Assembly (NCBI GenBank): GCA_016191165.1
Contig: JACPPF010000174.1
Location: 1-39,256, forward strand
Direction of reading: 5' to 3'
DNA from: Planctomycetota bacterium
Lineage (GTDB): Bacteria; Planctomycetota; Planctomycetia; Gemmatales; Gemmataceae
Length of the DNA: 39,256 bases
Of this stretch, positions 1 through 39,256 are shown in pieces (the stretch's first letter is position 1; every line of letters starts with the position of its first letter). A program made the position numbers and the translations under genes. Under the pieces are notes generated by a model. The model saw nothing but the letters and a program-made list of their open reading frames with translations. It had not been told where the DNA came from and ran no database searches.

Positions 1-1
1 C

Positions 2-127
2 GAGATCTTGCAAATTCTCAGCATCACGCTTTTCGAGAAAACCCAGCTTTTTACCATGTTAAACGCACTCGGCGAACAGAAGGAAAAAACGCCCAGTCAT
101 AAACAGTTGACACTATTCGACATATAA
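2..127 (+). CDS. IS4-like transposase, C-terminal end only (runs off left edge)
   Basis: The frame is open from the left edge and encodes about 41 residues before a TAA at 125-127. It contains ILQILSITLFEKTQLFTML and ends in QLTLFDI. A segment like LQxLSxTLFEKT followed by a terminal NQLxLFD-type tail is what I recall of IS4-family DDE transposases. The catalytic part lies outside the window, so activity cannot be judged. The gene ends about 120 bases from the 3' end of rnpB, and no terminal inverted repeat can be defined from this end alone. The family call is from memory of the C-terminal pattern and is moderately sure. Confidence 0.5.
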   Translation, partial: EILQILSITLFEKTQLFTMLNALGEQKEKTPSHKQLTLFDI

Positions 128-250
128 CCGGACAGTAGTGAAAGAGGCTGGCAAAACTTCAAGCCTCGGCAGGCGCCGCGACATTCCAGCATCGCTCAAG
201 TTTGAACGTGACAAGACTAACGGGCGCGCGCGGCCGTTGGAAGGGACGCA

Positions 251-798
251 GGAAACCTCCGCAAGCCGGCGTGTAAGCCGGGTTCTGTCCGAGGTTGCCC
301 TCGCGACGGTCATTTATCTAGGCGCCGCGTTGCCGCGGCGCTCGAGCAGCCTACCCGGAAGTCATGACGGATCGGACCGTTCCTGCTTCCTTATTTGGCC
401 TTGCTCCCGGTGGGGTTTGCCGAGCCAGCCGGTCACCCGGCTGCTGGTGGGCTCTTACATTAAGAAGCTTTCGCTCCCCCACCATTTCACCCTTACCGTG
501 GTTGTGGTGGGTGGTGAGTGATGGGTGGTGCGTCGGCGAATCGATGATCCGCCACTCACCACTCGCCACTCGCCACCCACCACTGACCAAGGCGGTATCT
601 TTCTGTTGCACTTTCCCTATCCTTGCCTGGCGCCCTCACACCCCCTCTCTCAGGGAGAGGAGTAGGGGGTGAGGGCGCCAGGCTTGGACGGTGGGCGTTA
701 CCCACCACCGAGGTCCGAGGGAGCCCGGACTTTCCTCTCTTCAGCCTGGGGTTGCCAGACCGAACAGCGACCGTCCTGCCGACTCGCGGAGGTCTTCC
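251..798 (-). ncRNA. rnpB: RNase P RNA, bacterial class A, with enlarged helices
   Basis: This is the catalytic RNA of RNase P, which removes 5' leaders from tRNA precursors. On the minus strand the universal core is present in order: GAGGAAAGTCCGGGC (723-737), GTGCAACAGA (602-611), GGTAAGGGTGAAA (485-497), GGAGCAAGGCCAAATA (392-407) and ACAGAACCCGGCTTA (274-288). The ends pair as helix P1: the 5' segment at about 784-798 with the 3' segment at about 251-265, roughly 15 pairs including G-U. The RNA is about 548 nt, against about 377 in E. coli. The extra length sits in P9, which carries a palindromic repeat at 625-683, and in P12, a long GT-rich arm at about 498-592. P13 (about 450-485) is also longer than in E. 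coli. The ends are estimated from P1 pairing. Confidence 0.95.
625..683. repeat. Palindromic repeat forming the P9 arm of rnpB
   Basis: GCCTGGCGCCCTCAC at 625-639 is the exact reverse complement of 669-683. The inner part (640-668) folds further through CCCCTCTCT and GGAGAGG segments. The core resembles the hairpin at 5440-5458 and the GGGAGAGG/GGGTGAGGG type of dispersed extragenic palindrome. It lies between helix P8 and the conserved GTGCAACAGA segment of the RNase P RNA, so it must be transcribed as part of that RNA. Confidence 0.75.
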
Positions 799-799
799 T

Positions 800-808
800 A
801 TTGTAGCA
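800..808 (-). promoter_or_regulatory. Extended -10 promoter for rnpB
   Basis: The minus strand reads TGCTACAAT, an extended -10 (TGn plus TACAAT). It sits immediately before the expected 5' end of the RNase P RNA at about 798 or slightly inside it. No strong -35 is visible at standard spacing. Confidence 0.55.
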
Positions 809-836
809 CGACGCGGGCAATGCGACGTGAAATCGC

Positions 837-866
837 TTGACCATGCCCGCGCGCCGGCCTTATACT
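837..866 (+). promoter_or_regulatory. Sigma70-like promoter upstream of the TPR gene pair
   Basis: TTGACC (837-842) and TATACT (861-866) are separated by 18 bases. Both hexamers differ from consensus at one position. The element lies 57 bases before the ATG at 923 and points toward it. It would transcribe divergently from rnpB. Confidence 0.65.
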
Positions 867-922
867 GAATCAATCAGGATCTTCGTTTCGCTCCCGCCTT
901 GGCAGGGTCGAGATCATCCGCC

Positions 923-3900
923 ATGAAAAGAACTCTCGTCACGTTGGCGCTACTCCTGCTCTGGAGCAGCGCCGGTTCGCTCCGGGCCCAGGAGACTCCA
1001 GAGAATGAACTGGAACTGGTGCGCAACTTGCGCCTCAAGGGGTGGAACGATTTCGCGCGCGCCAAGATTGACGAACTACTCAAGCGCAACCATCCGACGC
1101 TCAACGCCGCGTTGCCGCTGGAATTGGCTCGCCTCAACATTGCCGAGGCCAGGCAGAAGGATCCCGCCCAGCGTGCCGGCCCGTTCCTTGCTGCCCGCGC
1201 GCAGCTTGAGGATTTCATCAAGAGGAACTCGGGCAAGGTCGAGGCGGCGCTGGCGTCGGTGGAACTGGCGCGGTTGACTTCTTACCACGCGCAGGCGATC
1301 CTCGCGACCGCCATGCGCGAGGAAGATGACCGCAGCCGGCACGAAAAGGCCCGGCCCGCCGAGGTCAAGTTCAAGCAGGCCGGTGTCGATCTGCAAGCGG
1401 CGCTCAAGGCGCTGGACGCGGCGCTGGCGAACCCGGCCAACGAGAAAATCAAAAATCTCATCGCCCGCGAACAAAAACGAACCCGATTCGACCTGGCAAT
1501 CAACGTCTACGATCAGGCCCGCACCTACATCGACAAGAGCAAGGACGCCGTCAATTTCGCCCGCGCCAAGACCATGGAGAAAGCCCGCGTCGATCTGGTC
1601 GCCCTGCGCGGCGACGAATCCACCGAGGTCGGCTGGCTCGCCAACGCCTGGCTCATGAAAATCGGCATGGAGCAAACCACCCCGGCTGACGTCAACACCT
1701 ACTACGAATTCATCATGAAACGCAGAGACGAAAAGGACTACCAGCCCGACATCCAGCCCGCGGTTCGCCTGGTGCGCTATTTTCACCTGCAAGACCTCAC
1801 GCTGCCCCGGCCCGAAGAACCCGAAACCCTCGGCGGCAACGCCATTGCCTCCAAGGCTGGCCTCAAGCCCACGCCGATGCAACGCCTCATCCTGGTCCAA
1901 AAAGAAGGTGAAGCCTGGCTCAGCGCCTATCCCGCCCATCTCAAAACCAGCGAGGGCCAGGGCGTCCTCTACGAAACCGCCATGGCCTACATGAGACACG
2001 GCCTCATGCTTGAGGACGCCAAGAAATCCCCCAACGCCCAGTTCGACTCCGCCATCAAGCGATTCGACCAACTCGCCGGGCTCGATGGCGACCTTTCCGA
2101 ACGCGCTCGCCAGATGAGTATGTCGGTCAAGTTCAAACGCCTTGACGTGAACGCCGAATTGACGACGTTCGATGAGTTCATGATGAAAGCACTCATCGAA
2201 CGCAAGCAAGTTATCGCCCTGTCGCAGGAGTTGGCGAACGGGAAGGGGGACAAAAAAAAGCTGGCAAGCGACCGCCAAAAGGCCCTCGCGAAGGTGATCC
2301 GCTCCCTCCACCGGGCGCTGATCTTGGCAACGCCGAGCACGCCGGTGAGCCGGGTCGATGAGGCGCGCTTTTATTTGTGCGGCGCGTTTCAGGTGTCGGG
2401 CGATCTGCACCGCGCGGCGATCGTGGCGGAATCGCTGGCAAAAGCCCGTGCCAGTCGCCGCGCCGCCGAGGGGGCCTCAACCGCCATCCAGATTTATGCC
2501 GCGATGTACAACAGTAAACCCACCGATCAGGTCGTCCGCCAGCGCCTGCTCGACATGATCGACTTCGTGCTGTCGCCGGAAAATCAACGGGCCTGGGCCT
2601 CCGACACCGTCACCTCGATGGCCCATTACCACATCGCCATGGCCAACCGCGGCGTCAGTCCCAAGAAGGCGATCGAGCACCTGGAAAAACTGTCCAAGGA
2701 CTTCATCGATTACACCTACACGCAGGGACAACTCGCCTTCATCGCCGAGGACGCCAGGCAAAAGACCGACGACCCCAAGGAAAAGGCGTTCTACCTCGCC
2801 GCCGCCAAGGCCGCCATCAACCGCATGCCGAGGATCCGTGCCGCGACCGATTCGTCCAGCGTAGCCACCATGTACTTCTTCGCCAAACTAAAAATGCCAG
2901 AATACCTTTATTCCGAGGCCATGGCCGAGTTGAACGCCAAAGAAGAGCTCAAGGCGGCCGCGAAATGCGGCGAGATGAAAGCCTACGTGAAGGCTTTGCA
3001 GGACGAATTCGAAAAGATGCAGGGCGTTTCCATCACGCCGGGAAATCGCGAACAGCTCGATTTCACGATCCACATCATGCTCAAGTATGCCGATCTCGGA
3101 TTGGCCGAGGTGAAATTCCGCTCGGCGTCCAAGGATCGGTTCGATCAGGTTCTCGACGCAACCAGGACCGTGGTCACCGAGTCGTTAAAAAAGGCCGCTG
3201 CCACGCCCCCTGGCAAGACGATTAACCTGCGCGACTACCGTGTCACCAGCGATATCCTCAGCCTGGCCTTGCGCGCCAACGTGCAGAAGGGCGACATCGT
3301 CAAGGGCAAGGCCATCCTGGACGTCCTGCAGCGCCTGGCCGACGAAAAGGGCGTCCCGCGCTCGGGCAATGTCGTTGGCGTTCTCCTCAACGACATCGCC
3401 GGGCAGATCAAACGCATGAAGGACGGCAACGATTCGACCCTGAAAACCACCAAGAGCAACTACGTCGCGTTCCTCGACCTCATCTCCAAGGAATATGAAA
3501 CCAAGGGTTTCGACAACAACGCCGCCATGCTGCTGGCGCGCGCCTACAACAGCCTCGACCTCCCGTCCAACGCGGCTAGGCTGTTCGCCAAAGTGAAGGC
3601 GCCGGAAATCCTTGACAAGGTGATCCCGAAGAAAGACCCGAAGGCTACTCCCGAGGCCGAGCAGGAGCGGTTGAAGATGGAACAAGAACTGGGCCGCTAC
3701 TGGGCTGCCCAGATCGAATACATCCGCGCCCTGCGCGACGCAAAGGACCCGGCCTCACTCAAAAAGGCCGAGCTGGCCGCGGACGCGATGATCAAACACA
3801 AAAACGGCCGCTTCAAGCTTCAGGCCACAGTCGAGAAGAACCACTTGATCGAAGAAAACGTTCTCGTCAAGGGCCAGCCGCGCTACCGCGAGGCCTACGT

Positions 3901-4312
3901 TGGCTGGGCCGCGTTTCTCAAGATCCCGTCGGTTTCCGGCCAAAACCTGGCCAACAAGGACGTGCAGAAGCTGTACTTCCCGGGGTACTTTCACGCGAGC
4001 CGGACTCTGTTCAAGGTTGCCAAGGAAGACCCAAAGATCATGAATCGGCCGAAGCTGATCACGTCGTCGGCCATGATGGCGATCAAGCTGGAATTCGCCC
4101 AGACCAAGGATGGCTGGGAGATCGCCCGGCCGCTTTACGAAAAATTGTTCAAGGAAAAAGGCTACGAGGACTTCAAGAAGGAATACGATCGACTCAAGAA
4201 GGAGCGAAAAGGAATGTCATTTCATTGGCCGAGACCGTCTGGCCGTTTCCTAATCGCCTGGCTACAGGCAAATGCCAAGCCGCAAGCGGCACGGGAAGGA
4301 AAAAAATCATGA
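923..4312 (+). CDS. Large exported TPR-like repeat protein
   Basis: The protein has 1129 residues and begins with a signal peptide (MKRTLVTLALLLLWSSAGSL, then RAQ). The rest is almost entirely helical and rich in Ala, Lys, Leu and Glu, with degenerate TPR/HEAT-like helix pairs and no catalytic motif I recognise. A TTG at 899 in the same frame would add eight residues, but the ATG at 923 puts the signal peptide at the N-terminus. The stop overlaps the ATG of the next gene (ATGA at 4309-4312), so the two are probably co-translated. A promoter-like element lies at 837-866. I infer a periplasmic scaffold or repeat protein; there is no specific function to name. Confidence 0.85.
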   Translation: MKRTLVTLALLLLWSSAGSLRAQETPENELELVRNLRLKGWNDFARAKIDELLKRNHPTLNAALPLELARLNIAEARQKDPAQRAGPFLAARAQLEDFIKRNSGKVEAALASVELARLTSYHAQAILATAMREEDDRSRHEKARPAEVKFKQAGVDLQAALKALDAALANPANEKIKNLIAREQKRTRFDLAINVYDQARTYIDKSKDAVNFARAKTMEKARVDLVALRGDESTEVGWLANAWLMKIGMEQTTPADVNTYYEFIMKRRDEKDYQPDIQPAVRLVRYFHLQDLTLPRPEEPETLGGNAIASKAGLKPTPMQRLILVQKEGEAWLSAYPAHLKTSEGQGVLYETAMAYMRHGLMLEDAKKSPNAQFDSAIKRFDQLAGLDGDLSERARQMSMSVKFKRLDVNAELTTFDEFMMKALIERKQVIALSQELANGKGDKKKLASDRQKALAKVIRSLHRALILATPSTPVSRVDEARFYLCGAFQVSGDLHRAAIVAESLAKARASRRAAEGASTAIQIYAAMYNSKPTDQVVRQRLLDMIDFVLSPENQRAWASDTVTSMAHYHIAMANRGVSPKKAIEHLEKLSKDFIDYTYTQGQLAFIAEDARQKTDDPKEKAFYLAAAKAAINRMPRIRAATDSSSVATMYFFAKLKMPEYLYSEAMAELNAKEELKAAAKCGEMKAYVKALQDEFEKMQGVSITPGNREQLDFTIHIMLKYADLGLAEVKFRSASKDRFDQVLDATRTVVTESLKKAAATPPGKTINLRDYRVTSDILSLALRANVQKGDIVKGKAILDVLQRLADEKGVPRSGNVVGVLLNDIAGQIKRMKDGNDSTLKTTKSNYVAFLDLISKEYETKGFDNNAAMLLARAYNSLDLPSNAARLFAKVKAPEILDKVIPKKDPKATPEAEQERLKMEQELGRYWAAQIEYIRALRDAKDPASLKKAELAADAMIKHKNGRFKLQATVEKNHLIEENVLVKGQPRYREAYVGWAAFLKIPSVSGQNLANKDVQKLYFPGYFHASRTLFKVAKEDPKIMNRPKLITSSAMMAIKLEFAQTKDGWEIARPLYEKLFKEKGYEDFKKEYDRLKKERKGMSFHWPRPSGRFLIAWLQANAKPQAAREGKKS

Positions 4313-5430
4313 TTCAACGAGCTCTTCTCATCGCTTTGTCGCTCGTCGCCGCCGTTGGCCTGTCCGCGCGGGCGGACGTCGTTCACGTTCGTGGCCGGGA
4401 AAAGCCGATCACGGGGACGGTGACAAAGGAAACGGCGGACAGCGTCACGGTAACGCCTTCGGGCGTGAAGAAAAAGCCGGAAGTGATTCCGAGCGGCGAC
4501 GTGCTTGACATTCAGTACGAGACGGTCAAGCCGAGCACCTTGAACGTGCTCGGCGGTGCCTTCCGGGATGCGAAGGATTCCGAGAAGCAATCGATCGACG
4601 GCGCCACGAAAGAAGCTCGCAGGAAGGCCCTTGCGGTCGCGATTGTCAAATACCTGGAGACGCTGAAGAAGATGGATCGCGTGACGCAAGGCCAACGCTA
4701 TGCCGCCCGTCATTTTCAGTACAAGGTCGCGGTGCTCACGCTAAAACAGGCCCAGATCGAGCAGTTCCCTTTGGACAAGGCGATACAGCGTCTGAACGAA
4801 TTCAAGAAGGATTTTCCCAATAGCTGGCAGATTCACACCGTCATGCCGACGCTGGCGCAGCTCCATTTGGAGGCCGGTGAGTACAAGGAGGCGCAGGCCG
4901 TCTTCGAGGAAATGTCCGTGATGCCGGAGCTGCCGCCGGCGGTTCGCAGCGAGGCCGAGCTGAAGGTCGTGCGTGTCCTGGTAAAGTCGGGCAAGGTGGC
5001 CGACGCCCAGACCAAGCTCAACGCGCTGGAGAAGAAGGCCGGTACGGACAAGCTTTTTCTTTCGCGAGTACGGATGGAACGCGCCAGTGTGCTGGTCAGC
5101 CTGAAGAAGATCGACGCCGCCATCCCCATCCTCAAACAGGTTGTCGCGGAAAACGAGGACCGGACGATCAAGGCCATCGCCCACAACACGCTCGGCGAAT
5201 GCCTTTTCAAGAGCGAGAAATATGGCGAGGCACTGTGGGAGTTCCTCTGGGTCGACGCCGTTTTCAATAACGAACCGGCACAACAAGCCAAGGCCCTTTA
5301 CTTTCTTACCAAAACCTTTGAGAAGCTGGGCAACGGCGAACGCGCCCAGGAGTGCCGTGAAATGCTCCTCAACGGCAAACGATTCACCGGCACCGAATAC
5401 CAGCGCCTGATGGCCGCCAAAACGAAGTAG
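4309..5430 (+). CDS. Exported TPR protein with N-terminal small beta domain
   Basis: This 373-residue protein starts with a signal peptide (MIQRALLIALSLVAAVGLSA, then RAD). A short beta-rich segment follows at about residues 25-65 (VVHVRGREKPITGTVTKE, later IPSGDVLDIQYE), resembling the small domains found before TPR arrays in planctomycete proteins. The remainder is helix-pair repeats with alanine patterns typical of TPRs, for example HNTLGECLFKSEKYGEALWE near residue 290. The ATG overlaps the preceding stop as ATGA and has a GGAAGGA ribosome site about ten bases upstream. Longer in-frame starts within the upstream gene would bury the signal peptide. It probably works with the upstream TPR protein in the periplasm. 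Confidence 0.85.
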   Translation: MIQRALLIALSLVAAVGLSARADVVHVRGREKPITGTVTKETADSVTVTPSGVKKKPEVIPSGDVLDIQYETVKPSTLNVLGGAFRDAKDSEKQSIDGATKEARRKALAVAIVKYLETLKKMDRVTQGQRYAARHFQYKVAVLTLKQAQIEQFPLDKAIQRLNEFKKDFPNSWQIHTVMPTLAQLHLEAGEYKEAQAVFEEMSVMPELPPAVRSEAELKVVRVLVKSGKVADAQTKLNALEKKAGTDKLFLSRVRMERASVLVSLKKIDAAIPILKQVVAENEDRTIKAIAHNTLGECLFKSEKYGEALWEFLWVDAVFNNEPAQQAKALYFLTKTFEKLGNGERAQECREMLLNGKRFTGTEYQRLMAAKTK

Positions 5431-5439
5431 CGATTTTCT

Positions 5440-5458
5440 CCTCTCCCTCCGGGAGAGG
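5440..5458. repeat. Hairpin downstream of the TPR operon
   Basis: CCTCTCCC and GGGAGAGG are exact complements around a TCC loop. It lies ten bases after the TPR stop and could end that transcript, but no U-run follows. The sequence matches the core of the palindrome in rnpB. A second hairpin, CCGGTTGCC/GGCGACCGG, follows at about 5489-5509 and ends in GGCTAAACG, an end shared with the repeats at 9009 and 24619. Confidence 0.55.
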
Positions 5459-5516
5459 GGCCGAGGGTGGGTCGTTTCCCGCGCCCTCCGGTTGCCGAAG
5501 GCGACCGGCTAAACGA

Positions 5517-6599
5517 TTACGGCCTCAAGATTTTGCCAAGGACCTTGACGCCGGTGGTTCCGTGCCAGACATGCCCGCCGTCAAAGCGATCGACGATCAC
5601 GCGGCCTTCAACGCCCAGCGCCTTGTAGGCGCGGCGCTGCCGGCGCAAGATTTCCTCGGCCCAGGTCGCGTCGATCAACCCATCCCTGGCGCCGACCTCC
5701 CAGACACATTCGCGCGGCGCGATCAACGATGCAATCTCCGGCACATCGCCGAACTTGAGCAAGCCGGGAATGATCTGCGCCCCGCAGCTATACGGCCGGC
5801 TTACCCGCTCCTGCATCGCGTTCAGGGCGCCGGAGATGACGCAGACTTTCACGCGCGGTTCCAGGGCGGCGGTCAGCATCGTCATGCGCCCACCGTAAGA
5901 GAGCCCGACGCAACCGATGCGCCCGGGATCGACGGCCTCGTGCTGGGCCAATAGCTCCAGTGCCCAAAGGCAATCGCGCAGGTTTTCGCCCATCAGCGTT
6001 TTGCCCAGGATGGACATGCGGATGAAGACGTCAGCGCACGGATCCTGTTTGCCGAACGCCTCGCGCTTGCCAAGCCGATCGCCGAACGGCGTCAAGCAAG
6101 GCACGGCGACGACGTAACCGAGCCGGACGAGTTGTCGGCCGTAATCGTAGTTGCTGTTCTTGATCGCCTTGGCGACCCCGGGCAGATCGTCGCGCCCGGC
6201 AACGGGGTGATGCCCGTGGGCGCCGTGGCCGTGAATGGCGAGGATCGCGGGGCGTTTGCCCTTTTTGCCTTTTGGAACCAACAGGTAAACCGGCAAGGGC
6301 GGATAGCCGTCCGCGGTCATTTGCATGTCCATGCGCCAGTGGTCGTCGAGCTCGCTGGTCACAACACTCGCCCGCCATCGTTTTGGTGGCGCGTGGACAC
6401 CGAGGAGTTCCTTCACCTTGGCGGCGAAATGCTTTTGCCAATCCTGGCATTCGGCTGCGGTGTTGCCCTTGAAGCGCATCGCGAGTTGGGCGGCTTTGAC
6501 GTCGGCGTTGAGGCGGAGGCATACCGGTGGGACAGGCTCCTTTGCCGTGACGAGCAGTGGCCCAAGCAATCCTGCCAACAAGGCAATGCGAATGCGCAT
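5517..6599 (-). CDS. Exported alpha/beta hydrolase (acetyl xylan esterase / dienelactone hydrolase type)
   Basis: The protein has 360 residues and begins MRIRIALLAGLLGPLLVTAK, a signal peptide. The alpha/beta-hydrolase fold is shown by the oxyanion-hole strand ILAIHGHGAHG, the nucleophile elbow CVGLSYGGRMT (Ser in GxSxGG), an acid-bearing segment GARDGLIDATW and the final histidine in FDGGHVWHG. The arrangement is that of AXE1 and dienelactone-hydrolase relatives common in planctomycetes, so an ester or sugar-ester substrate is likely but not shown. A longer in-frame start at 6632 adds 11 residues and hides the signal peptide, so the ATG at 6599 was chosen. It lies 13 bases after the PIN gene on the same strand and may share its transcript. 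Confidence 0.85.
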   Translation of the reverse strand: MRIRIALLAGLLGPLLVTAKEPVPPVCLRLNADVKAAQLAMRFKGNTAAECQDWQKHFAAKVKELLGVHAPPKRWRASVVTSELDDHWRMDMQMTADGYPPLPVYLLVPKGKKGKRPAILAIHGHGAHGHHPVAGRDDLPGVAKAIKNSNYDYGRQLVRLGYVVAVPCLTPFGDRLGKREAFGKQDPCADVFIRMSILGKTLMGENLRDCLWALELLAQHEAVDPGRIGCVGLSYGGRMTMLTAALEPRVKVCVISGALNAMQERVSRPYSCGAQIIPGLLKFGDVPEIASLIAPRECVWEVGARDGLIDATWAEEILRRQRRAYKALGVEGRVIVDRFDGGHVWHGTTGVKVLGKILRP

Positions 6600-6612
6600 C
6601 GCAGACCCCCAA

Positions 6613-7032
6613 TCACGCGACCGGGTTGACAACGGTTACTCCGTCGTAATCGGTTCCAGGATCCAGATCCTCGGTATACAAAATGTCAATGGCAGCATCC
6701 TTGCATGCGGCAAGCAACATACTATCCCATTGTTGCAGGCTGAAGCGTGAGAATAGATTCATCGAGAGCTGGAAAACCCGCGCCGTGGGCAGAATCAGCG
6801 GAAACATGGCGAGTACATCACGGAAGTTGGTTTCGACATCCGTCCCACTCACCCGCCCGGCCGTCTCCCATCTTCGCAGGCAATTCAAAAATTCGCCGGC
6901 CACCTGCCACAACAAAACGGTATCAGTCGGCGTTTGACGGAGGCGTCCCAAAAGTTGCTGGGCCTTGGCTTGCTTGACGGGGTCGTCAGCGTCGAACGCG
7001 CAGACGAACACGTTGGTGTCAACGGCGTTCAT
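6613..7032 (-). CDS. PIN-domain protein (VapC-like RNase)
   Basis: The product has 139 residues. It starts MNAVDTNVFVCAFDADD, the first beta strand and catalytic Asp of PIN domains. An acidic helix follows (WQVAGEFLNCLRRW), then QQWDSMLLAACKDA and ILYTEDLDPG, which carry the remaining conserved acidic positions. PIN domains are Mg-dependent RNases and most often are VapC toxins. The ATG at 7032 lies inside the last 14 bases of the upstream Mrr-like gene; upstream ATG and other in-frame starts (7041, 7086) would only lengthen the overlap and precede the conserved strand. No classical small antitoxin gene is present: the upstream neighbour is a 224-residue nuclease-like protein. Whether that protein acts as its partner is inference. 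Confidence 0.8.
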   Translation of the reverse strand: MNAVDTNVFVCAFDADDPVKQAKAQQLLGRLRQTPTDTVLLWQVAGEFLNCLRRWETAGRVSGTDVETNFRDVLAMFPLILPTARVFQLSMNLFSRFSLQQWDSMLLAACKDAAIDILYTEDLDPGTDYDGVTVVNPVA

Positions 7033-7693
7033 GCAACTCATCCCGTTTGAAATGCAGCCCGCCCGCATGAATTGGCCGCGCGCCAAGGCGCATCTTGATC
7101 GACTCCCACGGATCGTCCGCGCCGGCCGACGTCATCCTACGCGCGAGTAAGAGCCCAAAGTCGGCCATCGCGGCAGTTTCGAAAGATTCGCCCTTCGCCT
7201 CGGTTCCCGAAAAATCCACCCACCGCTCCGCAACGATCATTCGGCGACGCGTTTCTTCAGCGCCATGTTGGTGGTTCCGATGGGGCACAGGCGTTTTTTT
7301 GAGCATATACAGGCTTATTCCAAGTTTCTTGGCAAGTTCAATCGCACCCTGTTGAAAACCGATTGTTGTCATTAACGAGCCCACCGTGCGGCCCAGGCCG
7401 ATTTCTTGAAGGTTGCATTGCAGTTCCCGAACGTCGTCGATTTCAACCTTTCTGTGGTTCTTATGCTTGCATTCCCAAAGCCAAATCAGGAATGGTTCGG
7501 AATCGCCTTGCCCGCGTGCTTCCAGCGCCACCTCGATCTTGACCATGCTACCGGGAGTCAGCCCCGCGTATTGCGGGCCACGCAAAACTTTTGCAATTCC
7601 AGTGAATGGAAAACAACCGGACGTAAGAGCCTTGTTCAAGGCCTCGTAAACTTCGTCCTCGAAACTGAGCCACATTGCTTCATGAACGGACAT
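7019..7693 (-). CDS. Mrr-like restriction endonuclease-fold protein
   Basis: This 224-residue protein shows the PD-(D/E)xK pattern of Mrr-type nucleases. A beta strand with acidic residues (VKIEVALEARG, about residues 51-61) is followed by WLWECKHKN with the ExK pair at Glu74/Lys76. Further on comes GFQQGAIELAKKLGI, which resembles the QxxxxA-type helix of Mrr. An N-terminal helix (LSFEDEVYEALNKAL) is also typical of the fold. No DNA-recognition domain or methyltransferase is nearby, so it is not a standard restriction system. It overlaps the PIN gene by 14 bases. Start at ATG 7693; ATG 7675 is an alternative. Its target is unknown; it could cut, bind or only regulate. Confidence 0.72.
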   Translation of the reverse strand: MSVHEAMWLSFEDEVYEALNKALTSGCFPFTGIAKVLRGPQYAGLTPGSMVKIEVALEARGQGDSEPFLIWLWECKHKNHRKVEIDDVRELQCNLQEIGLGRTVGSLMTTIGFQQGAIELAKKLGISLYMLKKTPVPHRNHQHGAEETRRRMIVAERWVDFSGTEAKGESFETAAMADFGLLLARRMTSAGADDPWESIKMRLGARPIHAGGLHFKRDELHERR

Positions 7694-7763
7694 AGGGACA
7701 CACGGAGTTTGGTTTGTTACTTACTTTGTGGATTGTACCTGGCGCCGGGACGAAACAGAAGGG

Positions 7764-8927
7764 TCATTTCGCCAGCGCATAAACCTGCACCATCCCCGCC
7801 ATGTCCGCCGCGGCGAGCAGCTTGCCGTCGGGGGAAATCGAGATCGCGCAGATCCAGTCCTTGAACTGTCCGCCGCGGCCTTTGCCTAGGTCGCGCACGT
7901 GCTTGCCGTCTTCGAGGCGCCAGATCTTGACGAGGGTATCGCGGCCCGACGAGAAGATGTGTTTGCCGTCCGGATGAAAGGCGAGGTCGGTGGCGCCGTC
8001 GAGGTGGCCGGGGCTGGTCTCGCGGATTTTCTTGCCGGTCGCGGGATCGAGGAGCGTGATCTTGCCGGACAGGCCGCCGGACTCGCCGCCGCGGCAGACG
8101 GCAAGCCATTTGCCATCGCCCGAGAACGCGGCCGCGGCCATGCGTTCCTTGATTTCTTTGCCCATGTCCACCTTGATCTCACCGGTCTGGGCGTTCCAGA
8201 GTTTCAGGCCGGAGCGAGCGCCGGAATCGAAGACCAGCGGCACCCGCTCCGAGACGACGACCGTTTTTGCATCGGGCGAGACACCCAGGCCCCAGGCCCA
8301 GCCCTTGAGTTTCCAGCGTTTCACCTCCTTGGCCGCGGGTAGGTCCCAGACGATCACGTCCCCCTTGTCGTCGCCGGTGACGAGCGTCTTGCCGTCAGGG
8401 GTCATGCTCAGGCCAAGCACCCAGTCCTTGTGGGCGGCGAGCTGGCGGGCGAACTTTTGCGTTAGTACCTTGGCGTCCAGGGGCGGCGGCGCCTTGCGTT
8501 TGCGCGCCTCGGCCTCGTAACGCGGGCGGGTGTTGAGAACGATGGTTTCGACCCCGCCATCCTTGATGGTCATGTCCCAGTATTTGACCGTGCGATCATT
8601 GCTCGCGGAGAGAAGCGTTTTCTGGTCCGGCGTGGTCAACATGCGCGTGATCTCGTTCGTGTGTCCCACCAGGCGGCGCGCCGGCGGCGGGGCCTTGCCG
8701 TCACGCGCGCCCGGCAACTGCCAGACGAGGATGTCCCCCTGCTTGTTCCCCGCCGCGATTCGGTCGTTGCCCACGAAGCTCACGGCCGTCACCCAGTCGC
8801 AATCCCATGGCAACGTCCAGAGCAGCTTCGCTTCCGCGAAGGCCGATTGGGCTTGGACGGTCTGGCCGGAGAGAAAAATTACGACGGCTCCGACGAAAAA
8901 ATGGAACGGAGAGAGAATCCGGTTCAT
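7764..8927 (-). CDS. Exported WD40-repeat protein
   Basis: The protein has 387 residues. The N-terminus MNRILSPFHFFVGAVVIFLS followed by GQTVQAQ is a signal peptide. About seven WD40 blades follow. They are recognisable by ...GH/DH...D..... and terminal W-D/W-x motifs such as LLSASNDRTVKYWD, LVTGDDKGDVIVWD, IFSSGRDTLVKIWR and LLAAADMAGMVQVY. The fold is a beta-propeller that serves as a binding platform; no enzymatic domain is attached. Planctomycetes encode many such exported propellers, usually of unknown partner. The gene is divergent from the tryptophanase gene, and a perfect TATAAT lies about 50 bases upstream. Confidence 0.88.
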   Translation of the reverse strand: MNRILSPFHFFVGAVVIFLSGQTVQAQSAFAEAKLLWTLPWDCDWVTAVSFVGNDRIAAGNKQGDILVWQLPGARDGKAPPPARRLVGHTNEITRMLTTPDQKTLLSASNDRTVKYWDMTIKDGGVETIVLNTRPRYEAEARKRKAPPPLDAKVLTQKFARQLAAHKDWVLGLSMTPDGKTLVTGDDKGDVIVWDLPAAKEVKRWKLKGWAWGLGVSPDAKTVVVSERVPLVFDSGARSGLKLWNAQTGEIKVDMGKEIKERMAAAAFSGDGKWLAVCRGGESGGLSGKITLLDPATGKKIRETSPGHLDGATDLAFHPDGKHIFSSGRDTLVKIWRLEDGKHVRDLGKGRGGQFKDWICAISISPDGKLLAAADMAGMVQVYALAK

Positions 8928-8974
8928 CGCAGTGCTCGCATGGGAAAACTACGGACAGCAAAAACATCGCGCTC

Positions 8975-8980
8975 ATTATA
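8975..8980 (-). promoter_or_regulatory. Possible -10 box for the WD40 gene
   Basis: The minus strand reads TATAAT, the exact -10 consensus, 48 bases before the ATG at 8927. No convincing -35 was found 16-18 bases upstream, so this rests on the -10 only. Confidence 0.35.
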
Positions 8981-9008
8981 TACTGCATCCGGTGAGAAGT
9001 AACACCTT

Positions 9009-9088
9009 GTTTAGCCGCGACCCGAAGGGGAGCGCGAGCACAACCGCGGGTAGTCCTGCCCGCGCTCCCCTTCGGATCGCGGCTAAAC
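9009..9088. repeat. 28-bp inverted repeat before the tryptophanase gene
   Basis: The arms are 9009-9036 (starting GTTTAGCCGCGACCCG) and 9061-9088 (ending GGATCGCGGCTAAAC). They pair over 28 bases with one mismatch around a 24-base loop. It ends 29 bases before the tryptophanase ATG. The terminal GCTAAAC motif recurs in the repeats at 5500-5516 and 24619-24658, so this is probably a dispersed palindromic element. If transcribed it would form a very stable leader hairpin. Confidence 0.8.
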
Positions 9089-9117
9089 GTTTTGTGGATT
9101 CCCAGTGGACCCCATCC

Positions 9118-10470
9118 ATGAAAACCATCATCGAGCCGTTCAAGATCAAGATGGTCGAGCCGATCAAACTGACCACGCCCGAACAGCGCGAGGCGATTCT
9201 GCGCCGCGCGGCCTTTAACGTTTTTCAGGTCCCGGCCGAGGAGGTCATCATCGATCTTCTCACCGACAGCGGCACCGCGGCCATGAGCGCCGAGCAATGG
9301 GCGGGCATGATCCGCGGCGACGAGTCCTACGCCGGCGGCCGCAGCTGGTTTCGCTTCGAGACGGTGTTGCGCGAACTGACCGGAATGCCGCACGTTTTGC
9401 CAACCCACCAGGGGCGCGCCAGCGAACGCATCCTGTTCGAATTGCTCGGCGGCGCGGGCAAAGTGATCCCGAGCAACAACCACTTCGACACGACACGCGC
9501 CAACATCGAACACTCGGGCGCCAAGGCGGTCGATCTCGTCATCGACGAGGGCAAGCACCCGCGCAACCGGCATCCCTTCAAGGGGAACATGGACATCGCC
9601 AAGTTGGAGACACTGATCGCCGAGGTCGGGGCGGCGAACATTCCGGTCTGTATGATGACGGTGACCAACAACTCCGGCGGCGGACAACCCGTGAGTCTAG
9701 CGAATCTTCGCGAGGTCCGCGCTGTCTGCACGCGCCACCACATCCCGTTTTTTCTCGATGCGTGCCGATTCGCCGAGAATGCGTACCTGATCAAGCTGCG
9801 CGAGCCAGGCCAGGTGAATCGCAGCGCGCGGGAAATTGCCCAGGAGATGTTCGCATTGGCCGACGGCGCGACGATCAGCGCCAAGAAGGACGGCCTGGTC
9901 AACATCGGCGGCGTCCTGCTCATGCGCGATGATGCGCTCGCTCAGCGCGCCAACAACTTGCTGATCTTGACTGAAGGCTTCGTCACCTACGGCGGCCTGG
10001 CGGGACGCGATCTCGAAGCGATGGCCCAGGGCTTCACCGAGGTTCTCGACGAACATTACCTGGAATATCGGATAAGAAGCACCGCCTATCTGGGCGAACA
10101 TCTGCTCAAGGCGGGCATCCAAATCGTTGAGCCGCCGGGGGGTCATGCGATTTACATCGATGCGGCGGCGTTTTGTGCCCATATCCCACCCGCGCAGTTC
10201 CCTGGCCAGGCGCTGGTGTGCGCGCTATATCGGCACGCAGGCATTCGCGCAGTGGAGATCGGCAGCGTGATGTTCGGCGCCGACACGCCGCCGCCGATGG
10301 AGTTGGTACGCCTGGCGATCCCACGACGCGTTTATACGCAGAGCCATATCGACTACGTCATTGAGGCCGCCGGCGAGGTTTTCGCTCAGCGTTCTAAGCT
10401 TCGCGGCCTGCGCATCACCGAGGCGCCACCGATGCTACGGCACTTTACCGCGAGATTTGAGGAAATTTAA
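9118..10470 (+). CDS. tnaA: Tryptophanase (tryptophan indole-lyase)
   Basis: The product has 450 residues; E. coli TnaA has 471. It is a fold-type I PLP enzyme that splits L-tryptophan to indole, pyruvate and ammonia. Family motifs are clear: THQGRASERILF, NNSGGGQPVSLANLREV, DACRFAENAYLIKLRE, the PLP-lysine segment ISAKKDGLVNIGG, LAGRDLEAMAQGF and IPRRVYTQSHIDYV. Two positions separate it from tyrosine phenol-lyase. RAVEIGS carries Ile where the phenol-lyase has Arg381, and LRHFTARF carries His where it has Phe448. The frame is open far upstream through the repeat, but the ATG at 9118 matches the family N-terminus (MVEPIKLTTPEQR). There is no tnaC-like leader peptide or permease gene nearby. 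The call against phenol-lyase rests on remembered residue numbering. Confidence 0.88.
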   Translation: MKTIIEPFKIKMVEPIKLTTPEQREAILRRAAFNVFQVPAEEVIIDLLTDSGTAAMSAEQWAGMIRGDESYAGGRSWFRFETVLRELTGMPHVLPTHQGRASERILFELLGGAGKVIPSNNHFDTTRANIEHSGAKAVDLVIDEGKHPRNRHPFKGNMDIAKLETLIAEVGAANIPVCMMTVTNNSGGGQPVSLANLREVRAVCTRHHIPFFLDACRFAENAYLIKLREPGQVNRSAREIAQEMFALADGATISAKKDGLVNIGGVLLMRDDALAQRANNLLILTEGFVTYGGLAGRDLEAMAQGFTEVLDEHYLEYRIRSTAYLGEHLLKAGIQIVEPPGGHAIYIDAAAFCAHIPPAQFPGQALVCALYRHAGIRAVEIGSVMFGADTPPPMELVRLAIPRRVYTQSHIDYVIEAAGEVFAQRSKLRGLRITEAPPMLRHFTARFEEI

Positions 10471-10574
10471 GCCTTCTCGCCCCCATCTTATTCATCTGGT
10501 GGAATATAATTGCGCTTGAATTGGAGGAACTCATGAGTATTGTTAGCGGAATTGCGAAAAAAACAGGATAAGCA

Positions 10575-10637
10575 ATGTTGCTCGTTGACACGGATGTGCT
10601 GATCGATATTCAACGTGGCCACGCTCCCAGGGCGTGA
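10575..10637 (+). pseudogene. Remnant of a VapC-type PIN toxin gene (N-terminus only)
   Basis: The frame reads MLLVDTDVLIDIQRGHAPRA and then stops. VDTDVLIDIQRG is the first strand and catalytic Asp of a PIN domain. An AGGATAA ribosome-site-like sequence precedes the ATG, as in the second gene of a vapBC pair. Nothing resembling the rest of a PIN domain follows in any frame, so about 85% of the gene is gone. A short frame just upstream ending LEELMSIVSGIAKKTG (stop at 10569-10571) could be the end of its antitoxin, but that is weak. Confidence 0.6.
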
Positions 10638-10877
10638 GTTTTTTTCAATATCGGTATTTCCCCCCTCTCCGAGGAGGGGCGAGAAAAAATCACAGCCGTC
10701 CGCGTGAGGTCTACGATGGGCCGACGCAAAGTGAGACACCACCGGATTGCGCCCACGTGCAGAAGGGCCCCACTTTGGCTGGTGGACGTTTGACCAACCC
10801 ACGCCATATTCCATCCTGGCGAAATGCACCATGGGGTAAGGAACGTTGGGAAGAATGATTTCCCGATTTTGCGTTCC

Positions 10878-10938
10878 GAGGCGCGACCGTCAGGGAGCGG
10901 AGCATCAGCCGCCGTCAGCGCCCCGACGGTCGCGGCTC
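10878..10938. repeat. Inverted repeat in the gene-poor stretch
   Basis: GAGGCGCGACCGTC at 10878-10891 pairs with GACGGTCGCGGCTC at 10925-10938 with one mismatch. The GCGACCGTCAGGGAGCGG core is of the kind that recurs between genes in planctomycete chromosomes. No gene function is implied. Confidence 0.55.
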
Positions 10939-11163
10939 GTTTGCGAATTGCCAACGTTGTAAACCACGAAATGGCCCCTATACAACCTCGCATGAATGAG
11001 CGACCTGGGAGTTGATGCACGTCTCATTGACGTGGCGAAGTCCTCGATCCTTCTGTTACCATGATGGAGGACGCGGACAGGGAACCGGGTTCTAACCAGG
11101 CCGGTCATCTTTTGGCAACGGTTGGCCGGAATCCGATGAAGGGACCGTCGCTTGAGGCATGTC

Positions 11164-13857
11164 ATGGCTCATCGGCTCATTGCGTGGATTCTGTGCAGCA
11201 TCTGCGCCCTGTCCCTATCGATATGGCACCCTTGCCCGGACGACGTCACGTTGCCCGTTGTTCCCCGGAAACGCAAATTGGCACCTGATGAATCGTCCGC
11301 GGTGCAATTCAATCGTGACATTCTGCCGATCCTTTCGGGAAAATGTTTCACATGCCACGGTCCGGATTCCAGCGCTCGCAAGGCGAAGTTGCGTCTGGAC
11401 CAGCGCGACGCTGCGCTCAAGCCAGCGCGTTCAGGCGCGAACCCGATCGTGCCTGGCAAGGCGGACCAAAGCGAGGTCGTCGGGCGGATTTTCGCAGCGG
11501 ACCAGACCGAGCGCATGCCGCCCGCAAAATCCGGGAAGTCATTGACGGAGCGTGAAAAGCAGTTGCTCAGGCGCTGGATCGATCAAGGGGCGGAGTATCA
11601 ACTTCATTGGGCATTCGTCCAACCCCGCCGGGCTGCCCCCCCGAACGTCAAAAACCAAGCTTGGGTGACGAACGAGATTGATAGGTTCATTCTCGCCCGG
11701 CTCGAAGCGGCTGGTCTTGAGCCCTCGGATCGCGCCGATCCGTTGACCTTGATTCGCCGGCTGTCGCTTGATCTGCGCGGTCTGCCGCCGACACTCAAGG
11801 AGGTTGACGAATTCTTGATAGCCTGGCGCGATCCGACCGCCACGCCGCAGGTCGCCTGGGAGCAACTCGTTGACCGCATGTTGGCGTCGCCCCACCATGG
11901 CGAAAAGATGGCGTTGCTCTGGCTTGACCTCGCCCGTTACGGTGACACCAGCGGCTACCACATGGACAGCACGCGCCAAATGTGGCTCTGGCGCGACTGG
12001 GTCATCGAAGCGTTCAACAGGAACATGCCGTTTGACCAGTTCACGATCGAGCAGCTCGCCGGCGATCTGTTGCCGAAGGCCACGGTGTCACAACGCACCG
12101 CCTCCGGCTTCAATCGCAACACGCGTTTCAACGAGGAAGGCGGTGTGGATCCCGAGGAATATGTGATCCGCTACAACGTGGACCGCACCAATACCGTGGG
12201 CCAGGTTTGGCTGGGCCTGACGCTCGGGTGTGCGGAATGCCACAGCCATAAATACGACCCGATTTCCCACAAGGATTATTATCAACTCTTCGCCTATTTC
12301 AGCGGGATCACGGAGCCGATGGTGGAAGGGCCTGAGGCCCACGGTAGGCCGCTCACGCCGATTCTAAAAGTTCCCTCCAAGGAACAGGAAAAAAGCCTGG
12401 CGGAACATCGCCTTCAGCTGGAAAAAATCGAGCAAGCGCTGGCCAGGGAGGTTGCTCGATTCAAGTACCGCGATCCGCTGGAGGGGAAGCAGATTCCAGC
12501 CAAAGTATCGGCCGCCCTCATCGAGCAATCGCAAGCCGCCTGGGAAACCCAGGGCATCGCCGACGACCAAGTTCCCGCAGAGATTCGCAGGGTATTGAAG
12601 GTCATGCCAGAGCAACGGGATGAAAAGCAGGTGGCGGCGCTGCGGGGCTATTATCTTCGCAAGGTTTTCAAGGGCGAACGAGACCCGATCGACCTCTTCG
12701 AGCAGGAATGCCAGGACCTTCAGACGAAAATCAAGAAGATCGAATATGCTGTGCCGCACACGCTGGTCACGGTCGAGATGAAGAAGCCGCGGCCCGCCCA
12801 TGTGTTGTTCCGTGGTGATTTTCAACAAAAACGGGAGCGTGTTTATCCGGGCGTTCCGGTAGCGCTGTCGCCATTGCCGAAGAACCTGCCGCCGAATCGG
12901 CTTGGCCTGGCTCGCTGGCTGGTCAGCGCGGAAAACCCTCTTACCGCGCGCGTGATCGTAAATCGGCTCTGGGCGCAAATGTTTGGACAAGGCATCGTCC
13001 GCACATTGGGCGATTTCGGCAGTCAAGGCGATTATCCCTCCCATCCCGAGCTGCTGGATTGGCTTGCAGTGGAATTCAGCGGGGCCGATTCGGCGCCCGA
13101 AAAAAAGACAGCCTGGAACGTCCGGCATCTACTGCGCACGATTGCCCTGTCGGCGACGTATCGGCAGTCGTCCGTCGTGCGGACCGACGCGCTCAAGGGC
13201 GATCCCCACAATCGACTGCTCTCGCACGCGCCGCGCTATCGGCTCAGTGCCGAGGAGATTCGCGACGGCGCCCTGGCGATCTCCGGCCTATTGAGCAAGA
13301 AGGTGGGTGGCCCGTCGTTCATGCCTTATCAGCCCGGCACGTTCTACAAATTCAAGAATGAGAACTGGTACTGGTCCGCCAGCGATGGCGAAGAGCAATA
13401 TCGGCGTGGCCTCTATGCGTTCTGGCGGCGCACGGCACTCCATCCGATGTTTCTTACTTTCGATGCGCCGAGCCGGGAGGATTGCGTCGTCGAGCGCGCC
13501 CGCACCAACACGCCATTGCAAGCCCTGGTGACGCTCAACGACCCGACGTTCGTCGAGGCCGCACGCGGGCTGGCCCAGCGTGTGCTAATTGACGGGCCCA
13601 AGGATCAGGATGGCCGCCTGGCGTTCGCGTTCCGCCTGGCAACGTGTCGGCAGCCGGAGCCGGCGGAATTGGCGATCCTGCGACATCGGCTCGGGCAACA
13701 GGCCAAACGCTTCCGCGCTGACCCTGATACGGCCTCCCATCTGGTCAATGTCGGGCAGTTTCCACGCGACGCTCGCCTTGACGTGCCTGAGCTCGCGGCA
13801 TGGACGGCCCTTTGCAACATCCTGCTTAATCTGGATGAGGTGATGACGCGCGAATGA
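11164..13857 (+). CDS. Planctomycete cytochrome protein PSCyt1-DUF1549-DUF1553
   Basis: The protein has 897 residues and starts MAHRLIAWILCSICALSLSI, a signal peptide. A PSCyt1 cytochrome-c-like domain follows, with a haem site CFTCH at residues 61-65 and RMPP as the likely distal methionine region. DUF1549 (PSCyt2) occupies roughly residues 160-400, with LSLDLRGLPPT and a second CxxCH-like site in LGCAECHSHKYDP. DUF1553 (PSD1) fills the C-terminus with NPLTARVIVNRLWAQMFG and DFGSQGDYPSHPELLDWL. The family is exported and usually paired with a DUF1501 gene; its biochemical role is not settled, though polysaccharide breakdown is often suggested. The stop overlaps the next start as ATGA. A TTG start at 11152 is possible; ATG 11164 was preferred. 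Confidence 0.92.
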   Translation: MAHRLIAWILCSICALSLSIWHPCPDDVTLPVVPRKRKLAPDESSAVQFNRDILPILSGKCFTCHGPDSSARKAKLRLDQRDAALKPARSGANPIVPGKADQSEVVGRIFAADQTERMPPAKSGKSLTEREKQLLRRWIDQGAEYQLHWAFVQPRRAAPPNVKNQAWVTNEIDRFILARLEAAGLEPSDRADPLTLIRRLSLDLRGLPPTLKEVDEFLIAWRDPTATPQVAWEQLVDRMLASPHHGEKMALLWLDLARYGDTSGYHMDSTRQMWLWRDWVIEAFNRNMPFDQFTIEQLAGDLLPKATVSQRTASGFNRNTRFNEEGGVDPEEYVIRYNVDRTNTVGQVWLGLTLGCAECHSHKYDPISHKDYYQLFAYFSGITEPMVEGPEAHGRPLTPILKVPSKEQEKSLAEHRLQLEKIEQALAREVARFKYRDPLEGKQIPAKVSAALIEQSQAAWETQGIADDQVPAEIRRVLKVMPEQRDEKQVAALRGYYLRKVFKGERDPIDLFEQECQDLQTKIKKIEYAVPHTLVTVEMKKPRPAHVLFRGDFQQKRERVYPGVPVALSPLPKNLPPNRLGLARWLVSAENPLTARVIVNRLWAQMFGQGIVRTLGDFGSQGDYPSHPELLDWLAVEFSGADSAPEKKTAWNVRHLLRTIALSATYRQSSVVRTDALKGDPHNRLLSHAPRYRLSAEEIRDGALAISGLLSKKVGGPSFMPYQPGTFYKFKNENWYWSASDGEEQYRRGLYAFWRRTALHPMFLTFDAPSREDCVVERARTNTPLQALVTLNDPTFVEAARGLAQRVLIDGPKDQDGRLAFAFRLATCRQPEPAELAILRHRLGQQAKRFRADPDTASHLVNVGQFPRDARLDVPELAAWTALCNILLNLDEVMTRE

Positions 13858-14798
13858 GGTATCGCCTGATGAGGAAGAATCCCAACCCGACGCGACCCTA
13901 CGACGTTACATTGAAGGAGCTGGTCCGCACGAGGCCCCGCGACGCGTTGACGCTGGTGGGCCTGACCGACGTGATCGACGTCTACATGGAGGATACCGAC
14001 GTCTCCACGTTGCTCGCCATCGCCGACAAGGTCTTGCACGTCAAGGTCTCACGCGGGGAGTTTTTGGTTCATTTTGAATTTCAGTCGGGCCATGACGGGG
14101 AACTTCCTCAGCGCGTTTTCTGGTACAATGCAGCGCTGTACCGTCGGCACAACCTGCCCGTGCGGACGGCGGTCATCCTCTTGACACCGAAGGCGGACAG
14201 CCCGACGATAACCGGGAACTTCCGGGTGACGACGCCGCTGGAATTTGAAAGCATTGTTTTCAAATATGACGTTATTCGTGTTTGGCAGATGCCGGTGGAT
14301 CGAATTCTGAAAGGACCGATCGGTCTGCTGCCCTTGGCGCCGCTTTGTGCCAAAGCCAGCCGGCCGAAGGAAATCATCGGCGCGCTCGACAAACGCTTTG
14401 CCAGTTTGCCGACACCCGAGCGGAGCGAGTTGTGGCTTACCACGTATGCGTTGCTTGGCTTGCGTTATGACGCCAAGACGGCGTTTGGTCTTATTCCCAA
14501 AGGAGCCATCATGAAAGAATCGACAACCATTCAAGCGATCCTGGAGGAAGGACGACAGGAAGGACGACAGGAAGGAAGACAGGAAGGCGAACGAAAAGAG
14601 GCGCGGAAAATGTTGCTGCGGTTGGGGCGAAAACACCTTGGCCCAACCAGCACGACGACGATTGGCAGCATCGACGCGATTGACGATCTCGCCACGCTTG
14701 AGCACTTGATCGAACGAACTCAGGACGCCAGCAGCTGGGATGAGCTTCTGGCGTGGGCGCCAGGCACCGGAGCCCGGGCACGACGAAGGAAGTCGTAG
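13854..14798 (+). CDS. Rpn-type PD-(D/E)xK nuclease/transposase-like protein with DUF4351-like end
   Basis: The protein has 314 residues. The nuclease core is at about residues 55-110: an Asp in IADKVLHVKV, then FLVHFEFQSGHD with the ExQ pair typical of Rpn family recombination-promoting nucleases and relatives. The middle is helical. A 12-bp DNA repeat at 14547-14588 encodes EEGRQEGRQEGRQEG, and a DUF4351-like segment follows (MLLRLGRKHLGPTST). The ATG at 13854 overlaps the upstream stop; ATG 13869 is an alternative. These proteins cut DNA and are linked to horizontal movement. This one sits between two genes that are normally adjacent, which points to insertion. A second relative lies at 20583-21578. 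Confidence 0.8.
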   Translation: MRYRLMRKNPNPTRPYDVTLKELVRTRPRDALTLVGLTDVIDVYMEDTDVSTLLAIADKVLHVKVSRGEFLVHFEFQSGHDGELPQRVFWYNAALYRRHNLPVRTAVILLTPKADSPTITGNFRVTTPLEFESIVFKYDVIRVWQMPVDRILKGPIGLLPLAPLCAKASRPKEIIGALDKRFASLPTPERSELWLTTYALLGLRYDAKTAFGLIPKGAIMKESTTIQAILEEGRQEGRQEGRQEGERKEARKMLLRLGRKHLGPTSTTTIGSIDAIDDLATLEHLIERTQDASSWDELLAWAPGTGARARRRKS

Positions 14799-14864
14799 AC
14801 TGATTTGTTACCTGGCAACGGATTGCCAACACCCAAAAAAACCCGCTGGATTCGAATTGTCATC

Positions 14865-16274
14865 ATGAACGAGCTTGCATCCCTTACCCGCCGCCATTTT
14901 CTTACGCGCACCGGCGCCTGTCTCGGCATGGCGGCGGCAGCATCGTTGATAGCGGACGAGCAACCCCCTTCCGGCGTGCAATGGCGAACGCACTTTGCGC
15001 CGAAGGCCAGAAACGTCATTTACCTTTTTATGGGAGGCGGGCCATCGCACGTGGACACGTTCGATCCCAAGCCGGTCCTGCGCCGCCAGCACGGCCAGGA
15101 AATGCCTGGCTCCGTCCTGGGCAATCAGCGCGTGACGCTGATGACGCGCAATCAGGGCCACCGCCTGGCCGCGGCGACGCCGTTTCGTTTTCGCAAGGTC
15201 GGGCGGGCCGGGCACGATATGAGCGACCTTTGGCAACACTTGCCTGAGGTGTCCGACGAGCTGACGTTCATCCGGTCCATGCACACCGAGCCGATCAATC
15301 ACGACCCGGCCGTCACCTTGATGCAGACCGGCCGCGGCGAGGCTGGCCTGCCGGCGATGGGTTCCTGGCTTAGTTACGGGTTGGGCTCGGAGAATCGCGA
15401 CCTACCCGCCTACGTCGTGATGATGTCGGGAACCTACGATCAACCGATCACGCCGCGCTACTTTTCCAGCGGGTTTCTGCCCAGCCAGCATCAGGGCGTG
15501 CAGTTTCAGGCAGCCGGTGATCCCGTGGTTTACCTGTCGAACCCGCGCGGCATTTCCAACCAGGCGCGCGGTGAGATCGTCGCGGGCATCAACGATTTGA
15601 ATCGCATTCGCGCAAGAAAAATTGGCGATCCCGAGATCGTTGCGCGCATCCACGCGTTTGAACTCGCCTTCCGCATGCAAACGGCAGTGCCCGACCTGGT
15701 GAACCTGCATGGCGAAACCCAGGCCACTCTCGACCGCTATGGACCGGATGTCAGCAACCCGGCAACCTTCGCGCGCCAATGCCTGCTTGCACGGCGTCTG
15801 GTGGAACGAGGCGTTCGCTTCGTGCAACTGTTTCATCGTGGGTGGGATGCGCACACCGCCGTCACAGCGAGCCTGCGCCGTCAAGTAAGGGATGTCGATC
15901 AGCCGATCGCCGCCTTGATCCGCGATTTGAAGATCCGTGGCCTGCTCGATTCCACGCTCGTCATCTGGGGTGGGGAGTTCGGCCGCACGGCATTTGGGCA
16001 GGGGGATCTCGCCGGCGATTTCGGTCGTGATCATCACCCCCGCTGTTTCACCTACTGGCTCGCCGGCGCCGGCATCAAGCCGGGACTCACCATCGGCGCC
16101 ACCGACGATTTCGGGTACAACATCGTCGACCGGCCCGTTCACGTCAACGATTTGCACGCGACCATTCTGCGCTGCCTCGGCATCGATCACCTCCGCCTGA
16201 CCTACCGCCACGCAGGCCGCGACTTTCGGCTGACCGACGTGGCCGGCGAAGTTGTAAACGAGGTGGTGGGGTGA
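14865..16274 (+). CDS. DUF1501 family protein with Tat-type signal
   Basis: The product has 469 residues. The N-terminus MNELASLTRRHFLTRTGACLG contains TRRHFL, a twin-arginine-like signal. The DUF1501 core is clear: YLFMGGGPSHVDTFDPKP near residue 55, a conserved FVQLFHRGWDAH region and LVIWGGEFGRTAFGQG, then GRDHHPRCFTYWLAGAGIK. The fold is related to alkaline phosphatase/sulfatases, with metal-binding Asp and His residues, but family activity is not established. It is the usual partner of the PSCyt1/DUF1549/DUF1553 protein encoded just upstream. Only the Rpn-type nuclease gene separates them. Longer in-frame starts at 14805 place non-signal sequence first, so ATG 14865 was chosen. Confidence 0.9.
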   Translation: MNELASLTRRHFLTRTGACLGMAAAASLIADEQPPSGVQWRTHFAPKARNVIYLFMGGGPSHVDTFDPKPVLRRQHGQEMPGSVLGNQRVTLMTRNQGHRLAAATPFRFRKVGRAGHDMSDLWQHLPEVSDELTFIRSMHTEPINHDPAVTLMQTGRGEAGLPAMGSWLSYGLGSENRDLPAYVVMMSGTYDQPITPRYFSSGFLPSQHQGVQFQAAGDPVVYLSNPRGISNQARGEIVAGINDLNRIRARKIGDPEIVARIHAFELAFRMQTAVPDLVNLHGETQATLDRYGPDVSNPATFARQCLLARRLVERGVRFVQLFHRGWDAHTAVTASLRRQVRDVDQPIAALIRDLKIRGLLDSTLVIWGGEFGRTAFGQGDLAGDFGRDHHPRCFTYWLAGAGIKPGLTIGATDDFGYNIVDRPVHVNDLHATILRCLGIDHLRLTYRHAGRDFRLTDVAGEVVNEVVG

Positions 16275-16335
16275 TCCGAGTGGGCTCCCGGTTGGACAGG
16301 GAATCAGGCGTGCGCCAAGCCCCAATGACTCAACG

Positions 16336-16824
16336 TTAGCGGCCGGTTTGCAGGTGCGCCTCCAGGAACCACAAACTCTTGTCCAGTCCGCGAACGATCT
16401 CCGTGAACAAATCCGCGGTCCCGGCGTCGCCCACGTCCATGCACGCATCGATGGCGGCGCGCGTTGACTGCGCCACGGCAGCATACCGCTCGGCAAGTGC
16501 AGTCACATGTTCATGCCCCACGACCGCATCAGCCGGGTATTCCGGCAAACGGGAATGGCTGGCCGCTTGACGCGACGTCCCCTGGGCGCTGCCCCCTAGC
16601 GCCGTGACGCGCTCGGCGACGTCGTCGATGTAGGTCTCCAGTTCCCCAGCGAGCTGATCGAATAATTCGTGCAGTGCGATAAACGTCGGCCCCTTCACAT
16701 TCCAGTGCGCCTGTTTCACCTGGCTCCGCAAGTCAAACGTATCAGCAAGCTGTTGATTGAGCAGGCGGATCAAGCAGCCTCGCTTTTCCTCGGCAATGTC
16801 AATTCGGGTCGCGAATGTCTTCAT
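16336..16824 (-). CDS. dps: Dps, DNA-protecting ferritin-like protein
   Basis: This 162-residue protein has the length and motifs of Dps. The ferroxidase site appears as QAHWNVKGPTFIALHELFDQ (His and downstream His/Asp) and YIDDVAERVTALGG (Asp/Glu). The C-terminal half has SLWFLEAHLQ, the usual final helix. Dps forms 12-subunit shells that oxidise ferrous iron with hydrogen peroxide and protect DNA in starvation or oxidative stress. No lysine-rich N-terminal tail is evident, so direct DNA binding may be weak. An AGGGAGC ribosome site precedes the ATG. It lies 99 bases after exbD on the same strand and probably has its own promoter, which I could not define. Confidence 0.95.
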   Translation of the reverse strand: MKTFATRIDIAEEKRGCLIRLLNQQLADTFDLRSQVKQAHWNVKGPTFIALHELFDQLAGELETYIDDVAERVTALGGSAQGTSRQAASHSRLPEYPADAVVGHEHVTALAERYAAVAQSTRAAIDACMDVGDAGTADLFTEIVRGLDKSLWFLEAHLQTGR

Positions 16825-16923
16825 GGCCGAATGCTCCCTGAGTGAGGAAAAAACGTCTTTGCTTTTATTCTTCGCTGACGTGACGGAAATGTCAATCGGG
16901 GCATCAATTCGCCGGAAATGGGT

Positions 16924-17673
16924 TCACTTCGTCGGCTCGCTCACCTCACCAAGGACGATAATGTGCACTCGCCCCTTCACGGCGCGCGTGCGATTTAGCC
17001 GCACCTCCAGTTCTTGCAAATCGAGAGTCAAGCCCTTGATCGTCTCGATCGGCAGATTCTTGTCGGCGCGCAGACGAACCTTGATGTCGCCTGACGCTTG
17101 GTCCAGTTCCTTGGCCAGCCCCGCCAGGACTTCCTCCCCTTCGGTCGGCTTGACCAGGTAGTTCTCTTTTTCGGAATCCTTGCCCAGCGAGTAGCGCGTG
17201 ATTGTTTTATCGTCCTTGTCGAACTCGATGCCGATCCAGTACATGTCGGTGGAAATGCTCGCCAGTTGATGCCTGGCCGTGGGCGTGGCGATGGGAGAAA
17301 AGACGCCAGAGGCAACCGCAGCGGTCATCATGAAGAAGATGAGCAATACCAGGCTGACGTCGATCAGCGGAATCATGTCAACGTCATCGTCCTCTTCCTC
17401 ACGGACCTTTGCGCTCTGGAAGCCCAGATCGATCGGTTGCAGCGCCTCGGCGCGATCCTGTGCGGCCAGGGGCTGAGCCTTCGGTAGATAGGGGACGAGA
17501 GCGGGCACGTTCTCGACGGGATGCCATTTTTCCTTGCCCGCGAGCCTCACTCGGTCCGCGGCCAGCAAACGTCCCTGTTGCAGCCAGTCGGTGACGACCG
17601 TGAACGGGACGCCCGTGTAAACCTTTTTCAGGTCCACGATCCAGACATCCAGAAGTCGTTCGGCGGCCGGCAT
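16924..17673 (-). CDS. ExbD/TolR-type protein with N-terminal GYF_2-like domain
   Basis: This 249-residue protein combines two parts. Residues about 9-60 (VWIVDLKKVYTGVPFTVVTD, then WLQQGRLLAADRV) form a GYF_2-like domain, the type seen in Gemmata-group ExbD proteins. Residues about 100-122 (MIPLIDVSLVLLIFFMMTAA) are the single membrane helix, with the conserved Asp105 that carries protons in ExbD/TolR. The periplasmic part follows (IKVRLRADKNLPIETIKGL). With ExbB it would couple proton flow to envelope work. A longer frame from TTG 17736 is open, but ATG 17673 begins just before the recognised domain. exbB ends 80 bases upstream on the same strand. Confidence 0.88.
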   Translation of the reverse strand: MPAAERLLDVWIVDLKKVYTGVPFTVVTDWLQQGRLLAADRVRLAGKEKWHPVENVPALVPYLPKAQPLAAQDRAEALQPIDLGFQSAKVREEEDDDVDMIPLIDVSLVLLIFFMMTAAVASGVFSPIATPTARHQLASISTDMYWIGIEFDKDDKTITRYSLGKDSEKENYLVKPTEGEEVLAGLAKELDQASGDIKVRLRADKNLPIETIKGLTLDLQELEVRLNRTRAVKGRVHIIVLGEVSEPTK

Positions 17674-17753
17674 GAATGATGAAACCAGCGCTGCCGCTTG
17701 GCGTTCGCCGGGCGCCAGGTGAACGCAAAACCACAAGCGGCAAAATCCACAAC

Positions 17754-18428
17754 CTATTTCTTTAGCGTGACTGCGGTGTCGCCCTTCGCCCTGGCAGGGG
17801 CTGGCGCGGTGGGTGGTTTGAGATTTTCGACGAGCAAAACGAGTTTATGGGCGGCGCTCTTCATCTTGATCTCGAAATTCGCAATCCAGGCCTTGAACAA
17901 TACATGGGTAAAGACCAGCGGAATGGCCGTCACCAGGCCCATGGCCGTGGCAAAGAGGGCCAGGCCGATCGATTGGCTCTGCGACGCCATGTCCCCCTTT
18001 GCACTCAGCTGGCTGAATGTGCCGATCATACTGACGACCGTGCCGAGGAGGCCGACCATCGTCGCGATCTTGGCAATGGCAAGGACGGTGGGCAAAAGAA
18101 AGTTGAGCTGTGGCACAATCTCCAGTTCGATCACCGTCGCCATGGCGCGGCGCATCGCCGCCAAGCCTTGCTTCGAGGTTTCAAGGCCCGCGGTGAATAG
18201 TCGGCGTGGGATCAGACCTGGTTGCGTTTCGCAGAACTTCAAGGCACTCTCAACGCCCTCCTTTTGAAGCTTTTCCTGAAGCGCGGGCAAGAACACGTTC
18301 ATGTTGGTGCGGGCGCCAAGATTCAACAGGAGTCGCCACACCACCAGGGTGACGGCCACCACCGACATGATGAACATCGGAATGGCGAAGTACCAGTCCT
18401 GCGTGACGAAATGCCAAAATGCACCCAT
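17754..18428 (-). CDS. exbB: ExbB/TolQ/MotA proton channel protein
   Basis: The product has 224 residues and three membrane helices: FAIPMFIMSVVAVTLVVW near the N-terminus, then TVLAIAKIATMVGLLGTVVS and IGLALFATAMGLVTAIPLVF. The last two form the MotA/TolQ/ExbB signature, including GLLGTVVSM and the helix that lines the proton path. The ending is Pro/Ala/Lys-rich. It pairs with the ExbD protein encoded directly downstream. Start choice is uncertain: ATG 18428 has a GAGG about 11 bases upstream, and TTG 18452 would add eight residues. No TonB gene is in the window. Confidence 0.9.
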   Translation of the reverse strand: MGAFWHFVTQDWYFAIPMFIMSVVAVTLVVWRLLLNLGARTNMNVFLPALQEKLQKEGVESALKFCETQPGLIPRRLFTAGLETSKQGLAAMRRAMATVIELEIVPQLNFLLPTVLAIAKIATMVGLLGTVVSMIGTFSQLSAKGDMASQSQSIGLALFATAMGLVTAIPLVFTHVLFKAWIANFEIKMKSAAHKLVLLVENLKPPTAPAPARAKGDTAVTLKK

Positions 18429-18763
18429 GGAATGGAAGACCTCATCTTTCAAATTTCATCGCACGACGGGAACTCCCTTAGTTGTAGCGGCGAAGTTTCA
18501 CGTTTGCCAGGGTTTCCTCTGAGTTTCCGGGGGGCAATATTTGGTGGCCAGGATGTTGATTGGCGTTTGAGCCGCGCACGAAGTAAGCGGCCGCGGCAAA
18601 TCGCTTCCTGGGTGGGCGGGTCAATCGACGCGAGGGCCGGGTGCCAAGGCGATGCCCTGCGCCGAAGAATTAGACCATTGGAATGATGAGGTCACGAGGC
18701 GGACCTTGAAGCCGGGGGTGAAAGGAAACGCGCAAAGGAATTGGCAAGGCCGCCAACTTTGGA
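18429..18763. other. Intergenic stretch upstream of exbB
   Basis: This 335-base gap follows the VHL-domain gene and precedes exbB on the minus strand. I see no gene, no strong hairpin and no consensus promoter. It presumably holds the exbBD leader. Confidence 0.45.
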
Positions 18764-19867
18764 TCACGGCAGCGGCGCTCCGCCCTTTTTTCCCGCTTTG
18801 CCGAACCCCCCGAACGGGTTCGCGGCGGCGCCGACAGGCGAGCCTGGCGCGAACCCGGACCAGGGAGCGCCGACGAGTTCATTCCAGATCGTTTTCTGAT
18901 CGGCATTCAACATCGCGGTCGCCCCTTCAAACGCCGTCTTGCGCGCCTGCACGAGTTTCCTGCCAAAGTCCACACCGGCCATTGGATCGGCCTGGAGCGC
19001 GTCCAGGCGTTCGCGATTGAACTGGATACTGATGGGCCTCAGCTTGTCCTGCTGCTCTGGCGTCAATTGTAGGGCATCGGTGAGCGTCTTGTCGGTGAAC
19101 AGTCCGCTGCCGAGGTCCTGGCGCTGCATCTGCTCGAGCCGTTTGTTTTGGGCAGGGTTGAGCAGGTTGGCGATGCCGCGATCGAGCTCATGGTTGAGTT
19201 CGGTGGTTTTCCTTGGCCGTTGCAGCGCCGACAAACCCTGGAGCGCCAGCGCCTGTAATTCGGCCTGGTGTTTTGCGTCCAACACCTTGGCTCTGGCGAC
19301 CTGGTCCTGCGTGAGCTTTAACTCGGCAACGGCCGCGGGATGATGGACGTAAATGATTTTAGGCGTCATGGACGAGGCGCCGAGTTTCTTACCTTTGCCA
19401 AATCCAGGATTGCCGTCGCCGCCCTTGCCAAACCCGCCTTTCCCAAATCCGCCCGCGGCCCCGCCCTTTTTCTTGGCGAACCCGCCGAAGCCCTGCGGCA
19501 CGCCATGGGTGATGAGTCGGGCGTCCGCGTCGGGATAATAAAGGCCCACGGCATTGTCGTTGGCGTCGGTGAGCACCCAGGCATGGTTCAAGAAGGTCTT
19601 GAAGAGCAGCCGATCTCCCCGGTTCAGCGTGCCGCGAAGTTCGCGCTTGCCTTCCAGATTGAGCCAATAGACCTTGATGGCCTGCTGGCCCCGGTTATAA
19701 AACTCGATGGTGGTAGCGAAATCGTTCTTGATGGAGCGAGCTTTCGCCTCGGCAGGGTGTTTCTTCTGGGCAAAAAGCTTTGAATCCGTGAACACCACTA
19801 AAGCGGCGGCGGCGATGAAAAAGAGCCCGGCAAAGGAAGCGAACCGTCGACTAAGGCGCGCGGACAT
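18764..19867 (-). CDS. Exported protein with VHL beta-like domain and LTxxQ-like repeats
   Basis: The protein has 367 residues, and its N-terminus (RFASFAGLFFIAAAALVVFT) is a signal peptide. Residues about 50-120 match the von Hippel-Lindau beta domain pattern: TIEFYNRGQQAIKVYWLNLE, then GTLNRGDRLLFKTFLNHAWV. Human VHL has a similar NRS...WLNFDG...TLPPGT...HLW layout. A Gly/Phe/Lys-rich linker follows at about 125-165 (GGFGKGGFGKGGDG). The helical C-terminal half has two LTxxQ-type segments, LKLTQDQVARAKVLD and LQLTPEQQDKLRPI, like Spy/CpxP-type periplasmic proteins. A second FGGFGKAGKKGG tail ends it. The function is unknown; I infer a periplasmic binding or stress-sensing role. Confidence 0.82.
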   Translation of the reverse strand: MSARLSRRFASFAGLFFIAAAALVVFTDSKLFAQKKHPAEAKARSIKNDFATTIEFYNRGQQAIKVYWLNLEGKRELRGTLNRGDRLLFKTFLNHAWVLTDANDNAVGLYYPDADARLITHGVPQGFGGFAKKKGGAAGGFGKGGFGKGGDGNPGFGKGKKLGASSMTPKIIYVHHPAAVAELKLTQDQVARAKVLDAKHQAELQALALQGLSALQRPRKTTELNHELDRGIANLLNPAQNKRLEQMQRQDLGSGLFTDKTLTDALQLTPEQQDKLRPISIQFNRERLDALQADPMAGVDFGRKLVQARKTAFEGATAMLNADQKTIWNELVGAPWSGFAPGSPVGAAANPFGGFGKAGKKGGAPLP

Positions 19868-20094
19868 GATAAGACTCCCGACAACTCGTCAGAGCGTTTT
19901 GGTTAGGATTCGAACCAAGTGAATTGTATCCGGGTTGCTCCCCTTACGCAAATGCATAACCACTCGATTTGACGTGGCGGGTTCGACTACCGGCCCGTGA
20001 TGTTTTTTATCCATCCAAGTGCTCACTGCGTGTACCGCTCTCGCAAGATCAGGCCGGGAATGACAAGGAAACGACCAAGCCAAACAGCACGCGG

Positions 20095-20565
20095 TCAGGA
20101 CTCGAGCGCGTCGATCGCCGCGCCGACCTTGAGCATCCCGCCCGTCACGATCTGGGCTCGCAACCCGCCACGGTGGAGCAGGCCCTTTTCAACGCCCTGA
20201 CAGGTCAACTTCTCCAGATGGCCGCACGGTTCGCAAAGACGGATACCACGCAGGGTCACCGAACCAATCGTGAAATCTTTGCCGACGAGGTGATTGAGCG
20301 GCACACCCCGAGTCAGCAGGTTTCGGCGAGCCTGCGCAGGCGCGAGTACGATCTGATAATCGCGGGCCAGACCTTCGAGGGCTTCCGCCTCGATCAGGGT
20401 GACCTCACGATCGGGACCGTCCTTGGCGGAATACGTCCCTTCCCTGAGGAAATAGCGGTCGCCAAGCAGACCGCGGCCTGCGACCGCTTCAACCTGGTCG
20501 TTACCCTGCAAGTCTTTGCCCTTGTGTGATGCGATGAAAATACCTATGAGGTGGCCTTGAAACAT
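20095..20565 (-). CDS. MOSC domain protein
   Basis: The product has 156 residues. MOSC domains are the sulfur-carrier C-terminal domains related to molybdenum cofactor sulfurase. The sequence shows VEAVAGRGLLGDRYFL, then ARRNLLTRGVPLNHLVGKDF and LCEPCGHLEKLT with the conserved Cys. These match the bacterial stand-alone MOSC (YiiM-like) pattern. A GGGAGCGG ribosome site precedes ATG 20565; a TTG at 20586 overlaps the upstream stop. It follows the Rpn-type gene by 17 bases. The molybdenum-enzyme subunits at 24123-25539 make a link to molybdenum cofactor conceivable, but nothing ties them directly. Confidence 0.85.
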   Translation of the reverse strand: MFQGHLIGIFIASHKGKDLQGNDQVEAVAGRGLLGDRYFLREGTYSAKDGPDREVTLIEAEALEGLARDYQIVLAPAQARRNLLTRGVPLNHLVGKDFTIGSVTLRGIRLCEPCGHLEKLTCQGVEKGLLHRGGLRAQIVTGGMLKVGAAIDALES

Positions 20566-20582
20566 GATCCGCTCCCGTGTGT

Positions 20583-21578
20583 TCAAGAAGGGCGACCCGC
20601 CAGCGCCTGGCGAAATTCGCCCGCGGTATGAATCGTCTTGATCGCCTTGAGCGCCGCGCGCAAAGTCTTGAGGTCATCGATTGCCTTCACCAGGCTCATG
20701 ATTTCAACGACCTCATCCGGGAACTTCAATTCGACGTCCAAGCCGATGGCATCAAATAGCGCTTCTCTTTGCCCTTCCTGGCGCCCTTCCTGGCGCCCTT
20801 CCTGGCGTCCCTCCTGCAAACCCTGGTTGAAACCTTCCTCTCGGCCAATGCGTTCAATGCTGGTAATGTATGGCATGTGCGTTTCCTCCTCAAACTTGTG
20901 GATCTCCGCGCGGAACCTTCGAGCAAGCTCGTCGGGCAGGTCCATGATCCAGTCGACGAACCGAAATAGCTTGCGAACCCGGTCCGCGTCCCACCCGTGT
21001 TGGTAAAGGCTCTTGACGAGCACGAGTTTGGCGGCCTGCCGACGATCTGGATGACGGCGCGTTTCCAGCGTTTTCAAATGCGCCAACACGACCATTGCAA
21101 ATGGATTGGAATCGTCCGCTAACCCCACCGCGTTCGGAGCGTAATCAAGCAACTTCACAATTGGGAACCATACGCCAATCTTGAATCCCCACATTTGGTA
21201 GGTGAATGAATCCGGTCGCCAATCCGATCGATCATCCGCCAGAACAGCCAGGCTCACTACCTTTCGATTATACCGATCAATGAGCCGATAACTGTAGACA
21301 AAAAGGCGCTCGGCAAAATCGTCCGCCGCCTGAGTCTGAATTTCAACGTGAATCAGAATCCACTCTTCCGCGCCACTCTTGAGCCACACCTTGACCAGTT
21401 TGTCAACAACCCGCCGACCCAATTCGGCCTCCTTGATGATTTGCTGAAGTTCTTTGTCAAGAAACTCGTGGCCCCGGCTCCAGTCGATATCGGCGTGTGC
21501 CTTCGGGAAAAAAAAGGACATGAAAGCCTCGAAATACTCGTCGAGGATGTCCTTCCAGGGAGAGTCAAAGTCCATCAT
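20583..21578 (-). CDS. Rpn-type PD-(D/E)xK nuclease/transposase-like protein, second copy
   Basis: The protein has 331 residues. The core lies at about residues 25-100: DKELQQI, VDKLVKVWLKSG with the catalytic Asp region, and WILIHVEIQTQAADDFAE with the ExQ pair. Helices follow, then EEGFNQGLQEGRQEG coded by a 12-bp repeat at about 20772-20816. The C-terminus has a short helix bundle (MSLVKAIDDLKTLRAALKAI) in place of a full DUF4351. It belongs with Rpn/PDDEXK transposase-like proteins. It shares layout and the EGRQ tract with the protein at 13854-14798 but differs in most of its sequence, so the two are separate arrivals rather than a recent duplication. It lies between the HIT and MOSC genes. 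Confidence 0.78.
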   Translation of the reverse strand: MMDFDSPWKDILDEYFEAFMSFFFPKAHADIDWSRGHEFLDKELQQIIKEAELGRRVVDKLVKVWLKSGAEEWILIHVEIQTQAADDFAERLFVYSYRLIDRYNRKVVSLAVLADDRSDWRPDSFTYQMWGFKIGVWFPIVKLLDYAPNAVGLADDSNPFAMVVLAHLKTLETRRHPDRRQAAKLVLVKSLYQHGWDADRVRKLFRFVDWIMDLPDELARRFRAEIHKFEEETHMPYITSIERIGREEGFNQGLQEGRQEGRQEGRQEGQREALFDAIGLDVELKFPDEVVEIMSLVKAIDDLKTLRAALKAIKTIHTAGEFRQALAGRPS

Positions 21579-21624
21579 CGCACGGCCCGCAAGAAAAAAA
21601 AGATCTCTGGGTCCACGCCAAGCC

Positions 21625-21969
21625 TCACCCCGGCGGCCAATGAAAATCGCGGCCGCCCATCAGGTGAAAATGCAGGTGCGGCACTGTCTGGCCCCCGCGA
21701 TCTCGGCAGTTGATCACCACGCGGTAACCATCATCCAGCTTGAGTTGCTTCGCCAACTTCACCGCGATCAGGTGCAGGTGCCCCAAAAGCTCAACGTCGG
21801 CATCGACCAGGTCGCCATGAGTCGGAATCTCTTTGCGCGGGATGATCAGCACATGCACCGGCGCCTGCGGGTTGACGTCGTGGAATGCCAGGCACCAGTC
21901 GTCTTCGTGAATGATTTGCGAGGGAATTTGCCTGGCGATGATCTTCAAAAAAATATTGTCTTCAAGCAT
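21625..21969 (-). CDS. HIT (histidine triad) nucleotide-binding protein
   Basis: The product has 114 residues, the usual HINT length. The histidine triad is PHLHFHLMGG with His98, His100 and His102. Other family features are DVNPQAPVHVLIIPRKEI and GYRVVINCRDRGGQTV. HINT proteins are nucleoside phosphoramidases that act on AMP-linked substrates in the cytoplasm. A purine-rich ribosome site (GGGACGGGATC) precedes the ATG. The gene starts a minus-strand run with the Rpn-type nuclease and MOSC genes and is divergent from the RNase HII-like gene. Confidence 0.95.
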   Translation of the reverse strand: MLEDNIFLKIIARQIPSQIIHEDDWCLAFHDVNPQAPVHVLIIPRKEIPTHGDLVDADVELLGHLHLIAVKLAKQLKLDDGYRVVINCRDRGGQTVPHLHFHLMGGRDFHWPPG

Positions 21970-22060
21970 GATCCCGTCCCTTCGTAATAAGATGTTGCCT
22001 ACGCAACCTGGCGGTCAACGTTGTGACGCCCTGGAATGTCTATTGTAGGAAGCATCCACC

Positions 22061-23011
22061 ATGCCCTGGCAGATCGGCATTGACGAAGCAGGCTACGGCC
22101 CCAACCTCGGCCCGTTCGTGATGACGCTGGTCGCCTGCCGGGTCCCGGAGGTTCTGTCCGGCGCCAATCTCTGGGATGTGTTGCAACCGTGCGTCCGCCG
22201 CGCGGAGGATGCGCCGGACGGTCGCCTCATCGTCGCCGATTCCAAGCAGGTCTACACGCCCTCGTCGGGCTGGCGGGATCTGGAGACCACGGTCCTTGCC
22301 GGCCTGGCTCAATCGACGCCCACGCTGCGTAATTTGCTGGATTGGCTCGCTACCGACGACATCCCCCTGCTGAAAGAGGAAGCCTGGTTCGCGGGAGATA
22401 CCAGCGTGCCAGCGGAAGTGACCACGGCCGAACTTTTCAAGGCGCGCACGGGTTGGCGGCAAGCGTGTGAGAGTGCGGGCGTGGTTTTCGGCTTTTCCCA
22501 AAGTGCCATCGTCGCCGCCCCGCGCTTCAACGATTTGATTGACCGCTGGGACAGTAAGGGCGCGGTCCTGAGCGTGGCCTTGACCCACTTGATGCAAGCG
22601 TGCCTTCAGCAAACGGCCACGGAGCCGATGAGTTTCGTTATCGACAAGCACGGTGGACGCAACAGCTACGCCGCCCTGTTGCAGCACGCATTTTCCGACG
22701 GGATGGTACTCGCGGAACAGGAAGGCCGAGAGCGCAGCGTCTACCGCGTCGAGGGGCTGGATCGGCCGATTCGGATCACCTTCATGCCCAGGGCCGACGG
22801 GCAGCACTTCGCCGTCGCTTTGGCGTCGATGATCAGCAAATACGTCCGCGAAATGTTGATGCGCGAATTCAATCGCTATTGGCAAACGCATGTCCCGGGC
22901 TTGAAGCCGACCGCCGGCTACCCGGTTGATGCCGTTCGTTTCTTCGATGCCATCCGCCCCGCCCTGACGAAACTCGGTATCACCGAGCGGCAGGTATGGC
23001 GTTGCCGATAA
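22061..23011 (+). CDS. RNase HII/HIII-like protein
   Basis: The protein has 316 residues, against about 200 for ordinary RNase HII. The N-terminus IGIDEAGYGPNLGPFVM has the Asp8-Glu9 pair in the DEAGxGP context of type 2 RNases H. Next comes VADSKQVY (Asp60-Ser-Lys, as in the DSK motif of RNase HII). FVIDKHGGRNSY supplies a third acidic residue (Asp195). LASMISKYVREMLM near residue 255 resembles the ASIxAKVxRD helix, and TAGYPVDA the GYPT region. RNase HII removes ribonucleotides from DNA and RNA-DNA hybrids. The extra middle segment (about residues 75-180) is not part of the classic enzyme. The true substrate is uncertain. Confidence 0.68.
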   Translation: MPWQIGIDEAGYGPNLGPFVMTLVACRVPEVLSGANLWDVLQPCVRRAEDAPDGRLIVADSKQVYTPSSGWRDLETTVLAGLAQSTPTLRNLLDWLATDDIPLLKEEAWFAGDTSVPAEVTTAELFKARTGWRQACESAGVVFGFSQSAIVAAPRFNDLIDRWDSKGAVLSVALTHLMQACLQQTATEPMSFVIDKHGGRNSYAALLQHAFSDGMVLAEQEGRERSVYRVEGLDRPIRITFMPRADGQHFAVALASMISKYVREMLMREFNRYWQTHVPGLKPTAGYPVDAVRFFDAIRPALTKLGITERQVWRCR

Positions 23012-23157
23012 ACGCGGCATCCAGGGCGCCCAGGGCGCCCCGCTTGCCTCGTCGTCGATCCCGCCGTCAAACTGGCCTGGCAAGCGCAAATCCTTTCTTG
23101 TATCTTCGGTGATTGAAGACGACGCGGAAAATCCGTCCTCGATCACGGAGCGGAGGA

Positions 23158-24099
23158 ATGACGGCTAATCGGGTCTGGACATGGAACGTCGCCGTACTCG
23201 CGCTGGCCTTGGGCCTGACCGCGTGCAGTGACTTTTCGCAGCACCGCTTCGGCGGGGTACGGCGCAGCGCGGACGACGACGAGAGTCCGCCGCGTCCGAG
23301 CCCCGCGCTCGCCATTCGCAACGCGCCATCGGTGTTGCCGCGCCGACCGGATGAGAAGGTTCAACAGGCCACTTTTGTGCCCGAGAAACCGCCCGTCGCT
23401 GTACCTCCTCAGGGTGCGCAGAATCCACTTAGATTAATCTATCACCGCGCCGCGCAAACCCACGCCCAGCTCGCAGGCTACACCATGCTCCTGACACGCC
23501 GCGAGGTTGCCGGCGGGCGCAAGCAGCCCGAGGAAGTCCTGGAAGTCAAACTCCGCCAGCAGCCCTACAGCGTTCATATCAAATGCGTTGCGGGAAGTGA
23601 AAAAGGCCGCGAAGTGCTCTTCGTCAGCGGGAAGTTCGACAACAAAATCCAGATACTCCTGGCGTCGGGCGACCTGCGCGGCATCCTGGGACGCCGGCAC
23701 AGCGTTCGCCTCGACGACCCCGCCGTGAAGGCGGCAAGCCGATATCCGATCAACGAGACCGGCCTCGGCTCGATGATCGAACGCTTTGGCCGAGTCGTGG
23801 ACAGCACCGAAAAAACCGATGGCCGCGAGGGGACGGCGAAGTACCTGGGCCTATTAAAGCGTCCAGAATTCGAGGCCAAGATCGAGACGGTGTATCAGGA
23901 GTTGCCCGCCGGCGCCGAGCCCGGCCTGCCCAAGGGGGGGCGCCGATGGTGGTTCTTCGATCCGCCCACCGGCCTGCCCGTCCTTCGTATCACTCACGAC
24001 GCCACCGGCGAAGTCGAATACTACCGCCACGACCAAATCCGTGGCCCCGCGCGCCTGACCGACGACGACTTCAATCCGGCCCGTCTTTGGCGAAAATAG
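23158..24099 (+). CDS. DUF1571 lipoprotein
   Basis: The product has 313 residues. The N-terminus MTANRVWTWNVAVLALALGL with LTAC is a lipoprotein signal, the Cys being the acylation site. A Pro/Arg-rich linker is followed at about residue 95 by the DUF1571 domain: AGYTMLLTRREVAGG, VLEVKLRQQPYSVHIKC and REVLFVSGKFDNKIQ, later RWWFFDPPTGLPVLRIT. The domain resembles lipoprotein-carrier (LolA/LolB-like) beta barrels; transport of lipids is therefore a guess. A GGAGCGGAGG ribosome site fixes ATG 23158 over the in-frame start at 23113. DUF1571 is a planctomycete-typical family. Confidence 0.82.
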   Translation: MTANRVWTWNVAVLALALGLTACSDFSQHRFGGVRRSADDDESPPRPSPALAIRNAPSVLPRRPDEKVQQATFVPEKPPVAVPPQGAQNPLRLIYHRAAQTHAQLAGYTMLLTRREVAGGRKQPEEVLEVKLRQQPYSVHIKCVAGSEKGREVLFVSGKFDNKIQILLASGDLRGILGRRHSVRLDDPAVKAASRYPINETGLGSMIERFGRVVDSTEKTDGREGTAKYLGLLKRPEFEAKIETVYQELPAGAEPGLPKGGRRWWFFDPPTGLPVLRITHDATGEVEYYRHDQIRGPARLTDDDFNPARLWRK

Positions 24100-24122
24100 C
24101 ATCTTTCACATAGGCCTTCGGT

Positions 24123-24596
24123 TTACTGCTTCGCTTCCGCTGCCTCCAGCACGGCGCGGATGATCTTGTCATACCCGGTACACCGACACAGGTTGCCCGC
24201 GAGGAAATGGCGTGCATCGTGTTCGGTTGGGTGTGGGTTTTTATCCAAAAGTGCCTTGGCAGCGAGAATGAAGCCGGGGGTGCAGATTCCGCATTGCAGG
24301 GCGGCGCCTTCGAGGAAGCACTTTTGCAACGGATGCAGCCCGTCTTTGCTGGCGATGCCTTCGATGGTGGTGACCTTGAGGCCATCGACCTCGGCGGCCA
24401 TGACGAGGCAGCTGTTGACGAGTCGGCCGTCGAGGATCACGTTGCACGCACCGCAGTTGCCGTTGTTGCAGCCTTCCTTGGCGCCGGTCAACTTCAACTC
24501 GTCGCGCAGGGCTTCGAGCAGGCTATTGCGTGGCTCGCACAGGAACTCGGCAGTTTGGCCGTTGACAGTGCAGGTGATGTGGAGTTTTTTGGTCAC
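24123..24596 (-). CDS. 2Fe-2S subunit of a molybdenum hydroxylase (CoxS/XdhC-like small subunit)
   Basis: This 157-residue protein has two 2Fe-2S domains. The plant-type cluster ligands are Cys43, Cys48, Cys51 (GCNNGNCGAC) and Cys63. The helical second domain has CGICTPGF (Cys102, Cys105) and LCRCTGY (Cys137, Cys139). It passes electrons between the molybdenum site and FAD in xanthine dehydrogenase/CO dehydrogenase-type hydroxylases. The FAD subunit gene precedes it by 76 bases on the same strand. The catalytic molybdenum subunit is not in the window. Confidence 0.93.
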   Translation of the reverse strand: MTKKLHITCTVNGQTAEFLCEPRNSLLEALRDELKLTGAKEGCNNGNCGACNVILDGRLVNSCLVMAAEVDGLKVTTIEGIASKDGLHPLQKCFLEGAALQCGICTPGFILAAKALLDKNPHPTEHDARHFLAGNLCRCTGYDKIIRAVLEAAEAKQ

Positions 24597-24618
24597 AACA
24601 AATGTCCTTCGCCGTTAA

Positions 24619-24658
24619 TCGTTTAGCATTCCGATGGCGCCATGCGGGCGCTAAACGA
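24619..24658. repeat. Palindromic repeat between the two hydroxylase genes
   Basis: TCGTTTAGC (24619-24627) is the exact complement of GCTAAACGA (24650-24658), with a GGCGCC inside the loop. It shares the CGTTTAGC/GCTAAACG ends with the repeats at 5500-5516 and 9009-9088. Confidence 0.6.
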
Positions 24659-24672
24659 AGAGTCGAAAAAGA

Positions 24673-25539
24673 TCAAGATTTTGCGCGCTCGATTGCGACT
24701 GCTAGGGCTCGTTTGACGAGAACGCCTACCAGATGTCGGCGGTAGTCGGCGTTGCCGCGCATGTCGCTGATGGGTTTGGCGGCGGCCTGGGCGAGGGTCG
24801 CGGCCTTGGCGAGTGCTGGCCCATCCAGCGCGGTGCCGACCAGGGCGGCGCCCGCCTCCGCCACCAACAGAGGCGTCGGCGCGACGGCGGCGAGCGCGAT
24901 GCGAGCCGCAGTGCATTTTGCCCTGGCATCAAGTTGCACCGAGACGCCCGCGCCGACCACGGCGATGTCCATCTCATTTCGGGGGATGAAGCGCAGGTAG
25001 GCGGCGCCCGCTTGCTTTTTCGGAGGCGGGAAGCGAAAGCGGACCAGGAACTCGCCGCGCCCCAGCACCGTCTTGCCCGGCGCGATACAGAACTGCTCGA
25101 CCGGCACGCTGCGGGTCCCCTTCGGACCGGCAATGTCGCACACGCCTTCCAGCGCGATCAACACGGGAATGCCGTCGGCCGCGGGCGAGGCGTTGCACAG
25201 GTTCCCGCCCAGGCTCGCGCGGCTCTGAATCTGGATGCCGCCGATCAGCGAAACAGCATCGATCAGTCCGGAGTACGCTTTGGCAATCGCCTGGTTCTCG
25301 TAAATCAAGCAGCACGGCACGGCGGCGCCGATGGTGAGGCCCTTGGCATCGCAAGTCAGTTCGTTGACCTCGTTGATGTGCTTGATATCGACCAGCGCGT
25401 CGATGTCGCGCCGGCCTTCACGGACCTGCACGATGATGTCGGTCCCACCCGCGAGGATGCGGGCGCGATCGCCCTTGTCGTTGAGGTAGGCGGTCGCATC
25501 GGCGAGCGTTTTCGGGGCGGCGTAGGTGATGTCTTTCAT
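24673..25539 (-). CDS. FAD-binding subunit of a molybdenum hydroxylase (CoxM-like)
   Basis: The product has 288 residues and starts MKDITYAAPKTLADATAYL. The FAD-binding signature is ARILAGGTDIIVQVREG, then GLTIGAAVPCCLIYE and IGGIQIQSRASLGGNLCNAS (the GGNxxxA pyrophosphate loop). The C-terminal domain has GEFLVRFRFPPP. In this family it takes electrons from the 2Fe-2S subunit to oxidise xanthine, aldehydes, nicotinate or CO, depending on the large subunit, which is absent here. The frame is open far upstream, but ATG 25539 matches the family N-terminus. It lies between the aldehyde dehydrogenase and 2Fe-2S genes on one strand. Confidence 0.92.
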   Translation of the reverse strand: MKDITYAAPKTLADATAYLNDKGDRARILAGGTDIIVQVREGRRDIDALVDIKHINEVNELTCDAKGLTIGAAVPCCLIYENQAIAKAYSGLIDAVSLIGGIQIQSRASLGGNLCNASPAADGIPVLIALEGVCDIAGPKGTRSVPVEQFCIAPGKTVLGRGEFLVRFRFPPPKKQAGAAYLRFIPRNEMDIAVVGAGVSVQLDARAKCTAARIALAAVAPTPLLVAEAGAALVGTALDGPALAKAATLAQAAAKPISDMRGNADYRRHLVGVLVKRALAVAIERAKS

Positions 25540-25549
25540 GCAAATCCTC

Positions 25550-25620
25550 AAGCCCACAGATGAGCGCAGCGATTCTGCGGGGTGTGGTCCCCGGGAATCG
25601 CTGCGCTCATCCCGGGGCTT
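25550..25620. repeat. 16-bp perfect inverted repeat between aldehyde dehydrogenase and CoxM genes
   Basis: ATGAGCGCAGCGATTC (25560-25575) and GAATCGCTGCGCTCAT (25595-25610) are exact complements. Outer AAGCCC and GGGGCTT segments (25550-25555 and 25614-25620) extend the fold. It could attenuate transcription between the two genes. The TGAGC...GCAGCG motif recurs in the hairpin at 31265. Confidence 0.75.
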
Positions 25621-25625
25621 GGAAA

Positions 25626-27086
25626 TCAATCCCTCAGCTTGAAACTCACATACTTCGTCTCCAGATACGCATCCAGCCCCTCGTGGCCCAGTTCGCGGCC
25701 GTAGCCGGATTCTTTCATGCCGCCGAAGGGGCACTGCGGCGTGGCCGGGACGGGGTCATTGATGCCGATGATGCCGGCCTCCAGCCCCTCGGCCATCTTC
25801 CAGGCGATGCTCAAATCGTTCGTGAAGCAATACGCTGCCAGGCCGTACTTCGTGTTATTGGCGGCCGCGATGACATCGTCAAGATTCTTGAACCCGAGCA
25901 ATGGCATCACCGGAGCGAAGGGCTCCTCGGTCATGATGCGGGCGTTCATCGGCAGGTTGTCGAGGATGGTCGGTTCGAAGAAGTAGCCCTTGGGGAACTT
26001 GTCACTGCGTTTGCCGCCGGTGAGCAGCTTGGCGCCGCATTTCTTGGCGTCCTCGATAAGGCTGATGGTGCCGTCCATGGCCCGTTTCTCGAACATCGGG
26101 CCGATCTCGGTGCCGGCGTCCAGGCCGTTGCCGAGTTTCAACTGCTTGGCAAATTCGACGGTTGCCTCGGTGAATTTCTTCTGCACATCCTGATGCACAT
26201 AGAATCGGCTCGGCGCGATGCAGACCTGGCCGTTGTTGCGGAACTTGCCCATGACGGCTAGCTTTGCGCCGACTTCGGGATCGGCATCGGGGAAGACGAT
26301 GAACGGTGCATGGCCGCCCAACTCCAGGCTGATGCGCTTGACCTGATCGGCGGCGCCGCGCATAAGTTGTTTACCGACCTCGGTGGAGCCGGTGAAGCTG
26401 ATCTTGCGAACGATCGGGTTTTCGAGAAACTCGTCGGCGACATCCTGCGCTGGGCCCATGACGAGGCTGGCAACACCCGCCGGCAGGCCCGCCTCGATCA
26501 TGCATTCAAAGACTTGTACCAGCGAGAGCGGTGTTTGCGAGGCCGGTTTGCAGACGATGGTGCACCCGGCGGCCAGGGCTGGCGCGATTTTGCGCGATTG
26601 CAGCGTGATCGGGAAGTTCCACGGGCTGATGGCGCCGACGACGCCGACCGGGTGCTTCAGCGTGACGTGTCGCTTGCCCGGCGCCGAGTTCGGGATGAGT
26701 TGCCCATAGGCCCGCTTGCCTTCCTCGGCGAACCATTCAAACGTGTCGGCCGAGTGCAATATTTCAGCCTTCGCCTCGGCAAGCGGCTTGCCCTGTTCCA
26801 TGGTCAGGGTCTTGGCGATGGCGTCGGCGCGTTCGCGCATCAGGTCGGCGGTTTTTTTCAGGACCTTGGCGCGATCGTAGGGTGTCAGCTTCATCCAGGC
26901 GGGCATCGCCTTGCCGGCGGCCGCGATGGCGCGCTTGACATCCGCCCGGCTGCCGAGCGCCATTTCGACGATGACCTCTTCGGTCGCGGGGTTGATGACG
27001 CCGACGGTTTTGCCGTCCTGGGCGGTACACCATTGGCCGTCGATGTACATTTTCTTGGTGGTCGCCGATGCGGTTGCGGTCGCCAT
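25626..27086 (-). CDS. NAD(P)-dependent aldehyde dehydrogenase (succinate-semialdehyde type)
   Basis: The protein has 486 residues, the normal size. It begins MATATASATTKKMYIDGQWC. Catalytic features are PWNFP (Asn157), the Glu255 segment LELGGHAPFIV and the nucleophile Cys289 in NNGQVCIAPSR. SFTGSTEVGKQL is the cofactor region and PFGGMKESGYGRELG the C-terminal family motif. It oxidises aldehydes to acids. The overall pattern, with TEEPFAPVMP, is nearest to GabD-like succinate-semialdehyde dehydrogenases, but substrate cannot be fixed. A GGAG ribosome site precedes ATG 27086. It lies upstream of the two molybdenum-hydroxylase subunits on the same strand, with a hairpin repeat between. Confidence 0.93.
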   Translation of the reverse strand: MATATASATTKKMYIDGQWCTAQDGKTVGVINPATEEVIVEMALGSRADVKRAIAAAGKAMPAWMKLTPYDRAKVLKKTADLMRERADAIAKTLTMEQGKPLAEAKAEILHSADTFEWFAEEGKRAYGQLIPNSAPGKRHVTLKHPVGVVGAISPWNFPITLQSRKIAPALAAGCTIVCKPASQTPLSLVQVFECMIEAGLPAGVASLVMGPAQDVADEFLENPIVRKISFTGSTEVGKQLMRGAADQVKRISLELGGHAPFIVFPDADPEVGAKLAVMGKFRNNGQVCIAPSRFYVHQDVQKKFTEATVEFAKQLKLGNGLDAGTEIGPMFEKRAMDGTISLIEDAKKCGAKLLTGGKRSDKFPKGYFFEPTILDNLPMNARIMTEEPFAPVMPLLGFKNLDDVIAAANNTKYGLAAYCFTNDLSIAWKMAEGLEAGIIGINDPVPATPQCPFGGMKESGYGRELGHEGLDAYLETKYVSFKLRD

Positions 27087-27256
27087 GGAGTTGCTCCTGC
27101 GGAGGAAGGATCGTGTAGTCGTGATATTGTAAGGTCGAATCCTGCGAAGGCGAGAGGATGAGGATGAAATGCGCGCAAGCCAGTTGCCCGCGGAGCTTGG
27201 GCCACGCGGGAAATACAAGAAACACGAAGCAAGCCCCACGGCGGATTGATTGTGCG

Positions 27257-27682
27257 TCAACGCGGCGGGACGACCGTTCGCTGCAAGTTGGTGTTGATGC
27301 GGGCGCCGGTGCGCAGGATGGTTTGTTCGCCGACGATTGTATCCGAATCGGTGACGGTGCCGCGGAATTGAAGCAACTTTGATTTGGGATTGATCCAGTG
27401 CTCGAAGAAAAGCGTGTTGCCGTCCAGTCGCCAGGTGCCGCGGTTTCTGAAGACGGTTTTCGTGGTGGTTTTGTAGCTGACGGTGCCGTCGGCCTCAAGA
27501 ATGAAAGTGCGGTTGGTCGTTATGTATTTGCCAAGCCAGGCGGTGCCATTCAGATTGCGAAAGGCCATTGCGGGACGCGCGGTCGGCGCCTCGGGTTCAT
27601 AAACGGGGCGAGCCGGCGCCGAATAAGTGGCGCCAATGAAAAACATTGACAAGATCAACGAAACGATGAAAAGCCGCAGCAT
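27257..27682 (-). CDS. Small secreted protein, tandem family member A
   Basis: This 141-residue protein begins MLRLFIVSLILSMFFIGATY, a signal peptide, and then SAPARPVYEPEAP. The mature part is beta-rich: LNGTAWLGKYITTN, ADGTVSYKTT, NRGTWRLDGNTLFFEHW and FRGTVTDSDTIVGEQ. The two genes upstream (27847-28248 and 28284-28682) encode the same layout, so this is the last of three tandem paralogs. The pattern of a short barrel-like domain with GTW..GN..FE recalls lipocalin-like or META-type domains, but no named family is certain. A GGGAG ribosome site precedes ATG 27682. It is 164 bases after member B, the largest gap in the set. Confidence 0.82.
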   Translation of the reverse strand: MLRLFIVSLILSMFFIGATYSAPARPVYEPEAPTARPAMAFRNLNGTAWLGKYITTNRTFILEADGTVSYKTTTKTVFRNRGTWRLDGNTLFFEHWINPKSKLLQFRGTVTDSDTIVGEQTILRTGARINTNLQRTVVPPR

Positions 27683-27846
27683 GTGGTTTTCTCCCTGAAT
27701 TTGAGAATCAGCTGGCAGCGAATATGCCGGAACGTCCTGGGCAATTTGGCAACGAAAACAGGTAGCATGGTCGTTGTAGCGGCTGGGGCCGGGATTGTCC
27801 GCTCCGGCGGCTTGCGCGCCTGCACAGGCGGGAAAGTCAAAGCTTG

Positions 27847-28248
27847 CTATTTCCTCGGCAACACCAAGACGTCGGCGGTGGCGCGGCGCAAGAACGGCTG
27901 GCACTTCTGGCCGCTTTTGTTCCAGCCGCTTCCCTGGATGATGTCTCCCTGCACGGTGACGCGGTACTCGCTCCACTTGTTGATTTCAAAGTGAAGGTGA
28001 TTGCCGACGAAATGCCAGGTGCCCGGGCTGCCGCCTCCCTTACCAAAGCCATAGGTTAGCGTCCCGCCGGCGTGGAACGTGACGCGCTCGCCTTCGCTAT
28101 AGAGCCTGCCGATCCACGTGGTGCCCGCCAAACCGACGAACGGAGACGGTTGCACCGGATCAGGAGGTTCATAAGTCGGCCTGGCCGGGGCGGCGCTGGC
28201 TGCGGCGACAACGCAAAATGCGATCAACGAAAAGATTGCGACCCGCAT
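27847..28248 (-). CDS. Small secreted protein, tandem family member B
   Basis: The product has 133 residues. It has a signal peptide (MRVAIFSLIAFCVVAAASA) followed by APARPTYEPPDP. The beta-rich body matches members A and C: LAGTTWIGRLYSEGE, GGTLTYGFGKGG, SPGTWHFVGNHLHFEI and QGDIIQGSGWNKSG. It ends VLVLPRK, like the PRPK and VPPR ends of its neighbours. A GGAG ribosome site lies before the ATG. The function is unknown; the signal peptide puts it outside the cytoplasm. Confidence 0.82.
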   Translation of the reverse strand: MRVAIFSLIAFCVVAAASAAPARPTYEPPDPVQPSPFVGLAGTTWIGRLYSEGERVTFHAGGTLTYGFGKGGGSPGTWHFVGNHLHFEINKWSEYRVTVQGDIIQGSGWNKSGQKCQPFLRRATADVLVLPRK

Positions 28249-28283
28249 GACAATCTCCGCACTCCCCAGGCCGCGCGCCCGGA

Positions 28284-28682
28284 TTACTTCGGACGCGGCG
28301 TAAGTTTCAAAGTCGTCACATAACGCGATCCGCTGTTGTTGAAGGTCAACCCTTGAATGATCTGGCCGTCGGTGGTCCCCTGGAATTCCAGCGTCTTGCG
28401 GTTGAACTCAAAGTACACTTTATTGCCTTCCAGCCTCCATGTGCCGGTGGAACCGGCCTTTTTGGCGTCGAGCTGGCCGTAGCCCCAGTTGATGGTGCCT
28501 TGCTCCTCGAAGATGATCCAGAAGTTGTCGGCGTAGCATTTGCCGAACCAATACGTGCCGGCGAGGGAAAGCGGCGTGCCCGGTGTTGCCCGCGGGGGGG
28601 GATCATATCGAGGTCGGGCGGGCGCCGCGTTGACGAGGCCAGTCCCCATCAACATCAGGATCCATGCAACCGATCGTTTCAT
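28284..28682 (-). CDS. Small secreted protein, tandem family member C
   Basis: The product has 132 residues. MKRSVAWILMLMGTGLVNA is a signal peptide, followed by APARPRYDPPPR. The body repeats the family pattern: LAGTYWFGKCYADN, EQGTINWGYGQ, GSTGTWRLEGNKVYFEFN, EFQGTTDGQIIQGL, and the end LTPRPK. Its ATG overlaps the stop of the receiver-like gene as ATGA, and a GCGGAG ribosome site lies inside that gene. It is therefore probably translated together with the receiver-like protein. An upstream in-frame start at 28757 lies within that gene and would mask the signal peptide. Confidence 0.83.
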   Translation of the reverse strand: MKRSVAWILMLMGTGLVNAAPARPRYDPPPRATPGTPLSLAGTYWFGKCYADNFWIIFEEQGTINWGYGQLDAKKAGSTGTWRLEGNKVYFEFNRKTLEFQGTTDGQIIQGLTFNNSGSRYVTTLKLTPRPK

Positions 28683-29056
28683 GAGCCCGTCTCCGCGGGG
28701 CGATACCACAAAGGGAGGGCCGTCGCCAACTCCTCCACGAACTTGCTGCGCGGCCACACCAGGTCGCAGCCGGCCTCGCGCGCTTTTTTCAGCGTCGCGA
28801 CATCGACATGCGAGCCGTAGCCGACGATGATCGGCTTCGGCGTCAGCGCGGCGAGTTCGCCCACCAGCGCGGCGACATCGAGGCCCGGCAAATGCAAGTC
28901 AATGATAACACAGCGCGGCGGCGCTTGTCTTGCCAATTGCAGGAGGTCCTCCCCTTTTTTTTTGGCGTGGAGCGTCAGGCCTTGCGCCTTTGCCTCGCCG
29001 CCGACGCGGCTAGTGAAGATCAAGTCGTCGCACAGATGCAGGCCATATTCCGGCAT
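28679..29056 (-). CDS. Receiver-like (CheY-fold) protein, divergent
   Basis: This 125-residue protein resembles a response-regulator receiver domain without an output domain. An acidic pair (Asp10-Asp11) lies in the first loop. CVIIDLHLPGLD carries the likely phospho-acceptor Asp53. KPIIVGYGSHVD follows, where the usual Thr/Ser is replaced, and REAGCDLVWPRSKF stands where GADxxLxKP is expected, so the conserved Lys is displaced. Phosphorylation is possible but not assured. No histidine kinase is nearby. It starts 60 bases after the PII gene, and its stop overlaps the start of the first small secreted protein (ATGA). Confidence 0.75.
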   Translation of the reverse strand: MPEYGLHLCDDLIFTSRVGGEAKAQGLTLHAKKKGEDLLQLARQAPPRCVIIDLHLPGLDVAALVGELAALTPKPIIVGYGSHVDVATLKKAREAGCDLVWPRSKFVEELATALPLWYRPAETGS

Positions 29057-29115
29057 GGGAATCCCGCCAGTCTTTTGCCGCCCGGTAAATCCTGTGGGCG
29101 TGCGAACGAGGAAAA

Positions 29116-29463
29116 TCAGATTGCCTCGGGCCCACGTTCGCCGGTGCGGATGCGGATGCAATCTTCCATGGGCAGAATGAATATCTTGCCATCGCCAATG
29201 CGCCCCTCCGGACCGGTGCGACCCGCCTCCATGATGGCGTTGACGGTTGGCTCCACGAAATCCTCGTTGACCGCGATCTGCAATTGTACCTTGTTGAGCA
29301 GCGTCACCGTCAGGTCGTGGCCGCGAAACATCTCGGTCTGCCCCTTCTGCCGACCGAAACCGCGGCAATCGATCATCGTCAGGCGAAAAACCTCGACCTG
29401 GTTGAGCGCTTCCTTGACCGCTTCCACTCGGGACGGCTGAATGATGGCAATGATGAGCTTCAT
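29116..29463 (-). CDS. glnB: PII nitrogen regulatory protein (GlnB/GlnK-like), without Tyr51
   Basis: The protein has 115 residues. PII proteins are trimers that sense 2-oxoglutarate and ATP/ADP. The sequence follows the family closely: MKLIIAIIQPSRVEAVKEAL, CRGFGRQKGQTEMFRG, then IGDGKIFILPMEDCIRIRTG. Two features are odd. Position 51 in the T-loop is Leu (HDLTV) where enteric PII has the uridylylated Tyr. The B-loop reads TGPEGRIGDGK, three residues longer than TGKIGDGK. Start ATG 29463 has an AGGAAG ribosome site; an in-frame start at 29505 would add 14 residues. No glutamine synthetase or amt gene is nearby. Confidence 0.93.
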   Translation of the reverse strand: MKLIIAIIQPSRVEAVKEALNQVEVFRLTMIDCRGFGRQKGQTEMFRGHDLTVTLLNKVQLQIAVNEDFVEPTVNAIMEAGRTGPEGRIGDGKIFILPMEDCIRIRTGERGPEAI

Positions 29464-29586
29464 GGAAAACACTTCCTGACGGAGGCAACGGGCGACCTGA
29501 CGCACACCGCGAAGTCGGCGTCCTCGATAGGATGACCGCGTGCGTTTATTCTATCCAGTCCAGCGCCTTTTTTTTCGTGAAATAGC

Positions 29587-29614
29587 TTGCATTCGCGGGT
29601 CCATTGGGTAATAA
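29587..29614 (+). promoter_or_regulatory. Possible promoter of the metalloprotease gene
   Basis: TTGCAT (29587-29592) and TAATAA (29609-29614) are 16 bases apart. They lie about 95 bases before the ATG at 29710, in the AT-rich part of the divergent region with glnB. Support is by sequence match only. Confidence 0.35.
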
Positions 29615-29709
29615 TTTCAGTTTTGCACGCCAGGGGTCGAGCGCCAACGCCATTAATAAATATTGTCTTTGCGTTTTTGCTCCCAGACCTGGTTAACGTG
29701 GAGCCAGCA

Positions 29710-31254
29710 ATGTTTTTCCGACGAGTTTTGTCCAAGCCAAGGAAAAAGCAGAGGACCTTGCTAAACGTCGAAGTGCTGGAAAGCCGGGACGCACCCACGG
29801 CAGCTCCGGGCAACGACCTGCTTTGGAAAGCTTACCCTTCCGCGAACGCGTTCAAACTGCACAGCAATCCGGGCGCAAACCAGGTCATTTATTTGGACTT
29901 TGACGGCGAAACCGTCGCCGGCACCCAATGGAACACCGACGCCAATGGCGGCTCGCCTTTCACAGTTTCTCCGTGGAGCATGGATGGCAATCGGAACGCC
30001 TTCAGCACTGCGGAACAAGACAAGATCATCGAATTGTGGCGCATGATTGCCGAGGATTTCGCGCCGTTCAACGTGAATGTCACGACGGAAAACCCAGGGC
30101 TGGAGGCGTTGCGTAAGGTTAACGCGGCCGACACCAAGTGGGGCATGCATGTCATCCTCGGGCCCGTACCTTCCGTTTCCGACTCCAACTTTTTCAGCGG
30201 GGCCGGCGGCATCGCCTACCTGAACTCATTCAACGACGCGGTCGATACCCCCTGCTTCGCCTTTAACGGTGATTCATCAGCCACACCCGAAGATTCTTTG
30301 CCGGTCACCGTCAGCCACGAAGTGGGACATACTTTTGGCCTGGATCACGATGGCACCAGCAGCCAGGGGTATTATGGCGGGCACGGCAGCGGCAACGTCA
30401 GCTGGGGCCCGATCATGGGCGCTCCCTTTGGCATCAACCTCACCCAGTGGAGCCGCGACACCTATCCGGACGCCAACAACCCCGAGGACGATCTGACCAA
30501 GATTACCACCGGGCACGGTTTTGGGTACCGCAAAGACGATGTCGGTAATACCGCCGCCTCGGGCAAGGTGATCAACGGGGCCTCGCAGGCAGCCCTGAAT
30601 CCGACTTATGGCCTTATCGAGAAAAACACCGATTCGGATTTCTACAAGTTCTATGCCGATCCCGGATCAATCAACATCAAGATCGACTCGCTCTTCGTGG
30701 GCCCGAACCTGGACATCCTCGCCACGCTTTACGGCCCCAACGGGGCGGTGGTCGCCACGAGCAATCCCCTGGCCGAAACCTTCGCGAGTTTCAGTCTAAA
30801 TCTGACCCAGAAAGGCGCCTACACCATCAAGATCACGGGCACGGGTTTGGCCGGCGCCACCGGCTACCCCAAATACGGCAGCCTGGGCAGCTATCGCATC
30901 ACCGGCACCGTGACACCTTACACGCCCGAAGGCGCGTCCTTCCGCAGTTTGAACCCTGTGCGCTGGTCTTACAGCCCTTCCAGCGGGATTTTTTCCGGCT
31001 ACATCACGGTCGCGAACATCACCAAGATCTCGTTCTCGGGCTCCTTCACGTTTGAGATCACCTTGCCAAGTTCCTCAATTCAGGTCATCACGCCAAATGG
31101 CGTTCAGAAGGGCAACAAACTGACGCTCACCTACACCGGCACGCTTCTACCCAACAAGCCGTTGCGAATTTATTTGCAGCTCGTTAATCCCCTGCGCCTG
31201 GCGCTGGGAACTGGCATCCACTCCTGGGTGACCAAAATTACCGCCAATTCGTAA
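29710..31254 (+). CDS. Secreted metzincin-type zinc metalloprotease with PPC-like domain
   Basis: The protein has 514 residues. The N-terminus lacks a hydrophobic signal but has LLNVEVLESRDAPT at about residues 18-31, the planctomycete N-terminal sorting-like motif. The zinc site is SHEVGHTFGLDHDG, with His203, Glu204, His207 and the third His at 213; WGPIMGAPF near 233 gives the Met-turn. The catalytic domain begins around QVIYLDFDG. A PPC-like beta domain occupies about residues 308-395 (DSDFYKFYADPGSINIK). The last 100 residues (RWSYSPSSGIFSGYITVANI) are a beta module also found in the convergent gene. The substrate is unknown. ATG 29710 follows a GGAG. Confidence 0.88.
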   Translation: MFFRRVLSKPRKKQRTLLNVEVLESRDAPTAAPGNDLLWKAYPSANAFKLHSNPGANQVIYLDFDGETVAGTQWNTDANGGSPFTVSPWSMDGNRNAFSTAEQDKIIELWRMIAEDFAPFNVNVTTENPGLEALRKVNAADTKWGMHVILGPVPSVSDSNFFSGAGGIAYLNSFNDAVDTPCFAFNGDSSATPEDSLPVTVSHEVGHTFGLDHDGTSSQGYYGGHGSGNVSWGPIMGAPFGINLTQWSRDTYPDANNPEDDLTKITTGHGFGYRKDDVGNTAASGKVINGASQAALNPTYGLIEKNTDSDFYKFYADPGSINIKIDSLFVGPNLDILATLYGPNGAVVATSNPLAETFASFSLNLTQKGAYTIKITGTGLAGATGYPKYGSLGSYRITGTVTPYTPEGASFRSLNPVRWSYSPSSGIFSGYITVANITKISFSGSFTFEITLPSSSIQVITPNGVQKGNKLTLTYTGTLLPNKPLRIYLQLVNPLRLALGTGIHSWVTKITANS

Positions 31255-31264
31255 TTGGCCGATC

Positions 31265-31313
31265 TGAGCACGCAGCGCAAGCCAGTGCGGCACTTGCTTG
31301 CGCTGCGTGCTCA
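31265..31313. terminator. 18-bp hairpin between convergent genes
   Basis: TGAGCACGCAGCGCAAGC (31265-31282) and its exact complement (31296-31313) form an 18-pair stem with a 13-base loop. It sits between the stops of two convergent genes (31254 and 31320), so a two-way terminator is plausible. There is no U-run, and the sequence resembles the dispersed repeat at 25560, so it may be a repeat element recruited here. Confidence 0.6.
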
Positions 31314-31319
31314 CAGCTA

Positions 31320-32474
31320 TTACGAGATCCCCGCGGCAATCGTGATCGGATGATGCTGGAAGAACGGGCCAAAGTTGATCCGACCTGGATTGCGGAACGT
31401 AATCGTGATCGAGAGCTTGGACCCTGCTGGCAGACCCTTGCCGCCGGGGAAGGCGAAGTAGGTTGCGCCACTGGCAGTCTTGCCTTTCGCGTTGGCCACC
31501 GTCACGCCAGGGGGCAGCGCCAAGAAGATGGCGTACAGCGGGCCCCCAAGGCTCACAGTGCTGATGTTGGCAAAAAGGAAGTTTCCGGAATAAAGTCCCG
31601 TGAACCGATTGTAAACGTAACGCAACGGCGCATAGGTGCGGATGTCCGCGGCGCCGAGGCTGCCTGCCTTGAGCAGCACCCACGAATCGTAGACTCCATC
31701 CGCCGCGTCCTCGATCGTCAACTTGATGTGATTGACCACGCCTGGCTTGACGTTGACGGTGACAGACAACACGGTCGTCAACCCGTCCATCTGGGTGTCG
31801 CGCGGGCCAGGTTGCTGATCGTTATCCACGAAGTATTTTGAATTCGTCACCGCGTTCACCGTCGCGATCGACACCGGCGTTGAGGTTCCAGGCAACAGGG
31901 CAATGTTTTTGCCATTCAAGAAAAACCCGAACACATCGTTGATGCCGAAATTCGGCGGGGCGAATTCGTTGTACTCGTCCGAACCAAACACGTACTGGAA
32001 CGAAAGGATGCTCCCCTTGGGCACGAAGTCAAACTCCAGCGTGGACGCATCGTAGCCGATATCCGGTGAAATGATCGCGTCGAGATCGGGATCGCCCGCG
32101 CCGCCGTTATCGGTGGAAAACGCGGTATCGGTGTTTGGGCCAGCAACGCCCTTGGCACTGCCCGAGCTGAGGACCACGCCATTTTTGATGCCTGTGGCGT
32201 TGTTGGTATCGCTGAAAATCCCCGCGGCTTTCTGATCGCCGGTATACTGGATATTCGTGGCCGTCACGCTCGGACCGAGGAGGTTCTGCACCAGGCTCGC
32301 GGCGGTCAGCGTCGTCAAGTCGTTGACGACCCATGCGGGCACGAGGCGGGTTTCCAGCACTTCGACCGTGGGTTTGTATTTCCGCTCGGCGGAAACCTTG
32401 GTGAGAGATTGGCCGGCGGCAAAAGGCGAGGCCACCCAACGCCAACATGCGGAGATAATGGATCGGAGCATCAT
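31320..32474 (-). CDS. Choice-of-anchor L domain surface protein
   Basis: The protein has 384 residues. Near the N-terminus (residues about 35-48) is PTVEVLETRLVPAW, the same sorting-like motif as in the convergent metalloprotease. The choice-of-anchor L domain follows at about 50-270: LVQNLLGPSVTATNIQYTGD, GVVLSSGSAKGVAG, FQYVFGSDEYNEFA, GINDVFGFFLNG and IEDAADGVYDSWVLLKAG. The C-terminal 100 residues (RYVYNRFTGLYSGNFLFANI) match the module ending the metalloprotease. Such proteins are thought to sit at the cell surface; the ligand is unknown. Start at ATG 32474 or the next codon. Confidence 0.88.
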   Translation of the reverse strand: MMLRSIISACWRWVASPFAAGQSLTKVSAERKYKPTVEVLETRLVPAWVVNDLTTLTAASLVQNLLGPSVTATNIQYTGDQKAAGIFSDTNNATGIKNGVVLSSGSAKGVAGPNTDTAFSTDNGGAGDPDLDAIISPDIGYDASTLEFDFVPKGSILSFQYVFGSDEYNEFAPPNFGINDVFGFFLNGKNIALLPGTSTPVSIATVNAVTNSKYFVDNDQQPGPRDTQMDGLTTVLSVTVNVKPGVVNHIKLTIEDAADGVYDSWVLLKAGSLGAADIRTYAPLRYVYNRFTGLYSGNFLFANISTVSLGGPLYAIFLALPPGVTVANAKGKTASGATYFAFPGGKGLPAGSKLSITITFRNPGRINFGPFFQHHPITIAAGIS

Positions 32475-32658
32475 CAGGTTTCCATTTCGAGGTTTGAGCG
32501 CCGGCGCGTTTTACCCAAATTTGCGCTGAATCCGTGCAAAACACCGGGCAATTGTAATCGAACCCCAACGAAAACACAAAAGGAAACTGAAAAAAAGTTT
32601 ATCTTCCGCGGAAAAGAAAAGGAAGGCACGAAGGGGGTTACGGGGGAAAACCAGTCCC

Positions 32659-32698
32659 GCGCCTGAAACGTAAGCGAAAACGCATACGCTTCAGGCGC
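32659..32698. repeat. Imperfect palindrome upstream of choice-of-anchor L gene
   Basis: GCGCCTGAAACGTAAGCG (32659-32676) pairs with CGCATACGCTTCAGGCGC (32681-32698) with two mismatches. It has the look of a dispersed intergenic palindrome rather than a regulatory site. Confidence 0.5.
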
Positions 32699-32730
32699 CG
32701 GCAATGGTTTAGGGTGCCCAAAACAAAGAA

Positions 32731-32760
32731 AGTAGGTCAGGCTGGAAAGCCTGACCTACT
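32731..32760 (-). terminator. Hairpin after the BBP7 gene
   Basis: AGTAGGTCAGGCT and AGCCTGACCTACT pair over 13 bases around a GGAA loop. On the minus strand it begins 19 bases after the BBP7 stop and is followed by TTCTTTGTTTT, as expected of a factor-independent terminator. Confidence 0.7.
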
Positions 32761-32778
32761 TCATTTCTTTGGACCCTC

Positions 32779-34188
32779 TTAGTAAAGAAATTCCAGGCTC
32801 AGGTTAAGCATGTGAGCCGAGAAGAGCGATTGAGTAAACCGCGGCTGGCCAGGCACCTCCGGAGCGAAACCTCCGCCCGACAGGAGCGGCTGAATGTTGA
32901 CGGCTCGCTCCATCTGATCGCCTGGCCGAACGGTGTTGGTGAGCAACAGGAACGTGTAGCCGGCAGTAAAGCGAATCCGGTCGGTCAGATCGACCGCCAC
33001 GCTGGCCGACGACTCCCCGGCGATGGAGGTCCGCACGGCCGTGTAGTTCCCGACGTTGGACGGCTGAGCGAAAAGCGCCTGTTTGTCGTCGGTAACCGTG
33101 GTGCCGGCCGGGATGTCGGTGAACGTCGTTTCGCCTCGAATCTTGATGGACTGATAGTTTGGCCCAACTGCGACCTTGCCGCCCAGGCCAATCGTGAGGC
33201 GACTCACCTTGTATTGCCACTCCACGCCAACTTGGCCGCCGAAGAATTGGTTGTAGGTGGTGAAGGTGTCGGAGAAGGTCCCGGAGAAGATCGAGAAATC
33301 GACGTCGGATGTGGTATCGTAGCTGCGATACCTCTCATCCAGGCGAAGCCAGCGAGCGCCGATCGACAGGTTGATGCGAGCGCCTTCGCTACGCGGGGAA
33401 TTCTGCCATTTCAAATAGGCCTCGGCGCCCATGAAGCGCGTCGTGACGGCATCGTACAGGGTGCCGCGCAGAATCCCAGGCAATGAGCGCGGATCTGCGT
33501 CCTCGCCCCGCGTGCTCGCGTTGAAGTACGGCCGCGTCAGAAGCGAAATGCCCGTCGGATCGGAGATGAACGACTCGATGACTGAGCGTTGTTCCATGAG
33601 GAAGAAATTCCCTTCCATGCTCAAGGCCTCGGGGTCCACGAGCCACAGGGTGAAGGTTGTCTTGAAAGCCGCGGAGGGTCCGGGCAGGCGGTCGCCTGAA
33701 AGGATCATGGTACCCGGTTGTTGGAGCGCACCGGGGACTGGGTCTGCCAAACTTCCCGTGGTTGAGAGTGGAAAGTAGTTGCCGGGGCGAAACCACAAGA
33801 ACATGTAGCCCGCCGAGACCTGCCAGCGGAGCGGTTGCAACGCGCGCGGGTCTTGCAGTTCGCTGAAGGCGTTGGGGTTCCCGTCCTCGCGCAACGAGAA
33901 GGGGGAAACGGGTTCCTGCGATGGCTGAGCCGGATTGGGAAATTCAGCGGGCTGCCCGGTCATTCCTGGAGGTCCGCCGAAGGCGCCCGGTGGCATTCCG
34001 CCGCCGGGCGGCATACCGCCACCAGGAGGCATCAAGCCGTGGGGAGGCGCCATACCCATCATACCGGGAGGCATGCCCATGCCGCCGCCCGGTGGGGGTG
34101 GCATTTGACCCAATGCGCTGGAGTGAAAACTGCCCAGATACGCCAAACCGGCAGCCAACATTCCGATCTTCTTCCACCATCGTCGCAT
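32779..34188 (-). CDS. BBP7-family outer-membrane beta-barrel protein
   Basis: The protein has 469 residues. The N-terminus MRRWWKKIGMLAAGLAYLGS is a signal peptide. A Met/Pro/Gly-rich stretch follows at about residues 30-80 (MPPGGGMPPGGGMPPGAFG). The barrel domain starts near 120 (LRWQVSAGYMFLWFRPGNYF). It shows the BBP7 pattern: GALQQPGTMIL, MEGNFFLMEQRS and RPYFNASTRGEDA, then alternating strands such as INLSIGARWLRLDERYR. The last residues LNLSLEFLY end in an aromatic residue, as outer-membrane barrels do. BBP7 barrels are planctomycete-specific, and their cargo is unknown. A GGAGAGG ribosome site supports ATG 34188 over an in-frame start at 34269. Confidence 0.9.
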   Translation of the reverse strand: MRRWWKKIGMLAAGLAYLGSFHSSALGQMPPPPGGGMGMPPGMMGMAPPHGLMPPGGGMPPGGGMPPGAFGGPPGMTGQPAEFPNPAQPSQEPVSPFSLREDGNPNAFSELQDPRALQPLRWQVSAGYMFLWFRPGNYFPLSTTGSLADPVPGALQQPGTMILSGDRLPGPSAAFKTTFTLWLVDPEALSMEGNFFLMEQRSVIESFISDPTGISLLTRPYFNASTRGEDADPRSLPGILRGTLYDAVTTRFMGAEAYLKWQNSPRSEGARINLSIGARWLRLDERYRSYDTTSDVDFSIFSGTFSDTFTTYNQFFGGQVGVEWQYKVSRLTIGLGGKVAVGPNYQSIKIRGETTFTDIPAGTTVTDDKQALFAQPSNVGNYTAVRTSIAGESSASVAVDLTDRIRFTAGYTFLLLTNTVRPGDQMERAVNIQPLLSGGGFAPEVPGQPRFTQSLFSAHMLNLSLEFLY

Positions 34189-34534
34189 GGTCGCCTCTCC
34201 GTTATGGAGTGCTCCTTCCCAGTTGCGCTGTTCTTCGCCATCCAGTCGCCGGCGCAGCGCGGGAGCCAATCCGCCACGTGGGTTTCATCGACGGAATAAT
34301 CGACAACCTTGAACTTTTCGGCAAAACCCATTCCATCGGCAAAGTCGGCACGCCTTTTCATCGGGATTCGGTTAAAATCCCTAAAGTGAGAGAGACCATT
34401 TGCCGACAACCTGAAACCTCATCGGGACGTTGGCAGTATGTCTGTTGGTCCGGCCTTCCGCTCGGGCGAACGGCGCCTGTCGGCCTGCTCGTCAAAGTGC
34501 GGCTAAAACCAGGATTTATGGAGTCACCCCCCGC
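34189..34534. other. Divergent intergenic stretch
   Basis: The 346 bases between the BBP7 gene and the exported-protein gene should hold both promoters. A TAAAAT near 34374 is a possible -10 for the plus-strand gene, without a convincing -35. No gene or strong repeat is seen. Confidence 0.4.
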
Positions 34535-36166
34535 ATGCGCCGTAATTATCTTGCCTCCCTCAGCTTATCCGCGTTCACTCTGTTTGCGTCGCAGGTCTAC
34601 GCCGGCGGAGGTCAACCTGCCAATCCGCCCTCAGTCGTCGTTCGGGTTGCCTCCCTTGACGTCCTGCTCAAGAACCTCAATCTGGTCGTCAAGCTCGTCG
34701 GACAGGAAGAGGCCGCCCATCAGATCGAGGGACTGGTCAAAAGCCGCATCGGCAAAAAAGGGCTGGAAGGAATCGATCTGACGCGTCCGATCGGCGTCTA
34801 CGTCCGGTTTGGCAAAACGATCGACGAGATCAACGGCGCCATGCTGGTTCCCCTGGTGGACTCGAAGGCCTTGCTCAACCTTCTCGACAACCTCGGCGTC
34901 AAATACGAAAAAGATCAGAACGGCATCTACACCTACAAGTCGGATCAAAACGTCGATGTCTATTTCCGGTTCGCCAAGAACTACCTGTTCATCACGGCGG
35001 GCAAGACCGACAGCATTGAAACCAAGAACCTGCCCGACCCGGCCAAGGCGCTGGCGATCCCAAAAAGCGCCGCCATCTCGATCGTGGCTCGTCTCGATCA
35101 AGTTCCCGAAGCGGCCAAGCTAATCGCCCTCGGCAAGCTCGACGACGTGATTCAAACCGCCCAGAAGAAGGCGCAGCCGGGCGAAACCAAGATGCAAGAG
35201 GCCTTCCGCGTCGCCTTCCTGCGCGAAGCCCAGCGCCTTGGCGGCGCCCTCGTCCGCGACGCGCGCGAGGTACGCTTCGATCTTGACGTCAACGACAAAA
35301 CCAAAGAAATGACCGTGAACCTGGCCGTCTCCGGCAAGCCGGGCAGCGATCTGGCCAAGACGATCCAGGGCATCGCCAATCTCAAAAGCCCGCTCGCGGG
35401 ACCGCTCAACAAGGACGCGGCATTCCACGGCGCCTTTCACCTGGCTCTGCCTGACACTCTGAACAAGGCGTTTGGCGGCGTCGTCGATGAGGCGGTGAAG
35501 AATAGCCTCGACGGAATTCAGAAGCCCGAAAAGAAGAAGCAAGCCAAGGCCCTGTTCGACGCGCTGATGCCCTCCGCAAAATCGGGCGAGCTTCAAGTCG
35601 TCGCCACCGTGCTCGGCCCCAGGGATGGTCATTACGCCTTCGTCGGCGCCGTTAAAGTGAAAGAAGGCGAGAAGCTGGGCAAGACGATCACCGAAATGAT
35701 CAAGGAAGCGCTCAACGACATCCCGCCCGCGGAACGCGGCAAGATTCAACTCGATTTCTCGAACGCCAGCGCCATCAAGATTCATCGCTTCCAGTTGCCG
35801 CGCGACGCCAAATCCGGCGTCTTCTTCGACAAGGTCGCCGGCGACGATCACCTTCACGTCGCCTTTCGCAACGACGCTCTGTTCGTTGCCCTTGGCAAAG
35901 ATTCGCTTGCAAGCTTGAAAGCGGCGCTTGCCAAAACCGACGCGGTCGCCAGCTTGCCCTTTGTCTTCGATTTCGATGTCGCCCGCATGGCGAAGCTGAT
36001 GGCGCAAAACGAAGAACAACGCACACTCGCCACCAAGCTTTTTCCCCCGGGCAAGACCGGCCGACTGCGCATGACCATCACGGGCGGTTCCACCCTGACC
36101 GCGCGCCTGGAGATGCAACTCAACGTCCTGGAGTTTCTGGTGAAGATGCAGAAAAAGGAGCAATAA
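34535..36166 (+). CDS. Exported protein of unknown function
   Basis: The product has 543 residues. MRRNYLASLSLSAFTLFASQ and VYAGGG form a signal peptide with cleavage near Ala-Gly. The body mixes helices and strands with repeated blocks of similar kind (VRVASLDVLLKNLNLVVKLV, GAMLVPLVDSKALLNLLDNL, FVFDFDVARMAKLMAQ). These are reminiscent of DUF3352-type planctomycete proteins, but I cannot place it in a family with confidence. No catalytic motif was found. The protein is rich in Lys, Ala and Asp and ends KMQKKEQ. ATG 34535 was chosen because the signal peptide starts there; the frame is open back to 34430. Confidence 0.8.
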   Translation: MRRNYLASLSLSAFTLFASQVYAGGGQPANPPSVVVRVASLDVLLKNLNLVVKLVGQEEAAHQIEGLVKSRIGKKGLEGIDLTRPIGVYVRFGKTIDEINGAMLVPLVDSKALLNLLDNLGVKYEKDQNGIYTYKSDQNVDVYFRFAKNYLFITAGKTDSIETKNLPDPAKALAIPKSAAISIVARLDQVPEAAKLIALGKLDDVIQTAQKKAQPGETKMQEAFRVAFLREAQRLGGALVRDAREVRFDLDVNDKTKEMTVNLAVSGKPGSDLAKTIQGIANLKSPLAGPLNKDAAFHGAFHLALPDTLNKAFGGVVDEAVKNSLDGIQKPEKKKQAKALFDALMPSAKSGELQVVATVLGPRDGHYAFVGAVKVKEGEKLGKTITEMIKEALNDIPPAERGKIQLDFSNASAIKIHRFQLPRDAKSGVFFDKVAGDDHLHVAFRNDALFVALGKDSLASLKAALAKTDAVASLPFVFDFDVARMAKLMAQNEEQRTLATKLFPPGKTGRLRMTITGGSTLTARLEMQLNVLEFLVKMQKKEQ

Positions 36167-36268
36167 CCGGTTCCCCGCCCGCAGCCTGGCGTTCACGAAA
36201 CGCCGTGCGAACGCTATGCCGAAGGCGGCTTCCACGAGAGCGCTACCAGCCCTCACATCAAGTCTTGA

Positions 36269-36291
36269 AACTCGTTCCCACCCGGGAACGA
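36269..36291. repeat. Small palindrome after the exported-protein gene
   Basis: CTCGTTCCC and GGGAACGAG flank ACCC at about 36271-36292. It lies in a 149-base gap between a plus gene and a minus gene ending at 36316, and a short T-run is present before it on the minus strand. It may serve as a weak terminator for either side. Confidence 0.4.
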
Positions 36292-36315
36292 GATCAAAAA
36301 AACAGCATGGTCGGG

Positions 36316-36438
36316 TCAATACTGCGGCAAACTGCCCAGCATGACGCACAGCCAAACCAGGACGCCAATGAAGGTTGAAAGTACGACGAATACCGCGGGA
36401 AACGCGCTGTCGTCGGCTTGCGAATTGGAAACGTTCAT
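36316..36438 (-). CDS. 40-residue single-span membrane protein
   Basis: The frame encodes MNVSNSQADDSAFPAVFVVL, then STFIGVLVWLCVMLGSLPQY. Residues about 13-35 form one membrane helix. A GGAGCGACC ribosome site lies ten bases before the ATG, which supports a real gene despite the size. It is divergent from the HisA-like gene, whose frame begins at 36508. No family is recognised. Longer in-frame starts up to 36783 run through the HisA-like gene and are not credible. Confidence 0.6.
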   Translation of the reverse strand: MNVSNSQADDSAFPAVFVVLSTFIGVLVWLCVMLGSLPQY

Positions 36439-36507
36439 GTTGGTCGCTCCGAGTGGACGGATCGCTACCCAAGCATAGGTCACAACCGTGACGAAGGCAA
36501 ATGCGCC

Positions 36508-37230
36508 ATGCCAATTCTTCCCGTTCTCGATCTCATGGCCGGGCAAGTCGTCCGCGGCATCGGCGGACGGCGCGACGAATACAAGCCCATCGTCAGCCAG
36601 CTGGTCGATTCCGCCGAGCCGCTGGCCGTCGCACGAGCCTTTCGTGATCACTTCGGATTTGACCAACTCTACCTGGCTGATCTGGATGCGATTCAACGTG
36701 GAACGCTGGCAGCCGCGACCGCTTGGCAGCTGCAACAGGATGGCTTTCGCCTCTGGATTGACGCCGGTATCACGTCCGCCCACAGCCCCGCGTTTTTGGA
36801 AATGGCATCAAGATCGGTTGACAGCGTCATTGTGGGCCTGGAGAGTGTTCTCGGACCCGACGCCCTTGCGGAGATCCTTCGCAGCGCCGGCCCGCGCCGC
36901 GTCGTGTTCTCGCTCGACCTCAAAGCAGGCAAGTCGCTCGGATCGGCCGCGTGGGAAACGGATGATCCCTGGATGATTGCGATGAGAGCGATCGAACTCG
37001 GCATCGAGCGACTGATCGTGCTTGACCTGGCCAGTGTCGGGGCTGGCGCAGGAGTCGGCACGGAGGAATTGTGCGAACCCCTCAAACAAACCTATCCCCA
37101 TGTCCAACTCACCGCCGGCGGCGGCGTGCGCGGAATGGACGACGTGAATCGGCTCACCAACCTGGGGGTCGATTACGTCCTGGTGGCATCGGCGCTGCAC
37201 GATGGGCGCATCAAGCGGCGACCGAGCTAA
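36508..37230 (+). CDS. HisA/HisF-related TIM-barrel protein
   Basis: The product has 240 residues. MPILPVLDLMAGQVVRGIGG matches the first strand of HisA with its catalytic Asp. Further barrel motifs are LYLADLDAIQ, LWIDAGITS, RRVVFSLDLKAGK, RLIVLDLASVGAGAG and QLTAGGGVRGMDDV, which carry the phosphate-binding glycines. HisA itself isomerises ProFAR in histidine synthesis. This protein looks closer to the separate hisA/hisF-related family I recall from methanogens, methylotrophs and planctomycetes, where it goes with tetrahydromethanopterin genes. No his genes or C1 genes are nearby, so the role is inference. Its stop overlaps that of the convergent WD40 gene by three bases. Confidence 0.8.
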   Translation: MPILPVLDLMAGQVVRGIGGRRDEYKPIVSQLVDSAEPLAVARAFRDHFGFDQLYLADLDAIQRGTLAAATAWQLQQDGFRLWIDAGITSAHSPAFLEMASRSVDSVIVGLESVLGPDALAEILRSAGPRRVVFSLDLKAGKSLGSAAWETDDPWMIAMRAIELGIERLIVLDLASVGAGAGVGTEELCEPLKQTYPHVQLTAGGGVRGMDDVNRLTNLGVDYVLVASALHDGRIKRRPS

Positions 37231-38930
37231 CGTTTCGCCAGCCGCTTCAACGACGCGCGGGCTTCGAGAGTGACCCACGCGGTTGGCGATCCCGTGGCTA
37301 AACGTTCGAGCAAGCGCTTGGCTTCGGCATTGCCGACGAATTCCAGCAATTCGATCGACCACAACATGCGGCGGGTTTCGGGGTCCGGCAGGACACGCTC
37401 GCAAACGTCCTTCAAGATCGCCTCGGTGCGCCGCCGGGCTTCGACCGATTGCTTGGCTTTGAGCGATTTTTCCAAAAAGGGAATGGCCTCGTCGCCCGCG
37501 GCGCGCAAGGCCTGATCGGCTTTTTGCCGCTCGGCGAACGGGCCATCTAGTTGGCGAACGAGCGCGCCAAGATCGACCTGGAATTTAACAGGGTGTACTC
37601 GTGCACTGAGTTTCGCCAGCGTTTGTTTGGGCGAAGCCGCGAGCCGGCGCATGGACTTGACCGCAAGGTTGGGATCCTTCGCAGCGAGGTTTTCCCAATG
37701 CGCCTCCCATTGTTTGGCGGGTAAGTCAGGCCGCTCGCGGGCGGCGTATTTTTGGAATGCGGAGACATCCCAGGCCAAAAGATAAGTACCCTGTCGATTC
37801 AGCAATTCGCCAATGCCGATCAGCCTGCGGTTGTCGCATGACAGGCCGATACTTGGAGGTTCACGGCCACCGCTGACGAAATCCTTGAAACGAAAAAGTT
37901 CTTCATCCGTGACGCGATCACGGAGAACGATGGTGTGGTCCGCATGGTCATTCTCCCCCACGTTCGCCGTCAACACCCCCGGCGGCAGCCTTGGAAATAA
38001 CATCGGTTTCTTGGCATGGGAAAAACGGATGAAGAAACCGTCGTCCTTTATTGCTCCAACATCATGTAGTTTGCCGTAAAAATCCAAAAACGAACCCCGC
38101 TTGTTGTAATCCATGCGCACAGCGGGTCCGATGGGACAACAGTACTTCCCGGTGGCAAAGTCCCAAAGATGGGTTCTCCAGATCCCTGTTAACTCCTTTG
38201 TGGAATTGCCGTCGTAAATTGAACTAAAAACGGCGCACGCGACGTGCCGATTATCCGAGGAGGTTCGCCAATAAAGCATCATAATGTTTTTTTTCAAGCG
38301 CCAATCGTTCGGATCAACGGTTAACCTTCCACTGGCGGTGTCCCATGCCATTCCCGGTTTGTACAATTCCTGCCTTGGGTTGAGCGTCGCTTTGGGATAA
38401 TAGATTGCTCCAATGATAATCTTGCCGTTGGGCGAAAACGCATACTTTGCGTCGCCATAGGGGAACGCCTTGGGCTCGCGCGTTTCGAGCGCGATTGGTT
38501 TCTGCGCGGCCAGGTCCCAAAGAACGAATCGATTGTCCCAACCAATGGCGACTTTTTTTCCGTCCGGCGAGAACAACGCGCCGTTCATCCTCGCCGCGGG
38601 TGGGAGGGGGATGCGTATCGCTGGTTTCCCGGTTTGTATGTCCAATACGACGGCCTCGTACACCTTGGGTTCGCCGCGATACTGCCCGATGACAACCCTT
38701 GTCCCGTCCCTCGACATGGGAAAGGGATCGTCAAGGTTGTATTGGCTTCTGGGAATACCCGCAAAACCCGCAATCAACATTCGCTGTATCTGCACAGGTT
38801 GTGCTCGCTGCGCCATACCATGGGCCGTACCTCCAACAGGTTGTCCCTGTACGTATGGCTCATACCGGTTCAGCGTGGCTGCACCAAGCAAAAAAAGCAG
38901 CGGCCAGCACGAGTTCAGGCAGTTGTGCAT
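37227..38930 (-). CDS. Exported WD40-type protein with C-terminal HEAT-like domain
   Basis: The product has 567 residues. MHNCLNSCWPLLFLLGAATL is a signal peptide. Propeller blades follow with motifs such as GALFSPDGKKVAIGWDNRFV, LWDLAAQKPIAL and KYAFSPNGKIIIGA. The C-terminal 160 residues are helical, a domain I associate with Gemmata-group WD40 proteins: WEAHWENLAAKDPNLAVKSM, LDGPFAERQKADQALRAAGD and SVEARRRTEAILKDV. Its partner is unknown. The protein differs from the 387-residue WD40 protein at 7764-8927, which lacks this end. The ATG at 38930 lies inside the preceding ORF's last 71 bases. Confidence 0.85.
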   Translation of the reverse strand: MHNCLNSCWPLLFLLGAATLNRYEPYVQGQPVGGTAHGMAQRAQPVQIQRMLIAGFAGIPRSQYNLDDPFPMSRDGTRVVIGQYRGEPKVYEAVVLDIQTGKPAIRIPLPPAARMNGALFSPDGKKVAIGWDNRFVLWDLAAQKPIALETREPKAFPYGDAKYAFSPNGKIIIGAIYYPKATLNPRQELYKPGMAWDTASGRLTVDPNDWRLKKNIMMLYWRTSSDNRHVACAVFSSIYDGNSTKELTGIWRTHLWDFATGKYCCPIGPAVRMDYNKRGSFLDFYGKLHDVGAIKDDGFFIRFSHAKKPMLFPRLPPGVLTANVGENDHADHTIVLRDRVTDEELFRFKDFVSGGREPPSIGLSCDNRRLIGIGELLNRQGTYLLAWDVSAFQKYAARERPDLPAKQWEAHWENLAAKDPNLAVKSMRRLAASPKQTLAKLSARVHPVKFQVDLGALVRQLDGPFAERQKADQALRAAGDEAIPFLEKSLKAKQSVEARRRTEAILKDVCERVLPDPETRRMLWSIELLEFVGNAEAKRLLERLATGSPTAWVTLEARASLKRLAKR

Positions 38931-39141
38931 GTTTACCTATATCCCGTTTTGGACCGTCACGCGCGGTGTAAATATCGAGGTTTCTGTTCCCCATCAGGTT
39001 ATTGGAGTTATCCGCCCATGCCGGAACGAAAACGCCCGCGTGGAAGGCGACACCGATGTAGTCGTCCCAGTTTTCGGGGTTTTGATAATTATAGGCAGCT
39101 TCGACGGCGAGATACCCATCGTAAAAAATGGCGGCATACAT
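38860..39141 (-). CDS. Unrecognised ORF, possibly the broken end of a larger gene
   Basis: The frame encodes 93 residues. MYAAIFYDGYLAVEAAYNYQ, NPENWDDYIGVAFHAGVFVP and WADNSNNLMGNRNLDIYTA look protein-like and are rich in aromatic residues. No family is recognised. The same frame stays open upstream of the ATG to about 39244 (with VGGRLGTAA just before it) but offers no other standard start. A second frame entering from the right edge reads EDFLNRLEPNPY and stops. That could mean a frameshift in a longer gene, or simply the end of the next one. The last 25 residues overlap the WD40 signal peptide region and are probably not ancestral. Confidence 0.4.
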   Translation of the reverse strand: MYAAIFYDGYLAVEAAYNYQNPENWDDYIGVAFHAGVFVPAWADNSNNLMGNRNLDIYTARDGPKRDIGKHAQLPELVLAAAFFAWCSHAEPV

Positions 39142-39256
39142 GGCGGCGGTGCCCAGGCGTCCGCCGACGTTGCTGATCGATTGCGAGCGGCTGGCACGGG
39201 AGGCGGCGCGGGGGCGGTCAATAGGGATTGGGTTCCAGGCGATTCAGGAAGTCCTC

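Follow-up and report, generated by a model that had tools for sequence, protein, structure and literature searches.

Gene order and residue conservation suggest an undescribed partnership between a PII protein and a pseudo-receiver in planctomycetes

Within the window, the 39,256-nucleotide stretch of Gemmataceae DNA that we analysed, five minus-strand genes form a train running from position 29463 to 27257. They encode a PII-family protein, a receiver-like protein and three small paralogs, here called A, B and C. A sixth same-strand gene, encoding an aldehyde dehydrogenase, lies 170 bases past C.

29116..29463, minus strand: PII-family protein, 115 aa (PF00543, 3.3e-27)
28679..29056, minus strand: single-domain pseudo-receiver, 125 aa (PF00072, alignment, AlphaFold2 model, structural matches)
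28284..28682, minus strand: predicted secreted barrel paralog A, 132 aa (barrel model, avidin-type fold match)
27847..28248, minus strand: predicted secreted barrel paralog B, 133 aa (homology to A and C)
27257..27682, minus strand: predicted secreted barrel paralog C, 141 aa (homology to A and B)
25626..27086, minus strand: aldehyde dehydrogenase, succinate-semialdehyde-dehydrogenase-like (PF00171, 2.8e-169)

The preliminary description of this DNA had placed five genes in a row on the minus strand with an ATGA overlap, and both the positions and the overlap match. The receiver stop and the A start share four bases (spacing of -4), and the remaining intergenic gaps measure 59 bases (PII-receiver), 35 bases (A-B) and 164 bases (B-C). 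We treat all five open reading frames as true genes rather than chance ones because relatives in other genomes keep the frames. The aldehyde dehydrogenase matches TIGR01780 at 2.6e-158, under the equivalog cut-off, and clustering of recurrent neighbours recovered the order of paralogs then aldehyde dehydrogenase in related loci of the window's genus. Such clustering served as a lead only, since antisense ORF shadows contaminate it in G+C-rich genomes; real partners were confirmed by protein family. The genes after the aldehyde dehydrogenase, also on the minus strand (24123-27086 with the dehydrogenase), encode the FAD-binding and [2Fe-2S] subunits of an enzyme of the molybdopterin-dehydrogenase type. 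Allowing up to two mismatches, a search for sigma-54 sites found 8 across the window, where 12 were expected, and the PII-receiver locus had none of them. Scans for sigma-70-like promoters and terminators gave no useful signal and no convincing promoter near the genes, where no Rfam element matched either.

The first protein of the train is a clear PII family member, passing the PF00543 profile with 95.3 bits (cut-off 25). Aligned to E. coli GlnB as a yardstick, it keeps all ATP- and 2-oxoglutarate-binding residues (G37, Q39, K40, K58, G87, K90, R101 and R103). Its T-loop departs from the proteobacterial pattern. The Tyr51 uridylylation site that marks the GlnB/GlnK subgroup is missing, with Leu at this position in the window PII and L, V, F, M or I in all 34 linked-type PIIs, so uridylylation at Tyr51 as known elsewhere cannot operate in them. 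All 34, the window's included, carry His at position 49; Tyr46 is retained in 32 of them and is Phe in the window PII. Of the 95 genomes in the window's family, 90 have this PII. The amt-linked PII of the same genome is a separate gene on contig C173, and the window PII is not amt-linked. We also observed a third PII-family gene in this genome (G000:C180:19863-20150, locus L064), which encodes 104 aa, ends early after the B-loop region and has no amt gene within the stretch read.

The second protein scores 27.2 bits (4.5e-6) against PF00072, below the cut-off of 30.2. Its AlphaFold2 model is a confidently predicted receiver fold (pLDDT 89.8), and the top structural matches of that model are receivers (VIA Z 17.6). 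We aligned it and its relatives to CheY and NtrC as yardsticks. All 50 aligned relatives retain the acidic pair and the phospho-Asp, the second pocket residue being Asp in 49 and Glu in 1. The Thr/Ser position is Gly in all 50, and the Lys position is Arg in 49. The window receiver follows this pattern: DD and D (Asp53) are kept, T is replaced by G81 and K by R103, so that T and K are missing from the full canonical set of D, DD, T and K. A pseudo-receiver is defined as a receiver domain without at least one of the five active-site residues (PMC12632262, a 2025 review). By this published definition the window receiver, as aligned and modelled, counts as a pseudo-receiver with two of five residues lost. 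The invariant acidic residues may leave room for metal binding or some phosphorylation. Within the window's family, 91 of 95 genomes have a relative of this receiver, a few of these being weak matches to other receivers; in the window's class, at least 299 of 397 genomes do. Two further relatives (L151 and L153) sit in metagenome-assembled genomes labelled Latescibacterota and Omnitrophota, and may reflect transfer or mis-binning.

The pairing of these two genes recurs widely. Among 75 family genomes in which both genes were located, best-match coordinates place PII directly upstream of the receiver, on the same strand and within 2 kb, in 28 genomes that cover 15 of 30 genera, the spacing running from 8 to 874 bases; in half of the family's genera both genes are present but apart. 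We inspected twenty pair-bearing loci in full. For comparison between families we refer to f1 to f5, of which f1 is Gemmataceae by its named copies and f3 and f4 are by inference Isosphaeraceae and Pirellulaceae-like, respectively. Outside the window's family, 28 of 37 sampled genomes (2 from f2, 33 from f3 and 2 from f5) carry the pair within 2 kb, a figure that describes a sample drawn from the best receiver matches listed and is no class-wide rate; one more genome has it within 6 kb. Genomes of f4 have the receiver without a PII of the linked type, next to different neighbours that include an aspartate kinase gene. The receiver family is therefore older and wider than its PII linkage. The preliminary description had grouped all five genes and raised the question of whether the PII-receiver-paralog order recurs across planctomycetes. 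Its PII-receiver portion does so, in the 28 of 75 and 28 of 37 genomes above, but the secreted paralogs join, and the full order is found, only in the window's genus. Together, these results suggest that PII and the pseudo-receiver form a conserved two-gene core in two planctomycete orders, hinting at an undescribed partnership.

Between the two core genes lies an exchangeable position. It is empty in the window's genus, is occupied by a Nudix hydrolase in eleven named loci of other Gemmataceae, with one further locus showing Nudix-receiver at a contig end, and holds a HAD hydrolase of the beta-phosphoglucomutase group in 15 of 18 f3 loci. Partial sets also occur: L212 has PII-Nudix but lacks the receiver, and L219 and L220 have HAD-receiver but lack PII. 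Retention of the pair while its surroundings change favours a functional link over passive synteny, and is no proof of contact. As a separate observation, three loci with PII apart from the receiver (L206, L207 and L212) have a gene resembling formylmethanofuran dehydrogenase subunit A, assigned by eye, close upstream of PII.

A second stable context of the receiver emerged from 85 receiver loci, comprising named loci and genome stretches in which some organisms appear twice, so that loci rather than species are counted. PII lies upstream in 40 and a secreted Trypsin_2 plus TPM gene in 23, and at no locus do the two coincide; 17 loci show neither gene, and 5 are incomplete. The trypsin-TPM gene ends 0-48 bases upstream of the receiver in these 23 Gemmata-type loci (for example L122:6721-8001), and L218 is one more such locus beyond the 85. 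In the receiver tree, built on 116 columns and with many forks open, all trypsin-linked receivers fall into one clade (SH-aLRT 97) together with some unlinked receivers, and PII-linked receivers spread over several other deep branches. On the most economical interpretation, the PII pair came first in Gemmataceae and neighbouring families and was displaced in the Gemmata branch. We found no close trypsin-TPM copy in the window's genome, where the best match reached 33%.

The three paralogs behind the receiver are mutually homologous (36-38% identity, tblastn E 1e-7 to 1e-22), with 31 columns invariant across A, B and C, and their signal-peptide-like N-terminal stretches predict secretion. The motifs described for them earlier, APARPxYxP and GTW(R/H)..GN..FE, are present; GTxWxGK does not extend to B, which has GTTWIGR. 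That they cannot be placed in any family proved too strong, as they are Lipocalin_4/TIGR03066-like and A models as a barrel of possibly avidin type. All three remain under every curated cut-off (A against Lipocalin_4, PF13648, scores 14.5 bits, cut-off 22.4), but a five-domain relative passes Lipocalin_4 with 40.2 bits against the same cut-off. Among tandem relatives, matches reach 6.5e-10 for PF13648 and 6e-8 for TIGR03066, the latter below cut-off. The model of A, based on 13 sequences, is an eight-strand barrel (pLDDT 82.4); VIA-align ranks avidins first (Z 10.9; 86 residues superposed at rmsd 2.6 with 12% identity), though Foldseek returned nothing better than E 0.01. We read A-C as probable small secreted barrels of a ligand-binding type, avidin- or lipocalin-like, added to the operon at the genus level.

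In the window's genus, each of the six genomes with an identified receiver has between one and four paralogs behind it; two genomes carry a single copy, which is of the C type, and one further genome has paralogs on a short contig. Among the matches listed, relatives occur in 15 of 95 family genomes, the window's genus included, and in 15 of 297 genomes of the class. Outside the genus they are rare and not near the PII-receiver pair, and we rejected the paralogs as a conserved module part there. The preliminary description had proposed a nitrogen-responsive envelope module and had named homologs scattered without a PII or receiver link as evidence against it. Such scattering is what we found beyond the window's genus, and the linkage of secreted proteins to PII and the receiver is confined to that genus, so the data do not support a general module of this kind. 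Among relatives elsewhere, one large protein each at L190:2895-4778 and L189:3672-5831, in sister family f2, contains five tandem A/B/C-type barrel domains. At L197:2712-3314 such a domain is fused behind the planctomycete domain TIGR02996, and L195:2873-3481 has one with an N-terminal region that resembles L197's by look. A plasmid search with A gave matches at chance level only.

Several known systems resemble parts of this arrangement. PII-PipX and PII-NAGK of cyanobacteria and GlnK-AmtB share the PII fold family and the conserved effector-binding residues, and PipX is a small non-enzymatic PII partner, as the pseudo-receiver here would be. In contrast to these systems, the putative partner here is a pseudo-receiver, the T-loop has His49 and no Tyr51, and amt is not adjacent. 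Bacterial pseudo-receivers, or atypical response regulators (PMC12632262), share with the window's the receiver fold and the loss of active-site residues, here two of five; the window's stands alone, keeps all three acidic residues and adjoins a PII gene. Lipocalin_4 (PF13648), the TIGR03066 Gemmata paralog domain and avidin-type barrels share with A-C a faint similarity in sequence and, as modelled for A, an eight-strand meander barrel, although A-C themselves stay below curated cut-offs. In the open-access papers searched, we found no description of a PII-pseudo-receiver pair or of such a PII partner.

The best explanation, to which we assign a probability of about 0.5, is that the two genes form a unit in which the pseudo-receiver is a PII-controlled protein-interaction adaptor outside any histidine-kinase pair. 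The orphan PII trimer would read ATP, ADP and 2-oxoglutarate and, in one effector state, would bind or release the adjacently encoded pseudo-receiver. This protein, having no effector domain and lacking the Thr and Lys of phosphorylation switching, would then act on a further target by protein contacts. Nudix and HAD enzymes and, in the window's genus, the barrel proteins would be lineage-specific passengers or outputs on a shared transcript. This reading builds on the observed gene order and its recurrence, the residue losses and the predicted folds; co-transcription, direct binding, the target and any dependence on nitrogen are inferred. Against it count the half of the family's genera in which the two genes lie apart, the coupling of the receiver to trypsin-TPM in Gemmata types, the occurrence of the receiver in f4 without a linked-type PII, the invariance of DD and D, and the fact that adjacency of genes is not binding. 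A bolder version, tentative and on balance doubtful, makes the pseudo-receiver a new dedicated class of PII target: PII binding dependent on 2-oxoglutarate and adenylates, not phosphorylation, would set its state, which would directly explain the switching of one group of bacterial pseudo-receivers, and in Gemmata types the same receiver would have been rewired to the secreted trypsin-TPM protein.

The adaptor explanation has to be set against three others. PII and the pseudo-receiver might simply be co-expressed housekeeping genes whose ancestral operon has persisted through inertia, the two products neither touching nor regulating each other. In its favour, many genera have lost or replaced the linkage yet retain both genes, and the receiver has other stable neighbours too; the pair nonetheless spans families despite swapped middle genes and differing flanks, and we consider mere inertia possible but rather unlikely. 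Control of the envelope, with the pseudo-receiver coupling cell state to secreted proteins (barrels here, trypsin-TPM in Gemmata types), was raised in narrower form by the preliminary description and would account for why the receiver's stop overlaps the start of A and why, in 23 loci, the receiver is coupled to the gene of a secreted trypsin-TPM protein. It seems improbable, given that f3, where PII linkage is strongest, has no intervening secreted gene and that barrel genes beside the pair are limited to one genus. Quite improbable is a conventional two-component output in which a kinase encoded elsewhere phosphorylates Asp53 and PII is incidental: the receiver fold and the kept acidic residues (DD and D) are consistent with it, but the switch Thr and Lys are replaced in essentially all relatives and the protein has no effector domain.

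The effectors of PII are known and easily controlled, and a pseudo-receiver that recurs beside it makes the pseudo-receiver question testable with two small proteins. If true, the PII-controlled adaptor would add a partner to planctomycete PII signalling, with nothing comparable in the open-access literature searched.
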